Below, in pieces: positions 1-64,000 of a DNA stretch of 64,000 nucleotides. Origin of the DNA: Nitrosomonadales bacterium. GTDB lineage: Bacteria > Pseudomonadota > Gammaproteobacteria > Burkholderiales > Gallionellaceae. The notes beneath the pieces were generated by a model. The model was not told where the DNA came from and searched no databases. It saw nothing but the letters and a program-made list of their open reading frames with translations. The translations under genes and the position numbers were made by a program. The stretch is taken from assembly GCA_025408405.1 (NCBI GenBank), contig JANYJE010000068.1:1-64000 (forward strand), read 5' to 3'. The number at the start of each line of letters is the position of its first letter. The stretch's first letter is position 1.

Positions 1-90
1 GCAGCTAAAAAAGCTGTAGCCAAAAAGCCAGCAGCTAAAAAAGCTGTAGCCAAAAAGCCAGCAGCTAAAAAAGCTGTAGCCAAAAAGCCA
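1..90 (+). repeat. 30-bp perfect tandem repeat, at least 3 copies (gcagctaaaaaagctgtagccaaaaagcca)
   Basis: Three identical consecutive 30-mers at 1-30, 31-60 and 61-90; array may continue upstream of the window. Confidence 0.95.
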
Positions 91-228
91 GCAGTAGTTG
101 CAAAGAAACCAGAGGCGGCTAAGCCGGCATCTCCAGCAGCAACGCCACTGGCTCCTTCTGCTCAGGCACCCGTGCGTCCGGCTGCAACCTGGCCTTTCCC
201 TACGCTAGGTATCGGCAAGCCTAATTGA
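1..228 (+). CDS. C-terminal part of an Ala/Lys/Pro-rich, histone H1-like or PhaF-like protein (5' end outside window)
   Basis: Frame 1 reads AAKKAVAKKPAAKKAVAKKPAAKKAVAKKPAVVAKKPEAAKPASPAATPLAPSAQAPVRPAATWPFPTLGIGKPN-stop; typical AAKK/AKKP DNA-binding tail. Confidence 0.75.
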   Translation, partial: AAKKAVAKKPAAKKAVAKKPAAKKAVAKKPAVVAKKPEAAKPASPAATPLAPSAQAPVRPAATWPFPTLGIGKPN

Positions 229-449
229 TGGGCTGGGGTGCTGTGGAAGTGGCTCCTGGCGATTACTAGGGGCTGCCCACGGTTGCACCAGGGCATCGGC
301 AGGCGAGTCTGTTTGTGTGCGCCTTTTTTACCCTGTGTGTGGGTGGTATTTCTGCCCGCGAAATAATCACATTGTGACCGGTGTGAAGCTGGGTGGAATT
401 GCGTACTGACTGGCTCGTTCCTGATTCAGAATTAAACCAACCATTATGG

Positions 450-1028
450 CTAAGCCGTAGTGGGCTTGAGTGTCACCGAATATAAGGTGATGGGTGTGGC
501 GCTGTTTTTGTCGAACGCTATGCCTGCTTCTACACCGGCACGCGCAATCTCCTCGGCACTTTCATAGCGAGGGTAGGCGTGATGCAGCGCACCGAGGGCA
601 AATTCATGTCCCGATCCAATAGCCCAGAACTGCGTATATTCGAATACCTCGCGCATTGAATAAATGCCATACAGGCCGCTCGCATTGGCTATCAGTGCGG
701 TAATCTGGCTGGATTCATAAGGATCGTCTTCATCTTCTTTGGGGTTCAGGAAGCACTCCTCCTTCAGCACCGGATGCAACTTGCGGAAGGTTTCAAAAAT
801 TGCAGCCTTGCTGTTAAGCTGCAACTCCGGCATCTTGGTCAGCAAGCTGGCAAGAACCAGATGATGAGCGGCGCTGCCACATACGCCGATATGACTGTCG
901 GCCAGATGCAGGATCTTGTCGTGCGAACTATCCATGACAGCCGGCAAACGTGTATTGCCAAAGGTGGTAAGCGTATCGGCGGCGATTGCGATGACGCCAT
1001 TCTTTTTTACTGCGACGATGGTGGTCAT
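450..1028 (-). CDS. HslV/proteasome-like Ntn hydrolase, probable BPH (betaproteobacterial proteasome homologue)
   Basis: MTTIVAVKKNGVIAIAADTLTTFG start with Thr immediately after Met, ~190 aa, 20S beta/HslV-like fold signature; no hslU next to it. Confidence 0.7.
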   Translation of the reverse strand: MTTIVAVKKNGVIAIAADTLTTFGNTRLPAVMDSSHDKILHLADSHIGVCGSAAHHLVLASLLTKMPELQLNSKAAIFETFRKLHPVLKEECFLNPKEDEDDPYESSQITALIANASGLYGIYSMREVFEYTQFWAIGSGHEFALGALHHAYPRYESAEEIARAGVEAGIAFDKNSATPITLYSVTLKPTTA

Positions 1029-1053
1029 GGTTATTTATCCTGATTGGTATTGA

Positions 1054-2430
1054 GTGATTTTAACACCGATGTTTTATAGTGCTGCGCTTCCTTATCGCAA
1101 AGATGCAACTGCTTACTATGCAGCAATTGCGGATCTGCCTTGGGCAGTGTGGCTGGATAGCGGTGGCCGCGGGCGCTATGACATTCTCACAGCCAATCCT
1201 GTGGCAACGCTGGTGACACGCAACGGGACAACGCAAGTCGGCGATGAAAAAGGCCAGTTCGACTCGCCACAAGACCCATTCACCCTGATACGTGAACAAT
1301 TGGGAGCTCCTGTAAATGGCGCACCGGATATTCCTTTTGCAGGCGGGGCGCTGGGTTACTGGGGCTATGATCTGGCGCGCCGCATGATGTCTCTGCCAGA
1401 CATCGCGCACGATGCCGACAAGCTGCCGGATATGGCGATAGGAATATACGACTGGGCGCTGGTTATCGATCACCTGCAACAATCGGCACGCCTGGTTTCT
1501 TACCAGCTCAGGCCAGTAACTGCTCACATGCTGCCGCAGTTGCTGACGCGTCTGCAAGGTGAAACCTTGACGCAAGGTGAACCCTTCCATGTGCACGGCC
1601 GGATTGCATCAAATTTTACCCGCGCAAGTTACCAGCAGGCATTTGCTGCCATACAAGCTTATTTGCATGCCGGCGACTGCTACCAGGTCAACCTTGCGCA
1701 ACGCTACACGGCGCGAGCCAGCGGCGATGCGTTCACAGCATACTGCACACTGCGGCAACTCAATCCAGCCCCTTTTTCAGCCTACCTTAACCTGCCGCAA
1801 GTGCAGATTCTATGCGCTTCTCCGGAGCGTTTCCTGCAGGTAAAAAATGGCGAGGTGGAAACAAGACCCATCAAGGGAACGCGTCCGCGCATGAGCGATA
1901 CTGTAGAGGATGCAGAGATGCAGCAGGACTTGCGCAGCAATCCCAAGGATAGAGCCGAAAATTTAATGATTGTCGACCTGTTGCGCAACGATTTGAGCAA
2001 GAGCTGTGTGCAGGGTTCAGTCAAAGTGCCCAGGCTGTTCGAGATAGAGAGCTACGCAACGGTACATCATCTGGTCAGCACTGTGGTGGGGCTGCTGGCA
2101 ACAGGACGCGATGCATTGTCGCTGCTGTGCGACTGCTTCCCCGGTGGCTCGGTGACGGGGGCACCGAAACAGCGAGCAATGGAGATTATCGAGCAGCTGG
2201 AGCCACACCGGCGCGGCATATATTGCGGTGCAATCGGATATGCAGGTTTTGACGGCAATATGGATACGAATATCGCCATTCGCACGCTGGTGTATGCAGA
2301 TGGGGAAGTCAGGTGCTGGGCGGGCGGCGGCATCGTGGCAGACTCGCAGGAAGCAGCCGAATATCAGGAAACGCTGGACAAGGCGGAAGCCATGCTGGAA
2401 CTGTTGCGACGTCATGGCGGTGTGCAATAG
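1054..2430 (+). CDS. pabB: Aminodeoxychorismate synthase component I
   Basis: Chorismate-binding motifs: ASPERFL, PIKGTRPR, DLLRNDLSK, FPGGSVTGAPK, GxIGYAGFDGNMDTNIAIRT; GTG start. Confidence 0.9.
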   Translation: MILTPMFYSAALPYRKDATAYYAAIADLPWAVWLDSGGRGRYDILTANPVATLVTRNGTTQVGDEKGQFDSPQDPFTLIREQLGAPVNGAPDIPFAGGALGYWGYDLARRMMSLPDIAHDADKLPDMAIGIYDWALVIDHLQQSARLVSYQLRPVTAHMLPQLLTRLQGETLTQGEPFHVHGRIASNFTRASYQQAFAAIQAYLHAGDCYQVNLAQRYTARASGDAFTAYCTLRQLNPAPFSAYLNLPQVQILCASPERFLQVKNGEVETRPIKGTRPRMSDTVEDAEMQQDLRSNPKDRAENLMIVDLLRNDLSKSCVQGSVKVPRLFEIESYATVHHLVSTVVGLLATGRDALSLLCDCFPGGSVTGAPKQRAMEIIEQLEPHRRGIYCGAIGYAGFDGNMDTNIAIRTLVYADGEVRCWAGGGIVADSQEAAEYQETLDKAEAMLELLRRHGGVQ

Positions 2431-2502
2431 CAGGCAAGCAGAAGATGCGGCGAGGCCAAGCAATGAATAGAGCTGCTGATGCAGGCGGCGGGGAACGCGG
2501 AA

Positions 2503-4644
2503 TTATGGTGATTTGGCCTGGGTTAGGGGCAGGCTGTTTTTCATGCGCGTGATGCGCACCACCTCGGGTATCTGGCGCAGGCCGCGCAGCACCTGCGCCA
2601 GATGCAGGCGATTATTAACCTGCAGGCAGAAGTAAAGCGTGGTGTAGTCCCCTTCATTGCTGAACTGCACGTTCTCGATGTTGGAACCGGCATCGGCAAT
2701 GGACGCGGCAACCTTCGCCAGCACACCGCGCTGGTTGGCGACCACCAGCTTGATGCTGACATCGAACAGCTTGTTGATGTTCTTATCCCAGGCAACATCC
2801 AGCCATTCATCTGCGCCGCTGCGCCCTTTGCGCAATACCGGGCAGTCATGGGTGTGTACGACCAGTCCCTGGCCGCTCTTCAGCACCCCGATAATGGGGT
2901 CGCCTGGAATCGGACGGCAGCATTTGGCAAATTGCACGGCGGTTCCCTCAGTGCCGAGTATGGTGATAACACTATTGGAAGCGCTTACCTGCCCGGCCGT
3001 TTCATCGCTTACGCGCGCCAGCTTGCGTGCGATCACCATGTTGAGGCTGCGCCCCAGGCCGATATCGGCAAAAATTTCCTGCCGTGATTTGGCGCCGGTT
3101 TCCTTGAGCAGCTTGTCCCAGCGTGCGTTATCTATCTCCGCACCTTTTAAGCCCAGTGAGCTCAGAGCCTGGTTCAGCAGGCGCTCGCCGAGAGCGGCCG
3201 ATTCGTCCAGATGCATGGTTTTCAGGGCATAGCGTATCTGGCTGCGCGCCTTGCTGGTGACCACATAGCTGAGCCATGAAGGGTTGGGATGGGCGTGCGG
3301 TGCGGTAATGATTTCAACGCGGTCGCCGTTTTTCAGTTCGGTGCGCAGGGGTACCAGTTCAAAATTGACCTTGGTGGCGACGCAGCGGTTGCCGATGTCG
3401 GTATGCACGCTGTAGGCAAAATCGACCGCAGTGGCACCGCGCGGCAGAGAAAGAATTTTTCCCTGCGGAGTGAAAACGTATACCTCGTCCGGGAACAGGT
3501 CGATCTTGAGGTGCTCCAGAAATTCGACCGAGTTGCCACTCTGGTTGAGGCTTTCCAGCAGGTTTTGCAGCCACTGGTGGGTTTTGATATGCAATTCGTT
3601 GATAGGGGCTTCAGCCGTCTTGTACAGCCAGTGCGAGCCTACGCCCGCTTCGGCGATCCGGTCCATTTCCACCGTGCGTATCTGGATTTCGATCGGCGTG
3701 CCAAAGGGGCCGAACAAAGTCGTGTGCAGTGACTGGTAACCGTTAGCCTTGGGGATGGCGATGTAATCCTTGAACTTGCCCGGAAAAGGTTTGTACAGCC
3801 CATGCAGCGCACCCAGAGCGACATAGCACGACGCTACATCGTCTACCAGTACACGAAAACCGTAGATATCCAGCACCTCGGAAAAAGCCAGCGACTTGGC
3901 CTGCATCTTCTGATAAATGCCATAGAGATGTTTCTCGCGGCCTTTTACTTCGGCGTGAATCTTGTATTCATCCAGGCGCTGGCGTATAGCGTCAAGGATT
4001 TTTCCAACCACTTCGCGGCGGTTGCCGCGTGCCACCTTGAGCGCCTTGGAAAGCACCGAATAGCGGTTGGGATGCAGGTGCATGAAGCTCAAGTCCTGCA
4101 ACTCATGGTAAATCTCGTTCAGCCCCAGGCGATTGGCGATGGGGGCGTAGATTTCCATGGTTTCGCGTGCAATGCGTTCGGATTTCTCGCGCGACATCGC
4201 ATTCAGGGTGCGCATGTTGTGCAGGCGATCGGCCAGCTTGATCAGGATCACGCGCACATCGCGTGCCATCGCCATCAGCATTTTGCGGAAATTTTCCGCC
4301 TGCGCATCCTCGATTGTTTCAAACTGCAGCTTGTCGAGTTTGCTCAAACCGTCCACCAGCTCGGCCACCGGCTTGCCAAATTGCGTGGCAATATCATCGG
4401 TGCTGACATCGGTGTCCTCGACGACATCGTGCAACAGTGCCGCAATGATGGCCTGGGTGTCGAGGTGCAGCTTGGTAAGAATGCGTGCTACGGCGATGGG
4501 GTGAGAGACATAAGCTTCACCAGATTGGCGCAGCTGCCCATGGTGAGCCGATTTGCTGAATGCAACAGCGCGCTGGATGTTTTCAACATCCTCAGGTTTC
4601 AGGTAGGCTGAAACTTCCTGTAGCAGTGACTCGGCATCTGACAT
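2503..4644 (-). CDS. spoT: Bifunctional (p)ppGpp synthetase/hydrolase
   Basis: HD domain (ALLHDVVEDT), synthetase (YGFRVLVDD, KDYIAIPKANGYQSLHT), TGS and ACT domains; next to rpoZ-gmk. Confidence 0.95.
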   Translation of the reverse strand: MSDAESLLQEVSAYLKPEDVENIQRAVAFSKSAHHGQLRQSGEAYVSHPIAVARILTKLHLDTQAIIAALLHDVVEDTDVSTDDIATQFGKPVAELVDGLSKLDKLQFETIEDAQAENFRKMLMAMARDVRVILIKLADRLHNMRTLNAMSREKSERIARETMEIYAPIANRLGLNEIYHELQDLSFMHLHPNRYSVLSKALKVARGNRREVVGKILDAIRQRLDEYKIHAEVKGREKHLYGIYQKMQAKSLAFSEVLDIYGFRVLVDDVASCYVALGALHGLYKPFPGKFKDYIAIPKANGYQSLHTTLFGPFGTPIEIQIRTVEMDRIAEAGVGSHWLYKTAEAPINELHIKTHQWLQNLLESLNQSGNSVEFLEHLKIDLFPDEVYVFTPQGKILSLPRGATAVDFAYSVHTDIGNRCVATKVNFELVPLRTELKNGDRVEIITAPHAHPNPSWLSYVVTSKARSQIRYALKTMHLDESAALGERLLNQALSSLGLKGAEIDNARWDKLLKETGAKSRQEIFADIGLGRSLNMVIARKLARVSDETAGQVSASNSVITILGTEGTAVQFAKCCRPIPGDPIIGVLKSGQGLVVHTHDCPVLRKGRSGADEWLDVAWDKNINKLFDVSIKLVVANQRGVLAKVAASIADAGSNIENVQFSNEGDYTTLYFCLQVNNRLHLAQVLRGLRQIPEVVRITRMKNSLPLTQAKSP

Positions 4645-4701
4645 GAAAAGTCATGAGTAGAAAATTCTCCGGCTGTATCAATATCAACCGGAGAAGGCAG
4701 A

Positions 4702-4908
4702 TCAAGCCATGCCGCGGTTAAGTATTTCCAGGCCGACCTTGCCTTCGCTGATCTCGCGCAAGGCAATCACGGTGGGCTTGTCATTGCTTTCGTCCACCAG
4801 ATAGCCGGCGCCATTGGCCAGCTGGCGTGCGCGGTAAGCGGCAGCCAAGGTCAGTTCAAAGCGGTTGGGTATGTGCTTCATGCAATCTTCAACGGTAATG
4901 CGAGCCAT
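4702..4908 (-). CDS. rpoZ: RNA polymerase omega subunit
   Basis: [30 protein letters not shown]; between gmk and spoT. Confidence 0.95.
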
Positions 4909-4910
4909 GA

Positions 4911-5528
4911 TTACTCCTGTTTGTGTAATTGATTGATTAAATTTGCCTGGCGCACGAGTTGCCGGTCACTGCGCAGCCCGGCGGCGACGACGACAGCATT
5001 GAGTTGTTGCAGAGCTTCGTCCAGCTTGTCGTTGATAATAACATAGTCGAACTCGACGACATGAGCGATGTCTTCCTGCGCCGACTGCAGGCGGCGGGCG
5101 ATGACTTCGGGGGCGTCCTGGCCGCGCCCCTTCAGGCGGGTTTCCAGCGCTTGCAAGGAAGGCGGCAGGATGAAAATGGGAACGCAGATGGGAAATTTGT
5201 TGCGCACCTGGGCTGCCCCCTGCCAGTCTATTTCCAGCAGAATGTCGCGGCCGCTTTGGAGTTTCTGGTTGATCCAGGACTGCGAGGTGCCGTAAAGATT
5301 GCCGTAAACCTCGGCGCTTTCCAGAAAATCGCCATGACGCATCATGGTCAGGAAGGTCTCGCGGCTGACAAAGTGGTAATCCTTGCCGTCAACTTCGCCG
5401 GGACGCGGCGCGCGCGAGGTATACGACACGGACACGTCGATACCCGCGTTGATGGCCAGCAGCGCCTTGACCAGACTGGTTTTTCCGGCTCCCGAGGGCG
5501 CGCTCACTATAAAAAGATTTCCGCTCAT
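4911..5528 (-). CDS. gmk: Guanylate kinase
   Basis: [36 protein letters not shown]. Confidence 0.97.
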
Positions 5529-5532
5529 GTTG

Positions 5533-6399
5533 TCACTCCAGATTTTGAATTTGCTCGCGCATTTGTTCGATTAAGATTTTCATTTCCATGGAAGCGCGCG
5601 ATACCTCCGCGTCTACCGATTTTGAGCCCAGGGTATTGGCCTCGCGGTGCAACTCCTGCATCAGGAAATCGAGGCGTTTGCCTACGGCCCCGCCTTTTGC
5701 CAGCACGCGTTCCATCTCGGTCAGGTGGCTGTGCAGGCGCGACAGCTCCTCGTCCACATCGATCTTGCTGGCAAACAGCGAAATTTCCTGGCGCAGCCGC
5801 TCATCGTCGCCGCAACCCAGGGCTTCACGCAGGCGCAGCTGCAATTTTTCCTCGTAAGCCTTGATGGCGGCCGGTATGCGCGGTGCTATGGCGATGCGCA
5901 GGGCGTTGATTTGTGCGACGCGCTGCAGCAAAAAATCTTTCAGGTTGTCGCCCTCACGCGCGCGCGCTTCTGCGAAGTCGCGCAAAGCCTGCTGCAACAG
6001 CTCCATCACGTTGGCCTGCAGGCTGTCTGCGGGCAGCCTGTTGCTTTCCAGTATGCCGTCCCAGCGCAGGACATCGGCCACGCTCAATTCGCGAGCGTTG
6101 GGCATGATGGCGCTCACTTCGCTGCTCCACTGCGCTATCTGCTGCACTAACGGCAAATTGATTCGGGCCGGGGTGCTGGCAGATGCACGCGCAACAAAGC
6201 CAATGCGGCATTCCACCTTGCCACGGCACATTTGGGCTGCAATGGCCTCGCGCAGCGTCTGCTCCAGCAGGCGCAGCTCATCGGGGACGCGCAGCTGCAA
6301 ATCCAGATAACGGTGGTTGACTGCGCGAATTTCCAGCGTAAGCGAACCGGCTTGCAACTCCGCGGCTGCTGCGGCAAAACCGGTCATGCTGTAAATCAT
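5533..6399 (-). CDS. yicC: YicC family endoribonuclease
   Basis: MIYSMTGFA N-terminus and KRLDFLMQELHREANTLGSKSVDAEVSR C-terminus. Confidence 0.92.
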   Translation of the reverse strand: MIYSMTGFAAAAAELQAGSLTLEIRAVNHRYLDLQLRVPDELRLLEQTLREAIAAQMCRGKVECRIGFVARASASTPARINLPLVQQIAQWSSEVSAIMPNARELSVADVLRWDGILESNRLPADSLQANVMELLQQALRDFAEARAREGDNLKDFLLQRVAQINALRIAIAPRIPAAIKAYEEKLQLRLREALGCGDDERLRQEISLFASKIDVDEELSRLHSHLTEMERVLAKGGAVGKRLDFLMQELHREANTLGSKSVDAEVSRASMEMKILIEQMREQIQNLE

Positions 6400-6532
6400 T
6401 GCGCTCTCCTAATCAAGTCCGGGGAATAAAAAACGGGCTGAATGCGCCATATTATATTACGATAACGTTCTGCTACTGATTTCAGTATGAACATACTGTT
6501 TAGGCTCCCGGATTTTTTCAACAATCAACTAA

Positions 6533-7327
6533 ATGAATTTTGCTGTTTACCAAGCTACCCATCAAGGGGGGCGTAAATACAATCAGGATCGCGTGGCTTA
6601 CGCCTACACCGACCAGGCATTGTTGCTGGTGCTGGCTGATGGCATGGGCGGCCATTCACACGGCGAGATTGCGGCACAGATCACCATACAGGTTTATATG
6701 CAGGCGTTTTCCGTGGCGGCCAAGCCGCGCGTGCAAGACCCAGAAGAATTTCTGGCCAGGATCATGCGTCATGCGCATGAAACCATCATCCAGTTTGCAC
6801 ACGATCAGGGGTTGAGCGGCAATCCGGGTACCACCTGCGTGGCGGCACTGGTGCAGGATGGCCATGTATGCTGGGCGCATGCTGGGGACTCGCGCTTCTA
6901 CCTGTTGCGCGACACCGCAGTCACTGCGGTAACAACAGACCACTCGGTGGTGCAGCAGTGGGCGGACTGGGGGATCATTACCCAGGAAGAAATGAAAACC
7001 CACCCGGATCGCAACAAGATCACCAACTGTCTGGGCGGATCTGATGACCGTTTTTTTGTTGAAACCGCTCCCGAAATTCCGTTGCAGCAGGGGGATGTGC
7101 TGCTGCTGTGCAGCGACGGGCTGTGGGGGCCGCTTAGCGCGGAGGAGTTGGCGAAAACACTGGAAGTTGCCCCATTGCCGTTGGCGCTGGAGCAGCTGAT
7201 GGGGCTGGCCCTGTTCCGCGAAAATGTCGGTGCTGATAACACCACCGCCGTGGTGGTGCGCTGGGGCGATGCGGAAAAAGATCACAACGTAAGCGAGCCG
7301 TTTTTCGGGGTGCTCGACGAGCGCTAA
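6533..7327 (+). CDS. PP2C-family Ser/Thr protein phosphatase
   Basis: NQDRVAY, VLADGMGGHSHGE, WAHAGDSRFYLLRD, LLCSDGLWG, NTTAVVVRW. Confidence 0.93.
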   Translation: MNFAVYQATHQGGRKYNQDRVAYAYTDQALLLVLADGMGGHSHGEIAAQITIQVYMQAFSVAAKPRVQDPEEFLARIMRHAHETIIQFAHDQGLSGNPGTTCVAALVQDGHVCWAHAGDSRFYLLRDTAVTAVTTDHSVVQQWADWGIITQEEMKTHPDRNKITNCLGGSDDRFFVETAPEIPLQQGDVLLLCSDGLWGPLSAEELAKTLEVAPLPLALEQLMGLALFRENVGADNTTAVVVRWGDAEKDHNVSEPFFGVLDER

Positions 7328-7383
7328 TCGCCGCATGCACGCGCTATAATGCGCAGCGTTTTTAACTTCCCGAGATATTTACC

Positions 7384-8100
7384 ATGCGTCCCAGCCAGCG
7401 CCAGCCCAACCAGTTACGTTCCATCCGCATTACACGCCATTACACCAAGCACGCCGAGGGCTCGGTGCTGATCGAGTGCGGCGATACCAAGGTGATCTGC
7501 ACGGCCAGCGTGGAAGAGCGCGTGCCGCAGCACAAGAAGGGCAGCGGCGAGGGCTGGGTCACCGCCGAATACGGTATGCTGCCGCGCTCCACAGGCAGTC
7601 GCATGGACAGGGAAGCGGCGCGCGGCAAGCAGTCCGGCCGCACCCAGGAAATTCAGCGCCTGATCGGGCGCAGTCTGCGTGCCGTGGTTGATCTCGGCAA
7701 ACTCGGTGAACGCACCATACAGATCGACTGCGACGTGATCCAGGCCGACGGCGGCACGCGCACTGCCAGTATCACGGGCAGCTTTGTCGCGCTGCACGAT
7801 GCTATCTCGGGCTTGATGAACAAGGGGCTGGTCAAGGAAACTCCGCTCAAGGACTTCATCGCCGCCATCTCGGTCGGCATCTATCAGGGCACGCCCGTGC
7901 TCGACCTCGACTATGTAGAAGACTCTGATTGCGACACCGACATGAATGTGGTGATGCTGGGCAACGGCCACTTCATCGAAGTGCAGGGCACGGCGGAAGG
8001 ACACGCCTTCTCAAGGGCGGAGATGGATGAACTGCTGGAACTGGCGAAATCCGGAATCGCTCAGCTGATCGAGATGCAGCGCGCCGCATTGGCAGCATAA
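7384..8100 (+). CDS. rph: Ribonuclease PH
   Basis: [48 protein letters not shown]. Confidence 0.97.
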
Positions 8101-8104
8101 ACCC

Positions 8105-8692
8105 GTGCAGAAACTCGTTCTCGCCTCCAACAACCCCGGCAAGCTGCGCGAATTCCAGGCCATGCTTGCACCCCTCGGCATCGAGGTGTTGACGCAGGAA
8201 CAACTCGGCATAGCAGAAGCCGACGAACCGCATTGCACTTTTGTCGAAAACGCCCTGGCCAAGGCGCGCCATGTCAGCAAGTTAAGCGGCCTGCCTGCGC
8301 TGGCGGACGATTCCGGTATCTGCGTCACTGCCCTGGGCGGGGCGCCCGGCGTACAGTCGGCACGTTATGCGGGCGAGCCGAAATCGGATGCGCGCAACAA
8401 CCAGAAACTGCTGCAAGCCATGCACGGCGTGGCCGACAGGCGTGCGCACTACTACTGCGTGCTGGTGCTGGTGCGCGCAGCCGCTGACCCGCAGCCGCTG
8501 ATCGCGGAAGGTGAATGGCACGGCGAGATAGCGCACGCGGAACGCGGCGCTGGCGGCTTCGGCTATGACCCGCTGTTCTGGTTGCCGCAGCTGGGCAGGA
8601 TGAGCGCGGAGTTGAGCTGCGATGAAAAAGCGCAGCTCAGCCACCGCGCACAGGCGCTGCAAGTTCTGTTGCAGCGCCTGCCGCACGCATGA
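8105..8692 (+). CDS. rdgB: XTP/dITP diphosphatase
   Basis: VLASNNPGKLREFQAML, FVENALAKARHVS, LADDSGICV. Confidence 0.95.
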   Translation: MQKLVLASNNPGKLREFQAMLAPLGIEVLTQEQLGIAEADEPHCTFVENALAKARHVSKLSGLPALADDSGICVTALGGAPGVQSARYAGEPKSDARNNQKLLQAMHGVADRRAHYYCVLVLVRAAADPQPLIAEGEWHGEIAHAERGAGGFGYDPLFWLPQLGRMSAELSCDEKAQLSHRAQALQVLLQRLPHA

Positions 8693-9882
8693 GCGTGATT
8701 CCCCTGCAACCGTTTGGCCTGAAATCGCAAGCCGTTAATTTCCAGGCGCTGCCGCCGCTGTCGCTGTACATCCACATTCCCTGGTGTGTGCGCAAATGCC
8801 CATATTGCGATTTCAATTCGCACGAGGCACGCGGCGGCCTGCCGGAAGATGACTATGTGGCCGCACTCACGCGCGACCTGGAAGCAGCGCTGCCGTTGGT
8901 GTGGGGGCGCAAGGTATACAGCGTATTTATCGGCGGGGGCACGCCCAGCATTTTTTCCGCGCAGGCGATAGCGCGAATCTTAAGCACCGTGCGCATGCTG
9001 CTGCCGCTGGACGTGAATGCGGAGATCACGCTGGAGGCCAATCCAGGCACGGTAGAGGCTGCGAAATTCGCGGGTTTCCGCGATGCCGGAGTGAACCGAT
9101 TGTCGCTGGGCATCCAGAGTTTTAACGAGACGCAGCTCAAGGCGCTGGGCCGGATACACGATGCAGGCGAGGCGCACCGTGCGCTGGAGATTGCGCAGCG
9201 GCATTTCGACAACATCAACCTCGACCTGATGTATGCGCTGCCGCAGCAGACGCTGGCTGAGGCCGAGCAGGACGTGCGGACCGCTTTGAGTTGCGCGCCG
9301 CAGCATCTGTCCTGCTACCACCTCACGCTGGAACCCAACACCCTGTTCCATCGCTATCCGCCGGCCTTGCCGGACGATGATGCGAGCGGCGAAATGCAGC
9401 AACACATAGAACAGCTGCTGGCCGAACACGGCTACAAGCATTACGAAACTTCGGCCTTTGCACGGCCCGGAAAACAGTCGCGCCACAACCTGAATTACTG
9501 GCAGTTTGGCGATTACCTGGGCATAGGTGCGGGTGCGCACAGCAAGCTGAGCTTTCACGACAAGGTCATCCGCCAGGCGCGCTACAAGCAGCCGCAAGCC
9601 TATATGGAGCAGGTGCGACTGGGTGCGCCTGTGCAAACCGAACAGACGCTGACGCGCGACGATCTGTGTTTCGAATTCATGATGAATGCCTTGCGCCTGA
9701 ATGAGGGCTTTGCCGCCCATCTGTTCAGCGAGCGCACCAGTCTGCCGCTGTTGTTGATAAGGCGCGAGCTGGAGCAGGCCGAGCAACGCGGCCTGCTAAT
9801 GCGTGACCAGCAGCGCATAGCGCCGACCGAAAAAGGGCGCGTGTTTCTGAACGATTTGCTGCAGATATTTTTGCGCGATTAG
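8689..9882 (+). CDS. hemW: Radical SAM heme chaperone HemW
   Basis: SLYIHIPWCVRKCPYCDFNSH radical SAM CxxxCxxC, FIGGGTPS; overlaps rdgB by 4 bp. Confidence 0.95.
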   Translation: MSVIPLQPFGLKSQAVNFQALPPLSLYIHIPWCVRKCPYCDFNSHEARGGLPEDDYVAALTRDLEAALPLVWGRKVYSVFIGGGTPSIFSAQAIARILSTVRMLLPLDVNAEITLEANPGTVEAAKFAGFRDAGVNRLSLGIQSFNETQLKALGRIHDAGEAHRALEIAQRHFDNINLDLMYALPQQTLAEAEQDVRTALSCAPQHLSCYHLTLEPNTLFHRYPPALPDDDASGEMQQHIEQLLAEHGYKHYETSAFARPGKQSRHNLNYWQFGDYLGIGAGAHSKLSFHDKVIRQARYKQPQAYMEQVRLGAPVQTEQTLTRDDLCFEFMMNALRLNEGFAAHLFSERTSLPLLLIRRELEQAEQRGLLMRDQQRIAPTEKGRVFLNDLLQIFLRD

Positions 9883-9920
9883 CCGTCAGGTTTGTATCCA
9901 GATAATTCATTAGAAATCGC

Positions 9921-9989
9921 TGTTGTAGGAGCGCAACTTGTTGCGCGATGCCTAGTGAAGATCGCCCGACAAGTCGGGCTCCTGCACAA
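9921..9989. repeat. REP/BIME-like inverted pair of GTAGGAGC repeats
   Basis: tgttgtaggagcgcaacttgttgcgcga ... cgcccgacaagtcgggctcctgcacaac; two small hairpins in opposite orientation between hemW and trmB. Confidence 0.75.
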
Positions 9990-10017
9990 CCAGAACGTGC
10001 TAATGGATAATATGAAT

Positions 10018-10692
10018 TTAAATCTTCTTGAACACCAGATCCCACACCCCGTGCCCCAGCTTTAAGCCGCGATTTTCAAACTTGGTGAGCGGACGGTAGG
10101 CGGGTTTCTCGGCGTAATCTGCGGCTGTGTTTTGTAGTGCGGGCTCCGCGCTGAGCACGGCCAGTACCTGTTCGGCATAGTCCTGCCAATCGGTCGCCAC
10201 GTGAATATATCCGCCGCTTTTAATTTTCTTCACCAGCTGTGCCACGAAGGGTGTCTGGATCAATCGGCGCTTGTTGTGGCGCGCCTTGTGCCACGGGTCG
10301 GGGAAAAAGATGTGCACGCCGTCGAGCGATTCATCCTGCAGCATGTCGCGGATCACTTCGACCGCATCGTGCTGGATGATGCGGATGTTGCCAAGCTGCT
10401 GTTCGTCGATTTGTTTGAGCAGGCTGCCGACGCCGGGCGGGTGCACTTCCAGCGCCAGGTAATCGTTGTGCGGGTGATGGAGGGCGATGTGCGCGGTGGG
10501 CTCGCCCATGCCGAAGCCGATTTCCAGAATCTTGGGCGCGGTGCGCCCAAAGCTGGCATCCAGATCAAGCAGCTGTGCGGCATAGACAATGCCGAAGCGC
10601 GGCATCAAGTTGTCCAGGCTGCGCTGCTGCGCGGGTGACACGCGGCCCTGGCGCAGCACGAAGCTGCGGATGTGTCTGTCGCGCAGTTCCAT
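10018..10692 (-). CDS. trmB: tRNA (guanine-N7)-methyltransferase
   Basis: [30 protein letters not shown]. Confidence 0.95.
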
Positions 10693-11504
10693 CAGATGTG
10701 CTTTGCCGGTGTGATCATGCCGCTGGTGGGGGAGCTGGGGGAGGCGCTGTAGAGTTTCTTGGGCATGCGTCCGGCAAGGTAGGCGGCGCGTCCTGCCTCA
10801 ACGCCCAGTTTCATCGCAGTAGCCATCAGCACCGGGTTCTGTGCGGCGGCAATCGCGGTATTCATCAGCACGCCAGCGCAACCCAGCTCCATCGCGACCG
10901 CCGCATCCGAGGCCGTGCCTACGCCGGCATCGACGATGACAGGCACCTGCACGCGATCCATGATGAGTTGCAGATTCCACGGGTTGAGGATGCCCATGCC
11001 CGAGCCGATCAATGAGGCCAGCGGCATGATGGCGACGCAGCCGATGTCTTCCAGCTGGCGCGCGATGATGGGATCGTCCGAGGTGTAGACCATCACCTGG
11101 AAGCCGTCCGCAACCAGCGTCCTGGCGGCGGCGATGGTTTCCACCACGTTAGGGTAGAGCGATTGCGGATCGCCCAGCACTTCCAGCTTGACCAGGCTGT
11201 GTCCATCCAGCAGCTCGCGTGCCAGGCGCAGGGTGCGCACCGCGTCGTCGGCGCTGTAGCAGCCCGCCGTATTGGGCAGCAGGGTGTATTTCGACGGCGG
11301 CAGAATGTCGAGCAGATTCGGCTCGTTCGGGTTTTGCCCGATATTGCTGCGGCGGATGGCGATGGTGATGATTTCAGCGCCGCTGGCCTCGATGGCGGCC
11401 TGGGTCTGCGCGAAGTCGCGGTATTTGCCGGTGCCTACCAGCAGGCGCGAAGCATAGGATTTACCCGCGATGATCAGATTGTCGTTGCTCATTTTCGTTT
11501 CCAT
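10692..11504 (-). CDS. thiG: Thiazole synthase
   Basis: [53 protein letters not shown]; next to thiS. Confidence 0.95.
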
Positions 11505-11562
11505 GAATTAATTTAATCCGGGACCCAATGCAGGGTGGGCGCCGTGAATTTTTTGCGCTGAG

Positions 11563-11772
11563 TCAGCCGCCGCCGACCGCAACAACGACTTCAAGTTTGT
11601 CGCCATCGGCCAGCATTTGTTGATTGAATTGGCCGCGCGGCACGATTTCGCCGTTGCGCTCCAGCGCGATGCGTTTATTGCTCAGCTGCATCTGCTCCAG
11701 CAGCTCGGCGATGCTGAGAGGCTGAGCAAATGTGGAGAGTGAGCCGTTTATGGAGACTGAAATCACTTTCAA
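11563..11772 (-). CDS. thiS: Sulfur carrier protein ThiS
   Basis: ~69 aa, C-terminal VVAVGGG diglycine, upstream of thiG. Confidence 0.93.
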   Translation of the reverse strand: MKVISVSINGSLSTFAQPLSIAELLEQMQLSNKRIALERNGEIVPRGQFNQQMLADGDKLEVVVAVGGG

Positions 11773-11808
11773 AGTTGTATCTGGTTAAGGTAACATTGAA
11801 TTCTACAT

Positions 11809-11882
11809 GCGGGTGTAGCTCAATGGTAGAGCAGAAGCTTCCCAAGCTTACGATGAGGGTTCGATTCCCTTCACCCGCTCCA
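11809..11882 (+). tRNA. tRNA-Gly (anticodon CCC by hand folding)
   Basis: gcgggtgtagctcaatggtagagcagaagcttcccaagcttacgatgagggttcgattcccttcacccgctcca folds as cloverleaf; anticodon loop ttcccaa; encoded CCA. Confidence 0.9.
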
Positions 11883-12018
11883 TATTTCCGGCTCAAGCCG
11901 CACCGTTGCTTTACTTCCATCCCGGTACTGGCCTGCCTTTAAATTGGTATGCGCCAGTGCGCTTTGCAGCTAAGCGGCAGCCCGATATAACAGATTTTTT
12001 TGTGATGCGGTATGTGCT

Positions 12019-12756
12019 TTAAAGCGGTGCCGCAGGGTGTTGTCCGACCAGGTCGAACAGGCGGCGCACGTCGCTCAATTCGATGGATTTGTTATGCACC
12101 GTGATCAAGCCGTTGCTCTGCAGCTGGGACAGGGTGCGGCTCACGGTCTCCAGTTTCAGTCCCAGATAACTGCCGATCTCCTGCCGGGTCATGCGCAATT
12201 CAAAGGCATTGGCCGCATAACCGCGGGCGGCGAAGCGTTGTGACAGGTTCAACAGGAACGCGGCCAGGCGCTCTTCCGCGTGCATCGATCCGAGCAACAG
12301 CATAATGCCCTGGTCGCGCACGATCTCGCGGCTCATGATCTTGTGCAGGTGTCGCTGTAGCGCGGGCAGTTCACGGCTGAGTGCCTCCAGTTGGTCGAAG
12401 GGTAGCTCGCAGATCTCGCTGTCCTCCAGGGCGATGGCATCGCAAGCGTGGATTTCCGAGCTGATCGCGTCCAGGCCGATGATTTCACCTGCCATCTGAA
12501 AACCGGTCACTTGTTCGCGGCCATCCTCATGCAGTACCTGGGTCTTGAAGAAGCCGGTGCGGATGGCGTAAAGCGAAGTAAATTTGTCCCCGCTGCGATA
12601 GAGAAAATCGCCGCGGTGGTAGCTGCGCTTGATGCTGGTCAAGGCGTCGAGGTGTTCCAGTTCTGCGTTACTCAAGTCGACCGGCAGGCATAGCTCGCGC
12701 AAGTTGCAACTTGAGCAGGCGATGCGCAGGGTGAGGGCTGAAACAGAATTTTGCAC
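12019..12756 (-). CDS. fnr: FNR-type CRP/FNR family regulator with N-terminal CxxCx5C Fe-S ligands
   Basis: CSSCNLRELC, cNMP-binding fold (YRSGDKFTSLYAIRTGFFKT), HTH MTRQEIGSYLGLKLETVSRTLSQLQ. Confidence 0.9.
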   Translation of the reverse strand: MQNSVSALTLRIACSSCNLRELCLPVDLSNAELEHLDALTSIKRSYHRGDFLYRSGDKFTSLYAIRTGFFKTQVLHEDGREQVTGFQMAGEIIGLDAISSEIHACDAIALEDSEICELPFDQLEALSRELPALQRHLHKIMSREIVRDQGIMLLLGSMHAEERLAAFLLNLSQRFAARGYAANAFELRMTRQEIGSYLGLKLETVSRTLSQLQSNGLITVHNKSIELSDVRRLFDLVGQHPAAPL

Positions 12757-12809
12757 TTGATTTTGACAGGGATATTGCTGTTATTAAGGGCGCCAATATG
12801 CCATGTATT

Positions 12810-12823
12810 TTGACCTAGATCAA
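12810..12823. promoter_or_regulatory. Probable FNR box TTGACCTAGATCAA
   Basis: Matches TTGAT-N4-ATCAA consensus with one mismatch; lies in the divergent fnr/hemN intergenic region. Confidence 0.7.
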
Positions 12824-12888
12824 ACGCAATTTTAGGCTTGCTGGCATAGTGCACAACCCTCCTCGGATCAATGGAATAAATACGCGCT

Positions 12889-14283
12889 ATGAGCACTACT
12901 ACAAGCAATCTGGAAGTCGACCTGGATTTGATACGCCGTTTGGACAGGAACGGTCCGCGTTATACGTCTTATCCCACTGCCGATCGTTTCATGGAAGCGT
13001 TCAACGCGGAAAGTTATAGTCAGTGGGTGGCGAAACGCGAGATTGGCGGAGTCACGCGCCCGCTATCGCTTTATATCCATATCCCGTTTTGTAACACTCT
13101 GTGTTTTTACTGTGCGTGCAACAAGGTCATCACCAAGGATCGCAGCAAGTCCGCTGAGTATGTGCGTTACCTGATCAAGGAAATGGCGATGCAGGCGCAG
13201 TTGCTCGGCCCAGACCAGGTCGTTGAACAATTGCATTTTGGCGGGGGAACTCCCACTTTCCTCAGCGACGATGAGATTCGCGAGGTGATGGCTGCGATCC
13301 GGCAGCACTTCAAGCTGGTCGAGGACGGGGAGTATTCCATCGAGATCGACCCGCGCAAGGTGAGCGACGCGACCATCGCCCTCTTGGGCGCGGTCGGATT
13401 CAACCGCATCAGCCTGGGCGTGCAGGATTTCGACGAGGCGGTGCAGCGTGCGGTGAACCGCATCCAGGGCGAGGAAGAAACCCTGCAGGTAATGCGTGCC
13501 GCGCGTGCCAATGGTTTTAAATCGATCAGCATCGACCTGATCTACGGCCTGCCCAAGCAAACTCTGGAAGGCTTCGACAAAACGCTGGACAAGGTGATCG
13601 CAGCCAACCCGGACCGTTTGTCCATCTACAACTACGCGCACATGCCAACCATCTTCAAGCCACAGCGGCGCATTCACGAAGAGGATTTACCCGCTGCGCA
13701 GGTGAAGCTGGATATTCTCAGTCTCGCAGTGAATAAACTGACCCAGGCGGGCTACGTCTATATCGGCATGGATCACTTCGCCAAGCCGGAAGATGAGCTG
13801 GCTGTGGCGCAACGGCAGGGCAGGCTGCACCGCAATTTTCAGGGATACTCCACTCATTCCGACTGCGATCTGGTTGCGCTTGGCGTGAGCGCTATCGGCA
13901 AGATCGGCCCTACCTATAGCCAGAATTTCCGCGAACTGGAGGATTACTATGATGCCCTGGATCGCGATGTCTTGCCTATCATGCGCGGGCTGGAGCTCAA
14001 TGCCGATGATCTGGTGCGCCGCGCCATCATCCAGGCGCTAATGTGCCACTTCGAGCTAGCCAAGGAATCTTTCAATATCGCCTACCTGATCGATTTCGAT
14101 CAATATTTCGCTACTGAACTGGCCGAGCTCAAGGAATATGAGCGCGAAGGCCTGCTGAAAATTTCTCCGCAGTGGATCAGCGTGACTCCCAAAGGCCGCA
14201 TGTTAATCCGCAATATTTGCATGGTTTTTGACAAATATCTGCGCACCAAACAGGAACATGCGCGCTATTCCAAGGTAATATAA
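12889..14283 (+). CDS. hemN: Oxygen-independent coproporphyrinogen III oxidase
   Basis: LYIHIPFCNTLCFYCACNKVITKD, HFGGGTPTFLSDDEI, GMDHFAKPEDELAVAQRQGRLHRNFQGYSTH. Confidence 0.95.
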   Translation: MSTTTSNLEVDLDLIRRLDRNGPRYTSYPTADRFMEAFNAESYSQWVAKREIGGVTRPLSLYIHIPFCNTLCFYCACNKVITKDRSKSAEYVRYLIKEMAMQAQLLGPDQVVEQLHFGGGTPTFLSDDEIREVMAAIRQHFKLVEDGEYSIEIDPRKVSDATIALLGAVGFNRISLGVQDFDEAVQRAVNRIQGEEETLQVMRAARANGFKSISIDLIYGLPKQTLEGFDKTLDKVIAANPDRLSIYNYAHMPTIFKPQRRIHEEDLPAAQVKLDILSLAVNKLTQAGYVYIGMDHFAKPEDELAVAQRQGRLHRNFQGYSTHSDCDLVALGVSAIGKIGPTYSQNFRELEDYYDALDRDVLPIMRGLELNADDLVRRAIIQALMCHFELAKESFNIAYLIDFDQYFATELAELKEYEREGLLKISPQWISVTPKGRMLIRNICMVFDKYLRTKQEHARYSKVI

Positions 14284-14313
14284 CGCATTGAATCAGGAAT
14301 TCTAAGGACAGTA

Positions 14314-15558
14314 ATGAAACGAGTGGAAGATTTCCGCCTGCGCTTCGGCAAGCAGGAATTGGTGCCGATCATGATTGGTGGGATGGGCGTGGATATTTCC
14401 ACTGCCGAGTTGGCTCTGGAAGCGGCGCGCCTGGGCGGGGTAGGGCACATTTCCGATGCCATGCTGCCTACTGTTACAGACCGGCTCTATGACACCGACT
14501 TTGTAAAAGAAAAACTCAAGCAGTACAAGTACAACCTCGAAAATTCCGACAAGTCCGCAGTGAAATTTGATCTCGGCCAGGTGGCTGAAGCGACGCGCCT
14601 GCACGTCAGCAAGACCATGGAGGCCAAGCGTGGCTCCGGCATGGTGTTCATCAACTGCATGGAAAAACTCACCATGAATGCGCCGCGTGAGACGCTCACG
14701 GTGCGTTTGCGTGAAGCGCTCAACGCCGGGATAGATGGCATTACCCTGGCAGCCGGTCTGCACCTGGGGTCGCTTGCGCTGATCGAGGATCATCCGCGTT
14801 TTCGCGATGCCAAGATAGGCATCATCGTTTCCTCGTTGCGCGCCTTGCAGTTGTTCTTGCGCAAAAACGCCAAAATGAACCGACTGCCTGATTATATAGT
14901 GGTGGAAGGACCTCTGGCTGGCGGCCACCTGGGCTTTGGCATGGACTGGGCGCAATATGATCTGCGCACCATCACTGTTGAAATCATGGAGTACCTGCGT
15001 AGCGAGAAGCTGGATATCCCGCTTATTCCTGCGGGAGGAATCTTCACCGGCAGCGATGCTGCGTCATATCTGGAGATGGGCGCGGCAGCCGTGCAGGTGG
15101 CAACCCGTTTTACCGTGGCCAAGGAATGCGGGCTGCCCAAAGATGTGCAGCAGGCGTATTTCAAGGCCAGCGAAGACGATATAGAAGTGAATACCATTTC
15201 GCCCACCGGCTATCCCATGCGCATGCTGAAAAACAGCCCGGCGATCGGTTCTGGAATACGCCCGGGCTGTGAGTCCTATGGTTACATTCTGGACGCCAAC
15301 GGCAACTGTTCCTATATCGATGCCTATAATCGCGAAGTGGTGTTGCATCCGGATGAAAAGAAAATCTCCGTCATGGACAAGACCTGCTTGTGCACCCACA
15401 TGCGCAACTTCAAGTTGTGGACCTGCGGGCACTACACCTACAAGCTGAAAGACACCACGCGCAAACTGGCGGACGGCTCATACCAGGTGCTGAGCGCCGA
15501 GCATATTTTCCATGACTATCAGTACAGCACGGACAACAAGATAGTCTTGCCGGCCTAG
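14314..15558 (+). CDS. Nitronate monooxygenase (2-nitropropane dioxygenase-like) family protein
   Basis: PIMIGGMGVDISTAELALEAARLGGVGHIS, EGPLAGGHLGF, IPAGGIFTGSDAASYLEMGAAAVQVATRF. Confidence 0.85.
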   Translation: MKRVEDFRLRFGKQELVPIMIGGMGVDISTAELALEAARLGGVGHISDAMLPTVTDRLYDTDFVKEKLKQYKYNLENSDKSAVKFDLGQVAEATRLHVSKTMEAKRGSGMVFINCMEKLTMNAPRETLTVRLREALNAGIDGITLAAGLHLGSLALIEDHPRFRDAKIGIIVSSLRALQLFLRKNAKMNRLPDYIVVEGPLAGGHLGFGMDWAQYDLRTITVEIMEYLRSEKLDIPLIPAGGIFTGSDAASYLEMGAAAVQVATRFTVAKECGLPKDVQQAYFKASEDDIEVNTISPTGYPMRMLKNSPAIGSGIRPGCESYGYILDANGNCSYIDAYNREVVLHPDEKKISVMDKTCLCTHMRNFKLWTCGHYTYKLKDTTRKLADGSYQVLSAEHIFHDYQYSTDNKIVLPA

Positions 15559-15754
15559 AGATCGCAGCGGCCGATTCTGTACGGCTGCCGCTGTACCCTG
15601 CGAAGCGCAACTGAGTCCCGGTTTGCGCTTCATTTATTGCATAGCGCATCAACCTGCAGCAGCTACTCCGGGTTCCCTTAATACCCGTCCGCTCGCTACG
15701 ATTTTTGACGCTATGTATAATCCAACCTAGTGTTGTTTCCATAGGGGTGACGTC

Positions 15755-18001
15755 ATGAATAAATATCTCAAGTATGGCCTGTGGGCGCTGGCGGGTGCGC
15801 TGGCTCTGCTGGTTGCGATAATGGCTTACATCGCTGCAACCTTCGACCCCAACGCATACAAGGCACAGATCATCCAGCTGGTGAAGGAAAAAAACCAGCG
15901 CACCCTGAAGCTGGACGGAGACATCCGGCTTACTTTTTTTCCCAGTATCGGTGCGCGCCTGGAAAAAATTTCCATTTCTGAGTTCGACAGTGAAAAAGAA
16001 TTCGCCGCGATAGACGCGGCGAGCGTTTCCGTGGCCCTGCTGCCACTGCTCTCCAGGCAGGTGGTGGTGGACGAAGTCAGCGCGAGCGGCGTGAAAGTCC
16101 AGATCGTCAAATTCAAGGATGGCCGCAACAATTTCGATGACCTGCTGGGAAAAGCGAATAAAGCAGAAAGCGCGACGCCAGGCCAGGACGCGGGCAAGCC
16201 GGGCGCTGCAGTGGCATTCGATATCGCGGCAGTGAAAGTTGAAAAGGCGCAGCTGGGTTATCGCGACGAGGCCCGTGGAGCGCAGTACGCACTCAAAGAC
16301 ATCAATCTCAAGACCGGGCGCATCGCCAATAACACACCCTGCAACATAGATTTTGCAGTGGTAATGCAGGCGAACGCGCCCAGGGTGGACATCGCAGCGC
16401 AACTCAAAACCATACTGACTTTTGATCTTGAAAACATGCGCTACAAAATCGAGGCGCTGGATTTGCAGGCCAAGGGCGCGGTGCTGGACATCAACAATCT
16501 CGATCTGCAGGCCAGCGGTGACGCCAGCGCGAATCTGAACACACAGGAATTCAGCGCCAGGAAGCTGCAGCTAACGGCCAGCGGTGTGAAGGGTAAAGAC
16601 CGCTTCGAGACCAAATTAAATGCGCCAGAGCTGAGCCTGACCCATGATAAGTTCTCCGCGGACAAGGTGACGCTGAAGGCCAAGCTGGACGGGGATGCAG
16701 GCAATGTCGATGCAGCGCTGTCCTTGCTCGATCTGCGGGGAAATGCGCAGTCGTTCAAGAGCAGCGCGCTTACCCTGGAGGTGGAGCTGAAACAGCCGGA
16801 ACAGGCTTTTAAAATCAGGCTCGCCACACCACTGGTCGGCAGTGTGGAGGCCAAACAAATCAATCTCGCCGATCTGGTATTGGCCGTGAGCGCCACGGGT
16901 GACAAGCTCCCCAACAAGTCGCTCAGCAGCGAGATGAAGGGCAGCGTGCAGATCGACGCGGGGCGGCAGAGCTTGCAGCTGAACCTCGCGGGCGGCCTGT
17001 TGCAAAGCCAGGTCAAGGCCAAGCTGGCGGTGAACGGCTTTAGCAACCCGGCGATTCGTTACGATCTTGATCTGGACCAGCTGGATGCAGATCTGTACCT
17101 GCCGAAGCAAGCAGCAGCCAAGGCCGAGACCAAGACGGCAGCTGTGCCGGAGAAAGAGCAGCCGTTCGATCTGTCTGCCTTGCAGAAACTCAACCTGGAA
17201 GGCAGCTTGCGCATCGGCAAACTGAAAGTGGCGAATATCCAGTCCTCGCAATTGCGCGTGGACGTGAAGGCGCATAACGGCCAGGTCAACGTCAGTCCGC
17301 TGTCGGCCAGGCTCTACCAGGGCAGCGTAAGCGGCAGTGTGGTTGTCAATGCGGCACAGAAAATTCCGGGTTTCGCGGTCAAACAGAACCTGAGCGGCAT
17401 CGATATTGCCCCGTTGCTGAAAGATGCCGTTAACCTGGACATGCTGGCAGGCCGGGGCGATGTCGCCGCCAATATCAGCACCCAAGGCAATACCGTATCG
17501 GCGCTGAAGAAGGGGCTGAATGGCACGCTTGGACTTAATCTGGCGGATGGTGCTATCAAAGGTATCAATATCGCCAAGAAGTTACGCGAGTTCGGCAAGG
17601 GCGGCTCTGCGGATACCGAATCTGCCAAGCAGGGCGAGAAGACTGATTTCAGCGAACTGAAAGCCAGCTTCAAGGTGAAAAATGGGGTCGCACATAACGA
17701 GGACTTGTCGCTGAAATCGCCGCTGCTGCGCCTGTCGGGGAAAGGCGATGTCGATATCGGCAATGACAGTATCGACTACCTCGCCCGAGCAACGCTGGCG
17801 GGCACGCTGGAAGGCCAGGGCGGCAAGGATGCGGTGGGCGGCATCACCGTGCCGGTGCGATTGAGCGGGCCTTATACCGATTTAAAATACAAGTTCGAAT
17901 TCGGTTCCCTGATCTCCGAGGGGGCCAAGCAAAAACTCGAAAGCAGGAAGGAAGAGCTCAAGAGCAAGCTGCAGGATCAGCTCAAAGGCATGTTCAGATA
18001 A
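15755..18001 (+). CDS. AsmA family protein
   Basis: N-terminal TM, DPNAYKAQIIQLVKEKNQRTLKLDGDIRLTFFPSIGARL, C-terminal DYLARATL...VPVRLSGPYTDLKY. Confidence 0.9.
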   Translation: MNKYLKYGLWALAGALALLVAIMAYIAATFDPNAYKAQIIQLVKEKNQRTLKLDGDIRLTFFPSIGARLEKISISEFDSEKEFAAIDAASVSVALLPLLSRQVVVDEVSASGVKVQIVKFKDGRNNFDDLLGKANKAESATPGQDAGKPGAAVAFDIAAVKVEKAQLGYRDEARGAQYALKDINLKTGRIANNTPCNIDFAVVMQANAPRVDIAAQLKTILTFDLENMRYKIEALDLQAKGAVLDINNLDLQASGDASANLNTQEFSARKLQLTASGVKGKDRFETKLNAPELSLTHDKFSADKVTLKAKLDGDAGNVDAALSLLDLRGNAQSFKSSALTLEVELKQPEQAFKIRLATPLVGSVEAKQINLADLVLAVSATGDKLPNKSLSSEMKGSVQIDAGRQSLQLNLAGGLLQSQVKAKLAVNGFSNPAIRYDLDLDQLDADLYLPKQAAAKAETKTAAVPEKEQPFDLSALQKLNLEGSLRIGKLKVANIQSSQLRVDVKAHNGQVNVSPLSARLYQGSVSGSVVVNAAQKIPGFAVKQNLSGIDIAPLLKDAVNLDMLAGRGDVAANISTQGNTVSALKKGLNGTLGLNLADGAIKGINIAKKLREFGKGGSADTESAKQGEKTDFSELKASFKVKNGVAHNEDLSLKSPLLRLSGKGDVDIGNDSIDYLARATLAGTLEGQGGKDAVGGITVPVRLSGPYTDLKYKFEFGSLISEGAKQKLESRKEELKSKLQDQLKGMFR

Positions 18002-18067
18002 GCCGGCGCCCACTGTTCAATAGAGGTGCGGTTAAGCCGGACAACCACATTACGCTACGCAATCCAT

Positions 18068-19117
18068 ATGCAGTCCTTTTCCCAACGCCTTATCGCGTGG
18101 CAACGCCTGCACGGGCGCCACGGCCTGCCCTGGCAGAACGCTTCCGCCTATCACGTGTGGCTGTCAGAGATCATGCTGCAGCAGACCCGGGTTGCCACCG
18201 TGATTCCGTATTACCAAAGATTCATCGCTTCTTTTCCGGACGTCAGCGCACTCGCGGCTGCGAGCGAGGAACAGGTGCTGGCGCTGTGGAGCGGACTCGG
18301 CTACTACGCCCGCGGGCGCAACCTGCGCTGCGCCGCGCAGATCATCGCCGAGCGTCATGCCGGTGAATTCCCGCGCGCTTTCGAGCACCTCATCGAGCTG
18401 CCCGGCATCGGCCGCTCCACCGCCGCTGCCGTCTGCGCGCTGGCTTTTCATGAGCGCCGCGCGATACTGGATGGCAACGTCAAGCGCGTGCTGGCGCGCT
18501 ATTGCGGTATCAAGGGTTGGGCGGGCGAAAAGAAGGTGGAAGAAAAATTCTGGCAGCAGGCTGAAGCGTTGTTGCCTCAACATGATGTCGCCATCTACAC
18601 TCAGGCATTGATGGACATGGGTGCTACCGTCTGCACACGCAGCAAACCGAAGTGCGTCCTGTGTCCGGTGCAGGCAGATTGCGTCGCGTTGCAGACCGAA
18701 CGCACTGCCGAACTCCCCACACCGCGCCCGAAGAAGGCCGTTCCGGAACGTTCAGCGGTCTTCCTGCTGCTCATGCATGGCAGCGACATCCTGCTGGAGA
18801 AGCGGCCCGGTAGCGGCATCTGGGGCGGGTTGTGGAGTTTGCCGCAGTTCGATGACGAGGAGGCTGCGCAGCACTGGTTTGCGCAGAGCGGAATGGATGC
18901 ACGCAGCGGGGAAAGGTTGAACACGTTCACGCATACCTTCACGCATTTCAAGTTGCTTATCACCCCGTTGAAGGTGCAGCTCGCGCGCAAGCCGTTGCGG
19001 GTGGAGCAGGCGGGGAGGATATGGATGGATGCAGGGGAGGCATTGGGGGCGGCGATACCGACGCCGGTGAGGATGATTTTGATCAAGTCCGTTCGCCCTG
19101 AGCCTGTCGAAGGGTAG
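18068..19117 (+). CDS. mutY: A/G-specific adenine glycosylase
   Basis: LPWQNASAYHVWLSEIMLQQTRVATVIPYY, ELPGIGRSTAAAV, Fe-S Cys cluster CTRSKPKCVLCPVQADC; C-terminus SVRPEPVEG from a repeat. Confidence 0.93.
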   Translation: MQSFSQRLIAWQRLHGRHGLPWQNASAYHVWLSEIMLQQTRVATVIPYYQRFIASFPDVSALAAASEEQVLALWSGLGYYARGRNLRCAAQIIAERHAGEFPRAFEHLIELPGIGRSTAAAVCALAFHERRAILDGNVKRVLARYCGIKGWAGEKKVEEKFWQQAEALLPQHDVAIYTQALMDMGATVCTRSKPKCVLCPVQADCVALQTERTAELPTPRPKKAVPERSAVFLLLMHGSDILLEKRPGSGIWGGLWSLPQFDDEEAAQHWFAQSGMDARSGERLNTFTHTFTHFKLLITPLKVQLARKPLRVEQAGRIWMDAGEALGAAIPTPVRMILIKSVRPEPVEG

Positions 19118-19119
19118 GC
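19090..19119. repeat. Dispersed REP-like repeat (GTTCGCCCTGAGCCTGTCGAAGGG type) at the mutY 3' end
   Basis: gttcgccctgagcctgtcgaagggtag encodes the SVRPEPVEG tail; a widely recurring proteobacterial repeat motif. Confidence 0.75.
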
Positions 19120-19131
19120 GATTTCTAAAAT

Positions 19132-19729
19132 CAACACCGTCGGGGGTAGCCCGACAGCTAGTCACTTTTCTTGCTTCGCCAAGAAAAGTAACCAAAAGAA
19201 GGCGACCCCGGATCCGCCACCCCTTTGGGGTTCCCTGCGTTGCTCGGCAGGTCAGGCGGCTGCGGAACTCGCACGATCCGCTACGCGTCCACGTGCTCAG
19301 ACAGTCCTCGCCGACTACCCCTGACCCGCCTGCGCTACTCGGTGGCGGATAAGGGGAAGGTAAATCAAAACCAAACCAGCCTGCCGCGTGCGCCAAGCGC
19401 ACGCCTCATGTGAATCAAAACAAAGTGTGGGCGCAGAGCGCCCACACTGCATTTTTGGGTTTGACTTTGAATTTGAGGTTTTGAAGTTGCCCCCCTTCTG
19501 TATCGCTGAGGGCGGGCGATCAAATTGGGATGAAGGCGAGCACTGTTTGAGCTCCGCGGCAGCCCACGTTGTGTGTGGGCTGCTAGGGCGAGTTGCGCAG
19601 CCGCCCAATTTGATTGCTCGACCGAGGGCACCCGCAGGGCGATACGGCAGGGTCGCCTTTTCTTTGGTTACTTTCATTTGGCGAAGCAAAAGAAAGTAAC
19701 TGGCTGTCGGGCCACCCCCGACGGTGTTG
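19132..19729. repeat. ~600-bp noncoding element bounded by ~78-bp inverted repeats
   Basis: Left arm caacaccgtcgggggtagcccgacagctagtcacttttcttgcttcgccaagaaaagtaaccaaaagaaggcgacc; right arm ggtcgccttttctttggttactttcatttggcgaagcaaaagaaagtaactggctgtcgggccacccccgacggtgttg. Confidence 0.85.
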
Positions 19730-19780
19730 GGTTTGATATTACATACGGCGCAATACCCGTTGGATTTGCGCCCTACAGAG

Positions 19781-20050
19781 CTACAAGTGGCGATGTGTTT
19801 TAGATTTTGAGCTTAATGCTGATTGATAAGTCTCAACAAACATTGCGATGTCTATATTTAATATATTGGCTAGCTCAATAAACTCCGAAAAATCTAATCG
19901 CCTTTCTCCTCGCTCATATTTTGAAATAAAGCTTTGGGGCTTGTTCAGTTTCTCCGCTATTTGAACTTGCGTTAACCCAGACTCCATCCTTGCTGAAACA
20001 AGCAGTGATCGAAAGATTTTGTACTGCTGACTATGTAACGAACTGGGCAT
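19781..20050 (-). CDS. XRE-family HTH transcriptional regulator
   Basis: ARMESGLTQVQIAEKLNKPQSFISKYERGERRLDFSEFIELANIL; start assigned to MPSSLHSQQ. Confidence 0.88.
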   Translation of the reverse strand: MPSSLHSQQYKIFRSLLVSARMESGLTQVQIAEKLNKPQSFISKYERGERRLDFSEFIELANILNIDIAMFVETYQSALSSKSKTHRHL

Positions 20051-20137
20051 GCGCCCAGAGTAATAACCTGTTGTTGAATATCCCAAAACAGGTTACTCTG
20101 AGTCGGCTGTTATCGAAATAATATAAAGGGAAATATC

Positions 20138-20722
20138 ATGCAAAAAATTGCAATCATTGCACTGTTGTCCGTTTTCGTAGCAACGCCAGCTTTGGCGGAT
20201 AACTCGGGAAAATTTTATGTTGGTGGTAGTTTGGGTTCTGCCAGCTTTGCCGATGCAAATGTTACTATTAACGGCACTCCGAATACCTTTCCAAACCCCG
20301 GTGCGTTAGGCTTGGTGGGTGGCTATCATTTCAATCAGAACTTGGCAGTGGAGGTTGGATATACCTCTTTTGCCAAATCCACGCTTACTGGCACAAGTGG
20401 TGATGTTACCCTGAAAACCCAATCGCTTAATCTTGCCGCCGTGGGAACTTATCCATTGAATTCTGCATATGATGTGCTCGGAAAATTGGGAATCTCCAGC
20501 AATAGCTATACTGAAGAAACGACAGGTAGTTTGGTATTTGCATCAGGCGGAACCTCTCAGACAGGATCGCAAAGCAGCGTATTGTTTGGCCTTGGTGCGC
20601 AATATCATGCCACATCGCAATTAAGCTTCCGTGCGCAGTATGAGAGCTTTGGTAAAATCGCCAGTGGATCAAATGCTCCTTCAATATCAGCACTTTCGCT
20701 GGGTGTTTTTTACGACTTCTAA
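20138..20722 (+). CDS. Outer-membrane beta-barrel (OmpA-like/porin family) protein
   Basis: Signal peptide MQKIAIIALLSVFVATPALA, FYVGGSLGSASF, terminal LGVFYDF. Confidence 0.85.
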   Translation: MQKIAIIALLSVFVATPALADNSGKFYVGGSLGSASFADANVTINGTPNTFPNPGALGLVGGYHFNQNLAVEVGYTSFAKSTLTGTSGDVTLKTQSLNLAAVGTYPLNSAYDVLGKLGISSNSYTEETTGSLVFASGGTSQTGSQSSVLFGLGAQYHATSQLSFRAQYESFGKIASGSNAPSISALSLGVFYDF

Positions 20723-20745
20723 GTTGGTTAACAGACTTGAGTTGA

Positions 20746-20771
20746 GAAAGCCGGGTTTGCCCGGTTTTTTT
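20746..20771 (+). terminator. Rho-independent terminator
   Basis: gaaagccgggtttgcccggttttttt. Confidence 0.85.
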
Positions 20772-20965
20772 GCGCCGTAGCAGTTTTGAATTTACGCCCA
20801 AGGCGTTATATTTTTAGACGAGTTATCTCTTCACGTAATTATCAAGTTTTCTTGGCAGAAAACATCCCTAAAACATGGATGCCTTGTTCAATTACTGGCT
20901 GATTGAGCAGCCGCTCGAAGAATGCATTGAATGGTGATTGATCTACAAGATTGCCATCTACCGTT

Positions 20966-21562
20966 TTACCCCCAGCGCTTCGTCAGCGACTGCGGCACGC
21001 CCAAATGATCCAGTACCCTCGCCACCACAAAATCCACCAGCTCCTGCACGCTCTGCGGATGGTAGTAGAAGCCAGGATTCGGCGGCATGATCACCGCCCC
21101 CGCGTGTGACAGTTTGAGCATGTTCTCCAGATGGATCGCCGAGAACGGCATCTCTCTCGGCACCAGTATCAAAGTGCGTTTCTCCTTGAGCATCACATCT
21201 GCCGCGCGGCAGATCAGGTCGTCGCTGATGCCAGCGGCGATCTTGCCCAGCGTGCCCATGGTGCAGGGGCAGATCACCATCGCATCGCCGGGGTTGGAGC
21301 CGGAGGCCATCGGCGCGAACCAGTCGTCCCGGCCATACACCTTGAGTTCACCGCTGAATGCGCCGAAGCGTTCGCGCAATATTTTCTCGGCATCCTGTGG
21401 GCGTGCGGGCAGCACGAAGTCCATCTCCTGCTTGGCGACGATCTGTGCTGCTTGCGAATACACGAGCTGCACGCGCACGCCGCTCTGCAGCAGGCATTGC
21501 AACAGACGCATGCCATAAGGCATGCCGGAGGCACCGGTTAAAGCGAGAGTGATGGTTTTCAT
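20966..21562 (-). CDS. ubiX: UbiX flavin prenyltransferase
   Basis: MKTITLALTGASGMPYGMRLLQCLL, PCTMGTLGKIAAGISDDLICRAADVMLKEKRTLILVPREMPF. Confidence 0.93.
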   Translation of the reverse strand: MKTITLALTGASGMPYGMRLLQCLLQSGVRVQLVYSQAAQIVAKQEMDFVLPARPQDAEKILRERFGAFSGELKVYGRDDWFAPMASGSNPGDAMVICPCTMGTLGKIAAGISDDLICRAADVMLKEKRTLILVPREMPFSAIHLENMLKLSHAGAVIMPPNPGFYYHPQSVQELVDFVVARVLDHLGVPQSLTKRWG

Positions 21563-21643
21563 CAATTCATCCTCATTGATGGTGGGTTCCCCCACCTGAC
21601 CCTGAAGGAACTACTAGCCATTCGACTAGGCTACCAAACAACG

Positions 21644-22141
21644 TCAGCCAAGTCGCTGGTTATCCTCAGGAGGAAGAGGGGACTGCTGTGTATTATCCAT
21701 GAAACGCGCGGCGATCAAACCGTTCACCGTGCCGAAAATCAGGGCAGCTATCGCGAAGATGGGGAAGAGATAGGCGATACCGGCGTGCGGGATAAGCCAC
21801 AGATACACCACGAGCATCTGCCCGGCGATATGCGCGAAGGCGGCGAGGATGCTGTGGGTGACGGCACCGAACCAGCGCTGCGGCAGGTGCCGGCTCAGGG
21901 CGAGGGTGGCCAGGCTGCACACGGCGCCGGACAGGCTGAGGAAAAATCCGGGCGCGAGGAAGCTGCCCAGCAACAGGCTGCCTGCCAGCACGCGCAACAG
22001 CGACACCCACACGGCGGTGCGCCAGCCATAGCGATGCAGCACGATCAGGGTGACGATGTTGGCCAGCCCCGGCTTGACGCCGGGCAAGGGAGAAGGAATA
22101 GCGGCTTCCAGTACGGACAGGCCCAGCGCGATGGCTGCCAT
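21644..22141 (-). CDS. Gx transporter family (heptaprenyl diphosphate synthase component I-like) membrane protein; start uncertain
   Basis: MAAIALGLSVLEAAIPSPLPGVKPGLANIVTLIVLHRYGWRTAVWVSLLRVLAGSLLLG; ORF extends to 22339 but the extension passes through a repeat. Confidence 0.75.
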   Translation of the reverse strand: MAAIALGLSVLEAAIPSPLPGVKPGLANIVTLIVLHRYGWRTAVWVSLLRVLAGSLLLGSFLAPGFFLSLSGAVCSLATLALSRHLPQRWFGAVTHSILAAFAHIAGQMLVVYLWLIPHAGIAYLFPIFAIAALIFGTVNGLIAARFMDNTQQSPLPPEDNQRLG

Positions 22142-22182
22142 GCGCGCGATGTGATGATCTTCTGCGCTAGCGTTTAGCAGGG

Positions 22183-22254
22183 TTGAGGATTGAGGATTGA
22201 GGATCGAGGGGTGAGCAGCGATGTTCACTCGTTCCTCAATCCTCAGTCCTCGAT
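22183..22254. repeat. GGATTGAG-type repeat as inverted pair
   Basis: ttgaggattgaggattgaggatcgag ... cctcaatcctcagtcctcgat; related copies at 42036-42087 and 44417-44434. Confidence 0.7.
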
Positions 22255-22262
22255 TCTGTGGT

Positions 22263-22676
22263 TCAGTAGCTGAGGCTGTCATAGCGCTTGCTGCTGCCGG
22301 AAAGTTCGACGCTGACCTGGTTGGGCAGGCAGACGGCAATTTCGCCCGCCTGCTTCAGCCAGCCCTGGCGCACGCAGTACTGGCGCGGGCTGGGGTCGGA
22401 GGCGATGCGGGCCTGTGCATTGTGGATGGCGATCCGGCTCAAGCCGAGCGGGCCGGGGACTTCGATCAGCGCGTCGCGCGACAGGGTTACTTCGCGGAAT
22501 ATTTTTCCGCCGCTGCGGATGATCGCATGGTCGGCAGCGCCGCCGTGCCAGACACTGGCTGCGAGCCAAGCGCTGAAAAATGCGCCGAGCAGCAGCACCA
22601 GCCAGTCGCCGGGCTTGATCGCGTGCAGGGTGCTATGCATCATCTCGGAGAAAGCATTTGGCCACAGAGAACACAC
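22263..22676 (-). CDS. NusG domain II-containing protein
   Basis: KPGDWLVLLLGAFFSAWLAASVW..., IHNAQARIASDPSPRQYCVRQGWLKQAGEIAVCLPNQVSVEL; next to Gx transporter gene. Confidence 0.8.
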   Translation of the reverse strand: MCSLWPNAFSEMMHSTLHAIKPGDWLVLLLGAFFSAWLAASVWHGGAADHAIIRSGGKIFREVTLSRDALIEVPGPLGLSRIAIHNAQARIASDPSPRQYCVRQGWLKQAGEIAVCLPNQVSVELSGSSKRYDSLSY

Positions 22677-22790
22677 GATGACACGCCGCTTGCGCTGAAT
22701 CCCCCAATGGGTGCAAAGCGAAAAACATCGAGTGCCGCACTTTCTCTGTGTCCTCTGTGGCTTGAGCTGCGGTTTTAAGGTTCATGACTG

Positions 22791-23654
22791 TTAGTGCGCG
22801 GTGATTAACTCGCGGTGGCGCAACAGCACTTGTTGTTGTGACTCGAAATGGCGCGCCAGTTTCTCTGCCAGATAGACCGAGCGGTGTTGACCGCCGGTGC
22901 AGCCGATCGCCACGGTGAGGTAGCTGCGGTTGTCGGCGATGAAGCAGGGCAGCCAGTCGGTGACAAAGCTGCGGATGTCGGCATACATTTTTTGCGCCGA
23001 CGCTGTGCTCTCCAGAAACTCGATCACCGGCGCATCGCGGCCAGTCAGCGGGCGCAACAACGGGTCATAGTGCGGGTTGGGCAGGCAGCGCACGTCGAAC
23101 ACCAGGTCGGCGTCGAGCGGGATGCCATGCTTGAAACCGAACGACTGGAACAGCAGGGTCAGGCGTGCGCGGTCGACGTGGATAAAATCCTTGATCCAGG
23201 CTTGCAGGGCATTGGCACGCAGGTCGCTGGTGTCGATGTGATGGCCGATGCTGGCAATATCTGCGAGCAACTCGCGTTCGCGCTGCACGCATTCAGGCAG
23301 GGTCAGGCCCGGCTTTCCTTCAGCCGCAGCATCGCTCAGGGGGTGGCGGCGGCGTGTTTCGGAAAAACGCTTTACCAGTGTGTCGCTCTGCGCATCGAGG
23401 AACAGCAGGTGCACGTCTATGCCGCGCTGCTTGAGCTGTTCGATTTGCTGCGGCAGTTGCTGCACGCTGCCGCCGCTGCGCACGTCGATGCTGACGGCGG
23501 TACGGGTGTAACCGGCGCGGTGCAGGTTCTCCATCAGTGCGGGCAGCAGCTCGGCGGGCAGGTTATCCACGCAGTAGAAGCCACTGTCCTCGAGTACCTT
23601 GAGGGCGACGCTCTTGCCGGAGCCGGACAGTCCGCTGATGAGAAAGAGCTGCAT
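22791..23654 (-). CDS. rapZ: RNase adapter protein RapZ
   Basis: [42 protein letters not shown]. Confidence 0.95.
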
Positions 23655-24592
23655 TATTGTTCCTGCATGTGCTGTTCGTGGCGTGCCATGAATTCCTGCA
23701 TGGAGTCGATACCGCGCTGCTGTAGCACAAAGTTGCGTGCGGCAGCCTCAACCAGCACGGCGAGGTTGCGCCCGGCCATGACCGGAATGCTGACCGTCCT
23801 GATTTTTACACCGAGGATTTCCTGGTAGCTGGCATTCAGCGGCAATCGCTCCAGTTGCGAGACGTCTCCGCCGGGCGGACGGTGCAGGTGGACGATGAGT
23901 TTCAGGCTTTTTTTGCGGCGCACGGAAGTTTCGCCAAACATGGTGCGGATGTTGAGCATGCCCAGGCCGCGCACCTCCAGGAAATCGCGCAGCAGTTCGG
24001 GGCAGCGCCCCTCCAGGGTTTCGGGCGAGATGCGGAACAGCTCGGTGACATCATCCGCCACCAGGCCGTTGCCGCGCGTGATCAGCTCCAGCCCCAGTTC
24101 GCTCTTGCCGACCCCGCTGTCTCCGGTGATCAGCACACCTACGCCCAGCACGTCCAGGAACACGCCATGGCGCGTGGTGGAGTCGGCCAGGGCCTTGGTG
24201 ATGTAATGGCGCACCAGCCACATCAGGTGCACGCTGCCCTGCGGCGAACGGAACAAAGGCGTCTGCGTGCGGTTGGCGTAAGCTACAAGCGCCTCCGGAA
24301 TTTCGCTGGCACCTGCCACAATCAAACACATCGAACCACCGAGTTCGAGTTGCTTCAGGGCGGCTTCCAGGTCTGCCGGGGAAAGGCTGCACAGGTAGTC
24401 GATTTCAATGTTGCTGAATACCTGCACCCAGTTGGGGTGGATGAGATTCATATGGCCGACCAGGCCGTGGTTGGAAGCATTCACCAGCTCGCTGTCGAGG
24501 ATCTTGTCGGCACCGTTGGTTCCGGCAACCCAGCTCAGCGCCAGGCGCTCCTGTTTGTCTTCAAACACCTGACGGATGTTGACCTGTGCCAT
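23654..24592 (-). CDS. hprK: HPr kinase/phosphorylase
   Basis: [45 protein letters not shown]. Confidence 0.95.
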
Positions 24593-24594
24593 GA

Positions 24595-25053
24595 TTATTC
24601 AGCTTTCCAGTGGCTAAACAAACGATGAATTTTCGCAGCGTCGTTGCTGTTCTGCAATTGCTCACGGAACGTCTTGCTGCTGAACATCTGTGCCAGTTCG
24701 GCGAGCAGCTGCAAGTGCAAGTCGGTCGCGCGTTCCGGCACCAGCAACACGAATATCAGGTTAACAGGCTGTCCGTCCGGAGCGTCAAAGGGGATGGGGT
24801 TTTGCGTTTTGACAAAGGCGGCGACGCCGTCACGCAATCCCTTCACGCGGCCATGCGGGATCGCCACGCCCTGGCCCAGGCCGGTAGAGCCCAGCTTTTC
24901 GCGTGCAAACAGGCTGTCAAAAACCTGGCTGCGGGCAATTTGGCGGGAATTTTCAAATAACAGTCCAACCCGCTCGAACACGCGCTTCTTGCTGGTGGAT
25001 TCGGCATCCAGCAGAATATTTTCGGGGGGCAGGAGTTTGCTGATCAGGTTCAT
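24595..25053 (-). CDS. ptsN: PTS IIA-like nitrogen regulatory protein PtsN
   Basis: LGSTGLGQGVAIPHGRVKGL; between hpf and hprK. Confidence 0.95.
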   Translation of the reverse strand: MNLISKLLPPENILLDAESTSKKRVFERVGLLFENSRQIARSQVFDSLFAREKLGSTGLGQGVAIPHGRVKGLRDGVAAFVKTQNPIPFDAPDGQPVNLIFVLLVPERATDLHLQLLAELAQMFSSKTFREQLQNSNDAAKIHRLFSHWKAE

Positions 25054-25105
25054 TGATTTAAACCGCAGAAAAGTAAAGAGCGGTCAATGACCGCTCGGTT
25101 AAAAA

Positions 25106-25429
25106 TTATTCTGCTGCAGTATGTTTGCCGGATTCATCATGGCGGCGCGCAGCATTTTTATCCTTGTGCTTGAGGATCTGGCGATCGAGCGAGTCAATCA
25201 GGCTGTCGATGGCCACGTACAGGTTGCTGTCCTCGGTTTCGGCATGAATCGTCTTGCCGCTCAAATGCACGCTGGCCTCGGCCAGTTGTTTGAGTTTGTC
25301 CACGGACAGAACTACGTTGATGTCGATGACGTTGTCGAAATGGCGTTTGACCTTGTCGAGTTTGGTTGTCACATGCTCGCGGATGGCAGGGGTGATTTCG
25401 AGGTGACGTCCGGTGAGGTTGAGGTTCAT
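25106..25429 (-). CDS. hpf: Ribosome hibernation promoting factor
   Basis: MNLNLTGRHLEITPAIREHVTTKLDKVKRHFDNVIDINVVL. Confidence 0.95.
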   Translation of the reverse strand: MNLNLTGRHLEITPAIREHVTTKLDKVKRHFDNVIDINVVLSVDKLKQLAEASVHLSGKTIHAETEDSNLYVAIDSLIDSLDRQILKHKDKNAARRHDESGKHTAAE

Positions 25430-25447
25430 GGCCTGCTCCTAGTTAGG

Positions 25448-26887
25448 TTAGAGGGATTTACGAAAATTGACCGGGAGAATATGCAGCAGTTCCCGGTACT
25501 TTGCCACGGTACGCCGGGCAACCAATATGCCCTGCTGTGCCAGGATTTCAGACATGCGACTGTCGGTAAGAGGATGCTTTGCATCTTCTTCATCGACCAG
25601 TTGCTTGATTAATGCGCGGATGGCGGTGGACGAGCATGAGCCACCGCTTTCAGTGGCCAGGCCGCTGCCAAAGAAATATTTCAACTCACAAATTCCTGCC
25701 GGGGTGAGCATGAATTTCTGCGTGGTGACGCGCGATATGGTGGACTCGTGCAGCTCCAGCTGCTCGGCGATTTCGCGTAGCACCAGAGGGCGCATGGCGA
25801 TGTTGCCATGCTCGAAAAACTGGTGCTGGCGTTCGACGATAGCCTGCGAAACGCGCAGGATGGTGTCGAAGCGCTGTTTCAGGTTCTTGATGAACCAGCG
25901 CGCCTCCTGCAGTTGCCCCGACATTTCCTGCGCATTGGTTTCACTGCGGCGCTGCAGGATGTTGGCATACAGCTGGTTGATGCGCAGGCGTGGCATGGCT
26001 TCCGGGTTCAGGCGCGCACGCCAGATGCCGCCATGACGTTCCACCAGCACATCAGGCACTACATAGTCGGCGGCGCGCTGCTCGAATGCGGCTCCGGGCC
26101 TGGGCTGCAGGTGCACGATCAGATTCTGTGCCACACGCAATGCGGCATCGTCGCAGCGCAGCGCTTTCTTCAGTTTGTTGAAATCGTGTGCGCCCAGCAG
26201 GTCGAGGTGGTTGTTTACCAGACGCAGCGCCAGATCCCGCCCACGGGTGGCTTGCGGCATGGCCTGCAGCTGCAGGGCAAGGCATTCGCTCAGATTGCGC
26301 GCGCCCAGTCCGGGCTCGTCCAGATGCTGCAGCTGAACCAGCGCGGTTTCCAGATCGTCCAGGGAAATGTCGAGCTGCTCGGGCAGCAGTTCCAGGATTT
26401 CCTGCAGCGGCTGGGCCAGGTAGCCGTTATCATCGAGTGCATCGATGAGCAGGCCGATGATTTTCTTATCGCGCTCATCGAGCTGTCTAAGGTTCACCTG
26501 GCTGATCAGATGTTCGCGCAGGCTGGGCTTTTCGGCCGCAAATTCAGCATAGCCCTCATCTTCATCATCATGGCTGCCAGAGGAGGGGCTGGCGCTGGCA
26601 AAGCTGGGCTCCGCCCATTCCGCATCGGCGGGCGCGCTGTCAGCTTCGGTCTGGTTGTCCGCGCTGGTGCCGTCTGAACTCGATGCGCTGCCCGGGCTCA
26701 GGGCAGTAGCTTGGGTGTAGGGGGGGCTGGCGTCTTCTTCACGCTCGAGAAAAGGATTTTCATCCAGCAGTCGCGCCGATTCCTGATTGACTTCCAGCGT
26801 CGACAGCTGCAACAGGCGGATAGCCTGCTGCAACTGCGGGGTAAGCGTCAGTTGCTGGGATTGCCTGAGTTGTAGGACGGCTTTCAT
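25448..26887 (-). CDS. rpoN: RNA polymerase sigma-54 factor
   Basis: LQLRQSQQLTLTPQLQQAIRLLQLSTLEV, C-terminal RpoN box ARRTVAKYREL. Confidence 0.97.
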   Translation of the reverse strand: MKAVLQLRQSQQLTLTPQLQQAIRLLQLSTLEVNQESARLLDENPFLEREEDASPPYTQATALSPGSASSSDGTSADNQTEADSAPADAEWAEPSFASASPSSGSHDDEDEGYAEFAAEKPSLREHLISQVNLRQLDERDKKIIGLLIDALDDNGYLAQPLQEILELLPEQLDISLDDLETALVQLQHLDEPGLGARNLSECLALQLQAMPQATRGRDLALRLVNNHLDLLGAHDFNKLKKALRCDDAALRVAQNLIVHLQPRPGAAFEQRAADYVVPDVLVERHGGIWRARLNPEAMPRLRINQLYANILQRRSETNAQEMSGQLQEARWFIKNLKQRFDTILRVSQAIVERQHQFFEHGNIAMRPLVLREIAEQLELHESTISRVTTQKFMLTPAGICELKYFFGSGLATESGGSCSSTAIRALIKQLVDEEDAKHPLTDSRMSEILAQQGILVARRTVAKYRELLHILPVNFRKSL

Positions 26888-26923
26888 TCTGGGGTGTTTG
26901 GCTTGCGCTGTGCCTTTGCGGCT

Positions 26924-27646
26924 TTATAGTTTGAAGTGCTCGCCGAGATATACTTTCCTCACGCCTTCATTATAGATGATTTCGTCGGGTTTGCCTTCCG
27001 CCATCACCGTGCCGGCATTGATGATATAAGCGCGATCGCAGATACCCAGGGTCTCACGCACGTTGTGGTCGGTAATAAGCACGCCTATGTCGCGTTGCTT
27101 GAGAAAACCGATGATTTTCTGGATGTCCAGCACGGCAATGGGGTCAACACCGGCAAAGGGTTCGTCCAGCAAAATAAAGCGCGGGTTGCTGGCCAGTGCG
27201 CGTGCAATTTCCACGCGCCGCCGTTCGCCGCCAGACAGGCTGATGGCGGGATTGTTGCGGATGTGGGTAATGTGCAGGTCGTTCAGCAGGCTCTCCAGCC
27301 GTGCTTCCAGCTCTTCCTTTACATAGCCTTGCAGCTCCAGTACGGCCTGGATGTTTTCAGTGACGGTCAGGCGCCGGAAGATGGAGGCTTCCTGCGGCAG
27401 GTAGCTCAATCCCAGGCGGGCGCGGCGATGAATGGGCAGGTGGGTGACGTTCTTGTCGTCGATGAAGATGTCGCCGCCATCGGCGGCGACCAGTCCCACT
27501 ATCATGTAGAAGCTGGTGGTTTTGCCGGCCCCGTTGGGGCCCAGCAGCCCGACGACTTCGCCGCTCCTGACCGACAGGGAAACATCCTGTACCACGGTGC
27601 GTGAGCGATAGCGTTTTTTCAGCGAGGTGGTGCGAAGTTCACTCAT
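26924..27646 (-). CDS. lptB: LPS export ABC transporter ATP-binding protein LptB
   Basis: [45 protein letters not shown]. Confidence 0.97.
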
Positions 27647-28242
27647 TGCTTGGGTTCGGTAATCGTAGTGGTAGGTTTGATGGGTAAGGGTGGCCCGGCA
27701 GGTGCGACAGCGGAAGCCTTGTTTTGCGGCTGAATGACCACGGTGACGCGGCCTGTACTCGGCGTGCCCGCATCCTGTTCTGCAGGGGTTCCGCTGACCT
27801 GGAAGATTTCTGTCCTGGTGTTGTAAATAATATGTTCGCCGCGAACATCATCCCCCGCGCGCTTGATCCTGGCCTGCCCAAAAAACTCGGCGATTTCGCT
27901 ATGGGTATTATATTCAATGCGCTCACCGTAAGCCTCGACATACTCTGCAACCGCCTCGCGCTTCTGGCGGAAGTGGGCGAGCTGGCCGGTTGCCGTGCAT
28001 TGTTGAAATCCATCCTTGTCCTGCACGACGACAATTTTGTCGGCCTGTATGGACAAGGTTCCCTGCAGCATCTGCACATTGCCCTCAAAGGAGTTTATGT
28101 GGCTCACATCGTCAACGCTGACGCTGTTTGCCTCCAGATGCATGGGTTTGTTGCGGTCGGCGCGTTCGGCAAGGGCAACTCCTGCGTGGCACAGCAGCAG
28201 CAGTCCCAGCAGCCAGGGCGAATTATTTCTTGACAGGTTCAT
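27643..28242 (-). CDS. lptA: LPS transport periplasmic protein LptA
   Basis: [35 protein letters not shown]. Confidence 0.92.
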
Positions 28243-28798
28243 AGGTGCTTCTTACGCGTGACAGCAGCTTGACGGTGCGCTCCTTGTTGTTGAGTTCCAT
28301 GCCGACGGCTTGAATGTTGGTGCGCGCATCGGCCATGGTGACAAAATGGTCGGTGTCGGCAATATCCCGGTCGGGGATGACATGCATATAATTGCTGCGG
28401 AAAGTCTGCTCACTCTGTGTGGCATAAGCGGGGCGCACGATTAATACATCATCGTACAGGAACACCTCGTCGCCTTTGCTGGAAATAGTCCCCCTGAGTG
28501 CCGAGGTGCGCATGGGCGGGTGTTCTGCAAGCAGGCTGACGAGTTGCGGAGCGTCCAGGTGTGTGCTGTCATCGTCCGGGTAGTGCCACATCTTCTGCGC
28601 GGACATGATGAAGCGGGGTCTGCCCTGGGTATCCAGCGAGGTGGCAGTGAAATTGTTGATGATGTAATCGGGGTCGTGACGCAGGTTGCTGTCGGATGCG
28701 GGTGCGATTGGCTGCACCTGTTTGTTCAGCCAGTAAGTCGCCGCGAGCAGCAGCAACAGGGGCAGCAAGGGGAGCCAGGAAAACAGGCGCTCTTTCAT
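28223..28798 (-). CDS. lptC: LPS export protein LptC
   Basis: N-terminal TM; DYIINNFTATSLDTQGRPRFIMSAQKMWHYPDDDSTHL; syntenic with lptA. Confidence 0.9.
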   Translation of the reverse strand: MKERLFSWLPLLPLLLLLAATYWLNKQVQPIAPASDSNLRHDPDYIINNFTATSLDTQGRPRFIMSAQKMWHYPDDDSTHLDAPQLVSLLAEHPPMRTSALRGTISSKGDEVFLYDDVLIVRPAYATQSEQTFRSNYMHVIPDRDIADTDHFVTMADARTNIQAVGMELNNKERTVKLLSRVRSTYEPVKK

Positions 28799-29331
28799 GT
28801 CAGATAAGGCGCCAGTTGCTGGTCCAGGGTGCCCTGTGCCGACATGATCAGCTCACAGGCCTCGCGCACGGCGCCGTGGCCGCCTTCGCGCTGGCTGATG
28901 TAGTGGGCATGATCACGCACTATCTGCGGGGCATTGGGTACGCTGATGGCAAGCCCCACGCGGCGCATTACCGGCAAGTCCACGACATCGTCGCCCATGT
29001 ATGCGGCGGCTTCCGGCGCGAGCTTCAGGCTCTTTAGCAGCGCTTGCATCACTTCCAGTTTGTTTTCCACGCCCTGGAACAGCTGCGTAATCCCCAGATT
29101 TTTCGCGCGCAGTTCAACGCAACGCGAGGTGCGGCCGGTGATGATGGCCAGTTCCACCCCGGAGGCCTTGAGCATTTTCAAGCCGTGCCCGTCGAGCGAA
29201 TTAAAGCGCTTGAACTCCTCACCGGAGTCAGCCAGATACAGGCCGCCATCGGTCAGTATGCCGTCCACGTCGAAGGCGATCAGGCGTATGGATTTGATTT
29301 GTTCGGCTAGCATGCAATCATCCTTGGGCAT
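28795..29331 (-). CDS. kdsC: 3-deoxy-D-manno-octulosonate 8-phosphate phosphatase
   Basis: LIAFDVDGILTDGGLYL, YMGDDVVDLPVMRRVGLAISVPNA. Confidence 0.95.
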   Translation of the reverse strand: MPKDDCMLAEQIKSIRLIAFDVDGILTDGGLYLADSGEEFKRFNSLDGHGLKMLKASGVELAIITGRTSRCVELRAKNLGITQLFQGVENKLEVMQALLKSLKLAPEAAAYMGDDVVDLPVMRRVGLAISVPNAPQIVRDHAHYISQREGGHGAVREACELIMSAQGTLDQQLAPYLT

Positions 29332-29347
29332 CCGGTGTTCTGCATAA

Positions 29348-30334
29348 TTAAATCACTTTCGCGCGCAGCAGATCGTGCATGTTCAATGCACCCACCAGCT
29401 TGTTGCCGGCATCGGTCACCAGCATCTGGTTGATGTTGCGCTCTTCCATGATGCGCACGGCCTCGACCGCCAGCGCATCCGCCGTGGTGCTGTGCGGCTT
29501 GCGCGACATGACAGTGTTGACCATCGTGGTGGCAAAATCCAGCTTCTTCTCCAGTGTGCGGCGCAAATCGCCATCAGTATAAATGCCCAGCACGTGGTTC
29601 GCCTCATCCACGATGGCCGTCATGCCCAGCCCCTTGCGCGACATTTCCAGGATGGCGTCCGCCAGCGTGGCGTTGTGCGGCACCGCAGGAATTTTCTGGT
29701 CGGTGTGCATGATGTCGCGCACATGGGTGAGCAGGCGTCGTCCCAGGCTGCCGCCGGGGTGAGAACGGGCAAAATCTTCCTCGCCGAAACCCTTGGCATC
29801 GAGCAGCGCCACGGCGAGAGCATCGCCCAGGGCCAGGGCTGCGGTGGTGCTGGCAGTGGGGGCCAGCCCCATCGGGCAGGCTTCCTTGTCGACTGCGCCA
29901 TTGAGATGGGCATCGGCCGCCAGCGCCAGGCTGGAACCCGGATTGCCGGTCAGGCTGATGAGTTTTGCCCCCTGGCGCTTGATCACCGGCACGATGGTCA
30001 TCAGCTCGTCGCTCTCTCCCGAATACGACAGCGCGATAAACACATCCTCTGAGGTGATCATGCCGAGGTCGCCATGGCTGGCTTCGCCGGGGTGCACGAA
30101 ATAAGCGGGAGTGCCGGTACTGGACATGGTGGCGGCGATCTTGCGTGCGATGTGGCCGGACTTGCCCATGCCGCTGACGATCACCCGTCCTTCGCAGGAC
30201 AGGATGATGTTGAGCGCGTGCAGAAAATTATCGTCGATGCGCTGTGTGAGCGCCTGCACGGCGGCGGCTTCGATGATAATGACTTCGCGTGCCAGAGCCA
30301 GTGCGTGAGGGGCGGCAGAGAGGGATGTTTTCAT
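29348..30334 (-). CDS. kdsD: D-arabinose 5-phosphate isomerase
   Basis: SIS domain (VIVSGMGKSGHIARKIAATMSSTGTPAYFVHPGEASHGDLGM) plus two CBS domains. Confidence 0.94.
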   Translation of the reverse strand: MKTSLSAAPHALALAREVIIIEAAAVQALTQRIDDNFLHALNIILSCEGRVIVSGMGKSGHIARKIAATMSSTGTPAYFVHPGEASHGDLGMITSEDVFIALSYSGESDELMTIVPVIKRQGAKLISLTGNPGSSLALAADAHLNGAVDKEACPMGLAPTASTTAALALGDALAVALLDAKGFGEEDFARSHPGGSLGRRLLTHVRDIMHTDQKIPAVPHNATLADAILEMSRKGLGMTAIVDEANHVLGIYTDGDLRRTLEKKLDFATTMVNTVMSRKPHSTTADALAVEAVRIMEERNINQMLVTDAGNKLVGALNMHDLLRAKVI

Positions 30335-30469
30335 GGCGCAGATTATATCAGTGCGCCCCGCTTCCAGTGAAATTTGCCGAGAACTCAACTAGATAAATTT
30401 TGAAAGCGCGGCTGAGTTGAGGCATTATCGGGGCAATTCAAACTTGGTTCCCCATAACCCTATTGTAGT

Positions 30470-32440
30470 ATGGACAATACCCTGCAACTTGTTTTAGTCC
30501 TGCTCGCTGTCGCCGTGCTGGTGGTGGTGCTGTGCCGCATGTGGAACCTGCCGGCCATGCTGGGTTATCTTGCAGTCGGGATTGTGATCGGGCCGCATGC
30601 CCTGGGCTGGATTCCTGATAACCCGCAGGCGCGCCACCTGGGCGAGTTCGGCGTGGTGTTCCTGATGTTCAGCATCGGCCTTGAATTCAGCCTCGGAAAA
30701 TTGCGCAGCATGCAGCGCACGGTATTCGGCCTGGGCGGGGCGCAGGTGATCCTGACCCTGCTCGGCGTGGCGGGCGCGGTTATGGTGCTGGGGCTGGATT
30801 GGCGCGCGGGTGTGGCACTGGGCGGCATCTTCGCCATGTCTTCCACCGCCATCGTCAGCAAGATGCTGGTCGAGCGTGCGGAGCTTAGTGCGCCGCACGG
30901 TCAGCAGATCATGGGCGTGCTGCTGTTTCAGGATCTGGCGGTCGTGCCGCTGCTGATCATCATTCCTGCACTGGCCAGCTCGCCCGGTGCTTTGACCATG
31001 ACCCTGGTGCTGGCGCTGATCAAGGCTGCCATCGTGCTGCTGGCACTGCTGGTATTCGGCCAGCGCCTGATGCGTCCCTGGTTCCACCTGGTGGCGCAGC
31101 AGAAATCTTCCGAGCTGTTCATGCTCAACGTGCTGCTGATCACGCTCGGCCTGGCCTATCTCACCGAGCTGGCTGGCCTGTCGCTGGCATTGGGGGCGTT
31201 CGTGGCGGGCATGCTGATTGCCGAAACCGAATACCGCTATCAGGTGGAAGACGATATCAAGCCGTTTCGCGATGTGCTGATGGGGTTGTTCTTCGTCACC
31301 ATCGGCATGCTGCTGAACCTCGGCGAGATGTTTGCAGAATTTGGCTGGGTGCTGCTGGTGCTGCTGGCCCTGTTGCTGTTCAAGGCCGGCGTGGTTGCGT
31401 TGCTGGTGCGCCGCTTTGAGGGGGATTGGGGGGTGGCGATTCGCAGCGGACTGGGTCTGGCGCAGGCGGGCGAATTCGGCTTCGTGCTGCTGACCGAGGC
31501 GTTTGACGCGCAGCTGCTGCCGCATGCGGCAGCACAGATCGTGCTGGCCGCCATGCTGCTGTCCATGCTGGTGGCGCCCTTCCTCATTCAGCATGCCGAG
31601 ATTATCGTGCGGCGCTTGTCGCCGGATGAATGGATGGGCAGGGCCATGCAGATGCATCAGATTGCCGTGCAAAGCATGGGCGCGGAGGGGCACATCATAC
31701 TGTGCGGCTATGGCCGCAGCGGACAGGCGCTGGGAAAGTTCCTGAGCCAGGAAGGCGTCTCATTTGTTGCGCTGGAGCTCGATTCGCGCAATGTGCGCCA
31801 GGCGGTGGCGGCGGGTGAAACGGTAGTGTATGGCGACGCCAGCAAGCGCGAAGTGCTGCTGGCCGCAGGCCTGCTGCGCGCCAAGACACTGGTGATTACC
31901 TACGCCGACCTGCACTCGGCATTGAAAATTCTGCATCACGTCAAAGCGGTACGCCCCGGCTTGTCGGTAGTCGTGCGCACTACAGATGACTCCAACGTGG
32001 AAGCGCTCAGGCAGGCCGGAGCTGCAGAAGTCGTGGCCGAAGTGCTGGAGGGCAGTGTCATGCTCGCCTCGCAGGCGCTGCTGCTGGCCGGTGTGCCGCT
32101 CAACCGCGTCATCCGCCGCATCCAGGAAAATCGTGCGCGCCGTTACAGCGTGTTCAGCGGATATTTCCGCACCACCACTGACAGCGTAGGCGACGCGACC
32201 GATTCATTCCAGCCGCGCATACTCAGCGTGTTGCTTGCAGAACGCGATGGAGCCGTTGGCAGGAGCCTGGACCAGCTTGACCTGGCCGGGCTGCATGTGG
32301 AAGTGAATGCCGTGCGCCGCCACAACGTGCGCGGCAGCCAGCCGGCAGGCGACATGGTGCTGCAGGCGGGGGATGTGCTGATGCTGCAGGGCCAGCCCAT
32401 GGCGCTGGCGGAGGCGGAGAAGCGGCTGCGCGAGGGTTAA
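30470..32440 (+). CDS. Monovalent cation:proton antiporter-2 (CPA2/Kef-type) with TrkA-N domain
   Basis: VFLMFSIGLEFSLGKLRSM, GQQIMGVLLFQDLAVVPLL, ILCGYGRSGQALGKFL. Confidence 0.93.
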   Translation: MDNTLQLVLVLLAVAVLVVVLCRMWNLPAMLGYLAVGIVIGPHALGWIPDNPQARHLGEFGVVFLMFSIGLEFSLGKLRSMQRTVFGLGGAQVILTLLGVAGAVMVLGLDWRAGVALGGIFAMSSTAIVSKMLVERAELSAPHGQQIMGVLLFQDLAVVPLLIIIPALASSPGALTMTLVLALIKAAIVLLALLVFGQRLMRPWFHLVAQQKSSELFMLNVLLITLGLAYLTELAGLSLALGAFVAGMLIAETEYRYQVEDDIKPFRDVLMGLFFVTIGMLLNLGEMFAEFGWVLLVLLALLLFKAGVVALLVRRFEGDWGVAIRSGLGLAQAGEFGFVLLTEAFDAQLLPHAAAQIVLAAMLLSMLVAPFLIQHAEIIVRRLSPDEWMGRAMQMHQIAVQSMGAEGHIILCGYGRSGQALGKFLSQEGVSFVALELDSRNVRQAVAAGETVVYGDASKREVLLAAGLLRAKTLVITYADLHSALKILHHVKAVRPGLSVVVRTTDDSNVEALRQAGAAEVVAEVLEGSVMLASQALLLAGVPLNRVIRRIQENRARRYSVFSGYFRTTTDSVGDATDSFQPRILSVLLAERDGAVGRSLDQLDLAGLHVEVNAVRRHNVRGSQPAGDMVLQAGDVLMLQGQPMALAEAEKRLREG

Positions 32441-32478
32441 TTCAGGCTGGCTGCTGTTGATGTTGCTGCAAATGTCAT

Positions 32479-32715
32479 TTAAGCAGGAAAAGAACGGTCA
32501 TACAGGGTTTCTGGAGCAATATCGATATTCCCAGGCCAAACGACAGTACCATAATCGACCGCAGCCTGTGCAAACAAAGGAGAGTTCTTTAATTGCACAA
32601 AGGGTTTCCGGTCAATATATGGTGTCATATCGAAGATGCGTTTCTCACCATTCTCGAACTCAAGGTAAAGCTTGTGGCCAGCTTTGGCCTCGACCTTTAC
32701 TACATCTAAAAGCAT
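32479..32715 (-). CDS. DUF2442-like protein
   Basis: MLLDVVKVEAKAGHKLYLEFENGEKRIFDMTPYIDRKPFVQLKN; directly after a DUF4160-like gene. Confidence 0.75.
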   Translation of the reverse strand: MLLDVVKVEAKAGHKLYLEFENGEKRIFDMTPYIDRKPFVQLKNSPLFAQAAVDYGTVVWPGNIDIAPETLYDRSFPA

Positions 32716-32731
32716 GTTCACAATAACTCCC

Positions 32732-33001
32732 CTAGCGCAAAGGTTCAATACGGAATGGTTGTTCGCCCGCAACTGCAAGCTCCCAGTCAGCAAACAGCTC
32801 ATCCTTGTGAATTTCAATCCACGCCTGAACCATTTTTAGTTGCTTTGGCGGGAAGTTTCCTGCCAGCACGCGACCATCTTCAATAGCAATAGACGCTTTG
32901 TCTTCTGCGTACCGAACATGGATGTGTGGCAAATTATGGCGCTCATCATCAGCAAACATAATGGCAACCAATATCCCGTAAAACATACTGATTGTTGGCA
33001 T
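32732..33001 (-). CDS. DUF4160-like protein
   Basis: MPTISMFYGILVAIMFADDERHNLPHIHVRYAEDKASIAIEDGRVLAGNFPPKQLKMVQAWIEIHKDEL. Confidence 0.82.
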   Translation of the reverse strand: MPTISMFYGILVAIMFADDERHNLPHIHVRYAEDKASIAIEDGRVLAGNFPPKQLKMVQAWIEIHKDELFADWELAVAGEQPFRIEPLR

Positions 33002-33158
33002 TGCTCCTCCTGTCTGATTATCTTACACCGATTGCATAGGTTGTAGATTGACTACATCAATGCGCAGCACATTACGTGAATGGAAGATGCCAAAGCGTGC
33101 TTCGCGTCATGCAGCGAGGCGCATGGGCGTGATACGTGGTCGCTTGAGCTTTGGCAAT

Positions 33159-33183
33159 AAAAAAGCCCGCCGAAGCGGGCTTG
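33159..33183. terminator. Terminator hairpin downstream of pilin gene
   Basis: aataaaaaagcccgccgaagcgggcttg. Confidence 0.75.
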
Positions 33184-33204
33184 AATGTCACGCCGGGTGA
33201 TTCT

Positions 33205-33918
33205 TCAGACGCCCATGCAGACCGTGTAGACGGCGGCATCGTCCCATGTTGCGCTGGAATTTGAAACGGCTACCGAGCCAACAGCAGTACCGGAAATGGC
33301 CATCATCGAGCCGCCAGCGGTGTTGCCGTCATCCAACTGGATATCCAGCTGCTTGGCAAACTTGCCGAGTATATTGGGCGAGCAGATGATGTAAGTGCCG
33401 CGGATCGGCAATGTCTTGGCCGCGTCGGCATAGATGGGGGCGGCACCAGCAGTAGCCGTACCGCTCTGGATGCCAATTTCACCGCCTGCCGCATTGACCG
33501 GCCTGTATCCGTCGCCAGGGGCAGGCGCAGCGGGAACGATCGTGGGGCCGGAAGTCAGGCCGGCCAGGCGCACATGCTGCCAGAACAGGTAAGCCTCCGA
33601 GTTGACATTGTAGTCGTCCCAGAACCCGTCAATCAGGCCATTTCCAACGATGCACTTGGGGCCTGCTGCGCAGGTTGTGCCGCCGGTCAAGTGAGTGTTT
33701 GCCGTTGCGAGGGTGGCGTCATCCCCGGGCAAACTCTTGAACTTGTCCTGGTAGCCATAGATATACACCGGGATGTTGCGAAAATCGGTGGCCAGGTTTT
33801 TCACCTTGGCGCTGTTGATCAACTCCTGACCCTTGAGCACGCCGCCGAGCAGCAGGCCGATAATCACCAGTACGATGGCGATTTCGATTAAAGTAAAGCC
33901 GGATTGATTACGTTTCAT
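33205..33918 (-). CDS. Type IV pilin/pseudopilin-like protein
   Basis: MKRNQSGFTLIEIAIVLVIIGLLLGGVLKGQELINSAKVKNL prepilin cleavage motif with Glu5. Confidence 0.88.
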   Translation of the reverse strand: MKRNQSGFTLIEIAIVLVIIGLLLGGVLKGQELINSAKVKNLATDFRNIPVYIYGYQDKFKSLPGDDATLATANTHLTGGTTCAAGPKCIVGNGLIDGFWDDYNVNSEAYLFWQHVRLAGLTSGPTIVPAAPAPGDGYRPVNAAGGEIGIQSGTATAGAAPIYADAAKTLPIRGTYIICSPNILGKFAKQLDIQLDDGNTAGGSMMAISGTAVGSVAVSNSSATWDDAAVYTVCMGV

Positions 33919-34088
33919 GTTGTTCTCCAAAATTGTTTTTTGCATTATGTGTGCTTGCAAGCAAGAATAAGCAACAGCCGTGCCAGGTATGTTGTGTGCT
34001 TGATTTTAGGGGTTAGGCAGGCTGTGCCAGGTTTAAATGGCAGTCTGCAAACGGGCTGAGTGACGGAATTCTGACAGAGGGTGGCGAG

Positions 34089-35771
34089 ATGACGACAGGT
34101 ATATTGCACTATATGCGGCGCTCCAACCGCTGGTGGTCGATTGCCATGCTGGCGACTCTGCACTTCGCTTTGTTGGCGGGGGCGCAGACCCTGTGGGCGA
34201 AGTCGCTGCTGCTGACTCATCTGGGTTTGTTCTTGCTGTGGCAGCCGCTGTGGCGGGGTGAAAGCAAGTTAAGCCGGTGGAATGTCGTATTTATTCTGGG
34301 CTCCAGTGTGGTGGCCTTGTTCTGGCTCAACTGGTGGGTGCTGGCATTCTGGGTGAGCGGTTTGTTCGCCCTGGTGGGGGGGCGGGTGTTTGTGTTCCAG
34401 TCAAAATGGCAGCGCCTGCATTACCAGCTGGTAATGGTTTATCTGCTGGCGGTGCTGTTGTTCTGGATTACTCCCCACCTGTTTGATTTGCCCTCTGTGG
34501 ACGAGGCGACCAGGAGCTTGATGGAGCTGGCCCTGCCGTTGTTGCTGCTGAGCATGATGTTGGTGCCGCATGAACAAGAGCACGTTACCCGGGCTCAGAC
34601 GGTGGATTTTATTTACAGCATCATGCTGTTCATGCTGTTGACCCTGCTGGTGCTGGGGAGCCTGGCTTTTATGAGCCAGGCGCACACGGATTATTTTGGC
34701 GCCTTGTTGCGCACCCTGTTTATCATGGCGCTGCTGCTGTTCTTGCTGGGGTGGTTGTGGAATCCGCGCCTGGGCTTTTCCGGGCTGCAGCCGATATTTT
34801 CGCGCTATTTTCTGAACATCGGTACCCCGTTTGAGGGGTGGCTCAGGCATCTGGCAGAAGTGGCGCAACAAGAGCCGGGCCCGGCAAATTTTATGGTACG
34901 CGCCATGGATCACCTGTCCGAATTGCCATGGTTGTCCGGCTTGTCCTGGGAGTGCGAGGAAGGGCACGGCAATCTGGGAATGGCTTCTCCGCATCGTATT
35001 GAAGTGGCGGATCAAGACCTGCGCCTGACACTGTTCAGTCGCCAGGCTATCGCCCCTTCAGTGCTGGTGCACATTCATCTGCTGATTCAGTTGCTGGGGC
35101 ACTTTTATCAGGCCAAGCGGCGCGAGCAAAGCCTGCGCGAAATGGCGCGCCTGCAAGCCGTGTATGAGACCGGTGCCAGGCTGACGCACGATCTGAAAAA
35201 TATGTTGCAATCCTTGCTGGCGCTGACCTCCATCGCCGAGCACCAATCCGACCAGGCGCAGGCGGTGTTGCAGAACCAGTTGCCCGTGCTGGCGCAGCGC
35301 ATAGAGCTGACGCTGGCCAAGCTCAAAGCGCCACAACTGGTAACGGAGACAGCCACCTTGCCGCTGGCAAGGTGGTGGGAAAGCCTGCGCCAGCGCCAGC
35401 AGCACCGCAAGATCAAGTGGCTGGGCGAAGGCGCAACGGGCAAACAGCTTATTCCGGCAACCCTGTTTGACAGCATTGCCGACAACCTTATCGATAACGC
35501 CTGCAACAAGCTGCTGCGAGAGCCTGGCATCAACATCAGCGTAAGTTTGAGTGCGCACCCCCTGATTCTGACTGTGTGCGACAGCGGCAGCCCCATTCCC
35601 GATGCCGTCGCGCATCAGCTGCTGCACACCGTAGTGCCATCCGAGGATGGTATGGGGGTGGGGCTGTTTCAGGCGGCACGCTGGGCGGAGCAAGCGGGTT
35701 ACCGCATCAGCTTGCGCGCAAATGTGGCGGGACGAGTGTGCTTTGAATTGCAGCAGGCGGGCACTGTTTGA
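34089..35771 (+). CDS. Membrane-bound sensor histidine kinase-like protein, orphan
   Basis: Multiple N-terminal TM helices, LTHDLKNMLQSLLALTSIAE, N-box DNLIDNACNK, G-boxes CDSGSPIP and GMGVGLFQAARWAEQ. Confidence 0.82.
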   Translation: MTTGILHYMRRSNRWWSIAMLATLHFALLAGAQTLWAKSLLLTHLGLFLLWQPLWRGESKLSRWNVVFILGSSVVALFWLNWWVLAFWVSGLFALVGGRVFVFQSKWQRLHYQLVMVYLLAVLLFWITPHLFDLPSVDEATRSLMELALPLLLLSMMLVPHEQEHVTRAQTVDFIYSIMLFMLLTLLVLGSLAFMSQAHTDYFGALLRTLFIMALLLFLLGWLWNPRLGFSGLQPIFSRYFLNIGTPFEGWLRHLAEVAQQEPGPANFMVRAMDHLSELPWLSGLSWECEEGHGNLGMASPHRIEVADQDLRLTLFSRQAIAPSVLVHIHLLIQLLGHFYQAKRREQSLREMARLQAVYETGARLTHDLKNMLQSLLALTSIAEHQSDQAQAVLQNQLPVLAQRIELTLAKLKAPQLVTETATLPLARWWESLRQRQQHRKIKWLGEGATGKQLIPATLFDSIADNLIDNACNKLLREPGINISVSLSAHPLILTVCDSGSPIPDAVAHQLLHTVVPSEDGMGVGLFQAARWAEQAGYRISLRANVAGRVCFELQQAGTV

Positions 35772-35911
35772 GGTGTTGCTAATTCGATCCGGTATTGCTC
35801 AAAGAGCGCTTGGGTTGGTGCCGCTCGGCAAATTTGGAGCGGCAAAATCCTGCCAACTTTGTGTCTATATAGGGGCAAATGCAAAAATACAACAATAAAG
35901 CCACAAAGTTT

Positions 35912-35940
35912 TTGACAACAGTATTACCTTTCTGTATGTT
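35912..35940 (+). promoter_or_regulatory. Sigma70-like promoter upstream of cytochrome/beta-barrel gene
   Basis: TTGACA - 17 bp - TATGTT. Confidence 0.6.
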
Positions 35941-36022
35941 TGCCGGCTAGTAGTCGATCTATGAAACGCGACTATGAGATTATCGGGGTAACCTTACAAT
36001 TTTTTGATTTAGGGAGAGGTAA

Positions 36023-37450
36023 ATGAAAAAAATAGTACTTTCACTAGCAGCCGTCGTGGCTAGCGCAGTGTTTGCACCGGCAGCGTCCGCGTTGCCGGTA
36101 TTTGCGCGTCAAACCGGCATGGCATGTAGTGCCTGTCACTTCCAGCACTTCCCGCTGTTGAATGGCTTTGGCCGTTCGTTCAAGGCTTCCGGTTTCACTA
36201 TGTCCACAACCAATCTGGACGGCGAGAACCTGTCTATCCCTTCTAACCTGAACTTCGCCGGCTTGGCCAGCATGGGGTATGAGAAGAGCAACATGACTCC
36301 TCTCGCTTCAGCAAACGGTTTGGTTAACCCAGGTAATGGCTCATGGTACGTGCCAGGCACCAATGGCGAGATGTCGTTGTTCTTCGGCGGAAAAGTCAGT
36401 GAGAACGCCGGTTTCCTGGCTGAGTTGGGAGCTATCGGTGCTGCAGGTCTGGGTTCAGCCAAGCTGCCTATGCTGTTTGACGTGGCTGATGGCACCAAGG
36501 CGGGCATCGTGGCCTTTACCACCGGCACCCAGGGCGCATCCTACGGCTTTGAATACCTGAACACGGGTGCCAATGCCATCCACGCCATCACCAATGATGT
36601 TGGCTTTAACGGCCAATTCATCAATGCCGTTTCAGCGCAGCAATATATTAGTACTGGCTCTGGTGCGACAGGTTTGTCCTTGGTGGCGAACAACTCCATG
36701 GGCTTCATCAATATCACCAAGTATCACCAGGTTGGCCCGATGGACGTTGCCGGTACAATTAACGCTGCCGTTCCTGCTCCTGTTCCTGCAGCTGCAGGAG
36801 GTACGGGCGGAGACTTGTCCTCTACCTATATTCGCGTAGCGGCCACGTTTGATATCGCTGGTTGGGATTCCGCCGCGGGCGTTCAGAACTGGAGTGGCAA
36901 CTCTACTTCCGCTGCTCTGGCATATGTGGAAACCAAGGCGACTGCTGTTGACTTCCAGATGCAGGGCGAAGCAGCCAATATGCCACTGGGTATCTATGTA
37001 ACTTACGCCACGGCACCTGTGATGAGCGGTACCAATAACGGTACACCGATTGCAGGTACAGCAGCTACTGCTAGCGCCTTCAACAACGGCGGTACCGATA
37101 CGAAAAGCTCATTTAACGTTGCCGCTGAGCTGGGTGTAGTTCCCGGGGTTGCCACGGTGGGTGTAGCCGTACGCGTGGGTAAGAGCGGTCAATCGGTCTA
37201 CGCTAGCGCTGCGCTGGCTGGTGCTGCAGCTGCCGGAGTTACCAATGGTACTGAGAAATCGACCAATGCAACCGACAACGCCATCATGTTGACAGGTACT
37301 TACAAGCTGGCGCAGAACCAGTTGGTACGCTTGTCTTATGTCAAGCAAAGCGGTGACTACTGGGATGGCTTTGCTGCCGCAGCAACAGCGACGAATGCTG
37401 ACGCTACTGGCAGCACTTCCTACCGTCTGAGCCTGTACTCGTTGTTCTAA
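36023..37450 (+). CDS. Monoheme c-type cytochrome fused to predicted outer-membrane beta-barrel (Cyc2-like architecture)
   Basis: Signal peptide ...APAASA, LPVFARQTGMACSACHFQHFPLLNGFGRSFKASGFTM (one CxxCH), long Gly/Ala/Thr-rich region, C-terminal YRLSLYSLF with final Phe. Confidence 0.7.
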   Translation: MKKIVLSLAAVVASAVFAPAASALPVFARQTGMACSACHFQHFPLLNGFGRSFKASGFTMSTTNLDGENLSIPSNLNFAGLASMGYEKSNMTPLASANGLVNPGNGSWYVPGTNGEMSLFFGGKVSENAGFLAELGAIGAAGLGSAKLPMLFDVADGTKAGIVAFTTGTQGASYGFEYLNTGANAIHAITNDVGFNGQFINAVSAQQYISTGSGATGLSLVANNSMGFINITKYHQVGPMDVAGTINAAVPAPVPAAAGGTGGDLSSTYIRVAATFDIAGWDSAAGVQNWSGNSTSAALAYVETKATAVDFQMQGEAANMPLGIYVTYATAPVMSGTNNGTPIAGTAATASAFNNGGTDTKSSFNVAAELGVVPGVATVGVAVRVGKSGQSVYASAALAGAAAAGVTNGTEKSTNATDNAIMLTGTYKLAQNQLVRLSYVKQSGDYWDGFAAAATATNADATGSTSYRLSLYSLF

Positions 37451-37480
37451 GCAACAAGTCCAAGGTTGTAGCAATACAAT

Positions 37481-37508
37481 GCAGGGAGCTTCGGCTCCCT
37501 GTATTTTT
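37481..37508 (+). terminator. Rho-independent terminator
   Basis: gcagggagcttcggctccctgtatttttg. Confidence 0.85.
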
Positions 37509-37601
37509 GTGTCTGCAGCTGTCACGATTTAACAATCGGGACGGGCTCGAAATTTTAATCGCAATGTGGTAAAACGCAATTTTTAACGCTAGGAAAAATT
37601 A

Positions 37602-38102
37602 ATGAAAAGAATTATCTCTCTCGCGATCTTGAGCGTGTCTATCCTGCCGCTGGTTGCGCAGGCCGAAGAGCACTCCGAGAATTATGTCGGCATATCGGCC
37701 AGCAAGCTGACCTCTGGCGGTTCCAGCACCGGTGCCGGCATCGTGCTGGGGCATCGCTACAACGAGCATTGGGCTGCCGAAATAGCCTACGATGATTCTG
37801 GATTGCTCAGTGCTCTTCCAGAAAGGACCAGTGCCATTTCTATCGCGGCAGTGGGTTATCTGCCGCTCGTTGCCGATTTGGAAGCTTATGGGCGCCTGGG
37901 TTATGCGTCCGCCAGCACCAAGGATGGATTCGGTATAACAGTGACTCACGGCGACGTTACTTGCGGGGTTGGCGTGGAGTATCGTTTGAACGAAGAATAC
38001 GCGCTAGGCTTTGGCTGGAATCAGGTAATCATTGGCGACAATGTGGACATTCCGCGCGCCAACGAGAATTCCTATGCGCTGACGGTGCTGCGCAGTTTCT
38101 AA
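37602..38102 (+). CDS. Small outer-membrane beta-barrel protein
   Basis: Signal peptide MKRIISLAILSVSILPLVAQA, NYVGISASKL, GRLGYASAST, terminal YALTVLRSF. Confidence 0.8.
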   Translation: MKRIISLAILSVSILPLVAQAEEHSENYVGISASKLTSGGSSTGAGIVLGHRYNEHWAAEIAYDDSGLLSALPERTSAISIAAVGYLPLVADLEAYGRLGYASASTKDGFGITVTHGDVTCGVGVEYRLNEEYALGFGWNQVIIGDNVDIPRANENSYALTVLRSF

Positions 38103-38130
38103 CTGCTCATGACTGGCAAGTAGTGCCGCT

Positions 38131-38163
38131 ACACAGGGGGGACTTCGGTTTCCCCTGTTTTTT
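38131..38163 (+). terminator. Rho-independent terminator
   Basis: acaggggggacttcggtttcccctgtttttttg. Confidence 0.8.
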
Positions 38164-38196
38164 TGTGCCTGCCGCTTTCAGGTACAATCGCGCGCC

Positions 38197-41100
38197 ATGA
38201 CCTCGCCGCAAGAATCCTCCATCGCTGTTCCGGCAGCGAGCACGCCCCCTGAAAATTCGTTGCAGGCGCGCCGCGCCGCGCGCATCGCGGCTGTCCAGCC
38301 GATCGAGTATCCGGCCGAATTGCCGGTGGTGTTGCGGCGCGAGGACATCGCACAGGCCATCTCCCGGCATCAGGTGGTGATCGTGTGCGGCGAGACGGGC
38401 TCGGGAAAGACCACGCAATTGCCCAAGATTTGCCTGCAGCTCGGGCGCGGTGTGCACGGGGTGATCGCGCACACACAGCCGCGCCGGGTGGCGGCGCGCA
38501 CGGTGGCTGCCCGCGTGGCGCACGAGCTCAACACCGAGCTGGGCGGGCTGGTCGGCTACAAGATCCGTTTCAATGACCGCGTGGCGCCCGACACCTGTAT
38601 CAAGTTGATGACCGACGGCATCCTGCTGGCTGAAATCCAGAGTGACCCCGGGCTCCGGCATTACGACACCATCATCATCGACGAGGCGCACGAGCGCTCG
38701 CTCAACATCGACTTCCTGCTCGGCTATTTCAAGCAGCTGTTGCCCAGGCGTCCCGGGCTCAAGCTCATCATCACCTCGGCCACGCTGGATGCCGAGCGCT
38801 TTTCCAGGCATTTCTCGGCGGCGCCGGTATTGCAGGTGTCAGGCCGCAGCTATCCGGTGGAAGTGCGTTACCGCCCGCCGCAAGCGAATGAAGAGGGAGA
38901 AATACAGGACGTACCGCAGGCGGTGTGCGCTGCGCTGGACGATCTTGCCGTGGGCGGCTTGCGCGGCGATGTGCTGGTGTTCCTGCCGGGCGAGCGCGAG
39001 ATACGCGACACGGCGGAAGCCTTGCGCAAACACCATCTCCCGCAAAGGAAACAGGGAGGCGTGGAAATCCTGGCGCTGTTTTCGCGCCTGTCTGCCGCCG
39101 AGCAGGATCGCGTGTTCAAGCCTGCGTCCGGCACGCGCCGCGTGGTGCTGGCCACCAACGTGGCGGAGACTTCGCTTACCGTGCCCAACATCGGCTATGT
39201 GATCGACGCAGGCCTTGCGCGCGTCAACCGCTATAGTATCCGCCAGAAAGTCGAGCAGCTGCGCGTGGAAAAAATTTCGCGTGCGGCGGCCAATCAGCGT
39301 GCCGGGCGTTGCGGCCGCGTCATGAGCGGCATCTGCGTGCGCCTCTACGATGAGGCCGATTTCATTGCGCGCGCCGAATACACCGATGCGGAAATCTTCC
39401 GCGTGTCTCTGGCCACTGTCATCTTGCGCATGAGCGCGTTGCGTCTGGGCGAGGTGGAGAAATTTCCCTTTATCGAGGCGCCCGGCTCGCGCTCGATCGC
39501 AGATGGTTACCAGCTGCTGGCCGAACTGGGTGCCATCGACGCGGAGCGCCAGCTCACACCATTGGGGCGCGAGCTGGCCAAACTGCCGCTGGATCCCAAG
39601 ATTGCGCGCCTGCTGCTGGCCGGACGCCAATATCATTGCCTGCAGGAAATTCTGATTGTCGCCAGCGCGCTGTCGCTGCAGGATCCGCGCGACCGCCCGG
39701 CTGAGCGGCGCGAGGCGGCGGATGCCGCGCATCAGCGCTTTAACGACGAACGTTCGGATTTTCTCGCTTATATCAAATTGTGGGCGTGGTTTCAGGAGGC
39801 CTTGCGCCACAAGAAAACCAACCGCCAGTGGGCGAACGAGTGCCGCGAAAAATTCCTGTCGCCGCTGCGCCTGCGCGAATGGCACGAGCTGTATCAGCAG
39901 CTGCATGCACAGGTGGTGGAAATGGGCATGCGCATGAACGAGCAGCCCGCCAGCTACGAGCAGGTACACAAGGCGCTACTCACCGGCCTGCTCGGCAACA
40001 TCGGCTGCAAGGGCGTGGAGCGCGAGCCCTATTATCTGGGGGCGCGCGAGATCAAGTTTTTCGTCGCACCCAATTCGGTGCTGGCAAAGAAAGGCGCGAA
40101 GTGGATAGTTGCCGCCGAGATCGTGGAGACCACCAGGCTGTATGCGCGTTGCGTGGCGCGCATCGAGCCGGAGTGGCTGGAGGAAGTGGGCGCACATTTG
40201 ATCAAACGGACTTACTACGATCCGCACTGGGAAAAGAAGGCGGCACAGGTAGCCGCGTTCGAGCGCAGCACGTTGTATGGCCTGCTCATCAACCCCAGGA
40301 AGCGGGTGAACTACGGGCCGATGAATGTGGCGGAAGCGCGCGCCGTGTTTATCCGCCAGGCGCTGGTGGAGGGCGAGTTCAATACCGTGGCAGCGTTCTT
40401 CGCGCACAACAGGAAGCTCATACACGACATCGAGGCGCTGGAACACAAGTCGCGCCGGCCCGACGTGCTGGTGGACGACGAGTTGATCTTTGCCTTTTAC
40501 GACAGCCGCATTCCCGGGCCTGATTCCGGGCAACACATCCACAACGGCGCGGCGTTCGAGGCGTGGCGCAAGGAGGCGGAGCGCGAGCAGCCAAAACTGC
40601 TGTACCTGCAGCGCGACGACCTGATGCGCCACGAGGCGGCGGGGATTACCACCGACCAGTTTCCGCCGCAGCTGGTGATGAACAACGTGAGCTATGCACT
40701 GGGTTACAACTTTTCACCCGGCAAGAGCGATGATGGCGTCACCCTCACCGTGCCGCAGGCACTGATCAACCAGGTGTCGGCGCCACGCTGCGAATATCTG
40801 GTGCCCGGGGTGCTGGCGGAGAAGGTGGTGCAGCTGCTGAAAACCCTGCCGCAAAAAATACGCCGCAACCTGGTGCCGGTGCCGGAGTTCGCGGGCAATT
40901 TCTGCAGCGAGACCGAGCCTTCTGATAGCGGCTTGCTGCAGGCGCTGGCGCGTTACATCCGTGCCAAAAAACAGCTCGATGTGCCACTGGATGCGTTCCG
41001 CATCGAACAGCTGCCGCAGCACCTGCTGATGAATTTCGTGGTGGTGGACGAGCACGGGCGCAGCTTGCGCATGTCGCGCAACTTTGCCCAGTTGCGCGCC

Positions 41101-42033
41101 GAGCTGGCGCCGAAACAGGCTGCTGTGGCCATTGCACCCGCAACCAGCAGCGCACCCGGCGCTGCGGCAGCTGCGGCAAGTGCGCGCATGACCGAATGGA
41201 ATTTTGGCGAGTTCAAGCCGACCACCGAGATCGTCCGTGCCGGGCAAACCATCACGCTGTTCAACGCGCTGGTGGACGACAGCGATGCCGTGCTGCTGCG
41301 CGCCTACGATACGCGTGAAGAGGCGCAAGCCGCGCACCGGCTGGGGCTGCGCCGCCTGTTTATGCTGGCGCTGAAAGAGCAGGTGAAGTTTCTGGAAAAG
41401 AATCTGTTCGCAAACAAGGAGTACGGGCAGACCATGACCATGCAATTTTTGCCTTTCGGCAGTGCGCAGGATTTGCAGCGCCAGATTTTTGCCGTGACCT
41501 TTGATCGCTGCTGTCTGAATGATCCCCTGCCCACGCATGAAAATGAATTTGCCACGCGCTGCAAGGAGGCGAAGAGCAGGCTGAATCTGGTGGCGCAGGA
41601 AATCGCGCGCCTGCTCAGCGCCATCCTGCAGGAATATCACGCCCTGCAAAAAGCCCTGCCTGCATTCAAGGCGCATGGCGCAGCCATGCAGGACATGCGT
41701 GCGCAGTGCGAATGGATGCTGCACCGGGAGTTTGTCGCGCGCACGCCGTATGAGCGCCTGCAGCACATGCCGCGCTATCTCAAGGCGATCAACCTGCGTC
41801 TGGAAAAGCTGCGTGCCGACCCCGCGCGCGATGCGCGCCAGTTTGCGCAAATGGCGGCACTGCAGCAGGCCTGGCAGCGCAAGCTTGCGGCCCGGCAAGG
41901 CCATGTCGACAACAAGGTCGAAGAGTTTGGCTGGCTGCTGCAGGAACTGCGCGTGTCGCTGTTTGCGCAGGAACTGAAAACGCCGGTAATCGTGTCGGTG
42001 AAGCGGCTGCAGAAGATGTGGGAAGGGCTATAG
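38197..42033 (+). CDS. hrpA: ATP-dependent RNA helicase HrpA
   Basis: VCGETGSGKTTQLPK, DEAHERSLNIDFLLGYFKQLL, NQRAGRCGRV; ~1278 aa. Confidence 0.96.
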   Translation: MTSPQESSIAVPAASTPPENSLQARRAARIAAVQPIEYPAELPVVLRREDIAQAISRHQVVIVCGETGSGKTTQLPKICLQLGRGVHGVIAHTQPRRVAARTVAARVAHELNTELGGLVGYKIRFNDRVAPDTCIKLMTDGILLAEIQSDPGLRHYDTIIIDEAHERSLNIDFLLGYFKQLLPRRPGLKLIITSATLDAERFSRHFSAAPVLQVSGRSYPVEVRYRPPQANEEGEIQDVPQAVCAALDDLAVGGLRGDVLVFLPGEREIRDTAEALRKHHLPQRKQGGVEILALFSRLSAAEQDRVFKPASGTRRVVLATNVAETSLTVPNIGYVIDAGLARVNRYSIRQKVEQLRVEKISRAAANQRAGRCGRVMSGICVRLYDEADFIARAEYTDAEIFRVSLATVILRMSALRLGEVEKFPFIEAPGSRSIADGYQLLAELGAIDAERQLTPLGRELAKLPLDPKIARLLLAGRQYHCLQEILIVASALSLQDPRDRPAERREAADAAHQRFNDERSDFLAYIKLWAWFQEALRHKKTNRQWANECREKFLSPLRLREWHELYQQLHAQVVEMGMRMNEQPASYEQVHKALLTGLLGNIGCKGVEREPYYLGAREIKFFVAPNSVLAKKGAKWIVAAEIVETTRLYARCVARIEPEWLEEVGAHLIKRTYYDPHWEKKAAQVAAFERSTLYGLLINPRKRVNYGPMNVAEARAVFIRQALVEGEFNTVAAFFAHNRKLIHDIEALEHKSRRPDVLVDDELIFAFYDSRIPGPDSGQHIHNGAAFEAWRKEAEREQPKLLYLQRDDLMRHEAAGITTDQFPPQLVMNNVSYALGYNFSPGKSDDGVTLTVPQALINQVSAPRCEYLVPGVLAEKVVQLLKTLPQKIRRNLVPVPEFAGNFCSETEPSDSGLLQALARYIRAKKQLDVPLDAFRIEQLPQHLLMNFVVVDEHGRSLRMSRNFAQLRAELAPKQAAVAIAPATSSAPGAAAAAASARMTEWNFGEFKPTTEIVRAGQTITLFNALVDDSDAVLLRAYDTREEAQAAHRLGLRRLFMLALKEQVKFLEKNLFANKEYGQTMTMQFLPFGSAQDLQRQIFAVTFDRCCLNDPLPTHENEFATRCKEAKSRLNLVAQEIARLLSAILQEYHALQKALPAFKAHGAAMQDMRAQCEWMLHREFVARTPYERLQHMPRYLKAINLRLEKLRADPARDARQFAQMAALQQAWQRKLAARQGHVDNKVEEFGWLLQELRVSLFAQELKTPVIVSVKRLQKMWEGL

Positions 42034-42035
42034 GT

Positions 42036-42087
42036 AGGATTGAGGATTGAGCGGGGTGGGTGTGCCAAGTCCTAGATCCTCAATCCT
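42036..42087. repeat. GGATTGAG-type repeat as inverted pair
   Basis: aggattgaggattga ... tcctagatcctcaatcct between hrpA and maeB. Confidence 0.65.
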
Positions 42088-42140
42088 GTCATGCCCTCGG
42101 GTATATAATCCTTACAACCGATAATCGAGTGGGATTGAAT

Positions 42141-44411
42141 ATGGATGAGCAATTGCGCGAGGCGGCGCTGCAGTATCACCGCATAAGCCCGCCGGGAAAA
42201 ATTTCCGTGGTCGCCAGCAAGCCGATGCTGACCCAGCGCGATCTGTCGCTGGCCTATTCTCCCGGCGTGGCTGCGGCCTGTGAAGCCATCGTGGCAGACC
42301 CCGCCGAGGCGCGCAATCTCACTGCGCGCGGCAATCTGGTGGCGGTGATCAGCAACGGCACCGCGGTGCTGGGCCTGGGCGCAATAGGCCCGCTGGCGGC
42401 CAAGCCGGTGATGGAAGGCAAGGGCGTGCTGTTCAAGAAATTCGCCGGCATCGACGTGTTCGATCTGGAGATAGACGAGCGCGATCCGGACAAGCTGGTG
42501 GATATTATCGCCGCGCTGGAGCCGACCTTCGGCGGCATCAATCTGGAAGACATCAAGGCCCCCGAGTGTTTCTACATCGAGCGCAAGCTGCGCGAGCGCA
42601 TGCACATCCCGGTGTTTCACGATGACCAGCACGGCACCTCCATCATCGTAGGTGCTGCGCTGTTGAACGGGCTCAAGGTGGTGGGCAAGAAGATCGCAGA
42701 CATCAGGCTGGTCGCCTCCGGTGCGGGGGCTGCGGCGCTGGCCTGCCTGGATATGCTGGTGGGCCTGGGCGTGCGCATGGAGAACATCATCGTCACCGAT
42801 ATCAAGGGCGTGGTGTACCGGGGCCGCACTGAAGAGATGGATGACAACAAGGTGCGCTATGCGGTGGCAACAAACGCGCGCACGCTGGGTGAAGTGATTG
42901 CCGGCGCGGACGTGTTCCTGGGCCTGTCTGCCGGAGGCGTGCTGAAGCAGGAGATGGTCAAGCTGATGGCGGCGCGCCCGCTGATCTTTGCCCTGGCCAA
43001 CCCGACGCCGGAAATTTTGCCGGAGCTGGCGAAGGCTGTGCGTCCAGATGCCATACTCGCCACCGGCCGTTCCGATTACCCCAACCAGGTGAACAATGCC
43101 CTGTGCTTCCCGTACATGTTCCGCGGCGCGCTGGATGTGGGCGCGACCGCCATCAACGAAGAGATGAAGCGCGCCGCCGTGCATGCCATCGCCGAGCTGG
43201 CCGAGGCAGAGCAGTCGGATGAAGTGGCGGCGGTGTATGGCGGCGATAATCTCAGTTTCGGCGAGAATTACCTGATACCCAAACCCTTCGATCCGCGGCT
43301 GATTTGCAAGGTTGCGCCCGCAGTCGCCAAAGCCGCGATGGACAGCGGTGTGGCAGAGCGCCCCATCCTCGACATGGCGGCCTATCACGAACAGCTGTCC
43401 GCCTTCGTGTACCAATCCAGCATGCTGATGAAGCCGGTGTTCGACATGGCGAAGGCGAACCCGAAGCGGCTGGTATACGCCGAGGGCGAGGATGAGCGTG
43501 TGCTGCACGCGGCACAGACGGTGGTGGACGAGGGGCTGGCTTATCCCATCCTGATCGGGCGTCCTGCGGTGGTGGAACAGCGCATCGCCAAGCTGGGTCT
43601 GCGTATCCGCGCCGGCCAGGATTTTGAATTGGTGAACCCCGAGAACGACGCTCGCTTCCGCGAATACTGGAGCGAGTACCACCGGCTGATGCAACGCCGG
43701 GGCGTGACCGCGGAGGTGGCCAAGCGCGAGATGCGCCGGCGCGGCACCCTGATCGCGGCGATGCTGCTGCGCATGGGTGCGGCGGATGCCATGCTGTGCG
43801 GAACAGTGGCGCAGCCGCTGTACCATTTGCGCTATATCGACGAGGTTATCGGGCATCGTCCCGGCGGCAAGGTGTACGGCGCGATGAACATCCTGATGCT
43901 GCCCAGGCATACCCTGTTCATTTGCGATACCCATGTGAATCTCGATCCGAGTGCTGAGCAGATCGCCGAGATGACTTTGCTGGCGGCAGAGGAAGTGCGC
44001 TATTTCGGCATCACGCCCAAGGTCGCGTTGCTGTCGCATTCCAATTTTGGCAGCCACGACAATGCCTCGGCGCGCAAGATGGCAGAGGCGCGCGAATTGC
44101 TGGAACAGCGTGCACCGGAGCTGGAGGTGGAAGGCGAGATGCATGGCGATGCGGCGTTGTCGGAAAACATGCGTGCGCAGATATTCCAGGATTCGCGGCT
44201 GAAGGGGCAGGCCAATTTGCTGGTTATGCCCAACCTGGATGCCGCCAACATTGCATACAATCTGCTCAAGATGACGGCAGGGGATGGCGTCACCATCGGT
44301 TCCATTTTGCTCGGTGCGAACAAATCGGCGCACATCCTGACCTCGACCGCGACCGTGCGCCGCATTGTGAACATGAGTGCGCTGGCAGTGGCAGGTGTGA
44401 AAACGCACTGA
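42141..44411 (+). CDS. maeB: NADP-dependent malic enzyme with C-terminal phosphotransacetylase-like domain
   Basis: [47 protein letters not shown]-like C-terminal half. Confidence 0.95.
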
Positions 44412-44453
44412 TAACAGGATTGAGGGCTCAGTCCCAACGATAAGGAGAAGAAC

Positions 44454-44708
44454 ATGACGGACGCATTAAACAAGCAGGAAGTTGCCATGTTGCGCAGTGA
44501 GCTGGAGATGATGATGGGGGAGCGCACCAGCCTGCTGAAAGTGGTCGGGGCTGCCGCCGTGCTGATGGCCAATACCGATGGCCGCGATCTGCCAGCGGAA
44601 GCGGCAGAGGCGGCCGAGATGTTGTCGAAGCTGGTGAATAGATTGCCCGAGGAAACGCTGGGTGAGGCGCTGCAAAGCGTGCATGCAGAAATCGGTGTAG
44701 GACGGTAG
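44454..44708 (+). CDS. Conserved hypothetical protein, 84 aa
   Basis: ORF between maeB and patatin gene, good SD (aaggagaag). Confidence 0.7.
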   Translation: MTDALNKQEVAMLRSELEMMMGERTSLLKVVGAAAVLMANTDGRDLPAEAAEAAEMLSKLVNRLPEETLGEALQSVHAEIGVGR

Positions 44709-44730
44709 CAACTTTTTCGACGGGTGTCAT

Positions 44731-45906
44731 TTGAGTATGGAAAGAAAGATCGGCTTGATTCTGACAGGTGGTGGAGCGCGTGCAGCCTATCAGGTGGGTG
44801 TGTTGAAGGCGATTGCCGAGATTCTGCCGCGCCGGGCGCGCAACCCTTTTTCGATTATCAGCGGCACCTCGGCGGGTGCAATTAACGCGGTCACCCTGGC
44901 GGTGAATGCGGGGAATTTCCGTCAGGGTGTGCAATATCTGCTGGGTTTCTGGAGGCATGCCCAGGTGGATCACATCTACCGTGCCGACCCTATCGGTGTG
45001 CTGAGCAATACCTCACGCTGGATTGCCGGACTGCTACTGAGCAGCATGGGAAGCAACCGGCTGAATCGGGTGTCGTTGCTGAACAACTCGCCCCTGGTGG
45101 CGTTGCTGAACGAAACCATGCCGTGCGACAAGATCCAGGAAAGCATCGATTCCGGCCATTTGCATGCATTAAGCATTACCGCGTCCGGTTACACTTCAGA
45201 GCAATCGGTGACTTTTTACCAGGGAGCGAAAGGGATCAAGCCGTGGCAACGCGCACGTCGCCTGGGGATACCTGTCAGGATAGAAACCAGGCATCTGCAG
45301 GCTTCATCCGCCATTCCTTTCCTGTTCCCTGCGGTACGCCTTAACCGCGAATATTTTGGCGACGGTTCCATGCGCCAGATTGCGCCCATCAGCTCAGCCT
45401 TGCATCTGGGTGCGCAGCGCGTGCTGGTGATAGGCGTGGGACAAGGCGCCGATGATCAGGGCAAGCGCCGCCGCAGTTACTCGTATCCATCGCTGGCGCA
45501 GATTGCCGGCCACGCCATGAACAGTATTTTTCTCGATAGCCTGGAAATCGATCTGGAGCGCCTGCGCCGCATCAACCGCACCGTGGCCCTGCTGAGCGAC
45601 GAAAAACGCCAGAGCACCAGTCTGCAGCATGTCGATGTGCTGGTGATACAGCCCAGCGAGTCGATTGAGAAAATCGCGCAGCGTTATGCCAAAAATTTGC
45701 CGTGGGCCATCCGTTTCCTGCTGCGTCTGGTGGGCGCGATGCGCAGCGGCGGGGCAAATCTGGTGAGTTATCTGCTGTTCGAGAAAAGCTTCTGTCGTGC
45801 GCTGATTGAGCTGGGTTATCAGGATGCCATGCGGCGCAGAACAGAAATACTGACGCTGCTTAATACGCAGGCAGAGACTGCAGACAGTGAGCTGCCGCCG
45901 CAATGA
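44731..45906 (+). CDS. Patatin-like phospholipase family protein
   Basis: LTGGGARAAYQVGVLKAI oxyanion hole, GTSAGAINA nucleophile elbow, DGSMR. Confidence 0.9.
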   Translation: MSMERKIGLILTGGGARAAYQVGVLKAIAEILPRRARNPFSIISGTSAGAINAVTLAVNAGNFRQGVQYLLGFWRHAQVDHIYRADPIGVLSNTSRWIAGLLLSSMGSNRLNRVSLLNNSPLVALLNETMPCDKIQESIDSGHLHALSITASGYTSEQSVTFYQGAKGIKPWQRARRLGIPVRIETRHLQASSAIPFLFPAVRLNREYFGDGSMRQIAPISSALHLGAQRVLVIGVGQGADDQGKRRRSYSYPSLAQIAGHAMNSIFLDSLEIDLERLRRINRTVALLSDEKRQSTSLQHVDVLVIQPSESIEKIAQRYAKNLPWAIRFLLRLVGAMRSGGANLVSYLLFEKSFCRALIELGYQDAMRRRTEILTLLNTQAETADSELPPQ

Positions 45907-46940
45907 ACAATGTGACTCTCCCGGCACCGAAGGCGCTGACATTTTCCCTGCTGCGACTGCTGGGCGATGGCGAATTTCACTCTGGCGAAGTGCTGGCGCA
46001 GCGGCTGGGAGTGTCACGCGCCAGCGTGAACAATGCCCTGCACGGCATGGGGCAATACGGGCTGACGCTGCACAGCGTGCGCGGCCGCGGCTATTGCCTG
46101 GTTGCTGCGCCGCAATGGCTGGACGCTGCGCGCGTGCAGGAGCTGCTGGGCGCACAGGCAGGAGAGTTTCACATCGAGATTGGCGATCACGCACCCTCCA
46201 GCAATTCACTGCTGCTGCAGCGCGCGGCACAGCATGCCGCAAGCGGCAGCGTGCTGGCGCTGGAGTGGCAAAGCAGCGGGCGCGGCAGGCTGGGACGAAG
46301 CTGGCACTCCGGTTTGGGCAATGCGCTGACCTTTTCATTGCTGTGGCGTTTTGAGTGCGGGCTGTCCGGGCTGTCCGGCCTGAGCCTGGCCGCGGGCGTG
46401 GCGCTGATACGCGCCTTGCGCCAGTGTGGTGTGCACAGTGCGCGCCTGAAATGGCCGAATGATGTGCTGGGGCCCGATGCTGCCGGGGCAAGGGGGGGCA
46501 AGCTGGCCGGCATCCTCATCGAGGCGCAGGGCGATATGCTGGGGCCCAGTGCAGTCGTGATCGGTGTGGGACTCAACCTGAGGATGCCGCAGCAGGTGCT
46601 GCAACACATAGCGCAGCCTGTCACCAGCCTGGCGCAAATGACGGAGGCCATGCCCGAGCGCAACCTGTTGCTGGCGCTGTTGCTGCGCGAACTGGCGATA
46701 GTGCTGCGCGAGTTTGAACGGCACGGGTTTGCGGGTTTGCGCGCGGAATGGGAAAGCTATCATCTGTACCAGAATCAGGAAGTGCAATTGCTGTTGCCCG
46801 ATGGACGGGATGTGCGCGGTATTGTGCGCGGGGTGACGGCAGAGGGGGCGCTGCTGCTGGAGACGCCGGGCAGTGCGCAGCTGCAGGTTTTTAATGCGGG
46901 TGAAATCAGCATGAGGAGCGCCGCGAATGCTGCTGCTTGA
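45903..46940 (+). CDS. birA: Biotin--acetyl-CoA-carboxylase ligase / biotin operon repressor
   Basis: N-terminal HTH, EWQSSGRGRLGRSWHSGLG, KWPNDVL, GKLAGILIE. Confidence 0.94.
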   Translation: MNNVTLPAPKALTFSLLRLLGDGEFHSGEVLAQRLGVSRASVNNALHGMGQYGLTLHSVRGRGYCLVAAPQWLDAARVQELLGAQAGEFHIEIGDHAPSSNSLLLQRAAQHAASGSVLALEWQSSGRGRLGRSWHSGLGNALTFSLLWRFECGLSGLSGLSLAAGVALIRALRQCGVHSARLKWPNDVLGPDAAGARGGKLAGILIEAQGDMLGPSAVVIGVGLNLRMPQQVLQHIAQPVTSLAQMTEAMPERNLLLALLLRELAIVLREFERHGFAGLRAEWESYHLYQNQEVQLLLPDGRDVRGIVRGVTAEGALLLETPGSAQLQVFNAGEISMRSAANAAA

Positions 46941-47658
46941 TGCGGGTAACAGCCGCTGCAAATGGGCGCTGGTTGAAAATGGCGTATGGGTGCGGCAAGG
47001 CGTGGCTGACAATGCGGATTGGCCGTCCCTGCGCGACAACCTGCAGCAGCAGGCACCGCCCAGCCTGCTGCGCGTATCCAACGTGGCCGGGGCGGCGATG
47101 GCGCAGAACTTGCGCGAGCTGGGCGAGAGCTGGTCATGTTCCGTGCAGTTTGCGGTTGCACAGGCCGAGCAGTGCGGCGTGCGGAATTTATACGAACAAC
47201 CCGCGCAATTGGGCAGTGACCGCTGGCTGGCGCTGGTTGCCGCCTGGCACAGGACGCGCAGTGCCTGCCTGGTGGTGAATTGCGGCACGGCGACGACCAT
47301 AGACGCGCTTTCCGGCAGCGGAGAGTTCCTAGGAGGCCTGATACTGCCGGGCATGGATTTAATGCGCTACAGCCTGATGGGCAGCACCGCACAGCTGGCG
47401 CAACGGAACCCGCGCGAGGGGGAGCTGCGCGAATTTCCGCGCAATACGCAGGATGCGATTTTTAGCGGGGCAATGCGTGCGACAATCGGCGCGGTTCGGC
47501 AGCAGTACGCCTTGCTGGCAGGGCTGCAGGAAACCCGCTGTATCGTCAGCGGAGGTGCGGCAGCAGCCATACAGCCGCATCTGGGCATGGTGTGCGAGCG
47601 GGTGGACAATCTGGTGTTGCATGGGCTGCAAATAACAGGACAGGAGGCGGGAGCGTGA
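46927..47658 (+). CDS. coaX: Type III pantothenate kinase
   Basis: LLLDAGNSRCKWALVENG, NCGTATTIDALSG, GGLILPG; overlaps birA. Confidence 0.95.
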   Translation: MLLLDAGNSRCKWALVENGVWVRQGVADNADWPSLRDNLQQQAPPSLLRVSNVAGAAMAQNLRELGESWSCSVQFAVAQAEQCGVRNLYEQPAQLGSDRWLALVAAWHRTRSACLVVNCGTATTIDALSGSGEFLGGLILPGMDLMRYSLMGSTAQLAQRNPREGELREFPRNTQDAIFSGAMRATIGAVRQQYALLAGLQETRCIVSGGAAAAIQPHLGMVCERVDNLVLHGLQITGQEAGA

Positions 47659-48416
47659 TGAGGCGGTTAGTCGTTTTGTTGTTACTGGTTAACATCATAT
47701 TTTTTGCGCTGATGCAATGGGGTGGAAAGCTGAACGGTGAGGGTAAAAACCCGCAGCCACTCGCGGCGCTTAACCCGGAAAAAATAAAGTTGCTCAGCGC
47801 ACCTGTTGTGGCCGCCACGTCAGTGGCAGCGTCGCCTGCGGTGGCACCCGTTCCGGCCGTGCCAATTGCGCCAGTTGTGCCAGTTGTGCCAGTGGCATCG
47901 CCCGTGGTTGCCGCTTCGGCAACCTTGCCTGCCCCCATCGTGCATAGCGCGGAAAACAGCTGCATGGAGTGGGGCGAGTTCTCCGGCACTGATCTGACGC
48001 GCGCCGAAAAAGCGCTTGCCCAGCTGAAGCTGGGCGCCAAATTGGCGCAACGCACGGTGGAATATACGCATGGCTACTGGGTCTATCTTCCCCCTTTCAA
48101 GACTCACGCTGGCAGGGTAAAAAAAATCCGGCAGCTTAAAGAGCTGGGGGTGGCAGATTATTTTGTGGTGCAGGAATCCGGGCGCTGGATGAACGCCATT
48201 TCACTGGGTGTATTTAAAACCGAAGAAGCGGCCAAGCACTTCCAGTCCGAGCTGAACAGGAAAGGCATTAAATCGACCCAGGTGGGGGAGCGTGCCAGCA
48301 AGCTTAAATTTACGGTGTTTGTGCTCAAGCAGATGGATGAGGAGGAATCCGCCCAGCTAACCGCCTGGCAGAAAGATTATGCGGGCAGCGAGCTGAAGAC
48401 AGTGGTGTGCAATTAA
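47658..48416 (+). CDS. SPOR domain-containing membrane protein
   Basis: N-terminal TM MRRLVVLLLLVNIIFFALMQWGGKL, Ala/Pro/Val linker, C-terminal SPOR-like repeat. Confidence 0.8.
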   Translation: MRRLVVLLLLVNIIFFALMQWGGKLNGEGKNPQPLAALNPEKIKLLSAPVVAATSVAASPAVAPVPAVPIAPVVPVVPVASPVVAASATLPAPIVHSAENSCMEWGEFSGTDLTRAEKALAQLKLGAKLAQRTVEYTHGYWVYLPPFKTHAGRVKKIRQLKELGVADYFVVQESGRWMNAISLGVFKTEEAAKHFQSELNRKGIKSTQVGERASKLKFTVFVLKQMDEEESAQLTAWQKDYAGSELKTVVCN

Positions 48417-48560
48417 GTCCCGGCGCTGTTTTTTGATTATTGACAGGCGGGGCTGAAATCAGGAGAATGCTGCCTCCTCGTGATGGATTGCCGCCTTGGT
48501 TCAGAGCTTTGGAACGCACGCAGCCTGCGGGCTGATGGCAAGATTCAGTAAAAGTTTCCG

Positions 48561-48637
48561 GTGATATAGCTCAGGTGGTTAGAGCGCAGCACTCATAACG
48601 CTGAGGTCGGTGGTTCAAATCCACCTATCACCACCAA
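48561..48637 (+). tRNA. tRNA-Met (CAT)
   Basis: ggtgatatagctcaggtggttagagcgcagcactcataacgctgaggtcggtggttcaaatccacctatcaccacca; CAT anticodon, encoded CCA. Confidence 0.93.
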
Positions 48638-48643
48638 GATACA

Positions 48644-48675
48644 AAAAAGCCAGTTCGTCCGAACTGGCTTTTTTC
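48644..48675 (+). terminator. tRNA-Met terminator
   Basis: aaaaaagccagttcgtccgaactggctttttt. Confidence 0.85.
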
Positions 48676-48865
48676 TTTGCCGCTGCTCCGCAAAACACGA
48701 CTTTTGTATCAATAAAACAACGAGATAAAAATATTTTTCGTTGTTCATTGGTGTCCAAGGTCGTTCACGGAAGTTCACCAACGTCCAATTCGATTGTGAG
48801 TATCGGTGTGAGTATTTATGCCGATTTTCGTAGACTGTGAGTATCGGATTGAATTGGAGGCAATT

Positions 48866-50110
48866 ATGGGAATACTGTCGGACAAAGCGGTTCAGGCAGC
48901 CGCAACCAAGAGCAAGCAATACGGAATTAGCGATGGGGATGGACTCACGTTGATCGTCAAGACAACGGGCGCCAAGCTATGGTGGTTGCGGTATCGGTTT
49001 TGTGGAAAGGCGAAGACTTTATCGTTTGGCGAGTACCCTCTCGTTAGTCTAAAAGAGGCCCGAGAGAAAGCCTTCCTTGCCAGGAAGACATTGCTTGAAG
49101 GTCGCGATCCCTCGGCAGAAAAGATTGCCGCCAGGAAAGAGATCATCAAGATCCAGGAAGAAGAGAAGGCAAGTCTAGCTACAACATTTGAAAGCGTGGC
49201 TCGTGAGTGGTTTGGAAAATTCTCAAAATCCAATAACTGGGCGGAGAACCACTCCAGCAAAATCCTTGGGCGCCTTGAAAAGGATATTTTTCCGTGGCTA
49301 GGTGATAAGCAAGTCAGCGAAATTGAGCCACAAGAATTGTTGTCGGCGATTCGCCGAATCGAAAATCGAGGTGCGCTTGAGACTGCACATCGCGCATTGT
49401 CAGAATGTGGCCGTGTATTTCGATATGCAGTTGCCAGTGGTTTGGTCAAACGTGATCCGGCAGGAGATCTAAGAGGCGCATTACCACCCTATAGAAAGGA
49501 TAAGCACTTCGCAGCTGTTACAGATCCGAAGCAGGTTGGCATGTTGATGCGTGACATCGAAGCATACTCGGGGACAAATGTTGTACGAGCGGCATTCGCT
49601 TTGTCGCCGCGAGTCTTTCTCAGGCCTGGCGAACTTCGCAAGTTGGAGTGGGACTGGATCGACTTTGATTCAGCAATGATAACTATCCCAGCGTTTGCAC
49701 ATAAGACCGGCAAGAGAACGCAGGCCCCGCATCTTGTTCCGCTTAGCACCCAAGCGCTGCAGATTCTGAGAGAAATTCAGCCGCTGACAAGTGATGGCAG
49801 GCATGTATTTCCCAGTGAGCGCGACAAGAATCGCCCTATGTCTGACAATGCAGTTCGTTCAGCAATGAGACGCATGGGATGGACGGGGGATGAGATGACG
49901 CCCCATGGTTTTCGTGCGCTGGCAAGTACAATCCTGGACAACCTAGGTTATAAGCAGGAATGGATTGAGAGGCAGTTGGCGCATGATGAGCAGAATAAGA
50001 TTAAGGCAGCGTATAAGCGCGATTTGCATTTGATGTATATGCCCGAACGAAAAAAAATGATGCAGGATTGGTCGGACTATCTTGATGATCTAAAAATCGG
50101 CCGGCCTTGA
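48866..50110 (+). CDS. P4-type tyrosine recombinase/integrase
   Basis: N-terminal DUF4102-like arm domain (YGISDGDGLTLIVKTTGAKLWWLRYRFCGKAKTLSFGEYPLVSLKEAREKA), catalytic RPGELRKLEW, HGFRALASTIL, QLAHDEQNKIKAAYKR; ggagg SD. Confidence 0.95.
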   Translation: MGILSDKAVQAAATKSKQYGISDGDGLTLIVKTTGAKLWWLRYRFCGKAKTLSFGEYPLVSLKEAREKAFLARKTLLEGRDPSAEKIAARKEIIKIQEEEKASLATTFESVAREWFGKFSKSNNWAENHSSKILGRLEKDIFPWLGDKQVSEIEPQELLSAIRRIENRGALETAHRALSECGRVFRYAVASGLVKRDPAGDLRGALPPYRKDKHFAAVTDPKQVGMLMRDIEAYSGTNVVRAAFALSPRVFLRPGELRKLEWDWIDFDSAMITIPAFAHKTGKRTQAPHLVPLSTQALQILREIQPLTSDGRHVFPSERDKNRPMSDNAVRSAMRRMGWTGDEMTPHGFRALASTILDNLGYKQEWIERQLAHDEQNKIKAAYKRDLHLMYMPERKKMMQDWSDYLDDLKIGRP

Positions 50111-50395
50111 TGCTGTCCCAAGTTGCTTGACTTGCGGTTGCTGAGCTAAACCAGTAACCACAGGAGTGTCGCACGCAGAAGGTCGGGCCGGCCAGGTAAA
50201 TGATGGGAGCGCTTGCTGGTTCATGAATGGATCAAGAGCTGCAAATTTTGCCGTTTTGGCGACTAAGCAGGAATGGCGCAATATGGCTGAAGATATAGAA
50301 GCCAGGATAAGTGAGGCCACTTGCCAGCAAGTTCGTCCTGATCTACCGTGCTAACCATTTGTGCCGTCGTTCCCCTGCATAGGACTACATTGATC

Positions 50396-51262
50396 ATGAA
50401 TGTGAATAAACAAGCCAGTGTGCCCAATCTGTTGTCTTGCGACGTACCCTCGGATCCGTTCCCTTCTCTCCCGGCAATCGCGCTTCGCGCAAGAATGTAC
50501 TTGCGTTCGTTTAGTCCAGATAAGGTGGACGCTATTGCAGGACGAATAGACATGGAGTTGCATCAAGATCCCCGCCATTGCAGAGAGCGCCATGCTGGAC
50601 GTGTACAAAATGGCAACGACGTAGAGCGCCTGAAAAGGATTGTTGAAGATCGCGACTACCTCAACCATACCGGACTTCAGCTTCCAGCTCGCAAAGAATA
50701 TCCAGAAGGGCATGACTACGAACTTTTTGCCGTCCTGGCGCTTCGGCTTGTAGGGAAAACAATGGCGGTACTGGAGGCCAAACGCAAAAATTCAGCCAAG
50801 GCCGGAGAGTATGCGCTACAAGCCATGGATGCCGTTTGTCATGTCGAACATTTGACTGAGTCGGCTTGGCTTGCGTCGTATTTCAGATCTGAGCGAGAGT
50901 GGGATCAAGACCGGGTTAACGCACTGATTCTGGAAAAAACAAAGCAACATGAGTGGCTCCAAAACGAATTAGAGAAGCAACACAGGGAAAAATTGGAGCG
51001 CATGAAACAACTCAACAAAGCTCGGCACGCACTTGGCGAGCAGGCAAGGCAGTCTGTAATAGATGAATGGAATAAAAATCGAAATCAATTCTCAAGCGGC
51101 GAAGAAGCTGGAAATCACTTTGCGGATTGGCTCGCGGCAAAAGGCATCTACAAAGCCAGACGCAAGTCATCTAATGCCAGGCCCGAGCCATATAAAGCCC
51201 GCACCGTTAGAGACTGGATTCTCGATTACGCAAAAGACGAGGGATTCAAGTTCCGACCATAA
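50396..51262 (+). CDS. Hypothetical island protein
   Basis: ORF with coherent composition, C-terminal ARPEPYKARTVRDWILDYAKDEGFKFRP; no family recognised. Confidence 0.65.
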   Translation: MNVNKQASVPNLLSCDVPSDPFPSLPAIALRARMYLRSFSPDKVDAIAGRIDMELHQDPRHCRERHAGRVQNGNDVERLKRIVEDRDYLNHTGLQLPARKEYPEGHDYELFAVLALRLVGKTMAVLEAKRKNSAKAGEYALQAMDAVCHVEHLTESAWLASYFRSEREWDQDRVNALILEKTKQHEWLQNELEKQHREKLERMKQLNKARHALGEQARQSVIDEWNKNRNQFSSGEEAGNHFADWLAAKGIYKARRKSSNARPEPYKARTVRDWILDYAKDEGFKFRP

Positions 51263-51326
51263 GCGGTCTCCGCCGGAGACCGTACGGTGTGCGACGGACG
51301 ACGTACGGCTTCCATCGGACACCGCT
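51262..51326 (+). other. Structured segment with mutually exclusive stems downstream of a stop codon
   Basis: ggtctcc-gcc-ggagacc (51265-51281) competes with agcggtctccg (51262-51272) pairing to cggacaccgct (51316-51326). Confidence 0.45.
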
Positions 51327-51401
51327 TTCACGAACCGAATGCCCCACCTTAGGATGTCTCCGTCGGCCAGCAATGGCCTTAATGGAACGGAAACATCCAA
51401 A

Positions 51402-51617
51402 ATGAACCACCTCCCTGCAACAGGTTTCCTCCGCCTTAGGCAAATTATTGGCGAACCAACGGCCAACCCGCCGATCCCTCCGCTTATCCCGGTCTCCAAG
51501 TCTACTTGGTGGGCCGGAGTGAAATCTGGACGGTTTCCGCAGCCAGTGCGAAAACTAGGGCTCCGCATCACGGCGTGGCGCGTTGAAGATATACGCGCCC
51601 TGATCGATGCCGCGTAA
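51402..51617 (+). CDS. AlpA-like helix-turn-helix regulator
   Basis: MNHLPATGFLRLRQIIG...PPLIPVSKSTWWAGVKSGRFPQPVRKLGLRITAWRVEDIRALIDAA. Confidence 0.85.
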   Translation: MNHLPATGFLRLRQIIGEPTANPPIPPLIPVSKSTWWAGVKSGRFPQPVRKLGLRITAWRVEDIRALIDAA

Positions 51618-51727
51618 GCCATCATGATGACTTTCATCGTTTCTCAATACGTCGTCACAGATTGTTTCGCGAAGGCCTACATCCTAGCGGGTGAAGGCAG
51701 ACAACTTACTGGAGTCGAAAGTTAATC

Positions 51728-52054
51728 ATGGTCGCCCTTTTCAAGAAAAAGCCGCACGACCAGAAAAGATCGATCCGATATGAAATCTTGTTGTCGCCCA
51801 CGGAAGCTGAAGACATTCGGTCGTTCGCCAAATTACGGGACTTATCTGTTGCTGATTTCATGCGCCGGGCGGCCTTGGGGAGACGCACGGATGTTCAATT
51901 TGAGACAGAAATAGTCCTTGCGCTTCGTGAGGTCGTCCAATCAATTCGCCAACTGCATTCAGCGTTTGCTGCAAAAGATATTTTCATTCTCAAATCAGAA
52001 CTGGCGCAGGTAATCGAACAGGCGCTCGCTGCCATGTTGCGGATCGGCAAATAG
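51728..52054 (+). CDS. MobC-like relaxosome accessory protein
   Basis: RSIRYEILLSPTEAEDIRSFAKLRDLSVADFMRRAALGRR; upstream of relaxase. Confidence 0.65.
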   Translation: MVALFKKKPHDQKRSIRYEILLSPTEAEDIRSFAKLRDLSVADFMRRAALGRRTDVQFETEIVLALREVVQSIRQLHSAFAAKDIFILKSELAQVIEQALAAMLRIGK

Positions 52055-52114
52055 AGCTCTGTATCAAAGTCACGAATTGAAACTTGTACCACTAACGCAC
52101 ATAAGGAGATTAAC

Positions 52115-52711
52115 ATGCGTTTTAAATCGGCGACGAAAATGGGTGATGAGCTGGGTCTCAGCTATCACAAGATCAACAAAGTGCTGGCGCGAAATGGTTT
52201 ATATGATGAGGCAACGAGACGTCCCACCGCGCGTGCGCTCGAAAATCACTTGGCCGAAATAAAATCTACGACGAGTAGTTTTTCTGGCAAGGTCGTTGAA
52301 TTTAACGTTTGGAACGTCGATGAGCTGAAGCCCCTCTTCCCCCAACCCAAAAAAACAAAAAAATCCGGCCCATGTCAGTCGCCGCCTGAAGCGTTGGACA
52401 AAGTCTGTGACGCCTTTGCAGATTTTGGCCACATGCTCAAGATTGAAGTGAGCAATCCGAAAGATGGAATTAGTACGGAGGCGCAGTCTACGGTGATTGA
52501 GGCGTACTTTGGCGAGTCTTCCTGCTTGCGCGGCATCTTGCTGCTCCACCGATTCATGCGCCCGAACGAGGCAGCGGCAGCAAAGGCCGTTACGCTGCTA
52601 CTTGCGAACGAGTTATATGTCGCCGCCAAAGAAATCAATGTAAGGCGGGCGCAAACCAATCTGCGCACGATTGAAAGGACGCTTCAGTGGCTATGCGATA
52701 AGGCTCGCTGA
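52115..52711 (+). CDS. Hypothetical protein with N-terminal HTH-like region, upstream of relaxase
   Basis: TKMGDELGLSYHKINKVLARNGLYD; position between MobC-like and relaxase genes. Confidence 0.6.
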   Translation: MRFKSATKMGDELGLSYHKINKVLARNGLYDEATRRPTARALENHLAEIKSTTSSFSGKVVEFNVWNVDELKPLFPQPKKTKKSGPCQSPPEALDKVCDAFADFGHMLKIEVSNPKDGISTEAQSTVIEAYFGESSCLRGILLLHRFMRPNEAAAAKAVTLLLANELYVAAKEINVRRAQTNLRTIERTLQWLCDKAR

Positions 52712-52727
52712 TTACTGCGCACCACCT

Positions 52728-55124
52728 ATGATCCCCGTCATTCTTCCAAAGAGGCAGACGAGGGTGAAAGGTGGCCGCGTTTTCAACAAACTAATCAGCT
52801 ACGTTGAGGGCGCCGCCGCCTTTCAAGCTGCCTCAGGGGATCAACAGTTTGACAATATTCTTAACTACACGGCCAATCCCGTGGATCAGAAACGCGGCGG
52901 GGAGAAGTGCATTGCGATCCGTACGCACGGCGTAACCGACTTGAGTTCCGCGACCATCGAAATGAATACAGTAGCTGCACGCAACACGAGGTGCGAAGAC
53001 CCAGCATACCATTTTGTGCTGGCATGGCCCGAGTTTGAGAGGCCCCACCCAGATGAGATTTTTGAAGCGGCCGAGCATGCCCTTCGGTCGCTCGGGCTAG
53101 CCGATCATCAATACGTTTTAGCTGTCCACGCCAATACGGACAACCTCCACTGTCATGCTGCCGTTAACCGTGTAAACCCCACCACGTTCAAGTCCCGCAA
53201 TGTCGAATGGGCACACAAAACAATTCATCTGGCCGCACGCCAGGCCGAAATCAAGCATGGGTGGGCCCATGACAATGGTATCTACATTGTCCAGATCGAT
53301 GACCAGAATCGAAAATCCATTGTTCTTAACCCTGATCTCGACTACCGTGTCTCTCGCCGGTTGCAGTCCTCCGCAAGCATACTGCCGACTTGGCATGACC
53401 CGGATAGCCTGGAGTCCTGGCTCAAATTCAAGGTGGCCAAAACGGTAATGCAGGCACTGCCCTCCCTCACAAACTGGAATGCATTACACGACCTGCTGGC
53501 TGCCTACGCCATCACGCTGACTGATAGTGGTGGTGGTGGGCTGCGACTACATGCCACATCTCAGACGACGAGCGAAGTTATTAGCCTCCCAGCCAGCAAG
53601 GGTTTGAGAATTCTGAAGCGTGGTGAACTGGAAGAGCGATGGGGAAAATTCGCACATAGCCGGTTAACTGTCAGTGTCGTACCAGATACATTACGCTTAA
53701 CCCCGCGCAGCATAGCGGGCCAGGCAAGCAGCTCTCAGAATGCCGCAAGTGATCTAGGCGCAGATTCGCCGGACAGGAAGCCAAGGGCGCGCGATGAATC
53801 ACTGCGAGCAAAGCGTCGCGATCAACGTGCTGCTGCTCGTGCGGATCTTCGTCACCGCTTTGCACAGTATCAGCGGTTCGTGCGAGAAGGTGACGTTGAT
53901 TATTTCAAGAACAAATCCGACCTTCGTGCCGAGCTTAGCCAATCGATCAAAAGGATCAATAAAGATGCCAAAGCACTGCACTCAGCCTGTCGCCTTGCGT
54001 GGCGTGCCAATGTAAAAGGCTGTCTGCTAAGAATGGCGGCCATTGATTTTGAAATGTCGCATCAAAAACTTGAGGCCAAGACGATTTTCCAAACGAGAAT
54101 GCAATCGCTGCAGGTCACCCGTCTACCGCCTTTGACTTGGCGAAAGTGGTTATACGAACAAGCCAATCTTGGAGATCAGGCCGCTTTGTCGGCCTTGCGC
54201 GGCATTGTCTATCAAGCTCAGCGCGATGCAAAACGCAAAGATAAGATCACGCCATTACTGTACGAAGCAGAACCCGATACACCGGAGTCTTATACACGAA
54301 AATTCCACAAGGCCATGGCGCGACTGCTTGAGGAGGAACAAAAGGAGGCTGCCATTCGCTCCGCGCGACTTGATGCCATGCGCCCGTTCGAAACTGATGC
54401 GCTGCTCGTTAAGCACATCAACATGCAATGGCACGTTACTGAAAACGGCAATGTTGCCTACACCCATCACGATGGGCAGCATCTGTTCACAGATCGAGGG
54501 AACCGCCTGACCTTTGACCGCGTCGTTGTGGGTGATGACGACATCCGTCTGGCTCTTGCCCATGCGCAGCAGAAATTTGGCAATCAACTCACCCTGACCG
54601 GGGACGATCCAGTCTTTACCGCAAGGATGGCGTGCCTGGCCGATGACATGGGTATAACCATCTTGAATCCAGACATGCAACAGGTGATTGCCAGCCGCCG
54701 CAGAGAGCTCGCAATGCGGTACGCAAAGGAGCAACCCACTCCGACGACTCTAGCGAAGGCGACAACGCCAGAACAGCAGGAGGCATCGCCACAAAGTTCG
54801 GGGCACACCGGCCAGATCGACCAGGCCACCAACCACGAGCGCCTGCGCGCCATGGTGCTAGCGATTGACCCGCGTGCGGAATTTATAATCCCAGACTCAT
54901 CGACCAGTCATGCAACATACAGCGGGCCGGTTGCCGCTGTCTTTACGTCGGAGGAGCCCGCCCAAGGCTTTGCCCAGCATTTGGGGCGAAGCCTATATGC
55001 GCTACATTCGACTGACGCTCCAGCACACCATGGCCACGCCAATATCACGGTGCAATATCGCGACGGTGTGGCCATCGTGACGGTTCACGCTATCGGCAAA
55101 GGGAAAGATGGAAAGATTAGGTAG
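52728..55124 (+). CDS. MOBP-type relaxase with C-terminal LPD7-like region
   Basis: VLAWPEFERPHPDEIFEAAEHALRSLGLADHQYVLAVHANTDNLHCHAAVNRVNP (HxH motif); LPD7-like HLFTDRGNRLTFDRVVVGDDDIRLALAHAQQKFG. Confidence 0.88.
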   Translation: MIPVILPKRQTRVKGGRVFNKLISYVEGAAAFQAASGDQQFDNILNYTANPVDQKRGGEKCIAIRTHGVTDLSSATIEMNTVAARNTRCEDPAYHFVLAWPEFERPHPDEIFEAAEHALRSLGLADHQYVLAVHANTDNLHCHAAVNRVNPTTFKSRNVEWAHKTIHLAARQAEIKHGWAHDNGIYIVQIDDQNRKSIVLNPDLDYRVSRRLQSSASILPTWHDPDSLESWLKFKVAKTVMQALPSLTNWNALHDLLAAYAITLTDSGGGGLRLHATSQTTSEVISLPASKGLRILKRGELEERWGKFAHSRLTVSVVPDTLRLTPRSIAGQASSSQNAASDLGADSPDRKPRARDESLRAKRRDQRAAARADLRHRFAQYQRFVREGDVDYFKNKSDLRAELSQSIKRINKDAKALHSACRLAWRANVKGCLLRMAAIDFEMSHQKLEAKTIFQTRMQSLQVTRLPPLTWRKWLYEQANLGDQAALSALRGIVYQAQRDAKRKDKITPLLYEAEPDTPESYTRKFHKAMARLLEEEQKEAAIRSARLDAMRPFETDALLVKHINMQWHVTENGNVAYTHHDGQHLFTDRGNRLTFDRVVVGDDDIRLALAHAQQKFGNQLTLTGDDPVFTARMACLADDMGITILNPDMQQVIASRRRELAMRYAKEQPTPTTLAKATTPEQQEASPQSSGHTGQIDQATNHERLRAMVLAIDPRAEFIIPDSSTSHATYSGPVAAVFTSEEPAQGFAQHLGRSLYALHSTDAPAHHGHANITVQYRDGVAIVTVHAIGKGKDGKIR

Positions 55125-55418
55125 CTTCTGACCATCCTTGGAGGCCTGAACGACCACTTTGAATGTGTTCTTTACACCGTTTTTGTCGATTCTAGCCTTC
55201 TTTTTTTCAAACAGCCTCAAGCTCACTTCCACATCGATGTCTGTCGGGCGAAAAGCGGAAGTAATTCCAAGCTGCGTGAAATGGCAACTAGGACAGAACT
55301 TCGGCCAATGCTGCGGTTGGGGATGGGCTGGCGCCATGTCTGTAATCTGGTACATTCCAGAACTTGGCACCGCACTTGCTGTGTTCCTTCCTCATTTGCG
55401 TCACGTTACGGTATATCC

Positions 55419-57281
55419 ATGAAAACACCCACGAAGTCCGAACTCCAAGCACGCATTTGCAATTTCATGCTCGGTAAACAACTGGGGGCTGGCGGTAATG
55501 CGGTGGTTTACGCTGCCAAGCGAGATGAAGAGCTGGTTGCAGTCAAGTTTCTGCTAAACACTGACGTAAAACGGTATTTGCGCTTCCGCGATGAGGTCCT
55601 TGTAGTGACTACCAGCCTCAAGGGCTCCAGCCGTGTAATCCCAATAATCGAACACCATCTCCCGGACACCGAAAGTCCGGAAATCCCGTGGTACGCGATG
55701 CCCGTCGCAACGCCGATTCGCAAACGCTTGAAAGGTGCGCCAAAGCGTGATGTTGTGAGTGCGCTGGCGGAATTGGCAGAAGGGCTGGGTGATTTGCACG
55801 ATACAAATGTCGCCCACCGGGACATAAAGCCAGAGAATCTCTTCTTCTTCGAGAATAGTTTTCGCTTTGGTGATTTCGGCATTGCGAAATTTCCGGATAG
55901 TGCTGGGTTGACGACTGCAACCGAGCCCATGGGCCCTCAAGGCTATATGGCCGATGAGATGATGCGCGATTCTGGGTCAGCAGATCCTTTCAAGGCAGAC
56001 ATATTCAGCTTGGCCAAGACGCTGTGGGTTTTGCTGACTGACCAGCGGCATCCATTTTTGGGGCAGTACTCGCGCTACGGGAATTACTCATTGGACGAAT
56101 TGCTACCTAAGGACCGCTTTGTGCATGAGCCAATTGATGATCTGCTGGAAAGATGCACTCATTCCATCCCAGACAAGCGCCTCGGCGCACGCGAGTTCGC
56201 ACAGGCACTGCGTAATGTGCTCGCCGCACAGGGCGACTTCGAGTTGCGCAATCCACTCCAGTGGGCCGGAGCGGAGGCTTGGGCAATTAGTGTGCCTTGT
56301 ACGCGTGTCGAGTGGACTGATCCGGCGGCAATCGTCCAAGTCGTGAAGATTCTCAGCCGTCGTGATTCGCTTAATCATTGCTTCCTTCCAGGAGGCGGTG
56401 GCTGGGACATCACTGATGCGGAACTGACGGAGGGCGGTGCGGCTATCCTCTTATGGCATGACACTGAATTGGCCACAGTGGTCAGACCGACCAGGTTGAC
56501 CCTCGAACGCATTCAGGGCGGCGCGCCAAGAAGCTATGCCACCCTAGAGTCGGCTACACTTAAAAAGCTAGGGGTACAGAAATGCAACAAATGGTATGAA
56601 AAGTTATTGCGCTGTGATGAATACACCTACATGGCGTTACCGCGCGAATATGATCCTTGGCCCAAGGGGCTCACAAGAATCTCGCGTTACTACGAACCTG
56701 GAATGTTCATCATTGCGCCCAAAGGCGGCATCTTTAACCACGAGGACAGCTACGAGGGAAAGGGTAACGCGCTGGGTCGAGACAAGCTTCGTGCAGCCTT
56801 TGAGAGCGGATTGATAAATAGGAATCAGGAACGAGTTACATTTGGCCTACGCAGGATCGTCCGGCTTGCTGAGCAAGTGCCAGTTCCGGACTCATCATTC
56901 CTTTCTAAGGTAGACCTGCAGATCTTGCAGAAGCTGTTAGAACTCGACCAGGCCATGAAGGGGGTAACAATGCCCTCCGATGAAGTAGTAAACCTCGCAA
57001 GCATCCGCGCCCATGTACCGGAAAGGGACGCAAAATACCAAGAGATTCTTAAATTTATTCGAACGCTGAGCCCAGTACAACTTGGGGAAGTAATGGCGTT
57101 ATTCCTATTTGGCCGCGGTGATATCGATGATCCTGAAGATGAATCAAAGATTGCAGCCCGTGAAGCAATGAATGACCCTTATTCCGCCGAATACTTCGCA
57201 GAAAAGTTCGGCAACAACAATTTTCTCAAAGCCGTTAATCGTTTTGGCTTTGAAATAGTTGGTTCTCTGTTAGAGAAATAA
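55419..57281 (+). CDS. Eukaryotic-like Ser/Thr protein kinase with novel/DUF3775-like C-terminal region
   Basis: GKQLGAGGNAVVYAAK, VAVKF, HRDIKPENLFFFENSFRFGDFGIAK; C-terminal YQEILKFIRTLSPVQLGEVMALFLFGRGDID. Confidence 0.88.
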   Translation: MKTPTKSELQARICNFMLGKQLGAGGNAVVYAAKRDEELVAVKFLLNTDVKRYLRFRDEVLVVTTSLKGSSRVIPIIEHHLPDTESPEIPWYAMPVATPIRKRLKGAPKRDVVSALAELAEGLGDLHDTNVAHRDIKPENLFFFENSFRFGDFGIAKFPDSAGLTTATEPMGPQGYMADEMMRDSGSADPFKADIFSLAKTLWVLLTDQRHPFLGQYSRYGNYSLDELLPKDRFVHEPIDDLLERCTHSIPDKRLGAREFAQALRNVLAAQGDFELRNPLQWAGAEAWAISVPCTRVEWTDPAAIVQVVKILSRRDSLNHCFLPGGGGWDITDAELTEGGAAILLWHDTELATVVRPTRLTLERIQGGAPRSYATLESATLKKLGVQKCNKWYEKLLRCDEYTYMALPREYDPWPKGLTRISRYYEPGMFIIAPKGGIFNHEDSYEGKGNALGRDKLRAAFESGLINRNQERVTFGLRRIVRLAEQVPVPDSSFLSKVDLQILQKLLELDQAMKGVTMPSDEVVNLASIRAHVPERDAKYQEILKFIRTLSPVQLGEVMALFLFGRGDIDDPEDESKIAAREAMNDPYSAEYFAEKFGNNNFLKAVNRFGFEIVGSLLEK

Positions 57282-57399
57282 GAAAAGCTGACCTTCGTTT
57301 GCATAATAGCTAGCAAAAAGATGGACAACTAATGCTCCATTAAGTCGGCTCAGACACAAAATATGGACTAATTCAGGATGGCACTAATTGTCCCATACG

Positions 57400-57451
57400 G
57401 CCGAATATCTGACAGGTATTGTCAGATGAAATCTGGATTACTAAACATTAG
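57400..57451. repeat. 52-bp imperfect direct repeat copy 1 with dyad TCTGACA-N5-TGTCAGA
   Basis: gccgaatatctgacaggtattgtcagatgaaatctggattactaaacattag; ungapped match to 62707-62758. Confidence 0.7.
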
Positions 57452-57476
57452 CGCTGCTTCAGCAGCGCTAATGTTT
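57443..57476. terminator. 15-bp perfect hairpin, possible bidirectional terminator
   Basis: aaacattagcgctgc-ttca-gcagcgctaatgttt. Confidence 0.65.
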
Positions 57477-57485
57477 GTCCCAAAC

Positions 57486-58805
57486 TCAAGATGCCCAGGT
57501 ACGCATCGAATTAACTGCAGAATCTACTTTTTTTAGGAGCGTCCTCAGTGGTGGACTATCCGGATAGTGCTTACCCAGTATTTGCTTTACACGCTCCAGA
57601 CTATTGATGTGACGACTGCTCTCGGCATGGGAGATGGATCGTGAGAATTGGTGACCGGACTCGTGATAATAGATGTCAAAGAACACTTCATCTGATAGTT
57701 CTTCACGGTTATATTCTCGCTGAACCCACTCATCGAGTTCGCTACGTACTGAGTCAAGTCGGTTGTAGACTCCATTGCGTTCAGATGAAACCACCAATAC
57801 GGATTTGAGCAGCCCCCCAATTTCTATATGCGCGTCAATTGGCATTCGATCTTTGGGTCGCCGACTTGGCCCAACAAAGGTTTGGATGTACTTGACTGAG
57901 TTGCGTTGACCACCCGATTTTTTCTGTTGCTTCGAATCCAATTTTTGTGTTTTCACATTCGCAATCGCCCCCGGACTAACGAAGATCGGAATAAGCGGCG
58001 ATGACTCTCCGTTCCATGTCTTTTCATCAATGGGTGCTGCCAGTCGATTTAGCGCTGCGACTATCGGGTCAAGAGGAATACCCCTCTCCGCATCGGCAAT
58101 CAAGTAGAGCTGTGAGCCGCCGGCTGGATTGTACATTCCAGTCCATTCTGGTTTCTGAATTACGAACCCATGACGCTGCGCCCATTCAGTTCGCTCCGCT
58201 GCTTGGCTCTCTGCGGCCTTTTCATAGGGCTCATCAGCAAAAAGGTAGCGCCTTGTATTGCGGTCATACCAAATGCTGTAGTGATCGCGCCCGGGCACAG
58301 CATTTGTCGAACGACCTCCCGGATAGGCCTTGCTATGGCTATTTGATGGGCGCAACTTTGTTACATCCATGAACTGTAAAGTACGAGCTAAAGCACAGGC
58401 TGCACGTCGCGCCTCAGATTGCGACTGAACTGACGTCCTACGCGCCAGATGATCAGGGCCTTCTGGTCTAAAGCCATTAAATGCACGGTGATAATCAAAT
58501 TGCGACACGGCAATCAAATCGTTCCAAGGTGTCGTGAGCATGGCGGTCAGTATTTCACGACCTTCGCTACCATCTTTTCGGTTTTTCCAAGAGGCTGTGA
58601 TGAACACACGATGCCAAAGATCTATCCGACTATCGCTATTTACCTTGGAGAGGAAGTTACTCGCATGGCGATAATTTTGATATCCGGCTGCACGCGCTGC
58701 AACATCCAAGGCTTCTGTGTGCTGGATACCTTGGACAACTTTGATTGATTTAGCAAGACGCTTGATGCCGTCTATAGAAGACGGACGAATTTCTTTACTT
58801 GACAT
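57486..58805 (-). CDS. DUF5623-like island protein
   Basis: MSSKEIRPSSIDGIKRLAKSIKVVQGIQHTEALDVAARAAGYQNYRHASNFL; common on integrative elements. Confidence 0.72.
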   Translation of the reverse strand: MSSKEIRPSSIDGIKRLAKSIKVVQGIQHTEALDVAARAAGYQNYRHASNFLSKVNSDSRIDLWHRVFITASWKNRKDGSEGREILTAMLTTPWNDLIAVSQFDYHRAFNGFRPEGPDHLARRTSVQSQSEARRAACALARTLQFMDVTKLRPSNSHSKAYPGGRSTNAVPGRDHYSIWYDRNTRRYLFADEPYEKAAESQAAERTEWAQRHGFVIQKPEWTGMYNPAGGSQLYLIADAERGIPLDPIVAALNRLAAPIDEKTWNGESSPLIPIFVSPGAIANVKTQKLDSKQQKKSGGQRNSVKYIQTFVGPSRRPKDRMPIDAHIEIGGLLKSVLVVSSERNGVYNRLDSVRSELDEWVQREYNREELSDEVFFDIYYHESGHQFSRSISHAESSRHINSLERVKQILGKHYPDSPPLRTLLKKVDSAVNSMRTWAS

Positions 58806-59096
58806 GACATTCTCCTTGTTCATGACGAAACGTCACCCGTCTGCCGCTTCTAGAACACGAATATGACATGTTCAAAAAGAGGATGTACCGGCAGTGCTGT
58901 CAACAGCTTTGCTATGACGGGTGGCTGGCTCCTGCCTAGAGCCAGCCGAGATTATTGCACCAATAACCCACGTAGCACAATGGGCTAATTACCTAGGCGA
59001 TAACGCGTTGAATTTTGTGAAATATCTGAGCTTGTGAAGATGGGAGGCTATACTATTATGGGCTTTTCTGACTTCCACTTTAGGCAATGAAACCGA

Positions 59097-59384
59097 ATGT
59101 CCCGGTTAGATAAACAATCCTGGCAGGTAGTAGCCGCGGCACAGCGTTATGTGCGTACCGGAAACTCGTCTGAGATGAGAGAGTTTGATGTCGCGACGTT
59201 GAAAAAGGCGGACTATCAGTTGGGTGATAGGGATGTTGCTACTGGGTGGCGTAAGGCAATTCAAGACTTCATTAAAGAAAAAAACAATGCTCCAGAAGTT
59301 CTTGAAGTAAAGCCCGAAGCATTCGGCATCAAATTGAACGTTAATGAGCTTTTCAAACGAGCCCTCAGATGGTTTCGAAAATAG
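59097..59384 (+). CDS. Small hypothetical protein, 95 aa, upstream of PLD-like gene
   Basis: MSRLDKQSWQVVAAAQRYVRTGNSSEMREFDVATLKKADYQLGDRDVATGWRKAIQDFI. Confidence 0.65.
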   Translation: MSRLDKQSWQVVAAAQRYVRTGNSSEMREFDVATLKKADYQLGDRDVATGWRKAIQDFIKEKNNAPEVLEVKPEAFGIKLNVNELFKRALRWFRK

Positions 59385-59472
59385 TACTTTTTCGGGCTAG
59401 CTTGCGTGGCAAATTATTCAAGTGTCGGGAATTGGTGGGAAAACGCATGACTGTACCTTTTAACTAGGGAAT

Positions 59473-60987
59473 TTGATCGATATGGTACGACAGCTGGCTG
59501 TTTTATCAACACATCGCTTTACGATAGCATCCATACCCGAGTTGGTTGGCAAACTAGCGCAACATCAAAAAGCGCTCCTAAACATTGCGTGGGACAGCTA
59601 CGTTTCTCACGGGCGACTATTCCCTCTAAGAGGCCTCACAAATATTTTCGGGAAATTGACTATTAAGGAGGGTTTCTCTGGTTTAAACGGAAGCCTGATA
59701 TACGAAACCAACGAACAAGATGGGGCCTATTTTAAGTTAACGCTCTACGGTGCTTTCCTAACTGACCATGGGCCTGCTCTGGCCTCACTAATTGTCCGAC
59801 TTCTGGATCTCATCAAGGACCTTTGTAAAGAGGACAGCTATATAAAAAAACTGAATAGAGACCAAATTAAGGATCGGCTAGAGCTTTCAGATTCGGAAAT
59901 TCAAATCCTGTTTAGGCTTCTTACTCTTGGCTTGCCAAGCGGTATGCCGCTCTATTTGTCCAGTTACGCACCGGAGGGCGCTGAGTGGACGATCACCATT
60001 AATGATTTGGAAGTTTTCGAACTTCTCCGCTCTGATGAAACGTTAGCATATATGGACGAACATCTATCAGAGGGATATAGACCGGCAGAGCCATGTTCAT
60101 ATAGGGAACGATTAACATATCAGCACAGAAGAGCGGGCTCAGACTCACCAATTGTCGGCTTCGATAATTCCGCTGGATCGCTAGGCGTCAAATCCACCTC
60201 GACGGAGGACAAAAAACAATCAGATTTGAACCCATGGCCAGTTGTCCGTGGCTTCCTCCTGAACCTGTCTAGCTATGATGTGCCTAAAATCGTAGATCGA
60301 GCGGGGTTGACAGTCGATTGGTCTCTGACGGACAAACAGAATTATTCACACAAGATGCGCCTAGCGGAATATAGACCTCGGATTGATACCGCATACCAAG
60401 CGCTATCGAACGATAGTGACCGGCTTCGCGTTGCATACATTGTCACCCAAGAGCTCGCAAAACACGGCGCCACCGACGAGCTAAACGATGCGCTAGTTAA
60501 GATTGGCTGGGAACTTCGAGGAGGCGGGCTGGCTCCATCAAATAGTGTCGTCGGTGAATTGTTCTTTCAAGAGCAGAGTCAGCACGCTGCCTATGTAGAG
60601 ATCCGTGCGATTGTCCAAAAAGTGACGAGCAAAATTGCGATTATTGATCCATATATCGATCAGTCAATTTTAACGTTGCTTTCAACCTGCGCAAAACCAG
60701 GACTACGCGTCGAAATTCTCACATCATCACTACCTACCGATTTTGCTCTTGAAGGCAAGAAGTGGCTAAGTCAGCATGCGGGGAGTTCGCTTAATGTCCG
60801 TACAACCAAGGAATTCCATGATCGATTCATCATTCTTGATAACTCTGTATGTTGGCATATCGGTTGTTCCATCAAGGACGCCGGAAATAAGGCGTTTATG
60901 CTTAGCGAGTTGGAAGACCGCGATAACCGCGAGGCCCTGCTAGCACAGGCAAGAAAGTCATGGGACGCCGCCATGGTTGCGTTGTAG
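59473..60987 (+). CDS. Multidomain protein with C-terminal PLD-like (HKD-type) domain; candidate defence effector
   Basis: C-terminal KIAIIDPYIDQSILTLLSTC ... FHDRFIILDNSVCWHIGCSIKDAGNKAFMLSEL; N-terminal ~350 aa unassigned; TTG at 59473 or ATG at 59482. Confidence 0.75.
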   Translation: MIDMVRQLAVLSTHRFTIASIPELVGKLAQHQKALLNIAWDSYVSHGRLFPLRGLTNIFGKLTIKEGFSGLNGSLIYETNEQDGAYFKLTLYGAFLTDHGPALASLIVRLLDLIKDLCKEDSYIKKLNRDQIKDRLELSDSEIQILFRLLTLGLPSGMPLYLSSYAPEGAEWTITINDLEVFELLRSDETLAYMDEHLSEGYRPAEPCSYRERLTYQHRRAGSDSPIVGFDNSAGSLGVKSTSTEDKKQSDLNPWPVVRGFLLNLSSYDVPKIVDRAGLTVDWSLTDKQNYSHKMRLAEYRPRIDTAYQALSNDSDRLRVAYIVTQELAKHGATDELNDALVKIGWELRGGGLAPSNSVVGELFFQEQSQHAAYVEIRAIVQKVTSKIAIIDPYIDQSILTLLSTCAKPGLRVEILTSSLPTDFALEGKKWLSQHAGSSLNVRTTKEFHDRFIILDNSVCWHIGCSIKDAGNKAFMLSELEDRDNREALLAQARKSWDAAMVAL

Positions 60988-61075
60988 CGGAATCGTTGAG
61001 TGAACGTCCGCAAGGTCCGCTATTTCGCGCACAAGGGACATTCAGACGTCCCGCTCGCAATTTCCGCTTAGGCCG

Positions 61076-62706
61076 GAGGCTGTGTAAAAACGAGTAACTA
61101 GCCGATCGTTGCGCAACTGGATTCCAGTTCGCCATTTTCAGGTGTTCGCGAAGGAGGAGGTTTTTTCTGCCAGTAATTACGCCATCACGCCTGTTGCATC
61201 GCTGCAATCATTCCTTTCACTCCCATTATCTGCATTACCCGCTTCATGTTGTACGCCAGGACATGCAGGCTCATCTCGGTACTGACGCGGTTCATTGTCC
61301 GCGTCAGGAAGTGCCTGGCACCCATCCAGTATTTGATCGTGCCGAAGGGATGCTCGACGGTCTGCCTTCGGATACGCATGGCCTCGGGTCTCATATCGAG
61401 CCGTTTTTGCATGCTTTCCAAGTTGGCCTCATGCTCCCATCGGCTGACTCGCCGTTCTTTGCCGGGCGTGCATTTCTCCTTGATCGGGCAGCGCGGGCAA
61501 TCCGAGCTCCAATAACGATAGATCAAGTGGCCCTTGTCGACGCTTTCGCTATGCCTGATCAGCCTGCTACCACCGGGACATAGGTATTGGTCTGCTTCGG
61601 GATCATAGATGAAGTCTTCCTTGTCGAAGCGCCCCTCCGCCTTGGCTGATGACGTCATCGGTTTGGATACATAGGCGGTGATCCCCGCTTCGTTGCAGGC
61701 CAGAATCTCATCTCCACTGTAGTACCCTCGATCAGCCAATACGTTGAGCTCTTCAGTCTCCATGGCCACTTTGGCCTGCTTTGCCATTCTTGAGAGCTGT
61801 GATCGGTCCGTGCCGATGTTGGTGACTTCGTGTGCAACGATCAGGTGATGCTGAGTCTCGACGGCTGTCTGAACGTTATACCCAACCATCCCGCGACTGG
61901 TACTGGTCGCCATGGCCCGTGCATCGGGATCCGTTAGAGAGACTTGGCCGGAGGGCGACGCCTTCAGTTGCACCTCAATCTCCCGTAGTTCCGCCATGTC
62001 CTTCTTCAGGGTGGCAAGCTTCTCTTTAAGGCGTGCAGTTTTTATTTCGGTGACATCTGACTGTTGGCGGTCGGCTGTGTCCATCGCAACCAGATACCGC
62101 TCGATGCATTGGTCTATCTGCTGCATGCGCTTCTCTAACTTGCCATGGGTGAAGTTGCGGTCATGGGCATTCACTGCCTTGAACTTGCTGCCGTCGATCG
62201 CCACGACAGCTTGCGAGAACAGGTTAAGGCGGCGACACAACATCACGAACTGGCGGCAGACATTGCGGATCGCTTCACCATTGTCCCGCCTGAAATCGGC
62301 GATGGTCTTGAAGTCCGGCGCAAGCTTGCCAATCAGCCACATGAGCTCGACGTTGCGCTGGCACTCGCGCTCAAGGCGCCTGCTGGACTGTATGCGATTC
62401 AGGTAGCCATACAGATACAGCTTCAGCAGGATCGAAGGGTGATAGGAGGGGCGCCCCGTTGCAGCAGGCTCTACGCCAGCGAACCCCAGTGCCCGCATGT
62501 CCAGTTCATCAATGAATGCCTCGACTGCACGAACAGGATTGTCTTCGGCGATGTAATCGTCCAGGCATTCTGGCAATAAGGTGGTTTGATTCCGGCTTTC
62601 GCCTTCGATGAATCGCTTCACGATCTTCCCTCCATGCGGACGTTACGGCATTAACGCATGAGAAAAGTTGCGGTGGACAGAACAGAGGTTGTTTTCACAC
62701 AGCCTC
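61076..62706 (-). mobile_element. IS1182-family insertion sequence with GAGGCTGTGT termini and apparent 4-bp TSD GCCG
   Basis: Left end gaggctgtgtaaaaac, right end gttttcacacagcctc; gccg at 61072-61075 and 62707-62710. Confidence 0.85.
61185..62621 (-). CDS. IS1182-family transposase
   Basis: EDNPVRAVEAFIDELDM, GRPSYHPSILLKLYLYGYLNRIQSSRRLERECQRNVELMWL, ADRGYYSGDEIL, ARHFLTRTMNRVSTEMSLHVLAYNMKRVM. Confidence 0.95.
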   Translation of the reverse strand: MKRFIEGESRNQTTLLPECLDDYIAEDNPVRAVEAFIDELDMRALGFAGVEPAATGRPSYHPSILLKLYLYGYLNRIQSSRRLERECQRNVELMWLIGKLAPDFKTIADFRRDNGEAIRNVCRQFVMLCRRLNLFSQAVVAIDGSKFKAVNAHDRNFTHGKLEKRMQQIDQCIERYLVAMDTADRQQSDVTEIKTARLKEKLATLKKDMAELREIEVQLKASPSGQVSLTDPDARAMATSTSRGMVGYNVQTAVETQHHLIVAHEVTNIGTDRSQLSRMAKQAKVAMETEELNVLADRGYYSGDEILACNEAGITAYVSKPMTSSAKAEGRFDKEDFIYDPEADQYLCPGGSRLIRHSESVDKGHLIYRYWSSDCPRCPIKEKCTPGKERRVSRWEHEANLESMQKRLDMRPEAMRIRRQTVEHPFGTIKYWMGARHFLTRTMNRVSTEMSLHVLAYNMKRVMQIMGVKGMIAAMQQA

Positions 62707-62758
62707 GCCGATGATCTGACAATGTTTGTAAGATGAAGTCCAGACTATTAAACATCAG
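62707..62758. repeat. 52-bp imperfect direct repeat copy 2 with dyad TCTGACA-N5-TGTAAGA, interrupted at its left edge by the IS
   Basis: gccgatgatctgacaatgtttgtaagatgaagtccagactattaaacatcag; roughly 39 of 52 positions match copy 1. Confidence 0.7.
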
Positions 62759-62857
62759 GCACGGTGTGTGGCGCTGCGATAGCGCTTTTCTAGCCCTTCT
62801 ATGGCCTTCCACCGGGTAGCTTCAATCCATTTGTAGCCAGTCTTGCGGCTAACCGAA

Positions 62858-63103
62858 TTAGTCTTGCAGAGAATCCTCTAGCAGCGCCCCTATAACCTCG
62901 CTTTGCGTTTTCTTTTCGGCAAGTGCTTTCTTTCTCAGTATGTCTGCTTGGTCATGGGTAAGAAAAAAACTTACTTCAATACCATCTAAGAGCATTTTTT
63001 CTCGGTAAGAGGCTTGCCGTTGGGCAGGGGTACGTACGCCCTTAGGGTTTTTGGGGCGCCCCCTCTTCGCCGTCTTAATGTCAGTTTTTTCCAAGATATT
63101 CAT
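62858..63103 (-). CDS. Ribbon-helix-helix/replication-regulatory-like small protein
   Basis: KRGRPKNPKGVRTPAQRQASYREKMLLDGIEVSFFLTHDQADILRKKALAEKKTQSEVIGALLEDSLQD. Confidence 0.65.
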   Translation of the reverse strand: MNILEKTDIKTAKRGRPKNPKGVRTPAQRQASYREKMLLDGIEVSFFLTHDQADILRKKALAEKKTQSEVIGALLEDSLQD

Positions 63104-63121
63104 TCCCCGGTAATTAATTAT

Positions 63122-63194
63122 CACGCCCTCACGATAATACATGAAGGCGCAATTTACGTATTGGAAAAATGCTTGCAATAAACGTGAGGACGTG
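63122..63194. promoter_or_regulatory. Inverted repeat in divergent promoter region, possible RHH operator
   Basis: cacgccctcacg (63122-63133) and cgtgaggacgtg (63183-63194), 11 of 12 complementary. Confidence 0.5.
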
Positions 63195-63259
63195 ACATTA
63201 TATTAGCGCAATTATGGAAACAGCAAAACTCTTTGAAAGTCGACTTCTCGGGAGGCATC

Positions 63260-64000
63260 ATGAAGGACAAAAGCATTTCTTCTTATTTAAAGCAGGGGCA
63301 TGAAAATGAAATTGAAGATGCTCAGGCGTTGGCCAATATGATTTTGGACAAACCAGAAATGAAGATGGGGCAGGGGATGGATGAATTTTCTCAGCAACTG
63401 TTTGTTGCAGTTGCAATGGACATCGTTTACGAAAAGGGAAAAAAGGGAAAATTTGATGACATGCTGGATTTTTTGGTAGATCCCGTATGGGATGATGCAG
63501 CGCAAATCATATGGATTTTTCAAACTTCAGAAGCCTTCCTTAATGATGGGGCGAAGAGATGGCTGGTAGATTTTTACGATTTGATTGCTCCCAAAGTTGA
63601 AGGTAAAGAAGAGTGGATGATTAAGCAGTGCTATTGGCAATGGGCAAATGCGTTTGCATTTGCTGGTATCACGGAAAGAGAGGTGCTTCCAATCGACTCT
63701 CGCGTACAGGTTTTCAATCAGACATTTGTTCTGGAGGCAATTAAATACACAGGCGACTTAAAAGGCGACAAATCAAAATGGAGCAATCGGGTTATTCAGT
63801 ACGCTCAGAAAAATCTGGGGTACCGCTTAGTACCAGATGCGGCGAGGGCAGGGTACGAGTTACAAAAAATTAGTCATGATTTTGAAAATCTCGCTGAACC
63901 AATTTCTCGTCTGCGAACTAGCCTCATTCTTGCCGGTTGCATGCGTCCTGATGATTTTCACGTTACCCCGATTCTGCTGCTGGGTGAACCTGGCATTGGT
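63260..64000 (+). CDS. AAA+ ATPase-type protein, truncated by window end; N-terminal ~200 aa possibly T4SS coupling-protein-like (not in supplied ORF track)
   Basis: ggagg SD then MKDKSISSYLKQGHENEIEDAQALANMILDKPEMKMGQGMDEFSQQLFVAVAMDIVYEKGKKGKFDDMLDFLVDP... ending ILLLGEPGIG (start of Walker A); open for 247 codons to the window edge. Confidence 0.75.
   Translation, partial: MKDKSISSYLKQGHENEIEDAQALANMILDKPEMKMGQGMDEFSQQLFVAVAMDIVYEKGKKGKFDDMLDFLVDPVWDDAAQIIWIFQTSEAFLNDGAKRWLVDFYDLIAPKVEGKEEWMIKQCYWQWANAFAFAGITEREVLPIDSRVQVFNQTFVLEAIKYTGDLKGDKSKWSNRVIQYAQKNLGYRLVPDAARAGYELQKISHDFENLAEPISRLRTSLILAGCMRPDDFHVTPILLLGEPGIG

Follow-up and report, generated by a model that had tools for sequence, protein, structure and literature searches.

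The gene studied here lies at the right edge of the window, by which we mean the whole stretch of DNA that was analysed (64,000 nucleotides, the first 64 kb of a contig of 65,877 bp from a Nitrosomonadales bacterium). It encodes an AAA+ ATPase with an N-terminal domain related to bacterial conjugation proteins, and its carrier is apparently an integrative mobilizable element. The relevant features of the window are the following:

48560-48636: tRNA-Met gene
48818..50110, + strand: tyrosine integrase gene adjoining tRNA-Met, the likely left end of the island
51728..52054, + strand: NikA-like mobilization protein (profile match)
52115-52711: uncharacterised ORF between the NikA-like and relaxase genes
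52671..55124, + strand: MOBP-type relaxase gene of this mobilizable island, with Relaxase, TraI_middle and LPD7 domains
62858..63178, - strand: divergent gene for a small ribbon-helix-helix-like protein (assigned by eye; no Pfam match)
63249..63262, + strand: Shine-Dalgarno sequence (GGGAGG) and ATG start (direct reading)
63260..63664, + strand: N-terminal domain, residues 1-135, homologue of the TraG/VirD4 all-alpha domain (profile comparisons)
63275-63505, + strand: statistically secure portion of that domain, residues 6-82 (profile-profile alignment)
63695..63970, + strand: conserved linker, residues ~146-237, RVQVF...GYR.VP...FENL.EPI.RL...L.LA..M.P..F (alignment)
63971..64000, onward to contig base 64663, + strand: start of the Lon-type AAA+ module (profile matches, motifs)

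The carrier thus possesses an integrase and a relaxase, apparently without a coupling protein of its own: no PF02534 protein was found in the whole assembly, which is 93% complete. A direct repeat of the tRNA end (att), marking the right end of the island, was likewise not found on the contig, which ends at position 65877. Several other genes accompany the mobilization region. Beside the relaxase lies a Ser/Thr protein kinase (55281-57281) with a weak C-terminal DUF3775 match, and further on a PLD-like protein (59473-60987) that matches the PADLOC candidate defence family PDC-S05 (4e-27) and, below the cut-off, the VPA1262 N-terminal domain. An inserted DUF772/DDE transposase (61185-62621) separates the mob region from the ATPase gene. 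The small divergent protein upstream of the ATPase has a relative in the same position in locus L003, and other small minus-strand genes occupy this place in L014, L015 and L016; its product is likely a regulator or accessory protein. Directly after the ATPase gene, just beyond the window, is an HAD_SAK_2 gene (64708-65200 on the contig; L002:4709-5159), shortened to 107 aa, with the remainder of the domain (IALDDEEM...) in another frame.

The ATG at position 63260 is preceded by GGGAGG, and the 247 codons that follow are open up to the window edge at 64000. The first-pass annotation had noted an ORF here that was missing from the supplied list, with a good Shine-Dalgarno sequence and 247 open codons, and the sequence past the edge shows it to be real: the same frame runs on to a stop codon at 64661-64663, so that the complete ORF has 467 aa. 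Nothing within the frame points to an error. The annotation had also considered that a sequencing frameshift might have split two ordinary genes. Relatives from other genomes and plasmids are collinear with the window ORF and keep its architecture in one reading frame, so a frameshift or an accidental fusion is ruled out.

The N-terminal domain had been thought to recall TraG/VirD4 coupling proteins, although no Walker A motif precedes it, and both observations proved correct. In the reading frame there is no Walker A upstream of the domain, and the only informative family match is to NF010453 (TraG), obtained with E=0.0026 for the window domain by itself and by 10 of 14 aligned N-domains, the best at 8.6e-5. 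A profile built from the alignment of these 14 N-domains was compared with 369 genomes of the class and retrieved, besides its own family, only four ORFs (643-697 aa), all of them TraG-type coupling proteins by their sequence. Across the class, family and order samples, each of the 29 examined matches outside the family is a type IV coupling protein (T4CP) in which an APTRSGKG-type Walker A lies 63-69 residues before the match, and in 28 of them a recognised Walker B follows it. In the phylum sample the matches, judged by length, are likewise of T4CP size. Alignment of the 14 N-domains with the corresponding all-alpha domains (AADs) of the 29 TraG proteins by hhalign gave P=3.4e-15 and a score of 92.7, compared with a best score of 20.3 among 100 column-shuffled versions of the N-domain alignment. 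A chance resemblance to TraG is ruled out by this control together with the whole-genome profile scans. One TraG protein (L064) aligns out to model position 133, suggesting homology of the whole N-domain to the AAD.

Structural comparisons yielded less. A PDB profile search with the N-domain returned only chance matches (E about 1), and AlphaFold models of the domain from two sequences are all-helical at low confidence (pLDDT 39 and 33). Alignment of TraG with the solved structure of Cag-beta (8dol) produced two aligned stretches, with TraG residues 267-361 left unaligned between them. In TrwB, the all-alpha domain (G184-G297) is flanked by the Walker A region on one side and the Walker B region on the other; channel activation and recognition of the cognate relaxosome are reported functions of the AAD (PMC7434980, PMC12624023). 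By its position in these proteins, the captured piece thus belongs to the domain of recognition. On sequence grounds, we take the captured fragment to be the cargo- or relaxosome-recognition all-alpha domain of TraG and not a piece of the TraG ATPase.

The AAA+ module occupies residues ~238-445, its Walker A motif (GEPGIGKT) beginning at residue 242, and is preceded immediately before the P-loop by the linker (FENL.EPI..L) that is specific to this ATPase subfamily in the alignment. It matches Pfam AAA (5e-15), TIGR00763 lon (6.6e-33) and, among PDB entries, Lon (1e-25). The Walker A, Walker B (DEVDK), sensor 1 and Arg finger motifs are all present and are retained in the Lon-type family members; the set of ATPase motifs is intact, and the core is closest to Lon. 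The protein stops shortly after the AAA+ lid, and the Ser-Lys protease domain is absent. Identity with Lon protease is ruled out by this absence and by the confinement of the TIGR00763 match to AAA positions 356-496 of 795.

The protein therefore shares parts with several known systems. Like the IncP-type TraG coupling protein (VirD4 family; PF02534, NF010453/NF010450), it has a region homologous to the AAD, at residues 6-82; unlike TraG, it shows no membrane anchor, lacks both nucleotide-binding halves as well as the APTRSGKG before and the LLDEF after the domain, and reaches only 10.8 bits with PF02534, below the cut-off of 20.1. A degenerate coupling protein is ruled out, since the T4CP nucleotide-binding domain is absent. 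Lon has the same core, Walker A and B, sensor 1 and Arg finger included, whereas the window protein has neither the Lon N-domain nor the protease and scores 114 bits against a cut-off of 608. Uncharacterised plasmid proteins annotated as "AAA family ATPase" (Acidovorax p1-T1, Variovorax, pPNAP02, Leaf58, Aeromonas) have the Lon-type core in common with it but differ in their N-terminal regions, in which no AAD was recognised. The comparisons support the view that the protein is neither a coupling protein nor Lon, but a chimera that carries a homologue of the TraG recognition domain. The annotation had suggested just such a combination of a coupling-protein fragment with a separate Lon-like or chaperone-type AAA+ ATPase; the fragment can now be specified as the AAD, and the architecture is recurrent rather than a one-off fusion. 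Both outcomes that the annotation had named as refuting the idea are absent, as the N-terminus does have a T4SS-family match and the frame is unbroken.

AAD-bearing ATPases were seen only in the Burkholderiales, at 14 loci. They occur in 7 of 158 genomes of the family, that of the window included, and in more genomes of the order; further examples were found in one Herminiimonas MAG and on three plasmids of Polaromonas and Rhodoferax. A scan of viral contigs revealed no relatives, and among the matches listed for a phage collection none extends past the AAA core. In the tree of AAA cores, a single change accounts for the AAD label (support 74/94), so that the N-domain could have been gained once, though the support is modest. 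In L031-L033, an additional N-terminal extension ahead of the AAD resembles, by eye, the AAD-less relative L017, a pattern that would be consistent with insertion of the AAD. The N-domain also occurs outside the Lon-type family: in genome G014 (L023:7535-8926) it is fused to a motor of a different AAA+ family, a CbbX/CfqX-type ATPase with AAA_lid_6, and 3.4 kb away (L023:12309-14219) lies a Lon-type protein with two tandem copies of the domain. Because it is fused to a CbbX-type ATPase in one relative, the N-domain behaves as a transferable adaptor. The domain is under purifying selection, with dN/dS of about 0.2 for its core (residues 1-84) in two closely related pairs. On the Polaromonas plasmids, the ATPase is interrupted by an IS3 element (L014:6710-9637, L015:11980-15012), and the fused ORF of pH1NP1 is annotated merely as an IS3 transposase.

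The neighbourhoods of the relatives are varied. A relaxase is located near the ATPase in six of the 14 loci (pH1NP1, pH8NP2, the R. antarcticus plasmid, G061, G130 and the window) and was not detected in the other eight within the stretch read. Restriction-modification neighbours comprise HsdM in L018, relatives of that HsdM in L019, L021 and L033, an Eco57I-type enzyme in L031, and a DNA methylase with ResIII in L032. Genes for HAD, calcineurin-like phosphoesterase, DEDD exonuclease or phosphatase proteins adjoin AAD-bearing members in L016, L020, L023, L031 and L032 and relatives without the N-domain in L024 and L034. In recurrent clusters next to these ATPases (L020:4561-9015, L023:14440-19901, L024:12065-14953, L034:10535-13240), genes for HAD and calcineurin-like phosphoesterase proteins are grouped with those for a DEDD exonuclease and a dual-specificity phosphatase, an assembly that resembles parts of Swiss Army Knife RNA repair. 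The gene context does not single out bearers of the N-domain, since AAD-less relatives likewise stand beside a relaxase (Acidovorax) or in HAD/phosphoesterase neighbourhoods. The family is one of island genes, and context alone decides neither for helping nor for hindering transfer.

The reading we prefer, to which we give somewhat less than an even chance, is that the protein is a soluble AAA+ remodelling ATPase, a protease-less Lon-type motor targeted by the captured AAD of a coupling protein. Mobilizable elements that lack their own coupling protein must use that of a helper. The N-domain may still bind the targets of the TraG AAD, that is, the relaxase or relaxosome, or the partners of TraG; the simplest target would be the MOBP relaxase encoded by the island itself, together with its NikA-like partner. 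The AAA+ ring, presumably hexameric, would then remodel the bound relaxosome or coupling-protein complex through ATP hydrolysis. Since the assembly yielded no coupling protein, the ATPase would most simply serve as an adaptor that prepares the element's relaxosome or hands it to the TraG-type machine of a helper; that same binding could just as well hold the relaxosome back. The conserved HW and LLVG residues of TraG are altered in the N-domain (D/T.EFS and LFVAV), so binding could also have been lost. More broadly, and more tentatively, the AAD may have been captured from T4CPs as a transferable bait or adaptor for unrelated motors, Lon-type and CbbX-type, yielding ATPases that remodel or strip relaxase-DNA complexes and thereby control conjugation; its fusion to a CbbX-type motor and its duplication in a Lon-type protein are as expected of an adaptor. 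The strategies published for mobilizable elements consist in encoding either a coupling protein or accessory factors of the relaxosome (PMC5704250); the use of an AAD-bearing ATPase would be distinct from these.

The captured domain might instead act as a decoy in fertility inhibition, competing with a rival TraG for the relaxosome or poisoning TraG assembly, with the ATPase disassembling the complex, such that a co-resident IncP-type element is blocked. The relatives are located on mobile elements, yet we consider the proposal unlikely: the carrier itself depends on the coupling protein of a helper, and destroying that protein would harm the carrier, as mobilizable elements need it. Moreover, to our knowledge the known fertility inhibitors are small unrelated proteins, none of them a copy of the AAD. 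Inhibition at this point has precedents, as TraG/TrwB-type coupling proteins are already targets of the plasmid inhibitors PifC, Osa and FipA (PMC5696584), and in Cag-beta, CagZ attaches to the AAD before the hexamer forms (PMC12624023). Acting in the recipient, the AAD could also serve as bait for a relaxase that enters with the transferred strand and is then extracted or unfolded by the Lon-type motor. Such an anti-conjugation defence would agree with the restriction-modification genes that adjoin several of the loci and with the candidate defence gene of the window island; restriction genes are, however, common on any island, the N-domain matches no model of the defence library, and in six loci the ATPase lies near the relaxase of its own element, which would have to be spared. 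We regard this possibility as distinctly doubtful.

Finally, the N-domain may be merely a reused helical bundle, and the ATPase, together with its HAD, phosphoesterase, exonuclease and phosphatase neighbours, may process nucleic-acid ends in a role unrelated to conjugation. The recurrence of such neighbours beside relatives with and without the N-domain speaks for this, as does the position of the HAD_SAK_2 gene directly after the window ATPase. We nevertheless hold end processing to be improbable, for it leaves unexplained both the specific homology of the N-domain to the TraG AAD and the relaxase neighbours.

Searches of curated families and of the literature, with subscription papers mostly outside their reach, gave no description of a fusion between an AAD and a Lon-type ATPase. 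The specificity of a coupling protein for the DNA it exports lies in the AAD. Here it is found detached from the coupling protein and joined to two other AAA+ motors, in elements apparently without a coupling protein of their own, a combination that suggests a motor helping or blocking gene transfer between bacteria. The AAD-bearing ATPases may thus point to an unrecognised layer of mobilization control, an idea that could be tested directly by single-gene mating assays.
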